From an uncultured Ruminococcus sp. (GTDB lineage Bacteria; Bacillota; Clostridia; Oscillospirales; Ruminococcaceae): 46,719 bases of DNA. This document shows positions 1-46,719 of the stretch, one piece after another. The notes beneath the pieces were generated by a model that worked only from the letters and a program-made list of their open reading frames with translations, was not told the origin of the DNA and searched no databases. Every line of letters starts with the position of its first letter. Positions within the stretch are counted from its first letter, which is position 1. The position numbers and the translations under genes were made by a program. The stretch is from contig CADAGC010000021.1 in NCBI GenBank assembly GCA_902787365.1, forward strand, positions 1 to 46,719, given 5' to 3'.

Positions 1-1
1 G

Positions 2-1192
2 AAATCTATGCTTCAAAAAATGTTCCCGCAAAATGGTGAGAGTGTTCCGGAAATCAGATTCGCCGGATTTACCGATGCTTGGGAACAGCGTAAGTTAGGT
101 GATGTGTTCGTAGAATACTCTGAAAAAGGTCACGATGAACTACCTCCGCTTACAATTATTCAGGGTAAAGGTACTATCCTTAGAGAAGAATCTGAGCGTA
201 ACCTTATATATGATAAATCTGGATTGAAGAATTATAAACTTGTCAATCAAGATGATTTTATTCTTCACTTACGTTCCTTTGAGGGAGGCTTAGAAAAGGC
301 TAATTCACGGGGAATTGTGAGTCCTGCCTATCATATTTTCCACGGTGAAAATGCTGATACAAGATTTTATTATCCGTTTTTCAGGTCTAAAAATTTCATT
401 TCGGTTTTGCTGAAACCACACGTTTATGGTATCCGTGATGGTAAAAGCATTGACGTGGAAGGAATGAAAACTATTGATATTCCTTACCCGACAATTGAAG
501 AACAGAATAAGATTGGCGACTATTTTGCTCGTCTTGATTCCCTTATCACCCTTCATCAGCGTGAGTATTTTTTGTTCGATTTTAGCGGTGAAAGTGCTAA
601 AACAGCTCAATATACACTTTCTTGGGAACAGCGTAAGCTGTCTGAAATATCCGAAAAAGTATCTAAGAAAAATCAATATATGGTGGTTGATGAGGTGTTT
701 ACTAACTCTGCGGAGTTTGGCATAATATCACAGAGAGACTACTTCGACAAGGATATTGCAAACAGCGAAAACATAGACGGTTATTATATTGTTGAGCCTA
801 ATGACTTTGTATATAATCCTCGCATTTCCACTCTCGCTCCATTCGGTCCGGTAAGACGAAATAAGCTCGATAAATCGGGAGCAATGTCGCCTTTGTACTA
901 TGTCTTTCGGACACATAATGTGGATTGTGGATACCTTGAATATTTCTTCAAGACCAACAGGTGGCATAGCTTTATGCACCTTAACGGAAACTCTGGCGCA
1001 AGGTCTGATAGATTTGCAATTCGTGATGAAGTTTTCAGGGATATGCCAATTTCTATGCCACAAGATATAGTGGAGCAGAAAAAGGTAAGCGACTTCTTTT
1101 CCACGCTTGAACTGGCAATCACCCTTCATCAGCGTAAATGTATAAATATATTTATATTATACCACAGAAAGCTATGCTTTTCAATAGATTAA
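2..1192 (+). CDS. hsdS: Type I restriction-modification specificity subunit (HsdS), 5' end cut by window
   Basis: HsdS chooses the DNA target of a Type I enzyme and docks the HsdM and HsdR subunits. Two target-recognition domains are visible, about residues 20-190 and 205-385 counted from the ATG at 8. Each opens with a WEQRKL motif and ends in a conserved TLHQR segment. The reading frame stays open to the left edge, and the first residues (MLQKMFPQNGESVPEIRF) resemble the linker usually found between HsdS domains, so the true start is probably outside the window; hsdM and hsdR would lie there too. The second TLHQRK is followed by an odd hydrophobic tail (CINIFILYHRK) rather than the usual LEKLQ-type helix, and the central helix after the first TLHQR is also atypical. 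Both oddities start at a repeat, suggesting recombined or decayed ends. The family call is solid; an intact function is uncertain. Confidence 0.85.
   Translation, partial: KSMLQKMFPQNGESVPEIRFAGFTDAWEQRKLGDVFVEYSEKGHDELPPLTIIQGKGTILREESERNLIYDKSGLKNYKLVNQDDFILHLRSFEGGLEKANSRGIVSPAYHIFHGENADTRFYYPFFRSKNFISVLLKPHVYGIRDGKSIDVEGMKTIDIPYPTIEEQNKIGDYFARLDSLITLHQREYFLFDFSGESAKTAQYTLSWEQRKLSEISEKVSKKNQYMVVDEVFTNSAEFGIISQRDYFDKDIANSENIDGYYIVEPNDFVYNPRISTLAPFGPVRRNKLDKSGAMSPLYYVFRTHNVDCGYLEYFFKTNRWHSFMHLNGNSGARSDRFAIRDEVFRDMPISMPQDIVEQKKVSDFFSTLELAITLHQRKCINIFILYHRKLCFSID
78..1135 (+). repeat. Paired direct repeats inside hsdS
   Basis: A 17-bp repeat (cttgggaacagcgtaag) occurs at 78-94 and 621-637, and an 18-bp repeat (atcacccttcatcagcgt) at 545-562 and 1118-1135. 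They encode the conserved WEQRK and ITLHQR segments flanking each target-recognition domain. Such repeats are the known sites of domain shuffling in phase-variable hsdS loci; shuffling here is inferred. Confidence 0.8.
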
Positions 1193-1337
1193 GTGCTATT
1201 TTTACCCATTATTATGGTGTTTTTCAATAATAACAGGTCAAAATGACCACATCAACTGTGTATATATAATTACTTTCAATAAAACAAATAAGTATTAAGC
1301 ATATCTTGACTATACCAATAATGCATAAAAACATCAA

Positions 1338-1370
1338 AAATGAGCCTCGGTTTTTGACCTTGGCTCATTT
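1338..1370. terminator. Bidirectional terminator between hsdS and the Fic fragment
   Basis: Perfect 9-bp inverted repeat AAATGAGCC (1338-1346) and GGCTCATTT (1362-1370) with a 15-nt loop. T-rich sequence follows on both strands, so it can serve the plus-strand hsdS and the minus-strand gene ending at 1381. Confidence 0.6.
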
Positions 1371-1380
1371 GTCTTTATTC

Positions 1381-1686
1381 CTAAAGTATCCGCAGATACA
1401 TATCCAGTCGTGAGTTGATATACCCCGCAAACTGCTTCTCCATAGCGGAGAGATCGTGCTTGATATGATACGCATCAAAAGCATTGTAATATGAAAGACT
1501 GTCTGAAAACTTGAAGCCGATCGGCGGGTATCCGGCTTTCATTAGCTCGAGGTTTACAAGTAGACTCCTTGTCCTTCCATTTCCGTATTGGAACAATATC
1601 AACCTCTGCGGAATAATATTTTCAGAATTAGCGGAATAATAGTGTGGTGGTAGTATTATTGCACATCTTTCTTGACTATCACCCAA
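1381..1686 (-). pseudogene. Fic-family C-terminal fragment
   Basis: The 101-codon frame matches the end of Fic/DOC proteins: YGNGRTRSLLVNLELMKAG corresponds to the active-site loop (HPFxxGNGRxxR), followed by a typical YPPI-YYNAFDAYH-RLDMYL tail. Fic enzymes transfer AMP or other phosphate groups to proteins. Here the HPF part of the motif reads ILF, so the catalytic His is missing, and everything upstream of the motif is absent. The upstream residues (MGDSQERCAI) do not look like Fic and overlap the end of the next minus-strand gene in another frame. I read this as a decayed remnant joined to unrelated sequence. An unusual small protein is possible but less likely. Confidence 0.65.
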
Positions 1687-2081
1687 TAATATGATATGGA
1701 GACTACAGTTAGATCTGTAGCCTCCAAAACTATATGCGGAACAAACACTATATTCCTATCGATTTTGATCTCATACTCAAATACAAAGCATACCCTTCGG
1801 GAAATAGAAACACAATCAAAACCTACCACAGGATTACCATCCATCATACAAGGCTTGGCTCCAAGTACTTTGAGTATTTCCTTGATTTCTTTGCAAGCGT
1901 AAATATCTACAAGGAAAGTATTGCAAGGAGCAGAATACTCTAAATGCGGATTGTACGACACTGTGACATACGGCTCACCGGTTTTTCTAAAAGCCTTAAC
2001 GGCCAACAAAGGGCTGTTAAGCTGATACACGCTGATCTTAAAAACCAACTCTTCATTACAAACTTTATATATTTCTTTCAT
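1656..2081 (-). CDS. DUF4313-like mobile-element protein, altered C terminus
   Basis: A 141-residue frame with a good start: GGAG sits 9 nt before the ATG at 2081. The first 90 or so residues (MKEIYKVCNEELVFKISVYQ, then AVKAFRKTGEPYVTVSYN) resemble the small DUF4313 proteins common on conjugative elements of gut Firmicutes; their function is unknown. From about residue 95 the sequence turns hydrophobic and unlike that family, and the end overlaps the Fic fragment by 31 nt in another frame, so the 3' part may be replaced or frameshifted. No membrane segment or catalytic motif is clear. The family call is tentative and based on pattern only. Confidence 0.5.
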   Translation of the reverse strand: MKEIYKVCNEELVFKISVYQLNSPLLAVKAFRKTGEPYVTVSYNPHLEYSAPCNTFLVDIYACKEIKEILKVLGAKPCMMDGNPVVGFDCVSISRRVCFVFEYEIKIDRNIVFVPHIVLEATDLTVVSISYYWVIVKKDVQ

Positions 2082-2113
2082 TATATTTTACTCCATAAAT
2101 TTTATAATTTTGC

Positions 2114-2932
2114 ATGCTCTCTAAAGTATCTGTTATTAATTCTCTAATCCATATGATACTGAAACAGGCTGAAAGTGAGCTGTTGATACCTTATAATCCG
2201 GCTGCCAGAGCCAAGTCGCCAAAGGTTCAAAAAACTCATGCTAATTTCTTTAATACTGATCAGCTATGTGATATATTAAATGTAGTTGATGATCTGCCAA
2301 TAAAATGGAAAACACTAGTGAATCTTTTGATCGTTTTGGGCGGTCGGCGTGGCGAGGTTTTAGGTATAAACTGGGCAAATGTTGACTTTGATTTGAAGCG
2401 TATATACATCAACAAATGCGTCTATTACGAACCAGATATAGGACTATATATCGATAAGCCCAAAAACGAAAAATCGGTAAGATATATTAATCTTACCGAT
2501 AAGATGATTGATCTGTTGAAGCAGTATAAAAAGGAGTATTATGATCCTTTAAAACAGTCGTGCATTGATACATGGAATAGTACAAAATCGCTGCAAGGAG
2601 ACATTATAGATGACTTTCTTTTTGTCAAGGACAGCGGCAAAAAAGTAGGTGCTCCCATGCACCCTGACAGCGTCACACAGTACTGCGATAACCTGAGTAA
2701 AAAGCATAATTTACCTCATATTAATCCGCACGCTTTTCGTCATACAGCAGCTAGTTTTTTAATCTTTAATGGTGTTGATACAGTCAGCGTAAGCGGTTAT
2801 TTAGGTCATGCAAGCCCTACGACAACAGAGACAATTTACGCTCATATTTTAGCAGATGCAAGGAGCCGTAATGCAGAAGTGATCGGTGCTGTTTTGGACA
2901 GCATTGATGAAAAAAGATCTGCAAAAAAGTAG
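2114..2932 (+). CDS. Tyrosine recombinase/integrase lacking its N-terminal arm
   Basis: Catalytic domain of a phage/Tn916-type site-specific recombinase. The Arg motif LGGRRGEVLGINW (about residues 75-87), HxxR box HAFRHTAASF (about 209-218), GYLGHASPTTTETIYAH with the His and the nucleophile Tyr near the C terminus are all present. Only 272 residues remain where this family has about 380-400. The frame closes with a stop at 2105, just upstream of the ATG, and no ribosome site is visible. The N-terminal arm-binding domain and part of the core-binding domain are therefore lost; the protein begins in the middle of the core-binding helices (ILKQAESELLIPYNPAARAK). It is the only integrase seen in the element, so excision may depend on another enzyme. 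It could be unexpressed. Confidence 0.85.
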   Translation: MLSKVSVINSLIHMILKQAESELLIPYNPAARAKSPKVQKTHANFFNTDQLCDILNVVDDLPIKWKTLVNLLIVLGGRRGEVLGINWANVDFDLKRIYINKCVYYEPDIGLYIDKPKNEKSVRYINLTDKMIDLLKQYKKEYYDPLKQSCIDTWNSTKSLQGDIIDDFLFVKDSGKKVGAPMHPDSVTQYCDNLSKKHNLPHINPHAFRHTAASFLIFNGVDTVSVSGYLGHASPTTTETIYAHILADARSRNAEVIGAVLDSIDEKRSAKK

Positions 2933-2942
2933 TGCAAAAGTA

Positions 2943-2971
2943 TTGACTCTTAGTATAAAATATGGTATAAT
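2943..2971 (+). promoter_or_regulatory. Sigma-A promoter for the candidate small RNA
   Basis: TTGACT (2943-2948), 17-nt spacer, TATAAT (2966-2971), with a TGG just before the -10 box. Predicted transcription start about 2978. It lies just after the integrase stop and 250 nt before the relaxase gene. Confidence 0.7.
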
Positions 2972-2977
2972 AATTCT

Positions 2978-3066
2978 AGAAAATCAAGCGGTAGCACACC
3001 AAAAACAAAGGTGAAAATCCGTCTATACTCTTGTAATTAGTATGGACGGATTTTCACCTTTTTGTT
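2978..3066 (+). ncRNA. Candidate small RNA of about 90 nt (or relaxase-leader attenuator)
   Basis: The segment begins at the predicted start of a near-consensus promoter and ends in a very strong hairpin with a T run. It holds no credible open frame. About 30 single-stranded nucleotides precede the hairpin. It may be a free small RNA of the mobile element, or a leader in which the hairpin limits read-through into the relaxase gene 150 nt downstream. I do not recognise a known RNA family. The promoter and terminator are seen; the RNA itself is inferred. Confidence 0.45.
3007..3063 (+). terminator. Strong hairpin terminator ahead of the relaxase gene
   Basis: Perfect 17-bp arms AAAGGTGAAAATCCGTC (3007-3023) and its complement (3045-3061), with the arms continuing imperfectly inward. 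T-rich sequence follows. The A-rich left flank could let it work in both directions. Confidence 0.75.
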
Positions 3067-3218
3067 TATTATAAGCCGTCGGCAGACGCCCGAAACGGAG
3101 CAAAGCAGAGTGTGGATTTATCTGGTGCAGACAGATAAGTCCGAGGGCACATACTTATGGTGTCAATCGATGTTAATTGTTAAGTATTATAGGCTGCAAA
3201 TGAAAGGAGTTGGTTGAT
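3067..3218. other. Possible origin of transfer (oriT) upstream of the relaxase
   Basis: This gene-free 152-nt stretch directly precedes a MobV relaxase gene, the usual place for its cognate oriT. It contains a small hairpin, TTATCTG (3118-3124) and CAGATAA (3132-3138). I could not identify a nick-site consensus, so the call rests on position alone. Confidence 0.3.
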
Positions 3219-4367
3219 ATGGGAGTAACCATAGGGATGCCTTGCCTCAAACTCAACAATGCAGGCAGGACAAGCAAACATTGCGGCGATTTTAAAAAGG
3301 TTGCCGAAGAAGCTCTCGCAGAACGTCACGGACGAGATTCTGATATTAATCAGGAGAGAACAAAAGACAATGTGTTATTCGGTTATAAGACCGCTTCAGA
3401 ATTGATAGCATATTCTGATAAACACATGCGAGAACTGACTGAAATACTCAGAAAAAACGGAGAGCGTGGTATAAGGCGTGATGCTGTAAAAATGTGTGTT
3501 ATAATAATCAAGCCTCCCGCTGTCTGGATAGAAAGTCTGAGCAGAGAAAAACAGCTTCAGTTTTTCAACGATTCACTTGAAAAAATTAAAGAGATCGTTG
3601 GCGAAGAAAATGTAAAAGCCGTTGCAATACACTTTGATGAACTAGCACCGCATATGCATGTATTCTGGGAACCTATGACCCCTGATGGACGGCTCTGTGC
3701 GAAGGATATGCACGGGTTAAGATTCTTGGGAAATCTTAATCGAGAAATGCCTAAATATCTTAGGTCCAAGGGTTGGGAAATTGATGATTGCAAAGCTTAT
3801 GACGCAATAGAAGAACAAGAGAAAAAAACAAAGCTTGGCATGGAAGGATATCAAAAATACTTGCAAGAAAAGCGTGCTAAGAACGGGCGAGATAGCTTCA
3901 AATATAAAGCACAAATTGAAGCTGAAAAAGATGACCTCATAAGAACTGTTTCTGTTGAAAAAAACAAAAGTGTGAAATCTATTTTTGGACGAAACAAAGA
4001 AGTGAAAAAAACAGAATCAGAGATTGAATTTGAACAGCTAATCTTATTAGCCCAAGCAGTCCTCGGTGATAAAGATAAATCAGAAAAACACAAAAAAGAA
4101 TTACAAGAATTAAAGGATAATGAGGAGGTGTACATTAGTAAAAAAGCCGAAGAGATTGCTGAAAGAATGATCTCAAAACGAGAACTGGAAGCGATCCGTT
4201 CAGAGAATATAATCAAGGATAAATTATTAAAACTTGAATCGATTATTTCTCAGAATCTTGGTATGTCACTTGATGATTTTATCATCGAAATCACAAAGCA
4301 GAACGATCCAAAAACAATTATAAAAGAAAGGCGGAAAAACCATGAAAAATATCGAGAACAACAGTAA
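3219..4367 (+). CDS. mob: MobV-family relaxase (Pre/Mob plasmid mobilization enzyme)
   Basis: Relaxases of this family nick oriT and pilot the DNA strand into a recipient using a borrowed conjugation channel. The metal-binding signature HFDELAPHMHVFWEP (residues 138-152) fits the MobV HxDExxPHxHxxxxP motif. The N-terminal catalytic region covers about residues 1-210, and the C-terminal 170 residues are Lys/Glu-rich with probable coiled coils, as in the family. I start at ATG 3219, 9 nt after an AAAGGAG site, rather than the in-frame TTG at 3210; the product is 382 residues. No coupling protein or type IV secretion genes are in the window, so the element is mobilizable rather than self-transmissible as far as can be seen. 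The gene overlaps the next one by 26 nt. Confidence 0.9.
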   Translation: MGVTIGMPCLKLNNAGRTSKHCGDFKKVAEEALAERHGRDSDINQERTKDNVLFGYKTASELIAYSDKHMRELTEILRKNGERGIRRDAVKMCVIIIKPPAVWIESLSREKQLQFFNDSLEKIKEIVGEENVKAVAIHFDELAPHMHVFWEPMTPDGRLCAKDMHGLRFLGNLNREMPKYLRSKGWEIDDCKAYDAIEEQEKKTKLGMEGYQKYLQEKRAKNGRDSFKYKAQIEAEKDDLIRTVSVEKNKSVKSIFGRNKEVKKTESEIEFEQLILLAQAVLGDKDKSEKHKKELQELKDNEEVYISKKAEEIAERMISKRELEAIRSENIIKDKLLKLESIISQNLGMSLDDFIIEITKQNDPKTIIKERRKNHEKYREQQ

Positions 4368-4683
4368 ATTGAAAGACATAAATAATGATAACATTAGCAT
4401 CTTGCTTGAATATGAAAAGCCCCATGATCAGATACCGCAGATCAGAACAACAGAAAGTGTTTTATCTCGTAGTTTCCCCGAGTGTTTTTCCATACTTAAA
4501 AATGAAAGAAAAAAAGAAAAAAATATCAACCATATAAAGCTTGAGTGTAATCATTTTTGTGTTCATATTTCCAAAGACTCAGATATGAGCGTAATTAAGT
4601 TCAAGAACGGAGCGTTATCATCAGATGAGTTGGCTGCTTTGCTTTACGATCTTCACAGATCATTTGAACTTTTACTGAAATGA
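4342..4683 (+). CDS. Hypothetical protein overlapping mob
   Basis: 113 residues, not recognised. It starts inside the 3' end of mob after a purine-rich site (AAAGGCGG), so it is probably translationally coupled to it. The N-terminal third is Asn/Asp/Ile-rich and the middle Lys/Glu-rich. The last 45 residues look folded (SVIKFKNGALSSDELAALLY, then a helix LHRSFELLLK). There is no signal peptide or membrane segment. It is the last gene before the attachment site. A role in mobilization is only suggested by position. Confidence 0.6.
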   Translation: MKNIENNSKLKDINNDNISILLEYEKPHDQIPQIRTTESVLSRSFPECFSILKNERKKEKNINHIKLECNHFCVHISKDSDMSVIKFKNGALSSDELAALLYDLHRSFELLLK

Positions 4684-4762
4684 TTTTTTGTGGACTATTT
4701 GTGGACTACTGAGGCAAAAAAATAGGTTATTTTACGATCTGTCACGAAAAGGTGCAATCAAA

Positions 4763-4785
4763 AAAACGCCGTAAATAGGCGTTTT
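4763..4785. terminator. Hairpin after the last element gene
   Basis: AAAACGCC (4763-4770), 7-nt loop, GGCGTTTT (4778-4785). It lies 80 nt after the hypothetical gene. Upstream are two copies of tgtggacta, at about 4689 and 4701, of unknown meaning. Confidence 0.5.
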
Positions 4786-4823
4786 GAGACTGGTTTGAAC
4801 TGAAAGAATAAAATCAAATCTTC

Positions 4824-4869
<46 letters not shown>

Positions 4870-4876
4870 AGTAAAT

Positions 4877-4912
4877 ACGCCGTTTGGAGAGATTCAAGCG
4901 GCGTTATTTTTT
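4877..4912 (+). terminator. Terminator of the original tRNA transcript
   Basis: ACGCCGTTT (4877-4885) pairs with AAGCGGCGT (4896-4904) with one mismatch, followed by a T-rich run. It sits 8 nt after the CCA end, as expected for the chromosomal tRNA unit before integration. Confidence 0.65.
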
Positions 4913-4945
4913 GCCCCAAAAAGGCCAAAAGTTCAATAAAAATCC

Positions 4946-4979
4946 AAAAGCAGGCTGTATTTCAAGCCTGCTTTTTTTA
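4946..4979. terminator. Bidirectional terminator downstream of HPr
   Basis: Perfect 11-bp arms AAAAGCAGGCT (4946-4956) and AGCCTGCTTTT (4965-4975) with an 8-nt loop. A T run follows on the plus strand and a shorter one on the minus strand. It closes the minus-strand unit ending at 4996. Confidence 0.75.
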
Positions 4980-4995
4980 AGTCCTGTCCTGTTTC

Positions 4996-5256
4996 CTAAA
5001 GATTTTCGTCCATATATTTTTTTATGCTCTCAAAGGCCTTCTCTTCGTCCTCGCCTTCAATGGTTATCTTCACCTCGTCGCCTTTCATGGCGCAAAGCCC
5101 CATTACTTTCATAAGCGCTGTACCGTTGACGGGCGGCTTGCCCGCCTTTTCTATCGTCACCTTGCTGCTAAAGGACTTTGCAAGCTTTACTAAATTCCCC
5201 GCAGGCCTTGCGTGCAGGCCTATCTCATTTGCTATGATGTGAGTAAATTCTTTCAT
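4996..5256 (-). CDS. ptsH: HPr-family phosphocarrier protein lacking Ser46
   Basis: HPr relays phosphate from enzyme I to sugar-specific PTS proteins in the cytoplasm. The 86 residues have the usual length and the active-site motif GLHARPAG with the phosphorylatable His. The second regulatory site is changed: where Gram-positive HPr reads VNAKSIMGVMSLG, this protein reads VNGTALMKVMGLC, putting Ala in place of Ser46, the HPr-kinase target needed for CcpA co-repression. The start has a clear GAGGAGG site. It lies 16 nt downstream of the dockerin gene on the same strand and is followed by a terminator, so it probably shares that transcript. No enzyme I or PTS permease is nearby. It may be a PTS HPr that escapes HPr kinase, or a specialised paralogue. 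Confidence 0.9.
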   Translation of the reverse strand: MKEFTHIIANEIGLHARPAGNLVKLAKSFSSKVTIEKAGKPPVNGTALMKVMGLCAMKGDEVKITIEGEDEEKAFESIKKYMDENL

Positions 5257-5272
5257 TGTGAATTCCTCCTCG

Positions 5273-6796
5273 CTATTTGAGCACTACGTTCCATTTAGCA
5301 AGATGCTGCTTTAAGAGTGTCAGATCTTTTACCGTAACATCTCCGTCGCCAGTAACATCAGCATTTGATTTGTTTATTGTCACGTTCCATTTTGCAAGAT
5401 ATTGCTTAAGAACTGTAACGTCTTTGATGTCGATCGCCCCGTCGCCGTTTACATCGCCGGGTATGCGGTCACGCAGATCGTAATCTATCGTGAATATGGC
5501 AGCGCCTGTCTCATCATAGCTGTCAAATGTCGCCTGCTTGCCGTTTGCATATACCTTTGTGTCTTTGGTTATTGCATAGCCCTCATCGCCTAAGAGCCTT
5601 ATCTGAGCGGTGTAGATGTTGTCCTTTACATATGTTTGGCCTACAAAAGCGTTTGCACCTGAATACCAGATAACGACATTGGGCACGAGTACCCACCTTC
5701 TGCGGCTGTATACTCTCGCTTCAAGCTTTGCGCCCGTGGTGCTTGTGGTCGCATTTGTCACACGGGGTTCACCTGCCTTTGGCTCTGTCAGGCTTACATC
5801 TACCTTATTGAGCACGGTCGTCGGTTTAAATTCGACCGAAAAGTCGTAACCCTTAAATCCGCCGGTGTTAAACATATATGTGCTGATGCCGTTTATGGAT
5901 GAGGTCATATCTTTATATTTTGCTGTTTCCCGATCGAGATAATAGCCGTCTTTAAGTATGACGTATATGGTCGCTTTGTATCTCTTGCCCTCTTCAAACA
6001 CCGAGTCTTTATTAACCAGTTTGTTTGTGGCTACGTCTACCCATTGTATACTATATTCTTTTATGCAGTCATCGGCCTTGACCGCACCGCCGTTTATCAC
6101 ATAATTCGCTGTAAAGCCGGGCTTTGTACCCGGAACGGGTGCAGAAACTGTGGCCTTTGTCGAGGTGATGAATGTATTGGGGTTTACATAGTCAAAGCTG
6201 ATCTTTTCGCTTTTTGCGGTGGTAACATGATAGCCTATATCCACACCAGCCGATACCCATAGTTCCATCCTGCCGGAAGGCTCGGCTGCAATGTCTTCGG
6301 CTATGTTTTGGCTTGTCTGGTCTTTAGCGGCAGATGTGCCGCCTGTTCCGCCCGATGTCAGTATTATATTTATACTGTATTCTTCATTGTCGCCGTCAAA
6401 TGCATCCCAGCTTACGTTCAGGTCTTTGTCTATCTTAACGCCTGTTATTTTGTCGGCATTAGCATAATAACCGGTCGCAGGCCTTGTAAGTGCATCGTTG
6501 TAACTGTTATAAGCAGTAACCGCCACTTCATACAAAATGCCCTTTTGGAACTTGTCGCTTACATCTAACTTTGTATTTGTTGCTTTGTAGGTCGTGTTGA
6601 GTTTGCTGCTTGTTACAGCGACTTTGTAATACGCAGCCCCCTCATACGTATCCCAGCTGATGTATTGATTGGTGGGTGTTATATAAAGCCCCGTGATGTT
6701 TCCGAGCGCCTTGGCTCTTATAAAGCTCTCCGGCAGTACCGCCGCAAGTGCTATGACCAGCACAAATGCCGTTATAAGCGAAAAAAGTCTTTTCAT
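5273..6796 (-). CDS. Secreted dockerin-bearing protein with Fn3-like repeats
   Basis: Extracellular protein likely held in a cellulosome-type complex or on the cell surface by a cohesin. It has a signal peptide (residues 1 to about 30: MKRLFSL, hydrophobic core, then RAKA), several beta-sandwich repeats of fibronectin-III style (ITGLYITPTNQYISWDTYE; VKIDKDLNVSWDAFDG), further beta-rich regions, and a C-terminal type I dockerin (about 445-507) with two calcium loops, DVNGDGAIDIKD and DVTGDGDVTVKD. No catalytic domain is recognised; it may bind substrate or scaffold other proteins. I start at ATG 6796, preceded by GGGAGGAAAACGAT, rather than at an in-frame codon 48 nt upstream without a good site. 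HPr follows 16 nt later. Confidence 0.85.
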   Translation of the reverse strand: MKRLFSLITAFVLVIALAAVLPESFIRAKALGNITGLYITPTNQYISWDTYEGAAYYKVAVTSSKLNTTYKATNTKLDVSDKFQKGILYEVAVTAYNSYNDALTRPATGYYANADKITGVKIDKDLNVSWDAFDGDNEEYSINIILTSGGTGGTSAAKDQTSQNIAEDIAAEPSGRMELWVSAGVDIGYHVTTAKSEKISFDYVNPNTFITSTKATVSAPVPGTKPGFTANYVINGGAVKADDCIKEYSIQWVDVATNKLVNKDSVFEEGKRYKATIYVILKDGYYLDRETAKYKDMTSSINGISTYMFNTGGFKGYDFSVEFKPTTVLNKVDVSLTEPKAGEPRVTNATTSTTGAKLEARVYSRRRWVLVPNVVIWYSGANAFVGQTYVKDNIYTAQIRLLGDEGYAITKDTKVYANGKQATFDSYDETGAAIFTIDYDLRDRIPGDVNGDGAIDIKDVTVLKQYLAKWNVTINKSNADVTGDGDVTVKDLTLLKQHLAKWNVVLK

Positions 6797-6825
6797 ATCG
6801 TTTTCCTCCCTGTTATTTATTCCTA

Positions 6826-6919
6826 ATGGGGGCAGGGCCCCCATACCCCCAGGCGCTGACCCACTCGGCGCCTAAAGGGCTTTGGAAACTTTGAAAGGCC
6901 GTAAAGACCTTTCAAAGTT
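6826..6919. other. Two strong hairpins in the leader of the dockerin gene
   Basis: One hairpin has 8-bp arms ATGGGGGC (6826-6833) and GCCCCCAT (6837-6844) with a 3-nt loop; the other has perfect 12-bp arms AACTTTGAAAGG (6887-6898) and CCTTTCAAAGTT (6908-6919). They fill the 143-nt gap between two minus-strand genes. There is no clear T run in the minus direction, so they may be mRNA processing or stability structures. Confidence 0.6.
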
Positions 6920-6939
6920 CCCAAAAAGTCACCTCGGGG

Positions 6940-7194
6940 TCAGCTTTTTGGCCAGCGCCCTTTCGGGCATCTCGTATCCCTCTTCGCCGCCCGCAGCTCT
7001 ACAAAGCAGCCGCATAGGGCGCACATTCCGTTTGTCAGATCGTCGCAGCCCTTGCAGATTTCAAGCCTTGCCTTGCATACCTCGCCGTCAGCCCTTGCGC
7101 TCTCATCAAGCAGGGCTATCCTCTCCTGCACCGAGCGGTAAAGCTCCTCGCCCTCCATATCGGCAAGCAGACAGCGCCTGCATATCACGCTCAC
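6940..7194 (-). CDS. Small Cys-rich protein, DUF6171-like
   Basis: 84 residues with paired cysteines (CRRC, CKGC, CALCGC, and a late single C) that suggest a zinc-binding fold. The arrangement MSVICRRCLLADMEG, then CKARLEICKGCDDL, resembles DUF6171 proteins of clostridia, which have no known function. Its start overlaps the stop of the GH51 gene by 4 nt, a sign of translational coupling. No signal peptide. The family name is from pattern memory; the metal-binding role is inferred. Confidence 0.65.
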   Translation of the reverse strand: MSVICRRCLLADMEGEELYRSVQERIALLDESARADGEVCKARLEICKGCDDLTNGMCALCGCFVELRAAKRDTRCPKGRWPKS

Positions 7195-8666
7195 TTTAAG
7201 GTCACAGCCACTACCGAGCAGGCGGGCAGGGTAAGCTTGAGCTTGCCGCCCTCGACTTTTACCTCATAAGGCTTTGCAGTTACCTGCTCTTGCTTGTTAA
7301 AGTCGTTGAAAGCGTGTACCTCGGCATTTATTATCTGCGCTTCTGCCTGCTTTGCATCAAAGCCTAAAATGTCTGTCTCTATCTCGTAGTCTTCATTAAG
7401 CGAGCAGTTTGAAAGGGTCACGGTCATCACATTATCCTTGACCGATACGCTCTGAGAAACCGCAGGCACATTGTAGCTGCTTATCTTCTCGTTTTCGATG
7501 TGGCTGTAGACAAGCTCACCCTCCTGATGCCCCTTGAACAGCTTGAATACGTAGAATGTGGGCGTCTTGACAAGCGCCTCGCCCTCGGTGAGTATCACCG
7601 ATTGCAGTACGTTCACCGCCTGCGCTATGTTTGCCATTTTAACACGCCCCGAGTGAGCGTTGAATGTGTTTAAGGATATCGCCGCAGTTATTGCATCTCT
7701 CATGGCGTTCTGCTGGAAGAGGAAGCCCGGGTTCGTGCCGTCCTCAACATCAAACCAGTTGCCCCACTCGTCAACGATGAGCGCCACCTCGCAATCAGGG
7801 TCATAGCGGTTCATTACTTCTGTGTGGCGTGTCAGCAGCTCGTCTGTGAAGTAAACAGTACCGAGCAGCCTGTAGTATTCGTCCTCGTCAAACTCTGTGG
7901 CCTTGCCCTTGTTGTTCCAGTCGGGGATAGAGTAGAAATGCAGAGCTAATCCCTTTGCCTGCCACTGATACTGGCTTTTGAGGTTTTTCATCATCACCTC
8001 TGTCCAGTTGTAGTCAGATGAGTTCGGGCCGCAGGCTATGGGGTAAAGCTCGTTGCCGCTGTGGTTTTTGCAAAAGCTGCGAAACTGCTTGTAGAGCGAT
8101 ACGTAGTATTCGGGCGTCATGTTGCCGCCGCAGCCCCAGTTCTCGTTTCCTATGCCTAAGTATTTTAATTTCCATGCCTTTTCACGGCCGTTTTTGCGCC
8201 GCTCGTCTGCCATGGGGCATATGCTGTCAGAGGTCATGTATTCTACCCACTTTGACAGCTCCTCGACTGTGCCGCTGCCTACGTTGCCTGCGATGTAAGG
8301 CTCGCACCCTACCTGCTCGCATAAGTCAAAGAACTCGTGTGTGCCGAAGCTGTTATCTTCAGTCACGCCGCCCCAGTTGGTGTTTATCATCTTCGGGCGC
8401 TGTGACTTTTCGCCTATGCCGTCACGCCAGTGGTATTCATCAGCAAAGCACCCGCCCGGCCAGCGCAGCACGGGCATACCTATCTCCTTGAAAGCTTCTA
8501 CTATGTCGTTTCTGATACCCCTTGTGTTGGGTATATCGCTGTCCTCGCCCACGTAGATGCCGTTGTATATACACCTGCCTAAGTGCTCGGTAAAGTTGCC
8601 GTATATCTCACGGTTTATGTGTGATATCTTATCTCTTGCGTTTATAGTCATCTTAAGTTTTTTCAT
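7191..8666 (-). CDS. abfA: Alpha-L-arabinofuranosidase, GH51
   Basis: Removes terminal alpha-L-arabinofuranosyl groups from arabinoxylan or arabinan oligosaccharides. 491 residues, the usual GH51 length, with no signal peptide, so cytoplasmic. The (beta/alpha)8 domain begins with INREIYGNFTEHLGRCIY and MPVLRWPGGCFADEYHW. The acid/base Glu is E175 in GIGNENWGCGG and the nucleophile E300 in LIVDEWGNWFD. A C-terminal beta domain ends in KLTLPACSVVAVTLK. The start at 8666 has an AGGAGG-type site and a good promoter 34 nt upstream. The small Cys-rich gene overlaps its stop. It would act after secreted enzymes and oligosaccharide uptake. Confidence 0.93.
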   Translation of the reverse strand: MKKLKMTINARDKISHINREIYGNFTEHLGRCIYNGIYVGEDSDIPNTRGIRNDIVEAFKEIGMPVLRWPGGCFADEYHWRDGIGEKSQRPKMINTNWGGVTEDNSFGTHEFFDLCEQVGCEPYIAGNVGSGTVEELSKWVEYMTSDSICPMADERRKNGREKAWKLKYLGIGNENWGCGGNMTPEYYVSLYKQFRSFCKNHSGNELYPIACGPNSSDYNWTEVMMKNLKSQYQWQAKGLALHFYSIPDWNNKGKATEFDEDEYYRLLGTVYFTDELLTRHTEVMNRYDPDCEVALIVDEWGNWFDVEDGTNPGFLFQQNAMRDAITAAISLNTFNAHSGRVKMANIAQAVNVLQSVILTEGEALVKTPTFYVFKLFKGHQEGELVYSHIENEKISSYNVPAVSQSVSVKDNVMTVTLSNCSLNEDYEIETDILGFDAKQAEAQIINAEVHAFNDFNKQEQVTAKPYEVKVEGGKLKLTLPACSVVAVTLK

Positions 8667-8699
8667 AGCCGAAGCCCTCCTGTTTTATATGTTATGTTG

Positions 8700-8728
8700 A
8701 TTATACCATATTTAATAAAAAATAGCAA
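8700..8728 (-). promoter_or_regulatory. Promoter of the GH51 unit
   Basis: On the minus strand: TTGCTA (8728-8723), 17-nt spacer, TATAAT (8705-8700) with an upstream TGG. An imperfect ACGT-centred palindrome (AATACGTTTT, 8728-8737) touches the -35 box and could be an operator; that is speculative. Confidence 0.65.
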
Positions 8729-8899
8729 TACGTTTTTGTGAGAATCTGCTCTGTGCAGCTGTTGGATAATTCGTACATTTGTTGCATATCACTATATCGA
8801 ATATTTGTTCCCTTTGCCGATTGAAAAACCGCAGAAAATGTGTTACCTTATAGATAGGGGGAGCAGAGTGCTCGGCCGCACGGGAGGATAAATCGGGGG

Positions 8900-8937
8900 A
8901 CCGCCGACACTCAAAGAGTGGCGGTGGTGGAGGGGTT
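8900..8937 (+). repeat. Dispersed hairpin repeat, copy 1
   Basis: Imperfect hairpin (CCGCC and CACTC arms against GAGTG and GCGG) followed by tggtggaggggtt. The 22 nt at 8916-8937 match 20531-20552 at 20 positions. It lies in the 322-nt gap between the GH51 gene and the gene at 8989. The rest of that gap holds the GH51 promoter and AT-rich sequence with nothing else I can name. Confidence 0.6.
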
Positions 8938-8988
8938 CCCCACGATACTCAACCACACACCAACTACCAACCCGAAAGGAGAAACAAT

Positions 8989-9468
8989 ATGAACATATAC
9001 CTTGATAAAGATTTCTACGCAAAGCCCGATACCGAGCTGCTCGGCTATGTGGGCGAACTCAATACCCGAATTGTCGATATAACAGGCCTTAATGTCATAA
9101 ACGCCGACAGCTATTATTTTATCATCGAGTATGATGACGAGGTGAAGATAGAGATACCGATAATAAATTCCTACTTTACCGTTACTTCGGCTATGCTCAG
9201 GGCGGCTGGCAAGGTCAACTGCCAGATAGTCGCAAAGTCCTACTACAGCGGCAGCGAGGAGTGCAGGCTTGTGATGAAGAGCAATATCTTCACCCTTGTC
9301 ATAAAGCCCAGTATTAGCGGCAATATCCAGCCGCTGCCTGATAATGAATCCCTGCTCGGCGGTATCAGACAGGCAGTTGACGGGGTCGATATCCCCTCGC
9401 CAAAGGCATCAAGAATAATAACCGATGTGATAGCCGATGCTTTGGAAAAGGATATAGCGGCTACTTAG
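8989..9468 (+). CDS. Hypothetical protein with faint phage-baseplate resemblance
   Basis: 159 residues with an excellent ribosome site (GAAAGGAG, then AACAAT and ATG). The beta-rich N-terminal 105 residues (LLGYVGELNTRIVDITGL; YYFIIEYDDEVKIEIPI; SAMLRAAGKVNCQIV) recall the first domain of prophage baseplate-upper/tail proteins, with a helical tail after a Pro-rich linker. There is no signal peptide and no neighbouring phage gene, so it would be an orphan if that is right. It stands alone between a minus-strand operon and the next promoter. The family call is weak; an unrelated conserved hypothetical is equally possible. Confidence 0.7.
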   Translation: MNIYLDKDFYAKPDTELLGYVGELNTRIVDITGLNVINADSYYFIIEYDDEVKIEIPIINSYFTVTSAMLRAAGKVNCQIVAKSYYSGSEECRLVMKSNIFTLVIKPSISGNIQPLPDNESLLGGIRQAVDGVDIPSPKASRIITDVIADALEKDIAAT

Positions 9469-9581
9469 GCGGCTATGTGAATATATTTATATATTTGATT
9501 TTTAACTCGCCTATATTGCACAAAAAGAAATAGCCCTCTTTGTTAAAATAGTAGAACTCTGTTTGCTTTGCCGCCTTTCCT

Positions 9582-9610
9582 TTGACGAGGTCGGAGATTT
9601 GTGGTATAAT
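9582..9610 (+). promoter_or_regulatory. Promoter of the first GH5 gene
   Basis: TTGACG (9582-9587), 17-nt spacer, TATAAT (9605-9610). It gives a leader of about 110 nt before the ATG at 9728. Confidence 0.75.
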
Positions 9611-9623
9611 AAAGCTGTAAGCC

Positions 9624-9703
9624 GAGGCGGGGTCAGCCCCGCCTCAACATTATAAGGACAACACCACACGACTACCGCCTATCGGCTTTGTACGGTGTTG
9701 CCC
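9624..9703 (+). other. Structured 5' leader of the GH5 gene
   Basis: Two stem-loops follow the promoter. The first has perfect 9-bp arms GAGGCGGGG (9624-9632) and CCCCGCCTC (9637-9645) but no T run. The second closes with GGACAACACC (9656-9665) against GGTGTTGCCC (9694-9703), 9 of 10 paired, around a small CCG/CGG hairpin. The ribosome site follows within 15 nt, so the second could affect translation. No known riboswitch class is recognised. Confidence 0.5.
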
Positions 9704-9727
9704 AAAATAAGGAAAGGTGATGCAATT

Positions 9728-11758
9728 ATGAAGAGTATAAAAAAGCTTGTTGCCTCATTGTCGGCAGCGGTCATGGCATTGGGTGCAGCAGGCATTATGC
9801 CCGCAAGCGCAGAGGAGAAATTCCCCAATAAGTATGAGATAGTCAAGGCTATGGGCGCAGGCTGGAACCTTGGCAACTCCCTCGATGTTACCTCAACATC
9901 TCTTGATGCCGAGGAGTACTGGGGCAACCCCAAGACTACAAAGGAAATGATAGACTTCGTTCGTGACCAGGGCTTCTCAACTGTCAGAATACCTGTTACC
10001 TGGGGCTATCATATGGATGAAAACCACCGTATCGACCCCCAGTATATGGCAAGGGTCAAGGAGGTTGTTGACTACGCTTATGAAGACGGGCTGTATGTTA
10101 TAATCAATATCCACCACGATAACGACATACCCAAGAAAGACAAAGATAAACAGGCCAGACAAGATAACTATTTCTACCCCGATAACGACCATAAGTCGAT
10201 ATCCAAGACATTCGTTACCAGCGTGTGGAGCCAGGTGAGTGCAGAGTTCAAGGACTATGACGAGCACCTTATCTTTGAGACGCTCAACGAACCCAGACTT
10301 ATCGGCGACACCAACGAGTGGTGGTTCAACGCTTCAAGCCCTCAGGCAAAGGTCAAGACTGCTATAAGCATAATCAATGACTTAAACCAGACGGCAGTTG
10401 ATACTATCAGAGCATCGGGCGGCAATAACGCTAAGAGACTTATCATGTGCCCCGGCTATGATGCATCACTTGACGGCGCTACCACATCTTACTATAAGCT
10501 GCCGACCGATAAGGCAGATATGGTGGCAGTTTCCGTTCACGCATATTCGCCATATAGCTTCGCTATGGATAAGGACGGCACCAGGGTCTATGACGAGTCT
10601 ACCCAGAGAGAGCTTAAGAGCATATTCAAGACCATAAAGAGCAAGCTTATCGACAACGGCCAGGCTGTTGTAATAGGCGAGTTTGGCGCTACCAATAAGG
10701 AGAACTCTGCCGAGCGTGCAAAGTGGGCGCAGGATTTCACAAACCTTGCCGCAGAAATGGGTGCTTCATACTGCCTGTGGGATAATAACGCATTCATCAC
10801 AGCGTGGGACAGCGCTTATAACGAGAAGTTCGGCCTTATCAAACGCACAGAGCTTAAAGTTGATGACCAGACCTATCTTAACGGTCTTTTAAAGGCTCAG
10901 AAGAACGGCGCTACACATACCTTTGATGAGGGCGTTGTAACAAAGGCCGCTACTCTGACAAGCGCAGGCGTAAAGACCTATACCTGCCTCGGCTGCGGCG
11001 AGACAAAGACTGAGACTATACCCAAACTCGTTGATATCTCAAAGCTCACAGTTAAGCTTGAAAGCACAAGTATGCCTTACACAGGCTCGGCTGTTAAGCC
11101 CAAGGTAACTGTCAAAAACGGCAGCAAGGCACTTGTTTCGGGCACAGACTTTGCAGTTGCAAGCTATAAGAACAACACAGCTGTAGGTACTGCTACAGTA
11201 GTTGTAAAGGGCAGGGGAGCCTACGGCGGCGAAAAGACCCTGACTTTCAAGATAGTTAAGGCAAATGTCAAGAATGCCGAGATAACAGGCATCAAGAACA
11301 AGTACTACACAGGCAAGGCTGTAAAGCAGTCGATAGTTGTTAAGTCAAGCGGCAAGACCTTAAAGGAAGGCACCGACTACACGCTTACCTACAAGAGCAA
11401 CAAGGCTATCGGCAAGGCAACTGTCACCATAAAGGGCAAGGGCAACTACACGGGCACAGTCACAAAGGCATTCAAGATCTGCCCCAAGAAGACCACCCTC
11501 AAGACAGCTACAAGCCCCAAGAAGGGCGCAATAAAGGTGACATACACCAAGCAGTCAAACATCACAGGCTATCAGGTAACATACGCTAACAACAGCGCTT
11601 TCAAAAACGCTGCAAGCAAGAATTCCGGCAAGCTTACAAAGACCGTGACAGGCTTAAAGAAGGGCACATACTATGTAAAGGTGCGCACTTATAAGACGGT
11701 CAAGGGCGTTAAGTACTACAGCGGCTATTCGGCAGTTAAGAAGGTTGTTGTTAAGTAA
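9728..11758 (+). CDS. Secreted GH5 glycanase (GH5_4-like) with MBG/Fn3-type C-terminal repeats
   Basis: Endo-acting beta-glycanase (cellulase, xyloglucanase or mannanase) secreted from the cell. Signal peptide residues 1 to about 28 (PASA cleavage). Catalytic domain about 33-385 opens with MGAGWNLGNSLD, a GH5_4-style start; acid/base E188 in FETLNEPR and nucleophile E318 in VVIGEFGATN. Then comes a CLGCGETKTETIPK linker module, two related beta domains (about 440-595: SMPYTGSAVKPKVTVKNG and KYYTGKAVKQSIVVKSSG) and an Fn3-like end with Lys-rich strands. There is no dockerin, unlike its paralogue at 17456, so it may bind the surface or substrate through the repeats. Start chosen at ATG 9728 with GGAAAGGTGA upstream; an in-frame GTG at 9695 lies inside the leader hairpin. 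676 residues. Confidence 0.92.
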   Translation: MKSIKKLVASLSAAVMALGAAGIMPASAEEKFPNKYEIVKAMGAGWNLGNSLDVTSTSLDAEEYWGNPKTTKEMIDFVRDQGFSTVRIPVTWGYHMDENHRIDPQYMARVKEVVDYAYEDGLYVIINIHHDNDIPKKDKDKQARQDNYFYPDNDHKSISKTFVTSVWSQVSAEFKDYDEHLIFETLNEPRLIGDTNEWWFNASSPQAKVKTAISIINDLNQTAVDTIRASGGNNAKRLIMCPGYDASLDGATTSYYKLPTDKADMVAVSVHAYSPYSFAMDKDGTRVYDESTQRELKSIFKTIKSKLIDNGQAVVIGEFGATNKENSAERAKWAQDFTNLAAEMGASYCLWDNNAFITAWDSAYNEKFGLIKRTELKVDDQTYLNGLLKAQKNGATHTFDEGVVTKAATLTSAGVKTYTCLGCGETKTETIPKLVDISKLTVKLESTSMPYTGSAVKPKVTVKNGSKALVSGTDFAVASYKNNTAVGTATVVVKGRGAYGGEKTLTFKIVKANVKNAEITGIKNKYYTGKAVKQSIVVKSSGKTLKEGTDYTLTYKSNKAIGKATVTIKGKGNYTGTVTKAFKICPKKTTLKTATSPKKGAIKVTYTKQSNITGYQVTYANNSAFKNAASKNSGKLTKTVTGLKKGTYYVKVRTYKTVKGVKYYSGYSAVKKVVVK

Positions 11759-11799
11759 AAAGCTGAGATAATGGCCACAAAAACAGAATAATAACACTC

Positions 11800-11835
11800 T
11801 GCCCCCAATGCTTTCAGGCATTAGGGGGCATTTTT
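11800..11835 (+). terminator. Terminator of the GH5 gene
   Basis: TGCCCCCAATGC (11800-11811), TTTCAG loop, GCATTAGGGGGCA (11818-11830), then TTTTT. A textbook intrinsic terminator. Confidence 0.9.
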
Positions 11836-11932
11836 GTTATCCATTATTCACTCTTTCTGCCCAAAACCCGCCCTCACAGCACCGAGTTTTTGTAAATCTT
11901 TACAGAATAAATAGAAAATCCCCTGCTCACGC

Positions 11933-11961
11933 TTGAAAAATGCGGAAAATGGGAGTATAAT
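11933..11961 (+). promoter_or_regulatory. Promoter of the LtaS-like gene
   Basis: TTGAAA (11933-11938), 17-nt spacer, TATAAT (11956-11961), about 40 nt before the ATG at 12002. Confidence 0.75.
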
Positions 11962-12001
11962 TAAAATGTTAAACTATGTGCAAAATCAAAGGAGGATATA
12001 A

Positions 12002-14140
12002 ATGGAAGAGAATAAAGATATAACATCTGTTATACCCGACACCCCTGCCGAGATACCCTCGCCCGATGAGGGAGCAGAGGCAGTTTCGCAGGCGGTGCAG
12101 GAGACAGAGAAAAAATGGTATGAAAAGCTTAGCCTTATGTCACCGATGCTTTTCTTTATACTTGCAGGGGCAACTGTAGTGTTCCTTCTGGGGGCGGCAG
12201 GCTTTGCTGACTATGCCAAGGCAAACGGCGGCAAGCTCGATTATGCGGCAGTTCTCTGCGGCGTGGCTGCGGCGTTGGCTGTGGCAGGCATTACGTTTGT
12301 ATGTATCAAAAAGGGCAGACCCAAGGTCAACCGCTATGTGTTCGCAGGGCTTCTGGCGATAAATTTCTACTGCGTCAACGAGTTCTGCCTGTATATACTG
12401 CCAAACGACCTCGCAAACGAGGGCGCTAATCTGCGGCGAATAATCAAGCCCTATATCCCGAATATCTTAGTCGGCGTGTTTATGTATTTTATCTTCTTCT
12501 TTATTGCTGTTGCATTTGTGAAGAATAAGATAGTTACACGCATACTGCTCACCCTGTTCTCGGGCTTCTTTGCATTCTATGCGATACTTCAGTACTATAT
12601 TATACAGTTCCGTGGCGGCCCCATACGCTTTTCAGACCTTGCAAACATCACAAGTGCGGGCGAGATAAGCGACGAGTATCATTTCTCCTTCTCGTATATA
12701 GTAGCCTTTGCGGTGCTCGATACGCTGGGCGTTCTGGCGGCGATATGGCTGCTTGACTTAAGCGAGATGAAAAAGCCCCTTAAGGCACGCTCTATAGGCC
12801 TCGGCTCGCTTGCCGCTATGTGCGTGGGCTTCTACTTCGCAGCCGAGGGCGTTTACAGCTATGATATCAATAACAGGATAATGCTTTTGAACTTCTCGAT
12901 GGGCGAGGATATCGACACCTATCAGGACACGGGCGGCCTGTTGACATTCTACTATGACGGCCTTAAAAACCGTGTCATAGTGCCCGACGGCTACAGCGCC
13001 GACGAAGCAAGAGAGCGCCTTGCAAAATACGCCCCCGATGATATGACGGCCACACGCAAGCCTACTATAATAGCAATACTCAATGAATCGTTCGCAGACT
13101 TTGAGCATCTGGGCGATATTGATGTTAATATGGATTATATGCCGAACTACCGTGCGCTTAAGGAAAACTGCATCAAGGGCTATGTTACCGTTTCGCCCTA
13201 CGGCGGCTATTCCTGCAACTCGGAGTATGAGTTCTTAACGGGCAGCTCAATGTTCTTCCTGCCCTCAGGCTCGGCAACATATACGCAGTTTATGGACACC
13301 GACCAGCAGAGTATGGTAAGCCACTTAAATGCTTTAGGCTATGAGACTGTAGCCCTTACCTGCTGCCGCAGAGGTCTTTGGAAGATAGAGAACGCTTACA
13401 CACGCTTTGGCTTTGACAAGGCTTACTATAAGGATAATGTAGGGCTTTCAAACATTCAGTATATAAACGGCTGTATCTCCGATGACACGGTATACAGGCG
13501 CATAGAAAAGGAGTTTGAGAACAAGCCCAAGGACGAGAGTATGTTTGTGTGGGTAACAACCATGCAGAACCACGCCCCCTACAACTCCGAGGAAGAGAGC
13601 GACAGAGAGCCGATAACCCTTAACAAGCCCGAGAATATGCAGGCGCAGATATATCTTAACTCTATCTACGAGGCTGACAAGGCTATGGGCGAGCTGCTCG
13701 ATTACTTTAAGAAGGTTGACGAGGACGTTGTAATAGTATTCTTCGGCGACCACTACCCCCACATAGGCGGCTTCTATGACGAAATGTTGGGCGAGAACTT
13801 AAACGACCTGCCGATAGAGGAGTTCTGCCGTTCGCACCAGACGCCTTACTTCATCTGGGCAAACTACGATATAGAGAGCAAAGAGGACAGCAACATAAGC
13901 CTCAACTACATAGGCAACGAGCTTATGGACGTTTGCGGGCTGCCCAAGAGCTCATATATGAACTTCCTTGAGGAGCAGAGAGAGAACCTGCCGATAATCA
14001 CATCATTCGGCTATGTTGACGGCGACGGCAACTGGCACAAAAAGACCGACTCGGCCGACGACGACACCGAGGAGATGAAGAAATACCGTTATTTACAGTA
14101 TTACCGTATGTTTGATGAGAAGTCGAACAAGGCGAGCTGA
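12002..14140 (+). CDS. LtaS-like membrane phosphoglycerol transferase (sulfatase fold)
   Basis: Polytopic membrane enzyme that likely adds glycerol-phosphate groups to lipoteichoic acid or another surface glycan. An acidic cytoplasmic tail of about 45 residues precedes roughly six or seven membrane segments (about 48-66, 82-102, 112-131, 153-173, 180-200, 230-252, 264-282). The extracellular catalytic domain follows: metal ligand E362 (AILNESF), the nucleophile region GGYSCNSEYEFLTG with Ser404 where LtaS has Thr, TMQNHAPY, and the metal site GDHYPHIGG. 712 residues. CAAAGGAGG precedes the start. Ser can replace Thr in this superfamily, so activity is plausible. The exact donor and acceptor cannot be read from sequence. 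Confidence 0.85.
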   Translation: MEENKDITSVIPDTPAEIPSPDEGAEAVSQAVQETEKKWYEKLSLMSPMLFFILAGATVVFLLGAAGFADYAKANGGKLDYAAVLCGVAAALAVAGITFVCIKKGRPKVNRYVFAGLLAINFYCVNEFCLYILPNDLANEGANLRRIIKPYIPNILVGVFMYFIFFFIAVAFVKNKIVTRILLTLFSGFFAFYAILQYYIIQFRGGPIRFSDLANITSAGEISDEYHFSFSYIVAFAVLDTLGVLAAIWLLDLSEMKKPLKARSIGLGSLAAMCVGFYFAAEGVYSYDINNRIMLLNFSMGEDIDTYQDTGGLLTFYYDGLKNRVIVPDGYSADEARERLAKYAPDDMTATRKPTIIAILNESFADFEHLGDIDVNMDYMPNYRALKENCIKGYVTVSPYGGYSCNSEYEFLTGSSMFFLPSGSATYTQFMDTDQQSMVSHLNALGYETVALTCCRRGLWKIENAYTRFGFDKAYYKDNVGLSNIQYINGCISDDTVYRRIEKEFENKPKDESMFVWVTTMQNHAPYNSEEESDREPITLNKPENMQAQIYLNSIYEADKAMGELLDYFKKVDEDVVIVFFGDHYPHIGGFYDEMLGENLNDLPIEEFCRSHQTPYFIWANYDIESKEDSNISLNYIGNELMDVCGLPKSSYMNFLEEQRENLPIITSFGYVDGDGNWHKKTDSADDDTEEMKKYRYLQYYRMFDEKSNKAS

Positions 14141-14142
14141 TA

Positions 14143-14200
14143 AATGCATAATTCATAATGCAGAATTAAGGTATCTTGATTTATCCGCAAGCGGATAAAT
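14143..14200 (+). repeat. AT-rich dispersed repeat with perfect hairpin
   Basis: Begins 3 nt after the LtaS-like stop with aatgcataattcataatg, like the ends of the elements at 25828 and 32248. It then holds perfect 10-bp arms ATTTATCCGC (14179-14188) and GCGGATAAAT (14191-14200). No matching right end was found here. It occupies part of the 332-nt gap before GH130, which also holds the terminator, operators and promoter listed next. Confidence 0.55.
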
Positions 14201-14251
14201 CGCAAGTTTCGCTGCGCAAAACATTGCCCTGCGGCGATGATATTGAAAATT

Positions 14252-14285
14252 TCCCCCGTTTTCGTAATGAAAGCGGGGGATTTTT
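14252..14285 (+). terminator. Terminator downstream of the LtaS-like gene
   Basis: TCCCCCG (14252-14258) pairs with CGGGGGA (14274-14280) around a loop that can extend pairing through TTT/AAA; TTTTT follows at 14281. Confidence 0.85.
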
Positions 14286-14321
14286 GTGGCCTATAATATG
14301 AACTTTTTGTTAAACTTTCAA

Positions 14322-14357
14322 AGTATACGTTTACATCATTTTTTAAAACGTTTTCAA
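14322..14357. promoter_or_regulatory. Two cre/LacI-type operators upstream of GH130
   Basis: Two ACGT-centred palindromes, AGTATACGTTTACA (14322-14335) and TTAAAACGTTTTCAA (14343-14357). Read on the minus strand, each matches 15 of 16 positions of the CcpA cre consensus WTGNNARCGNWWWCAW. Their CG centres are 21 bp apart, two helical turns, so two dimers would sit on the same face. They lie upstream of the -35 box at 14372, a position compatible with activation or looping. Confidence 0.55.
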
Positions 14358-14371
14358 GTAAGAGGGGGGGC

Positions 14372-14400
14372 TTGATTATTTTTTCAAAATATGTTTTAAT
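14372..14400 (+). promoter_or_regulatory. Promoter of GH130
   Basis: TTGATT (14372-14377), 17-nt spacer, TTTAAT (14395-14400); start predicted about 14407. Weaker than other promoters here, consistent with a regulated gene. Confidence 0.55.
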
Positions 14401-14472
14401 AGATTTGGAGATAATTCGTAGGGAATTTCTTACAAAAATAAAGTGATTAAAAATTTGAAAGGCGGAGTTAAA

Positions 14473-15471
14473 ATGAGCGTAAAAATTTTAAACGGCGAAT
14501 CGATCCCGAATATCCCGTGGCAGGACAAGCCCGCAGGCTGTAATGATGTTGTATGGAGATATGATGCTAACCCCATCATCAAGAGAGACCACTTAAAGAT
14601 GTCAAACTCTATCTTCAACAGCGCTGTTGTTACATTCAACGGCAAGTTCGCAGGCGTTTTCAGAGTTGATGACAAGCAGAGAAACATGGAGCTTCACGTA
14701 GGCTTCTCTGACGATGCTATCAACTGGAACATAAGCGAGGACAGAATAGTTTTCGAGCAGGCTGACAAGTCTACAGAAGATGTAAACTCCTGGGGCTACG
14801 GCTATGACCCGAGAGTTTGCTTCATAGAGGACAGATACTGGGTAACATGGTGCAACGCTTACGGCTGGAAGCCCACTATCGGTGTTGCTTACACATTTGA
14901 TTTCAAGAAGTTCTATCAGTGCGAGAATGCGTTCCTGCCCTTCAACAGAAACGGCGTTCTCTTCCCCAGAAAGATAAACGGCAAGTATGTTATGTTCTCC
15001 CGTCCTTCTGACTCGGGTCACACACCTTTCGGTGATATGTACCTCTCGCAGTCGCCTGATATGAAGTACTGGGGCGAGCACAGACACGTTATGGGACCCC
15101 TCAAGGGCTGGGAGTCCAAGAAGATAGGCGCAGGCCCGATCCCGATAGAGACAAGCGAGGGCTGGCTGTGCTTCTACCACGGCGTTCTCGAGAGCTGCAA
15201 CGGCTTTGTTTACAGCTTCTCCGCCTGCATACTCGACAAGGACGAGCCCTGGAAGGTTAAATACCGCTGCGCTGAGTACCTTATCAACCCCAGAGAGCTG
15301 TATGAGACAGTAGGCGACGTTCAGAACGTTACATTCCCCTGCGCTACTCTCTGCGATGCAGACACAGGCAGAATAGCTATCTACTACGGCTGTGCTGACA
15401 CCTGCGTAGGCCTTGCATTCACAACTGTTGACGAGGTTGTTGAGTACGTTAAGAGCCACTCCAGCGTTTGA
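14473..15471 (+). CDS. GH130 beta-mannoside phosphorylase
   Basis: GH130 enzymes split beta-1,4-mannosyl bonds with phosphate, giving mannose 1-phosphate; they finish the breakdown of mannan oligosaccharides in the cytoplasm. 332 residues, no signal peptide. Five-bladed propeller hallmarks: [26 protein letters not shown] with the conserved Asp112, [28 protein letters not shown] and the phosphate-site region [20 protein letters not shown]. It resembles the mannosyl-oligosaccharide branch more than the mannosyl-glucose branch, but the subfamily is not certain. Start at ATG 14473 after AAAGGCGGAG; an in-frame GTG 30 nt upstream lacks a site. It stands alone between two terminators, with its own operators. 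Confidence 0.9.
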
Positions 15472-15490
15472 TAAAACAGAATAATCTTTT

Positions 15491-15529
15491 TCTCCCCTGT
15501 GGTCATCTGACTGCGGGGGAGAGTTTTTT
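15491..15529 (+). terminator. Terminator of GH130
   Basis: TCTCCCC (15491-15497) pairs with GGGGAGA (15516-15522) across an 18-nt loop; G then TTTTTT follows. Confidence 0.8.
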
Positions 15530-15572
15530 GCAAGTCAATAAGACAGCTCACGGTCAGATGTGCCCTCTCCCC

Positions 15573-15601
15573 TTGACAACCTCCTTATGTTATGGTATAA
15601 T
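15573..15601 (+). promoter_or_regulatory. Consensus promoter of thrS
   Basis: Perfect TTGACA (15573-15578), 17-nt spacer, perfect TATAAT (15596-15601) with a TGG before it. The leader is only about 33 nt, too short for a T-box. Confidence 0.9.
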
Positions 15602-15640
15602 ACAATGATGGACAGGTATTTTTGAATGGAGGATATAAAA

Positions 15641-17413
15641 ATGGAAAAGGAACAGTTTTTAGAAGTATACAGGCATTCGCTTGCACATATACTCGCAAAG
15701 GCAGTTATCGAGCTTTACGGCAAAGAGGTACAGTATGCCATAGGGCCGCAGATAGCTGACGGGTTTTATTATGATTTCACATTCCCCGAGGGCGTGACAG
15801 TCAGCCAGGAGGATTTCGGCAAGATAGACAACAAGATGCACGAGATAATCAAAAGGCGTGAGGACTGGACACGCAAGGAAGTCTCAAAGGCCGAGGCTGC
15901 CGAGATGTTTGCTTCCCAGAAGTTCAAAATGGAGATAATCGAGGAGCTTGCAGATGATGAGACTATCACCGTTTACTATACGGGTGATGATTATGTTGAC
16001 CTCTGCCGTGGCCCTCACGTAGACAACTCGCAGGAGCTTATGGGCACAGCGTTTGAGCTGAGAGCTGTTTCGGGCGCTTACTGGAGAGGCGACGAGAAAA
16101 ACGACAGCCTTACACGTATCTATGCATATGCATTTCCCGACAAGGCAGCACTTAAGGCACACAAGCAGCTTATCAAGGAAGCCCTCGAGCGTGACCACAA
16201 GAAGATAGGCAAGGAGCTTGACCTGTTTATGTTCGACCACACAGCACCCGGTATGCCCTACTGGCTGCCGAGAGGCTGGAAGATGTTCAACACCCTGCTT
16301 TCCTACTGGAGAGAGGTTCACGAGCGTCACGGCTACACAGAGATAGCAGGCCCTGTAATATCAAAGAAAGAGCTTTGGGTGACATCGGGTCACTGGGCAC
16401 ACTATGTTGACGGAATGTTCATTATCCCCGGCGAGAATGAGGACGACCCCGACACATTCGCTCTTAAGCCTATGAACTGCCCCAACGCTATCAAGGTATA
16501 TATGAACAAGCAGCGCTCTTATAAGGAGCTGCCTATAAGAATAAGCCAGGTAGACACCATTCACAGAAAAGAAAAATCGGGCGAGCTCAACGGCCTGTTC
16601 AGAGTTCAGCTTTTCAGACAGGACGATGCGCATATCCTCGTAACAGAAGAGCAGATAGGCGACGAGATAATGGATATCATGAGCATAGCCAAGGAGCTTT
16701 ATGATACTTTCGGCCTGACCTATACAGCAGAGCTTTCAACACGCCCCGACGACTACATGGGCGATATAAACGTATGGAACAAGGCAGAGGCTGACCTTAA
16801 GGAGATACTTGAAAAGATATTCGGCAAGGACGGCTATGAGCTCAACGAGGGTGACGGCGCATTCTACGGCCCGAAGATAGACCTTAAGATGAAAGACGCT
16901 CTCGGCAGAGAGTGGCAGACGGGCACTATACAGCTCGACTTCCAGCTGCCCCTTAACTTCAAGATGAAGTATGTTGCACAGGACGGCACAGAGAAGCAGC
17001 CTGTTATGATACACCGTGCTATATTCGGCTCGTTTGAGAGATTTATAGGCGTTATCACAGAGAACTACAAGGGTCTGTTCCCCTTCTGGCTCAACCCCTA
17101 TCAGGTGGGCATCGTGCCGATAAGACCCGAGCATAACGAGTATGCTAAGAAGGTCTATGACCTGCTCACAAAGAATCATATCCGTGCTGAGGTTGACTAT
17201 ACCGACGACAATATGAAGAACAAGATAAAGAAATACAAAAACTACAAAGACCCCTACATCATCGTGCTTGGTGACGCAGAGGCCGCAAACGAGACTGTCG
17301 CTATCAACATAAGAGGCAACAAGAAGCTCAACGATGTGCCGCTTGACAAGTTTGTCGAGATGTGCGTAAAGATGAACGAGGAAAAGCCCGTTGAGATAAT
17401 CGACACACTCTGA
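15641..17413 (+). CDS. thrS: Threonyl-tRNA synthetase, short form without TGS domain
   Basis: Charges tRNA-Thr in the cytoplasm. 590 residues, against about 640 for forms with an N-terminal TGS domain; this one begins directly with the editing domain (HSLAHILAKAV). Editing motifs HxxxH (H12, H16) and CxxxH (CRGPHVD) are intact. Class II motifs follow: MNCPNAIKVY with the zinc Cys, FRVQLFRQDDAHIL, and HRAIFGSFERFIG with the zinc His. An anticodon-binding domain closes the protein (LNPYQVGIVPI). Start is ATG 15641 after GGAGG at 15628; the ATG at 15626 overlaps that site. A consensus promoter and a terminator make it monocistronic. Confidence 0.97.
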   Translation: MEKEQFLEVYRHSLAHILAKAVIELYGKEVQYAIGPQIADGFYYDFTFPEGVTVSQEDFGKIDNKMHEIIKRREDWTRKEVSKAEAAEMFASQKFKMEIIEELADDETITVYYTGDDYVDLCRGPHVDNSQELMGTAFELRAVSGAYWRGDEKNDSLTRIYAYAFPDKAALKAHKQLIKEALERDHKKIGKELDLFMFDHTAPGMPYWLPRGWKMFNTLLSYWREVHERHGYTEIAGPVISKKELWVTSGHWAHYVDGMFIIPGENEDDPDTFALKPMNCPNAIKVYMNKQRSYKELPIRISQVDTIHRKEKSGELNGLFRVQLFRQDDAHILVTEEQIGDEIMDIMSIAKELYDTFGLTYTAELSTRPDDYMGDINVWNKAEADLKEILEKIFGKDGYELNEGDGAFYGPKIDLKMKDALGREWQTGTIQLDFQLPLNFKMKYVAQDGTEKQPVMIHRAIFGSFERFIGVITENYKGLFPFWLNPYQVGIVPIRPEHNEYAKKVYDLLTKNHIRAEVDYTDDNMKNKIKKYKNYKDPYIIVLGDAEAANETVAINIRGNKKLNDVPLDKFVEMCVKMNEEKPVEIIDTL

Positions 17414-17420
17414 TAACAGC

Positions 17421-17450
17421 AAAGCTCCCCGAAAATCGGGGAGCTTTTTT
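17421..17450. terminator. Bidirectional terminator between thrS and the dockerin GH5 gene
   Basis: Perfect 12-bp arms AAAGCTCCCCGA (17421-17432) and TCGGGGAGCTTT (17436-17447), 3-nt loop, T run on the plus strand. It separates convergent genes. Confidence 0.9.
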
Positions 17451-17455
17451 ATGTG

Positions 17456-18814
17456 TTACTTAAGTTCAACTTTCCACTTGGCAAGTGCCTGCTTTATAAG
17501 CGTTAAGTCTTTGATAGTTATTTGGCTGTCGCCGTCAACATCTGCGTTTTTGGTGTTTATGGTGACGTTCCACTTGGCAAGGTGCTGTTTTAAAAGTGTT
17601 ACGTCCTTGATGTTAAGCTCGCCGTCATCATTCACATCGCCGGGAACTCTGCCTGTGCTGCTTGATTTGTAGGCTTTCATAAGCGAGCTGAAATACTCGG
17701 GGTAAACCACGCTGAGAGTCTCTCGTTTTATCATACCGAACATCTCATCGCCGCTGCCGTATACGTTGTTATCCCATAAGAACACGGGAATGCCCAGCGC
17801 CTTTGCCTGCTTTGTGTAATCCTCAGCCCACTTTGCACGCTCGGAGTCGTTGTTCTTATTAGTGGCGCCGAACTCGCCTATGTAGCAGGCATAACCCTTG
17901 TCGATGACCTTGCTCTTGATAGTCGAGAACATCGACTTGAGCTGGCTCTTCATCTCGTCATTGTAAACCGACACAGCGCCCTCCCAATCGTGGGTGTTCA
18001 TAGCGAAGTTGTAGGGCGAGTATGCGTGTATCGATACGCCCACCATGCTGTCATTCGGCTTTTTGAAGCCGTCCACAGTCGCACCGTCTACCGATGCATC
18101 ATAGCCGGGGCACATTATGAGCCTTGTCTTGTTGTTGCCGCCCGATGCTCTTATTACGTCAACTGCGTCCTGATTGAGGGTGTTTATAACGCTTACAGCT
18201 TCCTGAACTACAGCGGGCGGGTTGGTTACGTCAAACCACCATTCGGTGCTGTTGTCGCCCACACGCCTCGGCTCGTTGAGGGTCTCAAATACAAGGTGCT
18301 GGTCGTAGTTCTTGAAAGTCTCGCTTATCTGCGACCACACGCTCTTTACAAATGTCTCCGACATTTCAAGGTGCGCATTGTCGGGGTAGAAGTAGTTGGT
18401 GCCGTTAGGCTCGTTGTCGTGGTGAATGTTTATGATGACGTACATTCCGTCGTTGTAGGCGTAGTCAACTACCTCCTTGACACGCTTCATGTAGTTTGCG
18501 TCTATCTTGTGCGACGAGTCCATATGATGCCCCCAGGTCACGGGTATGCGTATGCTCGAAAAGCCCTGGTCGTGAACAAACTCTATAAGCTCTTTTGTTA
18601 TGGCGGGGTTGCCCCAGTACTGCTCCGAGTTTTCGCCCGTGCCGTTTGTGTCGAGCGAGTTGCCTAAGTTCCAGCCGATACCCATTTCAGCGGTTATCTG
18701 TTTAGCTGTCTTAGTGCCTGCGGCGTTGGCCTTTATCTCGGTCATGGCAGGTATGGCCGATACTGCGACTGCCGCCGCCGATATGAAGGCTGTGAGCTTT
18801 TTTATCATCTTCAT
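17456..18814 (-). CDS. Secreted GH5 glycanase (GH5_4-like) with C-terminal dockerin
   Basis: Cellulosome-type endo-beta-glycanase. Signal peptide 1 to about 31 (KANA cleavage). Catalytic domain about 35-385 begins MGIGWNLGNSLD and closely parallels the enzyme at 9728: acid/base E181 (FETLNEPR), nucleophile E314 (YIGEFGATN), shared segments such as RVKEVVDYAY and HAYSPYNFAM. After a short SSSTG linker, a type I dockerin (about 389-452) has calcium loops DVNDDGELNIKD and DVDGDSQITIKD and twin KQHLAKWN-type helices nearly identical to the dockerin at 5273. AGGAG precedes ATG 18814. Substrate (cellulose, mixed-linkage glucan, xyloglucan or mannan) cannot be settled from sequence. Confidence 0.93.
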   Translation of the reverse strand: MKMIKKLTAFISAAAVAVSAIPAMTEIKANAAGTKTAKQITAEMGIGWNLGNSLDTNGTGENSEQYWGNPAITKELIEFVHDQGFSSIRIPVTWGHHMDSSHKIDANYMKRVKEVVDYAYNDGMYVIINIHHDNEPNGTNYFYPDNAHLEMSETFVKSVWSQISETFKNYDQHLVFETLNEPRRVGDNSTEWWFDVTNPPAVVQEAVSVINTLNQDAVDVIRASGGNNKTRLIMCPGYDASVDGATVDGFKKPNDSMVGVSIHAYSPYNFAMNTHDWEGAVSVYNDEMKSQLKSMFSTIKSKVIDKGYACYIGEFGATNKNNDSERAKWAEDYTKQAKALGIPVFLWDNNVYGSGDEMFGMIKRETLSVVYPEYFSSLMKAYKSSSTGRVPGDVNDDGELNIKDVTLLKQHLAKWNVTINTKNADVDGDSQITIKDLTLIKQALAKWKVELK

Positions 18815-18825
18815 AGTAACTCTCC

Positions 18826-18837
18826 TTAAACGTTTGA
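18826..18837. promoter_or_regulatory. LacI-type palindrome in the leader of the dockerin GH5 gene
   Basis: TTAAACGTTTGA with perfect core AAACGTTT (18828-18835), centred about 15 nt after the predicted transcription start. That is a classic repressor position. It is similar to, but not a full match for, the cre-like sites at GH130. Confidence 0.4.
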
Positions 18838-18852
18838 TTTTTAGCAGGTCTT

Positions 18853-18881
18853 ATTATATCATAATATTTTGAACATTTCAA
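18853..18881 (-). promoter_or_regulatory. Promoter of the dockerin GH5 gene
   Basis: Minus strand: TTGAAA (18881-18876), 17-nt spacer, TATAAT (18858-18853). Confidence 0.75.
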
Positions 18882-18928
18882 CGCAGCCCTGTGATTTCGG
18901 GATAATGCATAAATGCGGCAGGGGTTTT

Positions 18929-18957
18929 TTGACATTTTGGCCTATCGGGTGTATAAT
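18929..18957 (+). promoter_or_regulatory. Promoter of the class II aldolase gene
   Basis: Perfect TTGACA (18929-18934), 17-nt spacer, perfect TATAAT (18952-18957). Divergent from the dockerin GH5 promoter, with -35 boxes about 50 nt apart. Confidence 0.85.
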
Positions 18958-18996
18958 AGTAATAACGGAAGAATAATCATCAGGAGGTTATCGGTA

Positions 18997-19659
18997 ATGG
19001 ACTATAAACAGCTTAAAGAACAGATAGCGCAGCTTGCCCGCATGATGTGGCAGCGTGGGTGGGTCGCAGCAAATGACGGCAACATCTCAGTGAAAGTGGG
19101 CGAGGGGAAGTTCCTTGCAACGCAGACGGGCATCTGTAAGGCGTTTTTTGCTCCCGAAAACGTAGGGCTTATCGACGCCGATATGAACGTGCTTGACGCC
19201 GCAGAGGGCTTTAAGCCGTCGAGCGAGATAAAGATGCACCTGCGCTGCTATGCCGAGCGCCCCGACGTGGGGGCGGTAGTTCATGCACACCCCACGGCGG
19301 CGACGTCCTTTGCCTGCGCAGGGCTGTCCCTTGATGATGAGTGCATGATATCGACGGTTTTGGAGACAGGGAAAGCCCCCCTCGTGCCCTACGCCACCCC
19401 CTCGACAGAGGAAGTGCCGAACGCCATAGCGCCGTTTCTTGCAGAGCATGACGTAATGCTGCTCGAAAACCACGGCGCCCTCGCCGTCGGCAAAGACCTC
19501 ATAACCGCCTTTTGTAAAATGGACACCCTCGAACACCAGGCGCAGGTGTCGATAAACGCAAGGCTGCTGGGCGGCGTTAAGAACATGAAAGCCGAGGACG
19601 TAAAGCGCCTTGTTTCTATGCGTGAAAAGTATGGTGTGAGCGTTGGCGCTCACAGGTGA
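18997..19659 (+). CDS. Class II aldolase (FucA/AraD family)
   Basis: Zinc-dependent aldolase or epimerase of the fuculose-phosphate aldolase family; cytoplasmic. 220 residues, the usual length. Hallmarks: WVAANDGNISVKVGEGKFLATQTG at the phosphate site (N-G-N-I-S), zinc ligands in VVHAHPTAAT, and LLENHGALAVGKDLITAF with the late His. Start at ATG 18997 after CAGGAGG; earlier in-frame codons overlap the promoter. It stands alone, so its substrate (fuculose, rhamnulose, ribulose phosphate or other) cannot be inferred from neighbours. Confidence 0.85.
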   Translation: MDYKQLKEQIAQLARMMWQRGWVAANDGNISVKVGEGKFLATQTGICKAFFAPENVGLIDADMNVLDAAEGFKPSSEIKMHLRCYAERPDVGAVVHAHPTAATSFACAGLSLDDECMISTVLETGKAPLVPYATPSTEEVPNAIAPFLAEHDVMLLENHGALAVGKDLITAFCKMDTLEHQAQVSINARLLGGVKNMKAEDVKRLVSMREKYGVSVGAHR

Positions 19660-19720
19660 GGTGTTCTGCTTCGCAGGAGTTATGTCCCTTAGGACTGTTT
19701 GGGAGGAATATTAGTTGTGA

Positions 19721-19753
19721 ATTGTGCATTGTGCATTGTGCATTGTGCATTGA
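19721..19753 (+). repeat. 7-bp tandem repeat (ATTGTGC)n
   Basis: Four copies of ATTGTGC in a row (19721-19748), then ATTGA. Closely related to the tips of the inverted-repeat element at 25828-26032. It lies just before the promoter at 19760. Confidence 0.8.
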
Positions 19754-19759
19754 AACCGC

Positions 19760-19788
19760 TTGACAACCCCCGATATGTGTGATATACT
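19760..19788 (+). promoter_or_regulatory. Promoter of the SUKH-like gene
   Basis: Perfect TTGACA (19760-19765), 17-nt spacer, TATACT (19783-19788). Confidence 0.75.
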
Positions 19789-19823
19789 ATATATTAATAA
19801 ATTGTTATTGGAGGGTAAACACT

Positions 19824-20411
19824 ATGGCAAAGCAATATAACATCAGCGCTGCAAAGGCGGCGGCACTTTTTTCAAAGGATAAGGGCATTGACAAAACGGC
19901 GCTCACCAATGCTGAGAGCAAGCTCGGTATAAGCTTCCCTAAGGGACTGGAGGAGCTTTATCTTGCAAGCGGCGGCTTTGATATCGGCGCTAAGAGCCGT
20001 GTGTTTGCCCCGTCAAATATAACCCGCCTTGACGGTGAAGACACAGCGTTTATTATCGGCACCAGCGGTGACAGGCTCGCCTGCCTTTTCAGCAGAGACC
20101 TGTTGAATGATGACCCCACCGTGTATCTTGGCAACCTCGCAGGCAGGTCGCTTGATTTCTCGGTAAATCAGAAGCTTTCCGATTTCCTTTTTGAGGCTGT
20201 TACCGAGATAAGGGGCGAAGTCGTGGGCGTTGACGACAAGGGCGAGATTGAGGAGCTTGCAAAGAAGCTCTCATTTGACCTTGACAAGCTGACAAACGGC
20301 AACGCCGACAGCTGCATGATAAGCCTTGACGACGAGTCGGGCGAGCTTGTTTTCGTAAACACCGACGGCGAGGGAAAAATTGCTGTTATGGTAGTTATAG
20401 AAACTAAATAA
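19824..20411 (+). CDS. SMI1/KNR4 (SUKH)-like protein
   Basis: 195 residues, cytoplasmic. The segment LTNAESKLGISFPKGLEELY followed by LASGGFDIG is typical of SUKH folds, in which an acidic helix precedes a short LPxxYxxFL-like turn. SUKH proteins often act as immunity proteins to secreted nuclease toxins, but no toxin gene is adjacent here, and many SUKH genes have other or unknown roles. The C-terminal half (about 110-195) is acidic with paired strands (SCMISLDDESGELVFVNTD). Start at ATG 19824 after TTGGAGGG; own promoter and terminator. Confidence 0.6.
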   Translation: MAKQYNISAAKAAALFSKDKGIDKTALTNAESKLGISFPKGLEELYLASGGFDIGAKSRVFAPSNITRLDGEDTAFIIGTSGDRLACLFSRDLLNDDPTVYLGNLAGRSLDFSVNQKLSDFLFEAVTEIRGEVVGVDDKGEIEELAKKLSFDLDKLTNGNADSCMISLDDESGELVFVNTDGEGKIAVMVVIETK

Positions 20412-20422
20412 TGACAAAAACG

Positions 20423-20452
20423 CCCCCGAGGTTTTTACGCAAACCTCGGGGG
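20423..20452 (+). terminator. Terminator of the SUKH-like gene
   Basis: Perfect 12-bp arms CCCCCGAGGTTT (20423-20434) and AAACCTCGGGGG (20441-20452); the following run (tattcttc) is only partly T-rich. On the minus strand the A run upstream becomes a T run, so it may also stop transcription from the right. Confidence 0.75.
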
Positions 20453-20513
20453 TATTCTTCATATTTGCCTCCCCTGAACGCATTATCAGCCTGTGGCTGA
20501 AAAAGCTCGGAGG

Positions 20514-20552
20514 TGGCATCGCCACTCGCAGAGTGGCGGTGACGGAGGGGTT
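20514..20552 (+). repeat. Dispersed hairpin repeat, copy 2
   Basis: Hairpin CGCCACTC (20520-20527) and GAGTGGCG (20531-20538) with a 3-nt loop, followed by gtgacggaggggtt. It matches the copy at 8900-8937. Confidence 0.65.
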
Positions 20553-20556
20553 AGTA

Positions 20557-21510
20557 TTATATGCCCAAGCCCTCAAATGCCTCACTCAGCACGTTTGCCG
20601 ATGTGGTGAACTTCTCCTGTTCGTCCTCGGTGAGTTCAAGCTCGATTATCTCCTTGACTCCGTTGCGGCCGATAATGCTGGGCACGCCGATGAACACGCC
20701 CTTGCTGCCGTATTCGCCCGAAAGCTTGGCCGACACGGTAAGCACGCTGTTCTCGTCGCCGAGGATAGCCTTAACTATCCTTGTGAGGGCTATGCCTATG
20801 CCGTAGTAGGTCGCACTCTTGGCTTCGATTATCTTGTAGGCGGCTGTGCGCACCTCTTCCTCAATCCTCGCCATAGCTTCGTAGGTGTAGCCGTTCTTGT
20901 TATCATCAAGAATGCCCTTGACACGCTTTGTTGCAAGGTATACCTGCGAGAGAGGCACGAACTCCGAGTCGCCGTGCTCGCCTATAACGTAGGCGTGAAT
21001 GTTCTTGGGGTCAACGGTGAAGTAGTCACCCAGCAGATAGCGAAGCCTTGCAGTATCAAGGCTCGTGCCTGTGCCGATGACCTTTGAAGCCCCGAAGCGT
21101 GACAGCTCGTAGGTAACTCTTGTCATAATGTCAACAGGGTTTGTAGCCACCACAAAAATGCCGTCAAAGCCAGATTTCACAACAGGTGTGATTATCGAGC
21201 GGAAGACCTCGGTGTTGCGCTTTAAAAGGTCAAGGCGTGTCTCGCCCTCTTTCTGTGCAACGCCTGCGGCTATTACAACAATGTCTGCGTCCTTGCAGTC
21301 GTGGTATTCGCCGCAGTATATCTTCATGTTCGATTTGGCGAATGCAAGCCCGTGGTTCAGGTCCATAGCCTCGCCCTCGGCTCTTTTCTTGTTAAGGTCG
21401 ATAAGCACCAGCTCGTTGCATATGCCCCCCTGATTTACCAGCGAGTAAGCAAAGCTCATGCCTACCATTCCCGTGCCGATGAGCACGACTTTTCTTTTAT
21501 CGGTGTTCAT
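20557..21510 (-). CDS. ldh: L-lactate dehydrogenase
   Basis: Reduces pyruvate to L-lactate with NADH in the cytoplasm, a fermentation outlet. 317 residues, the normal size. Rossmann motif GTGMVGMSFAYSLV, the active-site loop region after AAGVAQKEGETR, substrate Arg in NPVDIMTRVTY and TARLRYLLG, and the catalytic His in VIGEHGDSEFVPLS. GAAAGGAG precedes the start, and a strong promoter lies 39 nt upstream. Monocistronic. Confidence 0.96.
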   Translation of the reverse strand: MNTDKRKVVLIGTGMVGMSFAYSLVNQGGICNELVLIDLNKKRAEGEAMDLNHGLAFAKSNMKIYCGEYHDCKDADIVVIAAGVAQKEGETRLDLLKRNTEVFRSIITPVVKSGFDGIFVVATNPVDIMTRVTYELSRFGASKVIGTGTSLDTARLRYLLGDYFTVDPKNIHAYVIGEHGDSEFVPLSQVYLATKRVKGILDDNKNGYTYEAMARIEEEVRTAAYKIIEAKSATYYGIGIALTRIVKAILGDENSVLTVSAKLSGEYGSKGVFIGVPSIIGRNGVKEIIELELTEDEQEKFTTSANVLSEAFEGLGI

Positions 21511-21548
21511 ATTCTGACAACTCCTTTCGGTGATTTGATCTCAATCTT

Positions 21549-21577
21549 ATTATACCAAATAAGCAGAGATATGTCAA
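21549..21577 (-). promoter_or_regulatory. Promoter of ldh
   Basis: Minus strand: perfect TTGACA (21577-21572), 17-nt spacer, perfect TATAAT (21554-21549) with TGG before it. Confidence 0.9.
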
Positions 21578-21612
21578 CCGAACAGCCCATTTATATATGT
21601 TAAAAATACGCA

Positions 21613-21906
21613 TCATATAATGCCTGCCGAAAGCGCAACGTTCAGCCATACAAAACTGACTATAAAAGTGAGTATCGCTGAAAAGATCATATACGATATC
21701 TTTTCCTTTTTGCTCTCTAACGGTATGACAAAAAATATCACCGCCGCCGCAGCAGGCACCGAGCCGAGCAGTACAAACACCGCCTGACGGTCTGTCAGAG
21801 GTTTAAAGGGCTTTCCGCCGCAGCTTGCCGCCCAGCCCATAAAGGCATAGTTTATCAGCATAAACCATAACAGTATAAGCGCTTTCTTTTTGGTGAGACG
21901 TTTCAT
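21613..21906 (-). CDS. Small membrane protein (three segments)
   Basis: 97 residues, not recognised. Starting from MKRLTKKKALIL (ATG 21906, after a G-rich site), it has hydrophobic segments at about 8-27, 42-62 and 70-93, with positive loops. It is the third gene of an operon headed by an XRE regulator, 13 nt after the preceding membrane protein. A common membrane function with that protein is inferred from context. Confidence 0.7.
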   Translation of the reverse strand: MKRLTKKKALILLWFMLINYAFMGWAASCGGKPFKPLTDRQAVFVLLGSVPAAAAVIFFVIPLESKKEKISYMIFSAILTFIVSFVWLNVALSAGII

Positions 21907-21919
21907 AGCACCACCCCGC

Positions 21920-22411
21920 TCAGTAAACAACGATACTTGAAGCAAACAGCCACGGCGTGGTGATCACCGCAAAATACAGCGCAAACTGTTTGCGCTCCTT
22001 TTCCTCATCAAATGTCTTTTTAAATGACACCCTGCTGTCAAACAGATAGATAAACACCGATGACAGCGCCATGCAAAGCATCACGCTCACCGCCGCTATG
22101 GGGTTTACCCAGGGATTATTCATTATAGCAGCCGATGCCTTGTGAAGGCCGAGCGCATCAAGCAAAAGGTCAAGCCCCACAAGCACCGCCCCGCCTATGA
22201 TGTCTGAGAGCATACCGAAAGCCCATACCTTTAATATGCAGCTTTTCCATATCTGCTTTTTGCCGCTCTTCTTTTTTATCTTCAAAAGCAGCAAAAGCAC
22301 TGCACTGTCGATAATATAATTTCCCGCAAGTGTTGGCAGCCACATGGCAGGGAAAGCCATCAGCAGCCATAGCGGCATTATTATATTGTATAAGCGAATC
22401 TGCTTTTTCAT
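21920..22411 (-). CDS. Polytopic membrane protein of the XRE operon
   Basis: 163 residues, family not recognised. Four likely membrane segments (about 9-42, 62-87, 100-122 and 143-162), separated by a Lys-rich loop (KIKKKSGKKQIWK) and a charged loop (FDEEKERKQF). Its start overlaps the XRE stop as ATGA, so the two are translationally coupled. It may be the target of, or signal source for, the regulator. Confidence 0.75.
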   Translation of the reverse strand: MKKQIRLYNIIMPLWLLMAFPAMWLPTLAGNYIIDSAVLLLLLKIKKKSGKKQIWKSCILKVWAFGMLSDIIGGAVLVGLDLLLDALGLHKASAAIMNNPWVNPIAAVSVMLCMALSSVFIYLFDSRVSFKKTFDEEKERKQFALYFAVITTPWLFASSIVVY

Positions 22412-22869
22412 AAGCCGCTCTCCCTTTCAAACTCCGCCGCCGCAGCCATTACCCTTTCAAGCTCGAATGATGAGAAAACGTGTCTGTCATCATCTGTCAG
22501 CAGGCGGTAGTGGCGTGAGATGTAGTTTTGCTGAATGTGCCAGCCGTCGCCCTGCTCTGTTTCCTGCCACCATACACGCCCGCCCATAGTCTTCGGGTAT
22601 TTGGGGGTGACTTTTTCAAAGGCGAGGGCTTTTAGCATATCCTGCATATCGCCGCCGAATGTGTTTTGCAGCACCGTGCTCTGCGAAAACAGCGAGCACA
22701 GCGCCGCCGCCCCGGTCCAGCCCAGCGAGCAGCGGCCTTTCTCGATGTTCACAAGTGTCTTTTTTGAAAGCCCCAGGCACCCCGCCATGCTTTCCTGCGT
22801 TAGTGCATATTCTGTTCTTACGAGCCTAAGCTGTTCGTCGGTCTTTTTTACAAATTCCTCTCTTGTCAT
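22408..22869 (-). CDS. XRE-family transcriptional regulator
   Basis: 153 residues with a Cro/CI-type helix-turn-helix at about 18-70: ALTQESMAGCLGLSKKTLVNIEKGRCSLGW. The C-terminal half is not a known ligand domain but contains Trp-rich GGRVWWQETEQGDGWHIQQN and RHYRLLTDDDRHVFSSFE. Start at ATG 22869 after AAGGGAGCG; longer in-frame versions reach into the promoter and are unlikely. A perfect palindrome covers its own -10 region, so autoregulation is likely. Two membrane-protein genes follow in the same operon. Confidence 0.85.
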   Translation of the reverse strand: MTREEFVKKTDEQLRLVRTEYALTQESMAGCLGLSKKTLVNIEKGRCSLGWTGAAALCSLFSQSTVLQNTFGGDMQDMLKALAFEKVTPKYPKTMGGRVWWQETEQGDGWHIQQNYISRHYRLLTDDDRHVFSSFELERVMAAAAEFERESGL

Positions 22870-22902
22870 AAAAACGCTCCCTTTCGTTACAAATTTCCTC
22901 TT

Positions 22903-22938
22903 TGGTGTAATTTTACACCATTTGAGTAAATTTGTCAA
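22903..22938 (-). promoter_or_regulatory. Promoter with overlapping operator for the XRE operon
   Basis: Minus strand: perfect TTGACA (22938-22933), 17-nt spacer, TAAAAT (22915-22910). The palindrome TGGTGTAA-TT-TTACACCA (22903-22920, 8-bp perfect arms) covers the -10 box, a typical autorepressor layout. Confidence 0.75.
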
Positions 22939-23114
22939 GAGGGGAAGCGAAAAAAATGTTTTTTGCGCTTGGAGGTTAGTTGTAACTTGCGGCAACCCGA
23001 ATGGGGCGGAGGAGTTTGGATAAAGCACCAAATCCTCCTTTGTGCTTAATTGCCTATAAACGCTGTGTTTGTGTCGTCTTTTCAGTCAAAAGGGCGATTT
23101 GGCGGCGCTTTGTA

Positions 23115-23143
23115 TTGACACCTTGCCCCCTTTGTGGTAGAAT
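23115..23143 (+). promoter_or_regulatory. Promoter of the ABC exporter operon
   Basis: Perfect TTGACA (23115-23120), 17-nt spacer, TAGAAT (23138-23143). Confidence 0.75.
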
Positions 23144-23204
23144 TAACCTTGTATTATTATCAATTGTTTTTACAAAAAGTATTATGAAAAAGGACTGAAT
23201 TTTC

Positions 23205-24098
23205 TTGACGGAAGAAAGAAAGCATAAGTTCAAAGAGGGCTCGTTCTTAGAGCTGCTCAATTATAAAGACCTGCTCTATCAGCTTGTTGCAAGGGATATA
23301 AAGCTCAAATACCGCCGCAGTTTCTTAGGCTATGTGTGGAGCGTTTTAAACCCCCTGCTCATCATGATAATCATGTCGATAGTGTTCACTATGCTCTTTA
23401 CCAAAAAGACCGAGCTGTTCCCGATATACCTTATGTGCGGCAGAACGGTGTTTGAGTTTATCAAGACCGCTACCGACAAGGCGCTCGGCGCTGTGACGGA
23501 TAACGCATCGCTTTTGAAGAAGACCTACGTTTCAAAGTTTATGTTCCCCATGTCGAAGATAACTGCTTCAATGGTGGACTTTGTTTTCTCGTTAGGTGCG
23601 CTGGTGCTGCTGATAATCTACTACTCGTTCAAATACAGCCGCTCGCTTTTCTCTTTCTGGGATCTCGGTATAGTGATAGTCATAGTTGAAGCCTACATCT
23701 TCGCTATGGGGCTCGGCTTCCTGCTGGCGGCGCTCAATGTATTTTTCAGAGATATCAAGTATATCTACCACGCAATAACCACCATGTGGGTATACTGCTC
23801 GGCCATATTCTACAATATGGGCTCATTCTACGATAAGGGCGCAAAGCAGATAAAGGAGGGCACTACACCCTACGCCCTCTACCTTGCAAAGGCAATCGAG
23901 TACCTCAACCCCGCATACATCTACATAAAGCAGTTCCGTGCGTTCGTGTGGGTGCCTATCTGCGGCAGAAAGCTCGAAGCGTGGGCATTCGTTGACGCCA
24001 AGGACTTCATACTGGGCTTTGCCTATGCATTTTTGATGTTCACTATCGGCGTGGCAGTATTCAGAAAATCGCAGGATAAGTTTATTCTTTACATTTAA
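23205..24098 (+). CDS. ABC-2 polysaccharide/teichoic acid export permease
   Basis: Membrane half of an ABC exporter that moves a lipid-linked polymer across the cytoplasmic membrane (TagG/Wzm type). 297 residues with the family start LLYQLVARDIKLKYRRSFLGYVWSVLNPL and about six membrane segments. The only usable start is TTG at 23205, 10 nt after AAAGGA; the ATG upstream meets a stop. It has a clear promoter and is followed 14 nt later by its ATPase, then a glycosyltransferase, so the unit builds or decorates a surface glycan. Confidence 0.88.
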   Translation: MTEERKHKFKEGSFLELLNYKDLLYQLVARDIKLKYRRSFLGYVWSVLNPLLIMIIMSIVFTMLFTKKTELFPIYLMCGRTVFEFIKTATDKALGAVTDNASLLKKTYVSKFMFPMSKITASMVDFVFSLGALVLLIIYYSFKYSRSLFSFWDLGIVIVIVEAYIFAMGLGFLLAALNVFFRDIKYIYHAITTMWVYCSAIFYNMGSFYDKGAKQIKEGTTPYALYLAKAIEYLNPAYIYIKQFRAFVWVPICGRKLEAWAFVDAKDFILGFAYAFLMFTIGVAVFRKSQDKFILYI

Positions 24099-24112
24099 AA
24101 GGAAAATGATAC

Positions 24113-24958
24113 ATGAGCGAATATATTGTTGATGTAGACAAAGTTACCGTGCGCTTTAACAAGGCGTCGGAGAATATAGATAACCTAAAGGAATATTTCG
24201 TAAAGCTTGTAAAGCGTGAGCTGATGTTCAAGGAGTTCTTAGCGCTTAAGGACGTTGACCTTAAGATAAAGCCCGGCGAGGCGTGGGCGATAATAGGCAC
24301 GAACGGCTCGGGCAAGAGTACGCTCTTAAAGGTCATAAGCCGCATACTCAAGCCCTATAAGGGCAGCGTGCAGGTAAACGGCACGGTGGCTTCTCTTATC
24401 GAGCTGGGCGCAGGTATCGACCCCAAGCTCACCGCAAGGGAGAATATCTACTTAAACGGCTGTATCTTGGGCTATTCCAAGAAATTCGTAGCCGAGCGCT
24501 TTGATGAGATAGTTGAGTTTTCGGAACTTGAAGACTTTCTTGATACGCCCGTTAAGAACTTCTCCTCGGGTATGAAATCAAGGCTCGGTTTCTCGGTAGC
24601 TACAATGGTAAAGCCCGATATACTCATAGTTGACGAGGTGCTCTCGGTAGGTGACGTGCTGTTTCGTAAGAAATGCATGAACAAGATGAACGAGATGCTT
24701 GCCGACGGAACGACGCTTCTGTTCGTTTCGCATAATATGGAGACCTGCAAGAATATGTGCGACCACGCACTCTGGCTCAACAAGGGCGAGGTGGTTATGA
24801 GCGGTGAGATAGAGCCTATCGCCAATGAATATATGACAACTATCGAAGAGCGCAAGGCCAAGGAAAAGGCCGCCAAGAAGAAAAAGCAGAAAGAGCTTGA
24901 AAAGAAAGCCAAGGAAATAGAGGAAAAGAAGAAAAAGAAAAAGGCCGAAGCCGAATAA
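24113..24958 (+). CDS. ABC polysaccharide export ATPase
   Basis: ATP-binding partner of the preceding permease (TagH/Wzt type). Walker A GTNGSGKST, signature NFSSGMKSRLGFSVA, Walker B DILIVDEVLSVGD and the switch His in FVSHNM are all intact. The N-terminal extension before the core (VDKVTVRFNKASENIDNLKE) is typical of this class. The last 30 residues are an unusual Lys/Glu-rich helix, and there is no carbohydrate-binding domain as in long Wzt proteins. 281 residues. Confidence 0.9.
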   Translation: MSEYIVDVDKVTVRFNKASENIDNLKEYFVKLVKRELMFKEFLALKDVDLKIKPGEAWAIIGTNGSGKSTLLKVISRILKPYKGSVQVNGTVASLIELGAGIDPKLTARENIYLNGCILGYSKKFVAERFDEIVEFSELEDFLDTPVKNFSSGMKSRLGFSVATMVKPDILIVDEVLSVGDVLFRKKCMNKMNEMLADGTTLLFVSHNMETCKNMCDHALWLNKGEVVMSGEIEPIANEYMTTIEERKAKEKAAKKKKQKELEKKAKEIEEKKKKKKAEAE

Positions 24959-24982
24959 CGCATACAAAGAGGTGAACGGAAA

Positions 24983-25825
24983 ATGAGCGACAACAGCAAG
25001 GAAATAAAATACCCGAAATACAGCGTGCTCATGTCCGTTTATGCAGGGGAAAAGGCCGAGTTTTTTGACAAGAGCATAAAGAGCATACTCACGCAGACCC
25101 TGCCCACCGATGACTTTGTGATAGTCACCGACGGCGAGCTGACAGATGAGCTTGACAGGGTGCTTGAAAAATACTGCACGGCATACCCCTTTATAAGAGT
25201 TATAAGAAGCAAAAAATGCGGCGTGGGGATGTGTGCAAACAAAGGCCTTGCCGCCTGCAGGCACGAATATATCGTAAAAATGGATTCCGACGACATCGCC
25301 CATAAGGACAGGTGCGAGCTTTCTATGAAGCTTTTTGCCAAGCACCCCGAGCTTGATATGGTGGGCGCATATATTGATGAGTTTGACAGCGACACGGGCG
25401 AGCACATAGCCTACAAAAAGACCCCCGTTACCAACGAGGAGATAAGGCAATACGCAAGGCGCCGAAACCCCTTTAACAACCAGACCCTCTGCTACCGCAG
25501 GAGCATGGCACAGCGCATAGGCGGCTATACCGATATTCCCAGGTGCGAGGACTATGAGTTTGTTATAAATATGCTCATGGCGGGTGCGATAGGGCGCAAT
25601 ATACCGAAAGTGCTTGTTGATTACAGAGTCAACGAGGGCAACTACAAGCGTCGCTCCAACTGGGTCAACACCAAGGCATTTTTCAGAGTGCGCTATTCCA
25701 ACTGGCGCAAGGGCTACTCCCGCTTTTCCGATTTCTTAGTACCCTGCGCATTCCAACTTTTTATGTTCATCATGCCGTCAGGGCTTACGAGCGTGCTGTA
25801 TAAGCGCTTTCTTAGGAATTCATAA
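24983..25825 (+). CDS. Family 2 glycosyltransferase
   Basis: GT-A inverting transferase that adds a sugar from a nucleotide donor on the cytoplasmic side. 280 residues: N-terminal YSVLMSVYAGEKAEFF, QTLPTDDFVIVTDG, the metal-binding region MDSDDIAHKDRCELSM, and the acceptor-side FNNQTLCYRRSMAQRIGGY, then RCEDYEF. A hydrophobic stretch near the C terminus (LVPCAFQLFMFIMP) may lie on the membrane. Start after AAAGAGGTGAACGG. Last gene of the exporter operon. Confidence 0.9.
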   Translation: MSDNSKEIKYPKYSVLMSVYAGEKAEFFDKSIKSILTQTLPTDDFVIVTDGELTDELDRVLEKYCTAYPFIRVIRSKKCGVGMCANKGLAACRHEYIVKMDSDDIAHKDRCELSMKLFAKHPELDMVGAYIDEFDSDTGEHIAYKKTPVTNEEIRQYARRRNPFNNQTLCYRRSMAQRIGGYTDIPRCEDYEFVINMLMAGAIGRNIPKVLVDYRVNEGNYKRRSNWVNTKAFFRVRYSNWRKGYSRFSDFLVPCAFQLFMFIMPSGLTSVLYKRFLRNS

Positions 25826-25827
25826 TA

Positions 25828-26032
25828 TCAATGCATAGTGCACAATGCACAATGCACAATTGAGGTGCGCCCTTCGGGCGTATTTTATAAGCGGCTGCGC
25901 CGCTAATGAGTAATTGACAAAACAACACCCCGAGGAAATCAAATTCCTCGGGGTGATATTTGTTATACTTACCTGACGCTGTCGGTCAGCAACAAGGCGC
26001 CGCAGGCGCCTTAATTGTGCACTGTGCATTGA
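25828..26032. repeat. Inverted-repeat cassette filling a convergent gap
   Basis: 19-nt ends TCAATGCATAGTGCACAAT (25828-25846) and ATTGTGCACTGTGCATTGA (26014-26032) are 18/19 complementary. They begin 2 nt after the glycosyltransferase stop and end at the stop of the GH5 gene, so the cassette is the whole intergenic region. Inside are mini-hairpins (GCGCCC/GGGCG, GCGGC/GCCGC, GGCGCC/GGCGCC) and a terminator. It is MITE-like in form; no open frame. Confidence 0.7.
25926..25955. terminator. Terminator inside the cassette
   Basis: Perfect 12-bp arms CACCCCGAGGAA (25926-25937) and TTCCTCGGGGTG (25944-25955), serving the convergent glycosyltransferase and GH5 genes. Confidence 0.75.
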
Positions 26033-28162
26033 TTACAAGCCTTTCGCCTCTTTCGCAGTAATGCCCTTGTCGCCGAGCTTTATGGCGTGGTCAAGACCTA
26101 CGAACTTGCCGCTCTCCTGCCAGAGAACTTCCTTGACGAACTTGTATTTCTCCTCGTCCCAGGTCACAAAGTCATCAAGCACTAAGCCGCCCGTGTCGCC
26201 CGAATTGGCGTTGAAGCACCAGAATGTGTGGTTTAAGTGATTGTCCTTGATGAGCTTTCTCATGTAGGTCATCCAGGTGATGTTCGGCTCGGTCATAAAG
26301 CCGCCCCATTCGCCTATGAGCAGGGGAGCAGTCTTGTTTTCATAGATGTAGAACCAGTTGTCTTTCCAGCAGTCCTTCATAAGGCTGTTAAAGTCGTAGC
26401 TGCCCTCAAACCACGGCTGCTCGTATACTGTCGGGCCGTAATCGTGGGGCGAGTAAACCAGCTTGTCCTGATACTTGCCGAGGTCTACGGGGTAGTCCTT
26501 AACACCTCTTAAGTTGCCGCCCCACCAGTTGAAGTAGTAGTCTTTCTCGTCGGTGGATTTGTAGTCGCCGTTTTTCTTTATGTCCTTAGGATATATCTCC
26601 GTGCCCTCTACCATTATAAGCACGTTGGGGTTCTTTGCAAGCACCTTTGCGGCTGCCACCTCGGCGGTGTTCTTCCAGTTGTTTTTGTCCTTTGAGTCGT
26701 TCCAGATAGCGGCGCTGTCGCCCTCGTTGGGCTTGCCGTGCGGCTCGTTCTTAAGGTCGAATGCAACTATCGTGTCGTTCTTCTTGTATCTGTCAGCCAT
26801 CCATTCAAGTGCGGCGTAGTATTCCTTTTCGCCCACCCTATCGGTGTACCAGAGGTTTGCGTTGTGCCCCGAAGCATCGGTGTTTGCCGAGTGAATGTCT
26901 ATCATTACCTTAACGCCGTTATCCTCTGCAAGCTTAAGGAAATACTCGAAAATCTCCAGACTGTTCATCTGATTGAGCTCTTCGTTGTAGGCGTTGTTGT
27001 AGTTTGCCTGCGGGTATTCGCCTGCCGCCCATTGGTTGATAAGCTCTGCCGACATAGGAACTCTTATCAGGTTGAAGCCGTGGTCTGCTATTGCCTTTAC
27101 CGAGGGTGCGAGCTGGCTGTTCCAAAGGCCGTCAAAGGTGTTCGTGCCCGTGTTGTAGCCAAACCAGTTGACGCCCGTGAGCCATACCTGCTTGCCGTCC
27201 TTGTCGAGTATCTTGTTGCCGTCTGTGTGCAGCCAGTCGTCGCCCTGAACGGCCTTTTTGTTTCTTGTCAGCAGTTCCTTGGTGCTCTTGGACGAGCCGC
27301 CGCTGTTGTTGTTATTGTTTCCGCCGTTATTGTTGTTGTTATTGTTGTTCTGTTGGTTTTGCTGATTCTGGTCAACCTTGCCTGCTGTCACCTTGCAGTC
27401 CTTGCCGTTCAGCTTGGCGCTCTTTATCTTAAGCCCCGATGTCGTGCCTATGTTGCAGCCTATCACCTGCGCACCGCCTGCGGGAATGTCGCCGTTGTAG
27501 TCGGCATTCGTTATGGTAAGGGTGCTGCCGCTTGCTTTCCAGGTGCCGTTCCAGCCCTCAACGCTCTTAAGGCCGTCTATTTCAAGTTCCAGCTTCCAGC
27601 CGCTTACGGGGGACGAGGTGTTGTTCTCGATCTTAAGCTCCATGCCGTTCATCTGCACGCCGCTGTTCTCCCAGCCGTTGCCCGAGCTGTAGACTACCGC
27701 ATAGCCGTCGCTCTTCTTGTCGTCAGCCTTAGAAGAATCGTCCTTTGATGACTCCTCTTCCGATGAGCTGTCAGCTTCGCTGGAGTCGTCCTTTTCCGAC
27801 GAGCTGTCGCTTTCCTTTTCGCTCGATGTATCGTCACCGCCTACGGGCAGGCCGCCTGCTTCCTCCTCCGAGGTGCTGTCGGTGCTGCCGCCCTCGCTCT
27901 CGCTTGATGAAGCCGATACAGACGAGCTTTCCTTTTCCGACGAGCTGTCATCTCCCTTTTTGCTGTGCATAAGCACTATGGCAGCCACTACCGCCACCAC
28001 CAGCACGTCAAATGCGATAAACGCCGTCAGCAGGCGCTTTTTCTTAGTCTTGTCCATTCCCGATGAAGCTTGCTCCGCTGCGGGCTGCGCTTCGGGGGTT
28101 GCTTGCGTTTCGGGGGTGTTTTGCGTTACCTCCTCGGGGGTGTTCTTGTTTTCGTCACTCAT
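26033..28162 (-). CDS. Membrane-anchored GH5 glycanase with CBM2-like module
   Basis: Surface-displayed beta-glycanase. Instead of a cleavable signal it has a 45-residue cytoplasmic tail, one membrane segment (about 46-65, flanked by KTKKKR) and a Ser/Asp/Glu-rich wall-spanning linker (about 70-152). A CBM2-like beta domain follows (about 153-263: VVYSSGNGWENSGVQMNGM, GWKLELEIDG), then an Asn/Gln/Gly linker (264-290) and the GH5 domain (about 300-700). Catalytic E473 in DLKNEPHG and E618 in LLIGEWGGF. The catalytic domain is a different GH5 branch from the other two. AGCGGAGGAAG precedes the start. It lies 18 nt downstream of a two-segment membrane protein and may share its transcript. Confidence 0.88.
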   Translation of the reverse strand: MSDENKNTPEEVTQNTPETQATPEAQPAAEQASSGMDKTKKKRLLTAFIAFDVLVVAVVAAIVLMHSKKGDDSSSEKESSSVSASSSESEGGSTDSTSEEEAGGLPVGGDDTSSEKESDSSSEKDDSSEADSSSEEESSKDDSSKADDKKSDGYAVVYSSGNGWENSGVQMNGMELKIENNTSSPVSGWKLELEIDGLKSVEGWNGTWKASGSTLTITNADYNGDIPAGGAQVIGCNIGTTSGLKIKSAKLNGKDCKVTAGKVDQNQQNQQNNNNNNNNGGNNNNNSGGSSKSTKELLTRNKKAVQGDDWLHTDGNKILDKDGKQVWLTGVNWFGYNTGTNTFDGLWNSQLAPSVKAIADHGFNLIRVPMSAELINQWAAGEYPQANYNNAYNEELNQMNSLEIFEYFLKLAEDNGVKVMIDIHSANTDASGHNANLWYTDRVGEKEYYAALEWMADRYKKNDTIVAFDLKNEPHGKPNEGDSAAIWNDSKDKNNWKNTAEVAAAKVLAKNPNVLIMVEGTEIYPKDIKKNGDYKSTDEKDYYFNWWGGNLRGVKDYPVDLGKYQDKLVYSPHDYGPTVYEQPWFEGSYDFNSLMKDCWKDNWFYIYENKTAPLLIGEWGGFMTEPNITWMTYMRKLIKDNHLNHTFWCFNANSGDTGGLVLDDFVTWDEEKYKFVKEVLWQESGKFVGLDHAIKLGDKGITAKEAKGL

Positions 28163-28180
28163 AATTTCTTCCTCCGCTTA

Positions 28181-28954
28181 TTATAATAAGTTCGACCCTT
28201 TGAGCTGCCTGAAGCTTTCATACTTCTTTTCATAAAGCTCTATGGTCTTGTCAAAATCCTTTAAATACTCGCCTTTTAAAATCCTTATAACATCACACGG
28301 CTCGGGGGCTTTCGGCTGCTTTGCGCCTTTCTTTGCATTACTCTCTATCAGCCTGTATGCGCCGTTTTTGCCTTTTAGCCCGCTGCATTTGCCGCTTTCT
28401 AATACTTTAAGCAGCTGCGTGACGCCCGTGCTATTCTCATAAGCGTCGGCTATGATGTCAAGGTCATAATAGCGCTTTTTGAGCTCGCTCAACTGCCTGC
28501 GCTGATCAATAAGCTTTTCTTCGTAAAGCACGGCGTAGGCGGTCTCAAAGCCTGTCTCTTTGTATAGCTTTTTATTGCGGCGGTGGCCTATGAATTCCTT
28601 TGCTATGCTCCACAGCAGCATCAAAAGAAAGAATCCTGCCATAACAAGTGCCGAATCGAGCATAACGTCCCTGAGCGTCGGCAGATGCCTAAATATCACC
28701 GTGCTGCCTATTGCCGTTATGCCTGCAAAGAGTATGTAATACCCCACGCACAGCCAGAATGAATTCATCTCACCGTCAGCTGAAAAGAAATCCATAAACT
28801 CGTGCAGGGCATACTCTATGTGAAATTTCGGGTGGATAAGCTCTTCACCGCCGTTTTTGAGGTAGACCATAACCGAATCAGTCTCTTTGTGAGCCTTTTC
28901 AAGCGCCTCTGCCGCAGAGAGGTAATCTATAAGATTTTTCGTTCTCATATCCAT
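28181..28954 (-). CDS. Hypothetical protein with two membrane segments
   Basis: 257 residues from ATG 28954, chosen because AGAGGTG lies just before it; a longer frame would begin inside the promoter. A cytoplasmic N-terminal helix region (1-65), two membrane segments (about 66-90 and 98-118), then a long charged helical C terminus (LIDQRRQLSELKKRYYDLDI). No known domain recognised. It precedes the anchored GH5 gene by 18 nt, so co-transcription is likely; a functional link is unproven. Confidence 0.75.
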   Translation of the reverse strand: MDMRTKNLIDYLSAAEALEKAHKETDSVMVYLKNGGEELIHPKFHIEYALHEFMDFFSADGEMNSFWLCVGYYILFAGITAIGSTVIFRHLPTLRDVMLDSALVMAGFFLLMLLWSIAKEFIGHRRNKKLYKETGFETAYAVLYEEKLIDQRRQLSELKKRYYDLDIIADAYENSTGVTQLLKVLESGKCSGLKGKNGAYRLIESNAKKGAKQPKAPEPCDVIRILKGEYLKDFDKTIELYEKKYESFRQLKGSNLL

Positions 28955-28973
28955 AGCCTGCACCTCTTTGCTT

Positions 28974-29002
28974 ATTATAGCATATTTAAAGTATTTTAGC
29001 AA
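28974..29002 (-). promoter_or_regulatory. Promoter of the membrane protein/GH5 unit
   Basis: Minus strand: TTGCTA (29002-28997), 17-nt spacer, TATAAT (28979-28974). Same -35 variant as the GH51 promoter. Confidence 0.7.
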
Positions 29003-29209
29003 GTGATTTGACAAATAATTATCCGTTAAGCGTCAGACGGCTGAAAAAGTGCGGCTTTCTGCAGAATGATAACGTTTACAGACACTTTGCACAATAGCAT
29101 ATGTTAAAATTCTGATAGATTTGACTATATATTTTTTCGGCTCGGTATGGTATTATTGTAATTAACTAAGATGCTATTATATTTGACTTACAAGTTAGGA
29201 AGGTGAAAA

Positions 29210-29695
29210 ATGATAAAAGAGATTGGCAGAGAAGATATCTCACAATGTGTTAGTATAATAAAAGAAAGCTTTATGACTGTTGCCGATGACTTTGGCTTTA
29301 CTGCCCGGAATGCGCCGAGGTTTACGGCTTTTGCGATGTCAGATGAAAGGCTTTATTATCAACTGGATAATGAACACAGGTTAATGGTCGCATACTATCT
29401 TGATGACGGGGCAATAGTAGGGTATTATTCGTTGCTGTTGCAGGAAGATAAACAATGTGAGCTTAATAATCTGAGCGTTCTTCCGAAATACAGACATAAC
29501 GGGATCGGCGCAGCTTTACTGAATGACGCTTTTATTCGGGCGAGAAATACGGGCTGTGTTAAGATGAATATAGGAATCGTGGAAGAAAACGCAATACTGC
29601 GTAAATGGTATGAAGATAACGGCTTTTCTCATGTCGGAACAAGAAAATTTGACTTTTTCCCATTCACCTGCGGATATATGGAAAAGAAACTATAA
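29210..29695 (+). CDS. GNAT-family N-acetyltransferase
   Basis: Transfers an acetyl group from acetyl-CoA to a small molecule or protein N terminus. 161 residues with the pyrophosphate-binding loop in LNNLSVLPKYRHNGIGAALL and the final beta strand WYEDNGFSHVGTRKFDFFPF. TTAGGAAGGTG precedes the start. Codon use is more AT-rich than its neighbours, hinting at a different history. Substrate unknown; no partner gene. Confidence 0.88.
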   Translation: MIKEIGREDISQCVSIIKESFMTVADDFGFTARNAPRFTAFAMSDERLYYQLDNEHRLMVAYYLDDGAIVGYYSLLLQEDKQCELNNLSVLPKYRHNGIGAALLNDAFIRARNTGCVKMNIGIVEENAILRKWYEDNGFSHVGTRKFDFFPFTCGYMEKKL

Positions 29696-29716
29696 TAACG
29701 AAAGGAATGACTTACA

Positions 29717-30712
29717 ATGTATACCCCCAACGACCACAGATACGACAAAATGACCTACAACCACATAGGAAAGAGCGGGCTGAGAGTCTCCGCCATATCA
29801 TTAGGGCTATGGCAGAATTTCGGCTTCGGCTCATCATTCACAAACGCCGAGGAGATGTGCCACACCGCCTTTGACCTGGGCATCACCCACTTTGACCTTG
29901 CAAACAACTACGGCCACCCCTATAACGGCTCGGCTGAGGAGAATTTCGGCAAGATTCTTGACAGGGGAATGAGAGCCTACCGTGATGAGCTTTGCATATC
30001 CACCAAGGCGGGCTATGATATGTGGCCGGGCGTTTACGGCGACAAGAACGGCTGCCGCAAGTACCTCATATCCTCACTCGACCAGAGCTTGAAGCGTATG
30101 AAGCTCGATTACGTCGATATATTCTACCACCATGTTTTTGACCCGAACACGCCCCTTGAAGAAACAGCATTAGCCCTCGACCATATCGTTAAGCAGGGCA
30201 AGGCGCTTTATGTGGGCATTTCAAACTATAACAAGGCACAGACCGAGGAGATAATGGGCATATTTAAGGAGCTGAGAACCCCCTTTATCGTAAACCAGCC
30301 CTCATTCTCAATGCTCAACCGCTGGGTCGAGCGTGACGGGCTTGATGAGTTCTGTGTGGATAATGGCATAGGCCTTGCTGTGTTCTCACCGCTTTATCAG
30401 GGCTTTCTGACCGACAGATACTTAAAGGGCATTCCCGAGGATTCACGTATCGGCAGGGGCGCTACATGGATAAAGGGCGAGCTTGATGATAAGATGGTAG
30501 CAAAGCTTAATGCCCTCAATGACCTCGCACAGAGGAGAGGGCAGAAGCTCTCGCAGCTTGCTATTGCTTGGCTTTTAAATAACAAGGCAGTCGCTACCGT
30601 TCTGGTGGGCGCAAGCAGGCCGCAGCAGATAATCGACAACGTGGGCGCTATAGAAAACCTCACCCTCTCGCAGGAAGAGCTTGACGAGTGCGAGCGCATT
30701 CTCGCTATGTAA
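29717..30712 (+). CDS. Aldo/keto reductase, YghZ-like
   Basis: NADPH-dependent reductase of small aldehydes, related to L-glyceraldehyde-3-phosphate reductase. 331 residues. The tetrad is visible: Asp and Tyr in HFDLANNYGHP, Lys in ISTKAGYDMW, His in IFYHHVFDP. Also present are the YghZ-type start YNHIGKSGLRVSAISLGLWQ, and cofactor residues in VLVGASRPQQI. AACGAAAGGAATG precedes it. It is 21 nt after the acetyltransferase and 11 nt before the CotH gene, so the three may be co-transcribed, though their functions look unrelated. Confidence 0.9.
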   Translation: MYTPNDHRYDKMTYNHIGKSGLRVSAISLGLWQNFGFGSSFTNAEEMCHTAFDLGITHFDLANNYGHPYNGSAEENFGKILDRGMRAYRDELCISTKAGYDMWPGVYGDKNGCRKYLISSLDQSLKRMKLDYVDIFYHHVFDPNTPLEETALALDHIVKQGKALYVGISNYNKAQTEEIMGIFKELRTPFIVNQPSFSMLNRWVERDGLDEFCVDNGIGLAVFSPLYQGFLTDRYLKGIPEDSRIGRGATWIKGELDDKMVAKLNALNDLAQRRGQKLSQLAIAWLLNNKAVATVLVGASRPQQIIDNVGAIENLTLSQEELDECERILAM

Positions 30713-30723
30713 GGAGAAAAGCT

Positions 30724-32256
30724 ATGAAAAAAAGACGGATATTCCCGCTTGTGCTGGCGCTTGTGATGACCCTTTGCGCCTGCTCGTCAAACAGCAGTTC
30801 CTCGCAGAGCGACAGCGGCACGCAGGAGAGCGAAACTGCGGTGGATAATAAGTTTATCCCCGAAAAGGTGGATATGCTGAATGTAAAGCAGGGGCAGGAG
30901 ATAAACCCCGAGCCTGCGACCTTTGAGAGCCTTAAGGCCGATAAGGAGGCTGTCAAGAAATTCGAGGAGGAAAAGGCGAAAAAGCACACCATTCCCTCGA
31001 TACACATAGTCACAAACCCCGATGACGAGGTGGTTTCGATAGACGAATACACCTCCTGCGTGGTGGATACATTCAACTGCGACGAGAGCGTAAAGCTTGA
31101 CGGCGTGTCGGCAGGGGTCAAGGTAAGGGGCAATTCCAGCGCCTTTTACGGCGATGTGGCGCAGATAAGGCGCAACCAGGTGCCCTACCGCATAAAGTTT
31201 GATGAAAAGACCAATATGCTGGGCTTGCACGGCGGCAACGAAGCCAAAAGCTGGGTGCTCTTAAAGGCCGACTGGGACTTGATAAGAAACGACATAGCTT
31301 TCCGCTTCGGCAGGGCGCTGATAGGCGACCACACCTTTGCGACCGATTCGCAGATAGTCTATGTTTACCTCAACAACGAATTCAAGGGCATATACACCCT
31401 CTGCGAGCAATGTCAGGTGGGCAAGAACAGAGTAAACGTCACACAGCCCGAGGAAAACTACACGGGCAACGACATAGGCTATTACTTAGAGCTTGACAAC
31501 TACGCCACCTCGGAGGATGACAACATCTACATAACTCTTGACTACGGCGAATATGAGGTGACGGACATCGAGGGTGAAACAAGAAAGTTCGTGCCTGCCG
31601 AGTATTCGGTCAAGAATGATGTTTACACCAAGCAGCAGGTGGAGTTTATCGAAAAGTATATGCGTGGCGTGTTCGAGATAGTTTACCGTGCCTGCGAAAA
31701 GGGCGAGTATTACACCTTTGACGACAGCTTTGAGCTTGTCAAGGCCGATTACGACAACGCCAAAGACACCGTTGAAGCCGTTATGGACATAGAGAGCGTT
31801 GTGGATATGTATCTGCTCTATGAGATAGTTCACGACTATGACTGCGGCGAGGGCAGCTTCTTTATGTGCGTTGATTTCTCAAAGGGCAGCGCCGTGCAGA
31901 AGCTTACATTTACTTCTCCGTGGGATTTCAACTGGGCATACAACGACAGCACCAAGCGCTACTGGGCGGGGGCATTCTGCGACAAGAATTTCGTCAAGAG
32001 CAAGGGCGACAGAACAAACCCCTGGTTCGTGCTGCTGATAAAGCAGGACTGGTTCAGGCAGCTTGCATCTGACAAATGGACTGCTATGGTAAACGGCGGC
32101 GAGATAGAGCGGTGCCTTACCGAGGAAAAAGCCTACCTCGAACAGTACAAAGACGACCTCAACCGTGACGGCGGCGTTGACTGCGCCTATGACCTCTTCA
32201 AATGGATAGAAGCAAGGCTTAAATGGATGGACGGGGAATTCCTCAAGAATGCATAA
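30724..32256 (+). CDS. CotH-family lipoprotein
   Basis: Surface lipoprotein with a CotH kinase-like fold. Lipobox TLCAC puts the lipidated Cys at residue 20; a Ser-rich tether follows. CotH hallmarks: GVKVRGNSSAFYGDVAQ, PYRIKFDEKTNMLGLHGG, KSWVLLKADWDLIRN, VYVYLNNEFKGIYTLCEQ, and the catalytic-region SPWDFNWAYND near residue 410. CotH proteins phosphorylate spore-coat or secreted proteins, and they recur beside cellulosome components in ruminococci; the target here is unknown. Start ATG 30724 follows AAGGAG; the in-frame codon at 30688 lies within the preceding gene. 510 residues. Confidence 0.87.
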   Translation: MKKRRIFPLVLALVMTLCACSSNSSSSQSDSGTQESETAVDNKFIPEKVDMLNVKQGQEINPEPATFESLKADKEAVKKFEEEKAKKHTIPSIHIVTNPDDEVVSIDEYTSCVVDTFNCDESVKLDGVSAGVKVRGNSSAFYGDVAQIRRNQVPYRIKFDEKTNMLGLHGGNEAKSWVLLKADWDLIRNDIAFRFGRALIGDHTFATDSQIVYVYLNNEFKGIYTLCEQCQVGKNRVNVTQPEENYTGNDIGYYLELDNYATSEDDNIYITLDYGEYEVTDIEGETRKFVPAEYSVKNDVYTKQQVEFIEKYMRGVFEIVYRACEKGEYYTFDDSFELVKADYDNAKDTVEAVMDIESVVDMYLLYEIVHDYDCGEGSFFMCVDFSKGSAVQKLTFTSPWDFNWAYNDSTKRYWAGAFCDKNFVKSKGDRTNPWFVLLIKQDWFRQLASDKWTAMVNGGEIERCLTEEKAYLEQYKDDLNRDGGVDCAYDLFKWIEARLKWMDGEFLKNA

Positions 32257-32403
32257 TTAAGGTGTGCGGCTGCGGCGCACGAATACTCAAATTAAATCCC
32301 GAGGCGAAAAAGCTTCGGGATTTTGCTGCTTTTTGGGGCTGTGAGCAGCCTGATTGCCCGAATGGGCATAAGTCGGCGAAAGCCGACTCCACAATTATGC
32401 ATT
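32248..32403. repeat. Inverted-repeat cassette after the CotH gene
   Basis: Ends AATGCATAATTAAGG (32248-32262) and CCACAATTATGCATT (32389-32403), 13 of 15 complementary; similar AT-rich sequence continues to about 32425. The left end includes the last codons and stop of the CotH gene. Inside are a GTGCGgc/gcGGCGCAC hairpin, a terminator and an AGTCGGC/GCCGACT hairpin. The order of parts matches the cassette at 25828. Confidence 0.6.
32294..32323 (+). terminator. Terminator inside the cassette after CotH
   Basis: Perfect 9-bp arms AAATCCCGA (32294-32302) and TCGGGATTT (32315-32323), then TGC and T-rich sequence. Confidence 0.7.
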
Positions 32404-32455
32404 ATGAATTATGCATTTTGCATTGAAAATAATCCATAATTTTGTATATTTACCG

Positions 32456-32484
32456 TTGACAATTTAAAGGTTTTGTAGTATAAT
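32456..32484 (+). promoter_or_regulatory. Promoter of the HD-GYP gene
   Basis: Perfect TTGACA (32456-32461), 17-nt spacer, perfect TATAAT (32479-32484). Confidence 0.88.
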
Positions 32485-32521
32485 ACTATCGGGTATCTTT
32501 ATTTTGAACGGCGGTGAGGTA

Positions 32522-33604
32522 ATGGTAGAAAAGAGCATTCTCTATATCGGCAACAATAAGATGAACCAGTTCGTCTTGAAGCAGGCTATCGGAAAGGACT
32601 ATAACCTTATAATGATAGGCAGCTATATGGAGGCTGTCAGCAAGACCTCTGCGCTCATAGGCAGGGTAAGCGCCGTTATCTGCTGTGACGAGCAGTTCTC
32701 AAACGAGATGCGTGTTTACGGCGATGATTTCGTTACAAAGAAATATTCCGAGACTGTTCCGCTTATCGCTATGGTGCCCAGAGAGATAGTTGAGGATAAT
32801 GCATCGGCTATCTACCTTGCAGGCTATAACGAGATAATAGAGCAGCCCTATGACCCCACCTACCTGCGCACCAAGATGAAAGCTATAACCGATATCTACG
32901 CCAAGGCCGCAAACGGCGGCGGTGATGATAACGAGGAGCTTGAAAAGCGCACCAAGATGCTTATAAACGTCCTCTCGAACTGCTTTACGCTGATACAGTT
33001 CGAGTCGGCAGACCATATAATACGAAGCAAGGAACTGACCCATATCATTGCTGAAACATTTGCCGATATGTTCCCCGAATACGGCATAAGCGAGCGGGAC
33101 GCCAAGTATATAGGCGATGCTGCGGCGCTGCACGATATAGGCAAGGCTCTCATTCCGCCGTCGATACTCTTCAAGGCGGGCAAGCTGACAGATGATGAGT
33201 TCCTTACCATGAAGCAGCACACCGTCAAGGGCGTCGAGCTGCTCGCACGCTTCGGGCTTGACAAGTCGCATAAGTTCTTTGAGTATGCCTTTGAGATAGC
33301 CAAGTATCACCACGAGCGCTGGGACGGCAAGGGCTACCCCGACCATCTTGAGGGCGACCAGATACCAATCTCGGCACAGATATACTCGATAATCGATGTT
33401 TACAATGCCCTTATCGCTGAGCGTGTGTATAAGTCGGCAATACCCTACGACCAGGCGCTGTCTATGATAAGAGAGGGCAAGACGGGTCTTTTCCCGCCGA
33501 AGGTGCTTGAAGCCTTCAACAAGTGTGAGCCGAAAATGCGTGAATATCTCGAGCGCTCGCTGAATATGAAGATAGACGCTTCGGGCGTTGTGGCAACATC
33601 GTGA
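32522..33604 (+). CDS. HD-GYP domain protein with pseudo-receiver
   Basis: Likely cyclic-di-GMP phosphodiesterase. Residues 1-120 resemble a response-regulator receiver (ILYIGNNKMNQFVLKQAIG; AVICCDEQF with Asp56; IEQPYDPTYL), but the acidic pair normally at the first strand is GNN, so phosphorylation is doubtful. The HD-GYP domain covers about 140-350: AALHDIGKALIPPSILFKAG, KYHHERWDGKGYP and AQIYSIIDVYNALIAERVYK; HD and GYP motifs are both intact. 360 residues from ATG 32522 (GGTGAGGT upstream). It has its own consensus promoter and terminator and lies directly before the flagellar operon, suggesting control of motility, by inference. Confidence 0.88.
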   Translation: MVEKSILYIGNNKMNQFVLKQAIGKDYNLIMIGSYMEAVSKTSALIGRVSAVICCDEQFSNEMRVYGDDFVTKKYSETVPLIAMVPREIVEDNASAIYLAGYNEIIEQPYDPTYLRTKMKAITDIYAKAANGGGDDNEELEKRTKMLINVLSNCFTLIQFESADHIIRSKELTHIIAETFADMFPEYGISERDAKYIGDAAALHDIGKALIPPSILFKAGKLTDDEFLTMKQHTVKGVELLARFGLDKSHKFFEYAFEIAKYHHERWDGKGYPDHLEGDQIPISAQIYSIIDVYNALIAERVYKSAIPYDQALSMIREGKTGLFPPKVLEAFNKCEPKMREYLERSLNMKIDASGVVATS

Positions 33605-33616
33605 CATTTTTATACA

Positions 33617-33644
33617 GGCATCGTCTGCGGACGGTGCCTTTTTT
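33617..33644 (+). terminator. Terminator of the HD-GYP gene
   Basis: GGCATCGTC (33617-33625) pairs with GACGGTGCC (33630-33638), 4-nt loop, then TTTTTT. Confidence 0.88.
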
Positions 33645-33762
33645 CGTGGGGTGAGGGGGGCGAAAGTATAATTTTTTGCTGAAAATCGCCGTGAAAATTT
33701 GTCTAAAACGCCAAATCTATAACATATTTTTGCAGTATTTTTAATAAATTTCTGTAAGTGAC

Positions 33763-33791
33763 TTGATTTTTGTACCGTTATGTAGTATAAT
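33763..33791 (+). promoter_or_regulatory. Promoter of the flagellar operon
   Basis: TTGATT (33763-33768), 17-nt spacer, perfect TATAAT (33786-33791); a second TATAAT at 33800 has no paired -35. About 85 nt of leader before flgB. Sigma-A type; no sigma-D consensus (TAAA, GCCGATAA) is seen. Confidence 0.75.
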
Positions 33792-33880
33792 TAACTTGGT
33801 ATAATATGAATAATAAGCTAACTGTCGAATGACGAGTTGATTAAACTACTTAACAAAATTCATAAAGGAGGAAAAAGGCT

Positions 33881-34249
33881 ATGCTGTTTGATTCTATTGA
33901 TTTCAAAGCTATGGAATCGAGCCTGAATATGCTTAACGTAAAGCAGCAGGTAATAACAAACAATCTGGCGAATATAGATACTCCTCACTACAAGACGCAG
34001 GAGGTCAGCTTCCGTGACCTGCTCGACCGTGAGTATGAGAGCGCAAAGCAAGGCGGCAGCTATGCTTTTGAAACTTCTATACTCCAGACGGAGGATACAT
34101 ATTTCACCACCGACGGCAACAACGTTGACGCCGACAAGGAGTCGCTCGAACTTTACTCGACCTATCTCCAGCAGTCATATATCATTCAGAAGATGAATAT
34201 GACGATAAGCAACTACCAGTACGTTATGACAAACGCAAACTTCAGATAA
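33881..34249 (+). CDS. flgB: Flagellar basal-body rod protein FlgB
   Basis: Proximal rod subunit in the cell envelope. 122 residues, normal size. The rod-family N terminus is MLNVKQQVITNNLANIDTPHYKTQEVSF and the C-terminal helix ends STYLQQSYIIQKMNMTISNY. AAAGGAGG precedes the start. First gene of the flagellar operon, 13 nt before flgC. Confidence 0.93.
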   Translation: MLFDSIDFKAMESSLNMLNVKQQVITNNLANIDTPHYKTQEVSFRDLLDREYESAKQGGSYAFETSILQTEDTYFTTDGNNVDADKESLELYSTYLQQSYIIQKMNMTISNYQYVMTNANFR

Positions 34250-34262
34250 GGAGGGGTGACAG

Positions 34263-34688
34263 GTGGCATTTTTAAATTCTCTGAACATCACAGGCTCGGC
34301 ACTTACCGCCGAGAGGTATAAAACAGACGTTATCTTGCAAAACATCGCAAACCAGAACGTGGCCGCTTCTTCACCCGAGGACGCTTATCAGCGCAAGCAG
34401 GTGGTGTTCCGTGAAAGGCCTATGACCTTTGATGAGCGCATAATGAAAGTCTACGGCGGCGGCGTGAGAGTCACCGAGACTGTAGAGCTGGGCGAGGACG
34501 TAAACCCTGTTTATGACCCCGACAACCCGCTTGCCGACGAGGACGGCTACATCTATATGCCCAACGTCAACAACGCCGAGGAGCAGATAGACCTGCTCGA
34601 GGCAACACGTGCCTATGAAGCCAACCTTACAGCACTTTCTGTGGTAAAGGCTATGGCGGCTAAGGGGCTTGAGATAGGCAAGGGCTGA
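34263..34688 (+). CDS. flgC: Flagellar basal-body rod protein FlgC
   Basis: Rod subunit that assembles with FlgB. 141 residues. Starts with GTG at 34263 after AAGGAGGGGTG. N-terminal LNITGSALTAERYKTDVI and IANQNVAASSPEDAYQRK are FlgC-like, with the usual YVYMPNVN-type loop (here YIYMPNVNNAEEQIDL) and the C-terminal ATRAYEANLTALSVVKAMAA helix. Confidence 0.93.
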   Translation: MAFLNSLNITGSALTAERYKTDVILQNIANQNVAASSPEDAYQRKQVVFRERPMTFDERIMKVYGGGVRVTETVELGEDVNPVYDPDNPLADEDGYIYMPNVNNAEEQIDLLEATRAYEANLTALSVVKAMAAKGLEIGKG

Positions 34689-34727
34689 TAGAAGCCGGAA
34701 GCTTTTGACCGAAAGGGTGGCACTATA

Positions 34728-34844
34728 ATGATTGAGATAGATTTTATGACAGCGCTGTTTTTAGGTATAAATACATTAGTTATCACGGGCGTGGGCTATC
34801 TGCTGCACTTGCTTGTGAAACGTCTTAGAAAAGGAGCGAAATGA
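34728..34844 (+). CDS. 38-residue single-pass membrane micro-ORF in the flagellar operon
   Basis: ATG at 34728 preceded by GAAAGGGTGG at good spacing; stop TGA ends 1 nt before the fliE ATG. The product begins MIEIDFMTALFLGINTLVIT, continues with a hydrophobic GVGYLLHLLV and ends in a basic tail (KRLRKGAK), the pattern of a small inner-membrane protein with its positive end in the cytoplasm. Its last codons form the fliE ribosome site (AAAGGAG), so it may couple flgC to fliE translation. No family recognised. Confidence 0.6.
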   Translation: MIEIDFMTALFLGINTLVITGVGYLLHLLVKRLRKGAK

Positions 34845-34845
34845 T

Positions 34846-35160
34846 ATGCCGGTAGCTTTAATAACTCCGCTTGAGCCGATGAAGGCCTTAGAGCCTGTGG
34901 CAGAGCGTGCGGGAAACCTTATAAAGACAGATAAATCGGGGCAGAGCTTTGAGCAGAGGCTCGAGAATGCTCTTAACAACGTAAGAGAGCTTGAAGAAGC
35001 TTCAAACAAGGCTTCCTATGACCTTGCGGTGGGCAAGACCGACGACACCACGGGTGTTATGCTTGCTGCCACAAAGGCACAGATAGCTATTCAGATGACT
35101 ACCCAGATAACCACAAGGGCAGTCAACACCTACAGAGAGATAATGCAGATGAACATATAA
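34846..35160 (+). CDS. fliE: Flagellar hook-basal body protein FliE
   Basis: Junction protein between MS ring and rod. 104 residues; family signature in QSFEQRLENALNNVRELEEASNKASYDLAVGKTDD and the end TTRAVNTYREIMQMNI. Start at ATG 34846 with AAAGGAG 9 nt upstream, inside the end of the micro-ORF. Confidence 0.92.
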   Translation: MPVALITPLEPMKALEPVAERAGNLIKTDKSGQSFEQRLENALNNVRELEEASNKASYDLAVGKTDDTTGVMLAATKAQIAIQMTTQITTRAVNTYREIMQMNI

Positions 35161-35213
35161 GGGGCATATGACCTCTTACTAATCAGTAGAACATATCGGG
35201 AGTAATCAGTTAT

Positions 35214-36848
35214 ATGGGTGAGAAACTAAAGTCCTTCGGGGCCCGTGTCAAGGAATGGTGGGGCGGGCTCTCAACAGCGATAAGGCGGCTTATTCTTATC
35301 AGCCTTGTAATAATAGTGGGTGCGGCGATAGGGCTTACTATATTCCTTAATTCCCGCACGGCGGGCTATGTCACCCTCTTCCCGAATATGTCGGCTGAGG
35401 AGACGGCAGAGGTCTACCAGTACCTGCAAAGCGAGAACGTCGAGGTCATAATCAGCAGCGACGGTCAGCTTATGGTAAAGGAGGAGCAATGGGATCAGCT
35501 CGTATATGAGCTTGCAGCCAAGGGCTACCCCCAGTCAGCGCCCTCTTACTCTACATATATCGACAATCTGAGTATGACAATGACCGACTCGGAGAAGAAA
35601 AAGCTTATAATCATGGAGCTTCAGGACAGGCTCCAGACTACGATAAACCGCATAGACGGCGTAAAGACCTCGGTGGTGACTATATCCTACCCCGAAAGCT
35701 CGAACTATGCGTGGCAGCAGAACACCGAAAAGGCCAAGGCAAGCGTTACCCTTACACTTAAGGGCAACACGCAGTTCACCTCGCAGAACGTGCAGGCGAT
35801 AAAGAACCTTGTGGCATATTCGGCGCAGCAGATGAGCCCTGATGACGTTACCGTAATAGATACGAGAACGGGCAAGGAGCTTGGCGGCTCGGCAGGCTCG
35901 GCCGATGAGTACGAGATAGGCTCTCGTGAAAATTACGAGAGGATAGTTATGAACCGCATTGAAGAGCGTGTCATAGAGATACTCTCAAACCCTTACGGCC
36001 AGGGTAATGTGGCGGCGGCAGCAGCAGTTTCCGTCAACTATGACAAGATAACCGAGGAGATGAAGAAATACTTCGAGGAGAACGGCAACATAGTTGACTG
36101 GGAGAAGATAACCTACACGGGCGACCGTGACGGCGACAACGCTCCCGGCGGTGTTACGGGCGAGGAGGATAACACGGACGTTCCCTCATACCCCAACGAG
36201 GACGAGGAAGCCATAAGGAACGACCCCGACTACTACGAGCACGAGATAGACAACGCCGTAAGCTACGTTCTTACACAGACGGAAAAAGCCCCCGGCGTTA
36301 TTGAGGACGCAAGCGTGTCCATAACCTTAAAGACCAAGACGCCCCTTACCGATGCTGACAGAGACAGGATAGTGGCACTTGTAAAGAACGCCACAAGGAT
36401 TTATGACCTTAACAAGATAACCGTATTTGACTGGCGTGGCACCGATGAAAAGGAAGAAGACGAGGACGAGGTGGTAACACCTCTTACCAAGAACAAGCTC
36501 TTCTGGGCATTGGTGATACTGGGCGGAATACTGCTTTTGGCGATAATCATAATTCTTATAGTTACAGCAAAGAGCAAAAAGAAGATAAAAGAGATAGACA
36601 AGAAGAACAAACAGCAGCTCAACCAGCTTGAAGAGGAGCTGGAGGACACACGGCGGCGCTCGCTCATTGAGCAGGCAAATGAAAACAACAAGCTGCAAAA
36701 GCAGACCGCCGAGGAGGTCAAGAAGTTTGCAGTTACCAACCCCGAGCTGACGGCAGCTATCATACGCTCGATGATAAATGAGCAGGAGATAAGCGAGCAG
36801 CAGGGCGAGGAGGAAGAAGAAAACAGCGGCGGAGGAGATGAAGGCTGA
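35214..36848 (+). CDS. fliF: Flagellar MS-ring protein FliF
   Basis: Forms the membrane ring on which the flagellum is built. 544 residues with membrane segments at about 25-45 and 429-452. The ring-building motifs lie between (YVTLFPNMSAEETAEVYQYL; QDRLQTTINRIDGVKTSVV; SVTLTLKGNTQFTSQNVQAI with KAKA-type Lys before it). The cytoplasmic tail is coiled-coil-like and ends with a FliG-binding region (PELTAAIIRSMINEQ). GGGAG before the start. It overlaps fliG by 1 nt. Confidence 0.95.
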   Translation: MGEKLKSFGARVKEWWGGLSTAIRRLILISLVIIVGAAIGLTIFLNSRTAGYVTLFPNMSAEETAEVYQYLQSENVEVIISSDGQLMVKEEQWDQLVYELAAKGYPQSAPSYSTYIDNLSMTMTDSEKKKLIIMELQDRLQTTINRIDGVKTSVVTISYPESSNYAWQQNTEKAKASVTLTLKGNTQFTSQNVQAIKNLVAYSAQQMSPDDVTVIDTRTGKELGGSAGSADEYEIGSRENYERIVMNRIEERVIEILSNPYGQGNVAAAAAVSVNYDKITEEMKKYFEENGNIVDWEKITYTGDRDGDNAPGGVTGEEDNTDVPSYPNEDEEAIRNDPDYYEHEIDNAVSYVLTQTEKAPGVIEDASVSITLKTKTPLTDADRDRIVALVKNATRIYDLNKITVFDWRGTDEKEEDEDEVVTPLTKNKLFWALVILGGILLLAIIIILIVTAKSKKKIKEIDKKNKQQLNQLEEELEDTRRRSLIEQANENNKLQKQTAEEVKKFAVTNPELTAAIIRSMINEQEISEQQGEEEEENSGGGDEG

Positions 36849-37975
36849 TGGCAGCTAAAAGAGAAAAGGCATCCCGTGCAAAGGGCAAAGCGCAGGAGGC
36901 TGCCGCAGAGGAGGCCGCCGCAGCCGAAAAGCGTGAGGAGAAGGTTGCCGGCTTTCACCTAAGCTCTGTGGCGACTATGAACAAGCGCACAAAGGCCGCA
37001 GCCGTTCTTATCGCTCTGGGCACATCGCCCGCTTCCGAGGTGGTGAAGTATCTTCACGAGAACGAGGTAGAGACACTTTCTGCCGAGATATCGCAGATAA
37101 AGAGCCTTACTGCCGAGGAAAAGGAAGATATCATCAACGAATTCTACGAGATGTGCATAGCCCAGAAGGCTATAACCGAGGGCGGCGCTGAGTATGCTAA
37201 AAGCGTGCTTGACAAGGCATTCGGCGAGAAAAAGGCCGAGGAGCTTATTTTCAGAGCCACAAACAAGCTCGACAGCGCACCTTTCGCATTCATAAATGAT
37301 GTTGACAACCGAAATCTTCTGATGACCCTCCAGCACGAGCACCCGCAGACGATAGCCGTAGTGCTCTCTCACGTGACGAGCGACAAGGCATCAAAGATAA
37401 TATCGGAATTCCCCAGGGAAAAGCAGATAGAGATAATCGAGCGCATATCCAACCTCGATACGCCCAACCCCGATGTGGTAATGATAGTTGAGAGAATGCT
37501 CAAAAAGAAATTCTCGGGCAGCTACACCACATCATCTACGGCAAACGAGCACGGCGGCGTTCAGTATATCGCAGAGATAATGAACAGGATAGACAAGGAT
37601 TCGCAGAAGGCCGTTTTCGAGAGCATGGAGGTAACAAACCCCGAGCTTGTCGGCCGGATAAAGAAGCTTATGTTTGTTTTCGGCGATATCATAAACCTAA
37701 ACGATATGGAGATACAGGCCTTTATAAGAGAGGCCGACACCAAAGACCTTACCGTGTCGCTCAAGGCGGCTTCGCCCGAGCTTCAGGATAGGATATTTGG
37801 CAATATGTCCTCACGTCAGAAGGAAATGATACAGTCGGATATGCAGTATCTTCACAATCTGCGTATGCGTGATGTCGAGGCTGCACAGCAGAGGATAATA
37901 GACGTTATCAGAGGTCTTGAAGAAAGCGGCGACATCGTGCTCTTCAAGGGCGGCGATGATGAGATAATAGCATAA
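36848..37975 (+). CDS. fliG: Flagellar motor switch protein FliG with N-terminal extension
   Basis: Rotor protein that touches the stator and FliM. 375 residues; the core (from MNKRTKAAAVLIALG at residue 44) has the normal 330-residue length. It includes the EHPQTIAVVLSH armadillo repeat and the torque helix (DIEIQAFIREADTKDL-type sequence, here LNDMEIQAFIREADTKDLTV). A 43-residue Ala/Lys/Glu-rich extension precedes the core. GGAGGAG supports the start at 36848, while the internal ATG at 36977 has only a weak site, so the extension is probably real. Follows fliF with TGATG overlap. Confidence 0.95.
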   Translation: MAAKREKASRAKGKAQEAAAEEAAAAEKREEKVAGFHLSSVATMNKRTKAAAVLIALGTSPASEVVKYLHENEVETLSAEISQIKSLTAEEKEDIINEFYEMCIAQKAITEGGAEYAKSVLDKAFGEKKAEELIFRATNKLDSAPFAFINDVDNRNLLMTLQHEHPQTIAVVLSHVTSDKASKIISEFPREKQIEIIERISNLDTPNPDVVMIVERMLKKKFSGSYTTSSTANEHGGVQYIAEIMNRIDKDSQKAVFESMEVTNPELVGRIKKLMFVFGDIINLNDMEIQAFIREADTKDLTVSLKAASPELQDRIFGNMSSRQKEMIQSDMQYLHNLRMRDVEAAQQRIIDVIRGLEESGDIVLFKGGDDEIIA

Positions 37976-37988
37976 AGGGTGAAAAATA

Positions 37989-38837
37989 TTGCTAAATGTT
38001 ATAAACCCCGCAAATGTTACAGAAAACGCAAGGGCGGTAGAGATACCCGATGCGGTCATAGTAAAAAAACCTAAACCTAAGAACGATGTTTCTCTTGAAA
38101 AAGCGGGCATTGATACCGATAAATTTGATGAGGGGACACGTCGGGCGTTAAAGGAATATTTCCTTGAAAAATATAACGAACTCGTCAGGGACGCCAAGGC
38201 CGAATCTGCAAGGATAGAGGAGGAGTGCAAGGCGAGGGTGGAAGCTTCGCTCAAAGAGTCGAGGGAGCTTACCGAAAACGCCAAGGCGCAGGCCGCAAAG
38301 ATAGTTGAGGACGCTATGGCCGAGGGCGAAAAGCTCAAGGAGCAGGCGAAGATAGACGGCTTTGAAGAGGGCAAGCGCATAAAGGCGCAGGAGACCGAAG
38401 AGTTTTTCAAGGCTATGGCCAAGCAGATAGATGAAATAAAGACAGCCCAGCAGCAGGCCTTTGATGAGTATGCAGAGCAGCTTAAGTTCTTTGCCGTTGA
38501 TGTGGCGGAGGACGTGGTGAAGAGAAAGGTCGAATCTGATGACCTGTATCTTGAAAACTTAGTTAAGCGTGCGCTTCTGGGCTTTAAGGACGCTGATTAT
38601 ATATCCGTGACTATGAGCGAGAACCTCTCGATGCTTGCCAAAAAGCTTAAGGAGGACAGGCATTCGGCAGGTTTGCAGAATGCAGAGTTCAAGACCAACC
38701 TGCCCGAGGGCGGCAGCATCATCTTAGAGGTCAAGGAGCAGGTGATAGACGCATCGCTCCCCGTTCAGTTTGATAATATAAGAGAATACCTCAAAAATAT
38801 AGACGAGGCCGAAGAGGACGATGAACAGTTCATTTGA
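37989..38837 (+). CDS. fliH: Flagellar export regulator FliH
   Basis: Holds the FliI ATPase at the export gate. 282 residues: variable N terminus, long Ala/Glu/Lys helix (about 65-150) and the C-terminal VDVAEDVVKRKVESDDLYLENLVKRAL region typical of FliH/YscL. It begins with TTG at 37989, 7 nt after AAAGGGTG; no in-frame ATG gives a complete protein. Overlaps fliI by 17 nt. Confidence 0.87.
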   Translation: MLNVINPANVTENARAVEIPDAVIVKKPKPKNDVSLEKAGIDTDKFDEGTRRALKEYFLEKYNELVRDAKAESARIEEECKARVEASLKESRELTENAKAQAAKIVEDAMAEGEKLKEQAKIDGFEEGKRIKAQETEEFFKAMAKQIDEIKTAQQQAFDEYAEQLKFFAVDVAEDVVKRKVESDDLYLENLVKRALLGFKDADYISVTMSENLSMLAKKLKEDRHSAGLQNAEFKTNLPEGGSIILEVKEQVIDASLPVQFDNIREYLKNIDEAEEDDEQFI

Positions 38838-40140
38838 AAAGATAATTAACCTCAGGCGTGAGATGCGCCATATGAATTTCTATACAAGACTCGGCAAGGT
38901 CGAGCAGATAGTCGGCATGATAATAGAAGTCTCGGGGCTGCTTGCAAGCATCGGCGATGTTTGCGAGATAAGGATACCCGGCAAGGCATCTGTCTTAAGC
39001 GAGGTCGTGGGCTTTCACGACGGCATAACGCAGATAATGCCCTATGATGAGACCGACGGTATCGGCTACGGCAACACCGTGTATAACACAGGCAAAAAGC
39101 TGAGAGTGACTATGGGTGATGCCCTCATCGGCAGAACAGTCGATGCGCTTGGCAGGCCGATAGACGGTCTTGGTGAGATAAAAGACGGCATACTCTACCC
39201 GATAAGCGGCAAGGTGGCAAACCCCATGCGCCGCCCAGAGATAAGAGAGCCGATAACCCTCGGCGTTAAGGCCATAGACGGCATGATAACGCTTGGCAAG
39301 GGGCAGAGAATAGGCATATTCGCAGGCTCGGGCGTCGGCAAATCGACGCTTATGGGCATGATAGCAAGAAACGTCACCGCAGACGTCAACGTGCTCGCAC
39401 TTGTGGGTGAGCGTGGCAGAGAGCTTATGGAGTTTCTTAAAAAGGACTTGGGCCCTGAGGGCTTGAAGCGCTCGGTAGTCGTGGTGGCAACATCTGACAA
39501 CTCTGCGATGCTTAGAAACAAATGCGCCATGACCGCAACGGCCATAGCCGAGTATTTCAAGAACCAGGGCAAGGACGTTCTGCTGATGATGGATTCGCTG
39601 ACACGTTTCTGCATGGCACAGCGTGAGATAGGCCTTTCAACAGGCGAGCCGCCGGTCGCAAGAGGCTATCCGCCGTCGATATATGCATCGCTGCCAAAGC
39701 TTTTGGAGCGCTGCGGCAACTTTGAAAACGGCTCTATCACGGGCATATACACAGTACTTGTTGAAGGTGATGACACCAACGAGCCTGTTGCCGACACGGT
39801 AAGAGGTATCATAGACGGCCACATAATGCTTTCACGTAAGATAGCGATGACCAACCACTACCCCGCTATAGACGTGCTGGCGAGCCTTTCAAGACTTATG
39901 AGCTCTATAGCCACCCCCGAGCAGAAGGAGTGCGCAGGGCAGATAAGAAACATGATGAGCATATACAACGACAATATGGATCTTATATCCATAGGTGCAT
40001 ACAAGGCAGGCTCTAACCCCGAGCTTGACAAGGCGATAAAGAAGATAGACGCCATAAACGCTTTCCTTATGCAGAAGGTTGACGAAAAGTTCTCGTTTGA
40101 GGACACGGTCGCTGAGATGAAGAGGATAGTCAAAGGGTAG
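38821..40140 (+). CDS. fliI: Flagellum-specific ATPase FliI
   Basis: ATPase of the flagellar type III export apparatus. 439 residues. Walker A GIFAGSGVGKST at 165-176, Walker B around VLLMMDSLTRF, family segments LGRPIDGLGEIKDG and EPPVARGYPPSIYASLPKLLER. Start inside the end of fliH, so translation is coupled. The stop is followed at once by an inverted-repeat element. Confidence 0.96.
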   Translation: MNSSFEKIINLRREMRHMNFYTRLGKVEQIVGMIIEVSGLLASIGDVCEIRIPGKASVLSEVVGFHDGITQIMPYDETDGIGYGNTVYNTGKKLRVTMGDALIGRTVDALGRPIDGLGEIKDGILYPISGKVANPMRRPEIREPITLGVKAIDGMITLGKGQRIGIFAGSGVGKSTLMGMIARNVTADVNVLALVGERGRELMEFLKKDLGPEGLKRSVVVVATSDNSAMLRNKCAMTATAIAEYFKNQGKDVLLMMDSLTRFCMAQREIGLSTGEPPVARGYPPSIYASLPKLLERCGNFENGSITGIYTVLVEGDDTNEPVADTVRGIIDGHIMLSRKIAMTNHYPAIDVLASLSRLMSSIATPEQKECAGQIRNMMSIYNDNMDLISIGAYKAGSNPELDKAIKKIDAINAFLMQKVDEKFSFEDTVAEMKRIVKG

Positions 40141-40316
40141 GAGGTAACACTCTACAACCACCGGCTGTCGCCTTTGTGTGCCATATGCTTGCATATTTTC
40201 CGCCATAGCACCCAATTATGCCTTGTCTTACGCAAGTAAAACTTCGGCAAAAATGGGCGCTCTGACGAAAAATCTGACGGCGCATCTGACACACAATGGT
40301 TGTAAAGTGTCACCTC
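40141..40316. mobile_element. MITE-like 176-bp element between fliI and fliJ
   Basis: Terminal inverted repeats GAGGTAACACTCTACAACCA (40141-40160) and TGGTTGTAAAGTGTCACCTC (40297-40316), 18 of 20 complementary; a TTGTGTG/CACACAA pair matches further in. The right part has three TCTGAC motifs at exact 12-bp spacing (40261, 40273, 40285). No credible gene inside. It starts on the base after the fliI stop codon, in an operon where other gaps are short. No clear target duplication is seen. Confidence 0.6.
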
Positions 40317-40349
40317 AAAGTGTAAAAAGCATAGAGAAGATGGTTATAA

Positions 40350-40802
40350 ATGAAGAAATTTGAGTTTTCTCTGGGCAGGATAAGGGATTACAAGAATATC
40401 CTGCTTGACAGGGAGAAAAACGTGCTGGTAGGGCTGATGATGGAGAAAAACAACATCACCGACCGCATTGAGGAGCTTGACAGAGAATTTGAGCGTGTAA
40501 ACAACGAGATGCACGAAGAGATGCGCTCGGGGCTCAATGTTACCAAGATAAGGCTCTACGAAGCACAGAAAAACGGTATGCGTGAGGAGCAGAGGCTCTT
40601 GGGCGACAGGCTGGATTTCCTACAGGTGTCGATAGACAAGCAGCAGGAGAGAGTCAGCTCGCTTAAAATGGACGTTTCGGGCTATGACAACTTAGAAGCC
40701 AAGAAGCGTGAGGAATGGGGCAAGGAATTTGCCAAGGAGCAGGATCTTGTAATAAGCGAATTCGTTTCGCAGAAGTATACAAGAGAGCACAAGATAACCT
40801 GA
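40350..40802 (+). CDS. fliJ: Flagellar export chaperone FliJ
   Basis: Central stalk of the export ATPase. 150 residues, almost entirely coiled coil (SLGRIRDYKNILLDREKNVL; DRIEELDREFERVNNEMHEE), the usual size and place after fliI. The start has a weak ribosome site (AGAGAAGATGG), perhaps because coupling to fliI was broken by the inserted element. Confidence 0.85.
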   Translation: MKKFEFSLGRIRDYKNILLDREKNVLVGLMMEKNNITDRIEELDREFERVNNEMHEEMRSGLNVTKIRLYEAQKNGMREEQRLLGDRLDFLQVSIDKQQERVSSLKMDVSGYDNLEAKKREEWGKEFAKEQDLVISEFVSQKYTREHKIT

Positions 40803-40857
40803 TACCAAATGCGCAATGCATTTGATATAAATACTCTAAAAACGGGGAGGTGAATGA

Positions 40858-42894
40858 ATGGACAGCAGCAATATGAACATTGTGACGACAGGTGATGCGG
40901 GCAAGATAAAGCACGCAAGACCAAGAGCAAGGGTCGAGGGCGACAACGTTCAGAATGTTGATTTTCTCGACATAGTGAACAGACTTTCGGCAGCAGAGCA
41001 GTCGCAGGTGAGTGGTAAGACAGCAAAGATAAAGCAGACAGGGTTGACGCAGGAAGCCGCAGGCGCACAGGGGCTTTCAGGTTTAAGTGAGGTCGAAAGC
41101 GCACAGACCGACGAAAAGGTGCTGGGTGAGCTTGATGAGATAATCAGCGAATACGGTGCCGAAAACCTTAATGCGGATATACTTATGGAGCTTATGTCGA
41201 TGTATACCACCGACACCTCGGTGCAGACGCTCGTAAGCTCTGATGACCCCTTGCAGACAGTTCAGAGCAGCCTTTACAGCGCAGTTCTTGACCAGACCCC
41301 CATACTGAGTACGGGCGGCGAGATGATAGACGAGATAGCAGACGGCTATTTTGACGACCTGCTGAGCGTTATGAGCTCATCAAAGGCGGTAAGCCACCTG
41401 CTTGAAGCTTTAAGCACGGTGCAGGACGCAGACGAGTTTGAGAAAGCCTTGCAGACGATATCGAGCATAACGGTAACGAGCGAGGTAAACGAGGTTGACA
41501 GAACTGTAAATGCACTGAGCGAGCAGCTCAACCTGTCAAAGGCAGTAAGAAGCGCAAAGGCGAGCATAGAAAGCGGCGAGATGCCGGTGCAGACGTTTGC
41601 ACAGACCGATGAAGCACCCATTATCGGCAACGGCGTTTTAACGCAGACTAACGCACAGCCCACGCAGCAGACACAGCCCACACAGAATGCAACACCGCAG
41701 CCGGTACAGCCTGCAAATATAGTGCAGGAGGTAAGTCCGGAAAATGTGGTGAACACAGCACCCGTGCAGACAGCACAGCCCGAGCTGGCAACACAGCAGA
41801 CAACGCAGACGGCACAGCAGACGGCACAGATGGCACAGCAGACGGCACAGCCGGAGCGAGCGGCAGAAGAAGGGTTCGCACAGCCCTTGTTCACGCAGCA
41901 GACGGCACAGCAGCCGCAGCCGATACCGCAGGCACAAGCACCCACGCAGGCGGCAGATACGGCAGTACAGCAGCCCGAAGGAGTAATGCTCACGGCGGCA
42001 CCCGAGCAGCCCACGCAGGCACAGCACCCAATGCCCGCAGCAGCAGACAGGTCAGCCGACACGCAGCAGACAGCGCAGCCGCAGAGCTTTGAAGCAGCAA
42101 TGCCGCAAAGCGATGTAAGCGAGCAGGGGTACGCACAGCCCCTTGACACAACGCAGACACCTAAGGCAGCTGACACACAGCAGGCAGCAGACGCACAGCA
42201 GACACAGCAGCCCGCAAATACCGAAAGTAATGCACCCATACAGACGGTAAGAACGCAGGGCAGAGCACAGGTCGCAGACACCAAGGCACCCGAAAGGGCA
42301 GCTCCCGCAAGGAACACACAGCAGACACAGGCAGCACAGCCTACTGACAATGCACCCGACAGTACGGCAGCGCAGGCTATGGGCTTTGTGGACTATAACA
42401 GGGGCATAACACCCAAAGAAGTGATGACGCAGGGCGCACCCGAGGAGAGGGCGGTATTCAACCAGACACTCGACCTGTTATCAAGGGCGATAACCGAGGA
42501 GAGGCAGCTCTACACAGCAAGGCTTCACCCCGAGGGCTTAGGCGAGGTCATCATCAGAATGGAAAAATCAAGCGCAGGCGTGGTATTTGATATTTTGGCG
42601 ACAAACGAGCGCACAGCACAGCTCATCAACCAGAAACTCGCACAGCTTCAGACGGGCATGAGTGAATACGAAGCCAAGATAAACCCCGCAGTAGTTACGT
42701 CTTCAAGCAACGCAGAGAGTATGTCAGGCTTTACGTTTGACGACTTTACAGGCGGATTCGGCGGCAGAGGAGAAAATGCCTACAGCGGCAACAGGCAGCG
42801 TGCAGGCACAAGATACAACGAAGCGGGCGAGGACGAGCGTGAGGCTAAGACCACAGGCTACAGAACTACAGATGTGCTTAACAGAACAATTTAA
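40858..42894 (+). CDS. fliK: Flagellar hook-length control protein FliK
   Basis: Secreted ruler that sets hook length and switches export. 678 residues: a helical N-terminal part, a Gln/Thr/Ala/Pro-rich ruler (about 255-520), and the conserved C-terminal domain (about 560-625: LHPEGLGEVIIRMEKSSAGV, LINQKLAQLQTGMSEYEAKI). AACGGGGAGGTG precedes ATG 40858. The ruler is longer than in many FliK, but this region varies freely between species. Confidence 0.88.
   Translation: MDSSNMNIVTTGDAGKIKHARPRARVEGDNVQNVDFLDIVNRLSAAEQSQVSGKTAKIKQTGLTQEAAGAQGLSGLSEVESAQTDEKVLGELDEIISEYGAENLNADILMELMSMYTTDTSVQTLVSSDDPLQTVQSSLYSAVLDQTPILSTGGEMIDEIADGYFDDLLSVMSSSKAVSHLLEALSTVQDADEFEKALQTISSITVTSEVNEVDRTVNALSEQLNLSKAVRSAKASIESGEMPVQTFAQTDEAPIIGNGVLTQTNAQPTQQTQPTQNATPQPVQPANIVQEVSPENVVNTAPVQTAQPELATQQTTQTAQQTAQMAQQTAQPERAAEEGFAQPLFTQQTAQQPQPIPQAQAPTQAADTAVQQPEGVMLTAAPEQPTQAQHPMPAAADRSADTQQTAQPQSFEAAMPQSDVSEQGYAQPLDTTQTPKAADTQQAADAQQTQQPANTESNAPIQTVRTQGRAQVADTKAPERAAPARNTQQTQAAQPTDNAPDSTAAQAMGFVDYNRGITPKEVMTQGAPEERAVFNQTLDLLSRAITEERQLYTARLHPEGLGEVIIRMEKSSAGVVFDILATNERTAQLINQKLAQLQTGMSEYEAKINPAVVTSSSNAESMSGFTFDDFTGGFGGRGENAYSGNRQRAGTRYNEAGEDEREAKTTGYRTTDVLNRTI
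41640..42360 (+). repeat. Low-complexity cagacg/gcacag tract in fliK
   Basis: Short in-frame repeats such as cagacggcacag, clearest around 41806-41851, encode the TQQTAQ/TAQQ ruler. Slippage here would change ruler length without breaking the frame if whole units move. Confidence 0.7.
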
Positions 42895-42911
42895 GAAAAG
42901 GAGGAAAAGCT

Positions 42912-43439
42912 ATGGCAATAGACAACGTAAATTCCGGCTATACAGCGTCGAGAAATTACACAGACCTTATGAACGGTACAGCCAAGACCACCAGCGCAGA
43001 GAGGCTTTACAACAATGTCAAGTTCTCTGACGGCAAAGAGGATCAGGTAGAAGTTCAGGATTTTCTCAACCTTATGGTGACACAGCTTACCAATCAGGAT
43101 TTTATGAACCCTGTTGACGATACCCAGTATCTTTCACAGCTGGCACAGTTCTCATCTATGAGCGCTATGCAGGAGCTTGCATCATTCTCAAAGCAGAGCT
43201 TTGCTATGAGCTATCTCGGCAAGGAAGTAACGGCTTCCGTTTTCAATATAGGCGGTGAGGTAGAAACCACCACAGGCAAGGTAACGAGCGTTTCCCTGGT
43301 GGGCGATGACTACAAGTTCACAGTAAACGGCAAGGAATTCTCGATGAAGGACATAAAGAGCGTTTCCGACACAGCAGCACCCGCTGAGCAGGAAAACACA
43401 ATAAAGACAGAGGCGGCAGCCGACACGCAGAATACATAA
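42912..43439 (+). CDS. flgD: Flagellar hook assembly protein FlgD
   Basis: Scaffold cap for hook polymerisation. 175 residues. Signature segment DFLNLMVTQLTNQDFMNPVDDTQYLSQLAQFSSMSAMQEL; then SYLGKEVTA and a small beta domain. AAAAGGAGGAAAAGC precedes the start. An acidic, low-complexity tail (TEAAADTQNT) ends it. Confidence 0.93.
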   Translation: MAIDNVNSGYTASRNYTDLMNGTAKTTSAERLYNNVKFSDGKEDQVEVQDFLNLMVTQLTNQDFMNPVDDTQYLSQLAQFSSMSAMQELASFSKQSFAMSYLGKEVTASVFNIGGEVETTTGKVTSVSLVGDDYKFTVNGKEFSMKDIKSVSDTAAPAEQENTIKTEAAADTQNT

Positions 43440-43498
43440 AACGTTGGTGAGCATGAGCGGTAACTATCCATTCATCAAAGGGAAAGGAGTCGTGGATC

Positions 43499-43882
43499 AT
43501 GGATATTAATATGCTAAGGCTCACGGCGCCGATAACTACGGGTATTCCGCAGACAAGTACAGCAAGCGTTAACGACAGCATAGCGACAGCGAACTTTGAC
43601 CAGGTGCTCAAAAGCCAGTTACAGTCCAGCGGGCTGAATTTCTCAAAGCACGCAGTCAACCGTGTGGTCGAGCGAAACATCAATGTTTCGGACGACAATA
43701 TGGAAAGGCTCAATGCAGGCGTTGAGATAGCCAGGGAAAAGGGGCTTGACGACACGCTGATACTTGTAGACAGTTCGGCGTACATAGTAAGCGTGAAAAA
43801 CAACACGGTAATAACCACAGTTTCAAATGAGGAACTTGTGGGCAACTGCTTTACAAACATCGAAGGAACGGTTATAGTATAA
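43499..43882 (+). CDS. Flagellar operon protein (TIGR02530-type)
   Basis: 127 residues. FSKHAVNRVVERNINVSDDN, then AREKGLDDTLILVDSSAYIV and SVKNNTVITTVS, match the conserved small protein found between flgD and flgE in many clostridia and bacilli. Its exact job is unknown; a role in hook assembly is assumed from its place. GGGAAAGGAG lies upstream. Confidence 0.85.
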   Translation: MDINMLRLTAPITTGIPQTSTASVNDSIATANFDQVLKSQLQSSGLNFSKHAVNRVVERNINVSDDNMERLNAGVEIAREKGLDDTLILVDSSAYIVSVKNNTVITTVSNEELVGNCFTNIEGTVIV

Positions 43883-43990
43883 GGGCCGGACCTGTTAAGG
43901 AGGTCTTTGGTGCGTGCGGAATGACAGAGGGCGCACCCGATAAAACCGTTTCGTAAACTAAAATAAATCTAACGAACGGAGGATACATTT

Positions 43991-46330
43991 ATGATAAGAA
44001 GTTTATATTCAGGCGTTGCAGGTATGACTACCCAGCAGACAAAAATGGACGTTATAGGTAACAATATTTCAAACGTATCGACCTACGGCTTTAAGGCAAG
44101 CCGTGTTACATTCAGAGATGTTTATTATCAGACATCAAGAGCAGCAACAGAGTCAACAGCAGCCAAGGGCGGTACTAACGCCGTTCAGATAGGCTACGGC
44201 GCTAAGATAGGCTCGACTGACGTTAACCAGTCAACATCAGTTATGGCAACAACAGGCCTTGCGCTTGACGCTGCTATCACAGGCGACGGCTACTTCCAGG
44301 TAATGGACGGCGACGGCAACATATTCTACACCAAGGCAGGTATGCTCGACGTTGACGCTGAGGGCAACCTCGTTGATATCAACGGTAACTTCGTGCTCGG
44401 CGTTTCGGGCAACAATATGAACCAGGGCGCTTCCTCACAGAGGATAAGGATCTCTCTTCCTTACGAGAACCCCTCTGTTTCATCAGCAAGCGACACTATA
44501 AACGGCATCAACATCAAGGTAAGCTCCAGCGCTGAGAACGCAAACGGCAACCTTTCATTCAACTTCGTTTCAAGCTCCAACATCCCGATAGGCCAGAAGG
44601 CTGAGGCTGTTGTATCTTCAAACGCTATCACCATAACTCTCAACTCCAATGAGGAGTTTGCATCGCTCAATGATCTTGAAAATGCTGTAAATGATGCTAT
44701 CACAGCAGCAAACGGCGGTGTTCCTCACCCCGCAGGCAATTTCAGGATAGACGTTGACTCGGCAGCAGTATTCACTAACCCCCTCACGGGCGACCAGATA
44801 GTAGGCTCGAACTTCGGTGTAAAGTCAGGTTCTGTGCCGCTGCCCGCAACTATGGGCAAGGCCTTCTCTGTAAAGAGCGTAGGTGACGGCTTCAGCAATG
44901 ACCAGCCTATGGATTTCACTATCACAGTAAATGATGCGGCAGGCACTTGCACTATCACATCGGGCAATTACAGCGCAACAATAAACAAGAGCCAGATGGA
45001 GACTTCCGGTTCGGTAGTTATGAGAAATCAGGCGGCAGGCGCTGATGAAGACGATAACTTCGTACTCACATTCCCTAACTGGAGCAATATAAGCACCTAT
45101 GCAGGCAATCACACCGGCACAGAGAATGCTATCCCCTCAAAGCCCGCAGAGAACCTGGGCCTCGGCTCGACTTCATTTGCGCTTAAGGGCGGTACATCGG
45201 GCGGCGCTCAGACATTTGCCGACCTGACAGGCGTGGCTATAGGCTACAACGGCATTCTCTACGGCACACACCCCTCACTGGGCACTATAGAGCTTGGCAG
45301 AATCGACCTTGCAACATTCGACAACCCCGCAGGTCTTTCGCAGATAGGCTCTACATACTTCCAGAGAACAGTTAACTCGGGTGAGCCTCACCTGTGCATA
45401 CCCGGCGAGGACGGCTCGGGCCAGATCCTTCTTTATACCTCTCCGGACTTAAGGCACTGGACACTGCTGTCCAGGCTTGCAAGAAGTGAAGGGCGGCTCG
45501 GCGGCATGTGGGAGTGCCCGGATTTCTTCCCGCTGGACGGAAAGCACGTGCTCATCACCTCCCTTATGGATTTGAAGCCGACGGGCAGGGAGTTCCGCGG
45601 GGGCAGCGCACCGGCATGCTTCATCGGAAGCTTCGACAGGGAGACGGGTGCCTTCGATTATTCGGAGAGTGATGTCCGCGCAGTCGACTACGGCTTCGAT
45701 TTTTACGCGCCGCAGAGCATGGAGACGCCCGATGGCAGGCGGGTGATGACTGCCTGGATGTACAGCTGGGACAGCTCCCTTCTCGTGCCCGGGGCGGAGT
45801 GGGCCGGACAGATGACCGTGCCGAGAGAGCTCTTCCTTAAGGACGGAAGGCTCTGCCAGAGGCCGGTTCGCGAGCTTGAGAATTACCGGGGAGAGAAGGC
45901 TTCCGCGGAGGCAGAGCTAACCAGGGAGTTCAGGGAGCTCCCGGGAATCCGCGGACGGATCGCGGATCTGACTGTCACGCTTGAGGATGCGGACAGGTCG
46001 GATTACTGCCTGCGCATCGCCGCGGACGGGACAGGGGAGTGCTTCACCGAGTTCCGCTACAGCGCCCCGGAGAGGACGCTGACTCTAGACCGGAGGGCGA
46101 TGCTTTCTCCCGCCGATGTGAACGGAATCCGGGTGATTGATGTTGAGCCTGCCGGGGGAAAACTCACGCTCCGCTTCATCCTGGACAAGTATTCCGCCGA
46201 GCTGTTCATCGGTGATGGGGAGAAGGCTGCGAGCCTCATGATCCTCACGGATCCCGCGGCGGACGGCATCCTCTTTGCCGGTTCCGAGGGCGCGCGTGTG
46301 AGCGCGGAGATCTACGGACTCTCTCTGTAA
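43991..46330 (+). CDS. flgE: Chimeric frame: flagellar hook protein FlgE joined to GH32 C-terminal half
   Basis: Residues 1 to about 476 are hook protein FlgE: IRSLYSGVAGMTTQQTKMDV, IGNNISNVSTYGFKASRVTF, the rod-hook beta domains, and the penultimate DNPAGLSQIGSTYFQRTVNSGE region. A normal FlgE would continue for about 60 residues with a GALEMSNVDL-type coil; that is missing. Instead, from about 45410, the frame enters a GH32 sugar hydrolase with different codon use. AACGGAGG supports the start at 43991. A true gene fusion of a hook subunit with a cytoplasmic fructosidase makes no structural sense, since the FlgE C-terminal coil is essential. An assembly chimera is the better reading. Confidence 0.8.
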   Translation: MIRSLYSGVAGMTTQQTKMDVIGNNISNVSTYGFKASRVTFRDVYYQTSRAATESTAAKGGTNAVQIGYGAKIGSTDVNQSTSVMATTGLALDAAITGDGYFQVMDGDGNIFYTKAGMLDVDAEGNLVDINGNFVLGVSGNNMNQGASSQRIRISLPYENPSVSSASDTINGINIKVSSSAENANGNLSFNFVSSSNIPIGQKAEAVVSSNAITITLNSNEEFASLNDLENAVNDAITAANGGVPHPAGNFRIDVDSAAVFTNPLTGDQIVGSNFGVKSGSVPLPATMGKAFSVKSVGDGFSNDQPMDFTITVNDAAGTCTITSGNYSATINKSQMETSGSVVMRNQAAGADEDDNFVLTFPNWSNISTYAGNHTGTENAIPSKPAENLGLGSTSFALKGGTSGGAQTFADLTGVAIGYNGILYGTHPSLGTIELGRIDLATFDNPAGLSQIGSTYFQRTVNSGEPHLCIPGEDGSGQILLYTSPDLRHWTLLSRLARSEGRLGGMWECPDFFPLDGKHVLITSLMDLKPTGREFRGGSAPACFIGSFDRETGAFDYSESDVRAVDYGFDFYAPQSMETPDGRRVMTAWMYSWDSSLLVPGAEWAGQMTVPRELFLKDGRLCQRPVRELENYRGEKASAEAELTREFRELPGIRGRIADLTVTLEDADRSDYCLRIAADGTGECFTEFRYSAPERTLTLDRRAMLSPADVNGIRVIDVEPAGGKLTLRFILDKYSAELFIGDGEKAASLMILTDPAADGILFAGSEGARVSAEIYGLSL
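45395..45430. other. Probable chimeric junction
   Basis: Protein similarity changes from FlgE to GH32 around PGEDGSGQILLYTS, and codon use changes at once: left side rich in ata, aag, aga; right side rich in cgg, ccg, tcc, gcgg. The shared stretch gacggctcgggc could be a homology that misled assembly or, less likely, a recombination point. Confidence 0.75.
45421..46330 (+). pseudogene. 3' portion of a GH32 beta-fructosidase (sucrose-6-phosphate hydrolase-like) gene
   Basis: About 300 residues from the second half of a GH32 enzyme, which hydrolyses sucrose, sucrose 6-phosphate or fructans. ILLYTSPDLRHWTLLSRLA and MWECPDFFPLDG (catalytic acid/base Glu) come first, then the FDFYAPQSMETPDGRRVMTAWM blade, and the C-terminal beta-sandwich (EFRYSAPERTLTLDR; FILDKYSAELFIGDGEKAAS). 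The nucleophile motif (WMNDPNG) and RDP motif should lie before the junction and are absent. Base composition and Arg codons (cgg, agg, cgc) differ clearly from the flagellar genes, so it belongs to a different genome or a recently acquired segment. Confidence 0.85.
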
Positions 46331-46379
46331 GCCCCGGGCGGGAGGACTTCACCGCGGTACCAGATGCGTGGAGAGTAGA

Positions 46380-46719
46380 ATGTTTATTCTTTATTATCTC
46401 TTGTGGATCATATTGAACGGCAGGATCACCGTCGAGATACTCCTCTTCGGGATACCGGTGTCCGGGCTGATCTCCTTCGTCACCTACAGGGTGGTGGGTT
46501 ACTCCACGGAGAATGACCGGAAGATCGTGAGAAATCTTCCGCTGCTTCTCCGCTACCTCATCACACTGATAAAAGAGATCGCCAAAGCGGCAATATCGGT
46601 GATGGGCGTCGTGGCGAAACCTGGGGAGCGTCCCGAGCCGGTGATCGTCGAATTCCGCTCCGGACTGCCCACCCGCTTCCAGAACGTGCTTCTGGCCAAC
46701 TCCATCACGCTGACTCCCG
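46380..46719 (+). CDS. mrpE: MrpE/MnhE-type Na+/H+ antiporter subunit E, 3' end outside window
   Basis: Membrane subunit of a multi-subunit cation/proton antiporter. About 113 residues are visible from ATG 46380 (GGAGAG just upstream): two N-terminal membrane segments (about 3-40), RYLITLIKEIAKAAISVM, and the family-specific VEFRSGLPTRFQNVLLANSITLTP at the cut. It is too short for the usual list of frames, but the family match is good. High-GC codon use matches the GH32 part, not the Ruminococcus-like region; the remaining mrp genes would follow. Confidence 0.75.
   Translation, partial: MFILYYLLWIILNGRITVEILLFGIPVSGLISFVTYRVVGYSTENDRKIVRNLPLLLRYLITLIKEIAKAAISVMGVVAKPGERPEPVIVEFRSGLPTRFQNVLLANSITLTP

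Follow-up and report, generated by a model that had tools for sequence, protein, structure and literature searches.

In de Bruijn graphs, a chimeric node can form where two species have a short stretch in common, and a path may then pass between their genomes, as described for MetaVelvet-DL (PMC8171044). The inter-genome translocation misassembly of metagenome assemblies, treated in the metaMIC paper (PMC9661791), is a contig in which pieces of two genomes meet at a breakpoint. The contig analyzed here, C21, would likewise be composed of two genomes with a breakpoint between them; relative to the metaMIC description, it was diagnosed by gene content, synteny, and composition rather than by reads. 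As with the chimeric nodes, a short common stretch would have permitted the crossing, but the stretch described in PMC8171044 is common to evolutionarily similar species, whereas that of C21 would be a short coding motif in unrelated genes. On the sequence evidence below, we consider it highly probable that the fusion of flgE with a GH32 gene at the end of C21 is a misassembly joining DNA of two microbes, and neither a new protein nor a real feature.

The window comprises all of contig C21, from base 1 to base 46719, in a draft genome of 137 contigs (2.92 Mb, 93.75% complete, 0.21% contaminated). Among its last genes are flgD (42912-43439) and a flagellar gene with a TIGR02530 match (43499-43882). 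The last complete frame (43991-46330, 779 aa) is open through the flgE-GH32 join. At the other end of the contig, positions 1-4700 are GC-poor (0.33-0.41) and probably represent an integrated mobile element; this region encodes a type I restriction specificity protein (PF01420), a phage-type integrase (PF00589), and a Mob_Pre relaxase (PF01076).

The 5’ part of the long frame, 477 codons on the plus strand (43991-45421) ending in GEDGSG, is native flgE, identified by TIGR03506 and PRK05682 in an NCBIfam search and by DNA match to congeners. Positions 45000-45400 share 76-81% DNA identity with the flgE genes of five congeners. Both FlgE-type models reach residue 479 of the 779-aa frame, with the FlgE portion extending to about residue 477. 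Relative to the 529-aa protein of congener G006, the last 50 residues are gone; the frame therefore lacks the C-terminal segment of a native FlgE hook protein, in agreement with the original prediction that the hook protein loses this part.

The remainder of the frame (45422-46330, plus strand, GC 0.62) is the 3’ half of a foreign gene for a GH32 fructosidase/sucrose-6-phosphate hydrolase, including its stop codon. GH32 models begin at residue 474-475, with PF00251 positions 154-307 followed by PF08244, and scrB_fam also matches. The N-terminal catalytic domain of GH32 enzymes is a five-bladed propeller, and the frame does not contain it in complete form, since the PF00251 match starts at position 154 of 307. 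An mrpE/mnhE-like gene (46380-46719, plus strand; PF01899, E 4e-20) completes the foreign tail and is cut off by the contig end. Domain searches thus recover both elements originally read from the letters, i.e., the latter half of a GH32 fructosidase and an MrpE gene behind it.

GH32 by itself is no mark of a foreign tail, because the family occurs in the group and a separate, full GH32 gene is present on contig C13 of the same genome. A search of this genome for the N-terminal half of a second GH32 gene found none; besides the half on C21, only the full-length gene on C13 matched. The GH32 gene of G006 (G006:C2:2217956-2218766; L107, L110) matches in two pieces in different frames, as expected of a pseudogene with a frameshift or of a sequencing error. 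The MrpE family gave no match at E≤0.001 in the 20 relatives, six of which are less than 90% complete.

When the two halves are aligned separately, the flgE half matches five congeners and the GH32 half has no source among the relatives searched. The donor organism of the tail was not found among 80 GH32 loci, kept from at least 580 confirmed, among 20 relatives searched by DNA, or among 398 genomes of the phylum searched by protein. The closest GH32 relative among the 80 kept loci has 47% identity and is not the donor. A DNA search of the 20 relatives with positions 45430-46719 returned a sole match, one 60-base stretch in G006, and the protein search gave 17 genomes at E≤1e-40, including the genome itself, with the best of the 397 others at 41%. 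By tblastn at E≤0.01, the MrpE piece matches none of the 80 GH32 loci, and flgE-like sequence occurs in 0 of 80.

Composition changes at the join, as in an inter-genome misassembly. GC rises from 0.51 in the flgE part to 0.62 in the GH32 part and is 0.55 in mrpE (60% for the tail overall), while third-position GC is 0.55, 0.77, and 0.76, respectively. The tetranucleotide distance of the tail (0.600) exceeds that of all 441 sliding windows of positions 1-45400, whose maximum is 0.572 (window at 41201). Codon use shifts as sharply as first noticed: arginine is encoded by AGA 6, AGG 3, and CGT 1 in the flgE part and by AGG 12, CGC 7, CGG 6, AGA 2, and CGT 1 on the tail side, proline CCG goes from 2/16 before the join to 10/15 after it, and serine TCC from 5/51 to 6/21.

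Contig ends were also surveyed, for composition only, at both ends of 20 of the 137 contigs (40 ends). Against a broader native background, the distance of the tail is 0.591, just above all 40 of these ends (maximum 0.588). The end nearest to it, at 0.588, is the start of C18 (L132, G000:C18:1-1500), which is AT-rich with a GC of 0.34 over 1300 bases. Composition alone is no proof of foreign origin, because the C18 start is nearly as odd and the mrpE piece has a GC of just 0.55.

The switch between the parent genes is placed at about 45410-45422, because the FlgE models end at residue 479 and the GH32 models start at residue 474-475. The overlap of the two parts consists of the residues DGSG, and the corresponding junction stretch on the plus strand (45410-45422), gacggctcgggc and possibly the next c, could be shared by both parents, as indicated by GEDGSG/DGSG conservation. 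GEDGSG is present at the junction position in FlgE of all five congeners. In the GH32 set, 57 of the 80 loci align DGSG at residues 474-477, most others deviate from it (e.g., DDSG or DSSG), and the commonest alignment start is at residues 473-474 (42/80). This arrangement would explain the in-frame switch, as both genes can encode DGSG there in the same frame. Of the five congener flgE loci, two have the 12-base stretch originally proposed as common to both parents, gacggctcgggc, in exact form, and a third has it with one mismatch. The sharing is seen at the protein level (GEDGSG in 5/5 FlgE, DGSG in 57/80 GH32), the donor DNA not being among the sequences searched.

In congeners, flgE is an ordinary gene. 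A DNA search of the 20 relatives with positions 45000-45400 located it in five of six congeners, the sixth (G004) being 58% complete. All five loci continue normally past GEDGSG, with serine or proline, 49 further residues, and a stop; their open frames, measured from the preceding stop through the terminal one, span 531-535 codons. The flgE-GH32 fusion occurs in 0 of the 5. Downstream of flgE, G006 and G005 carry genes similar in size and sequence to those on contig C16 of the present genome, with names assigned by resemblance.

It is on C16 that the native operon continues. When G006 sequence from L009:1940 onward is used as query, its first 36 bases match C21:45386-45421 and its bases 150-4961 match C16:168-4937 (84% identity). 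The operon thus resumes near the C16 start. The intervening bases 37-149 (113 bases, about 38 flgE codons) have no match on either contig. C16 carries, in congener order, the flgE 3’ end, FlbD (PF06289), MotA (PF01618), MotB (PF13677), and FliM (PF02154). A native continuation elsewhere in the same assembly, a mark of inter-genome misassembly, is therefore present at C16:168-4937. The flagellar genes expected after flgE had been reported as absent; this is correct for C21 but not for the genome, and they are not lost, since flbD, motA, motB, and fliM are carried by C16. Dispersed intergenic repeats of TGCACAATGCACAATT-like units are found on C16 (L094:5731-5916) and on C21 (19700-19770, 25815-25885, 26005-26040, and 32370-32440), and 27 of 29 matches of the G006 operon query lie on or beside its motA-motB spacer, corresponding to such repeats.

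Judged from its sequence, the start of C16 is itself chimeric; here, a fragment resembling SNF2 helicases runs in frame into the final codons of flgE. Positions 1-207 (L094:1-207) form a single frame that ends in the native FlgE C-terminus (12 residues). The segment from residue 32 to 62 resembles SNF2 helicases (1z5z, E 5e-5; NF058637, E 4.5e-7), with up to 76% identity to plasmid-encoded helicases, and the helicase annotation was confirmed at locus L164. Neither the 20 relatives nor the remainder of the genome gave a match to the piece at E≤0.001. An additional join within the C16 start, near base 95-100, is likely, because the plasmid matches start at residue 34 (60/60 among the matches listed, the best 60 of 244) though the conserved region of whole SNF2 proteins extends further upstream. 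Among 19 PDB sequences the earliest start is residue 29, in one weak match. This join is less sure than the others, because Pfam returned no family at E≤1, SNF2 included, and a coverage of at least 80% of the frame is reached by one of the 244 plasmid records, which is not in the 60 listed. Read by eye on the minus strand, the first ~95 bases of C16 resembled the terminal part of a TRAP-transporter permease, but NCBIfam, Pfam, and plasmid tblastn do not support this assignment.

Overall, flgE is normal in congeners, the operon is distributed over two contigs, foreign sequence lies on both sides of the break, and a motif lies at the join. We infer that a k-mer shared between species in a mixed assembly graph was the cause; presumably, the genome is a metagenome bin and flgE is intact in the organism itself. 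The assembler would have followed the native flagellar operon into flgE, up to the short stretch encoding Asp-Gly-Ser-Gly. A second organism of the sample, richer in GC, would have a GH32 gene with the same stretch, and the assembler would have exited on the wrong branch, continuing for ~1.3 kb to the contig end. C16 would be the other side of the same break and an equally false start, running from unassigned DNA through the SNF2-helicase-like fragment to the last dozen or so flgE codons and on to flbD, motA, motB, and fliM, with ~113 flgE bases left out of both contigs.

Foreign sequence flanking the flgE break on both sides is also what a real insertion would give, i.e., a strain-specific foreign island within flgE, with ~113 bases deleted, a broken hook gene, and C21 and C16 ending at its true in-frame edges. 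The foreign composition of the C21 tail agrees with such an island. We nevertheless regard an insertion as very unlikely: both edges are fused in frame with a foreign gene, the C16 edge resembles a patchwork inside 207 bases, no mobile-element gene was identified among the two genes of the tail, and all five congener loci are normal. An assembler could produce false joins on either side of a break at a difficult spot; a single biological event is not expected to yield such a patchwork. The small chance that an insertion retains reflects a donor not found in the searches and an odd composition that is not unique to the C21 end.

Alternatively, the 779 codons open across the join could encode a true FlgE-GH32 fusion protein, such as a hook subunit displaying a fructosidase domain. 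The open frame across both joins also weighs somewhat against a misassembly, since it is expected in about 1 in 9 cases of blind joining, although more often if a coding motif is shared at the joins. Nevertheless, a working fusion protein is far less probable still than an insertion and close to negligible in our assessment, because the GH32 part enters its catalytic domain halfway (PF00251 position 154 of 307) and FlgE is deprived of its C-terminus (the last 50 residues); moreover, no GH32 locus carries flgE-like sequence (0/80) and no congener locus carries the fusion (0/5). The misassembly reading, and with it the original prediction of a chimeric contig end, is favored instead by the five normal congener genes, the operon resuming on C16 behind a false start of its own, and the foreign tail.

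Finally, an open frame is no proof of a real fusion in a draft genome, because joins at shared coding motifs can keep the frame. Run on this assembly, a gene caller would annotate the species with a hook-fructosidase fusion of 779 aa and with an MrpE, both probably false, and would overlook what is presumably an intact flgE.
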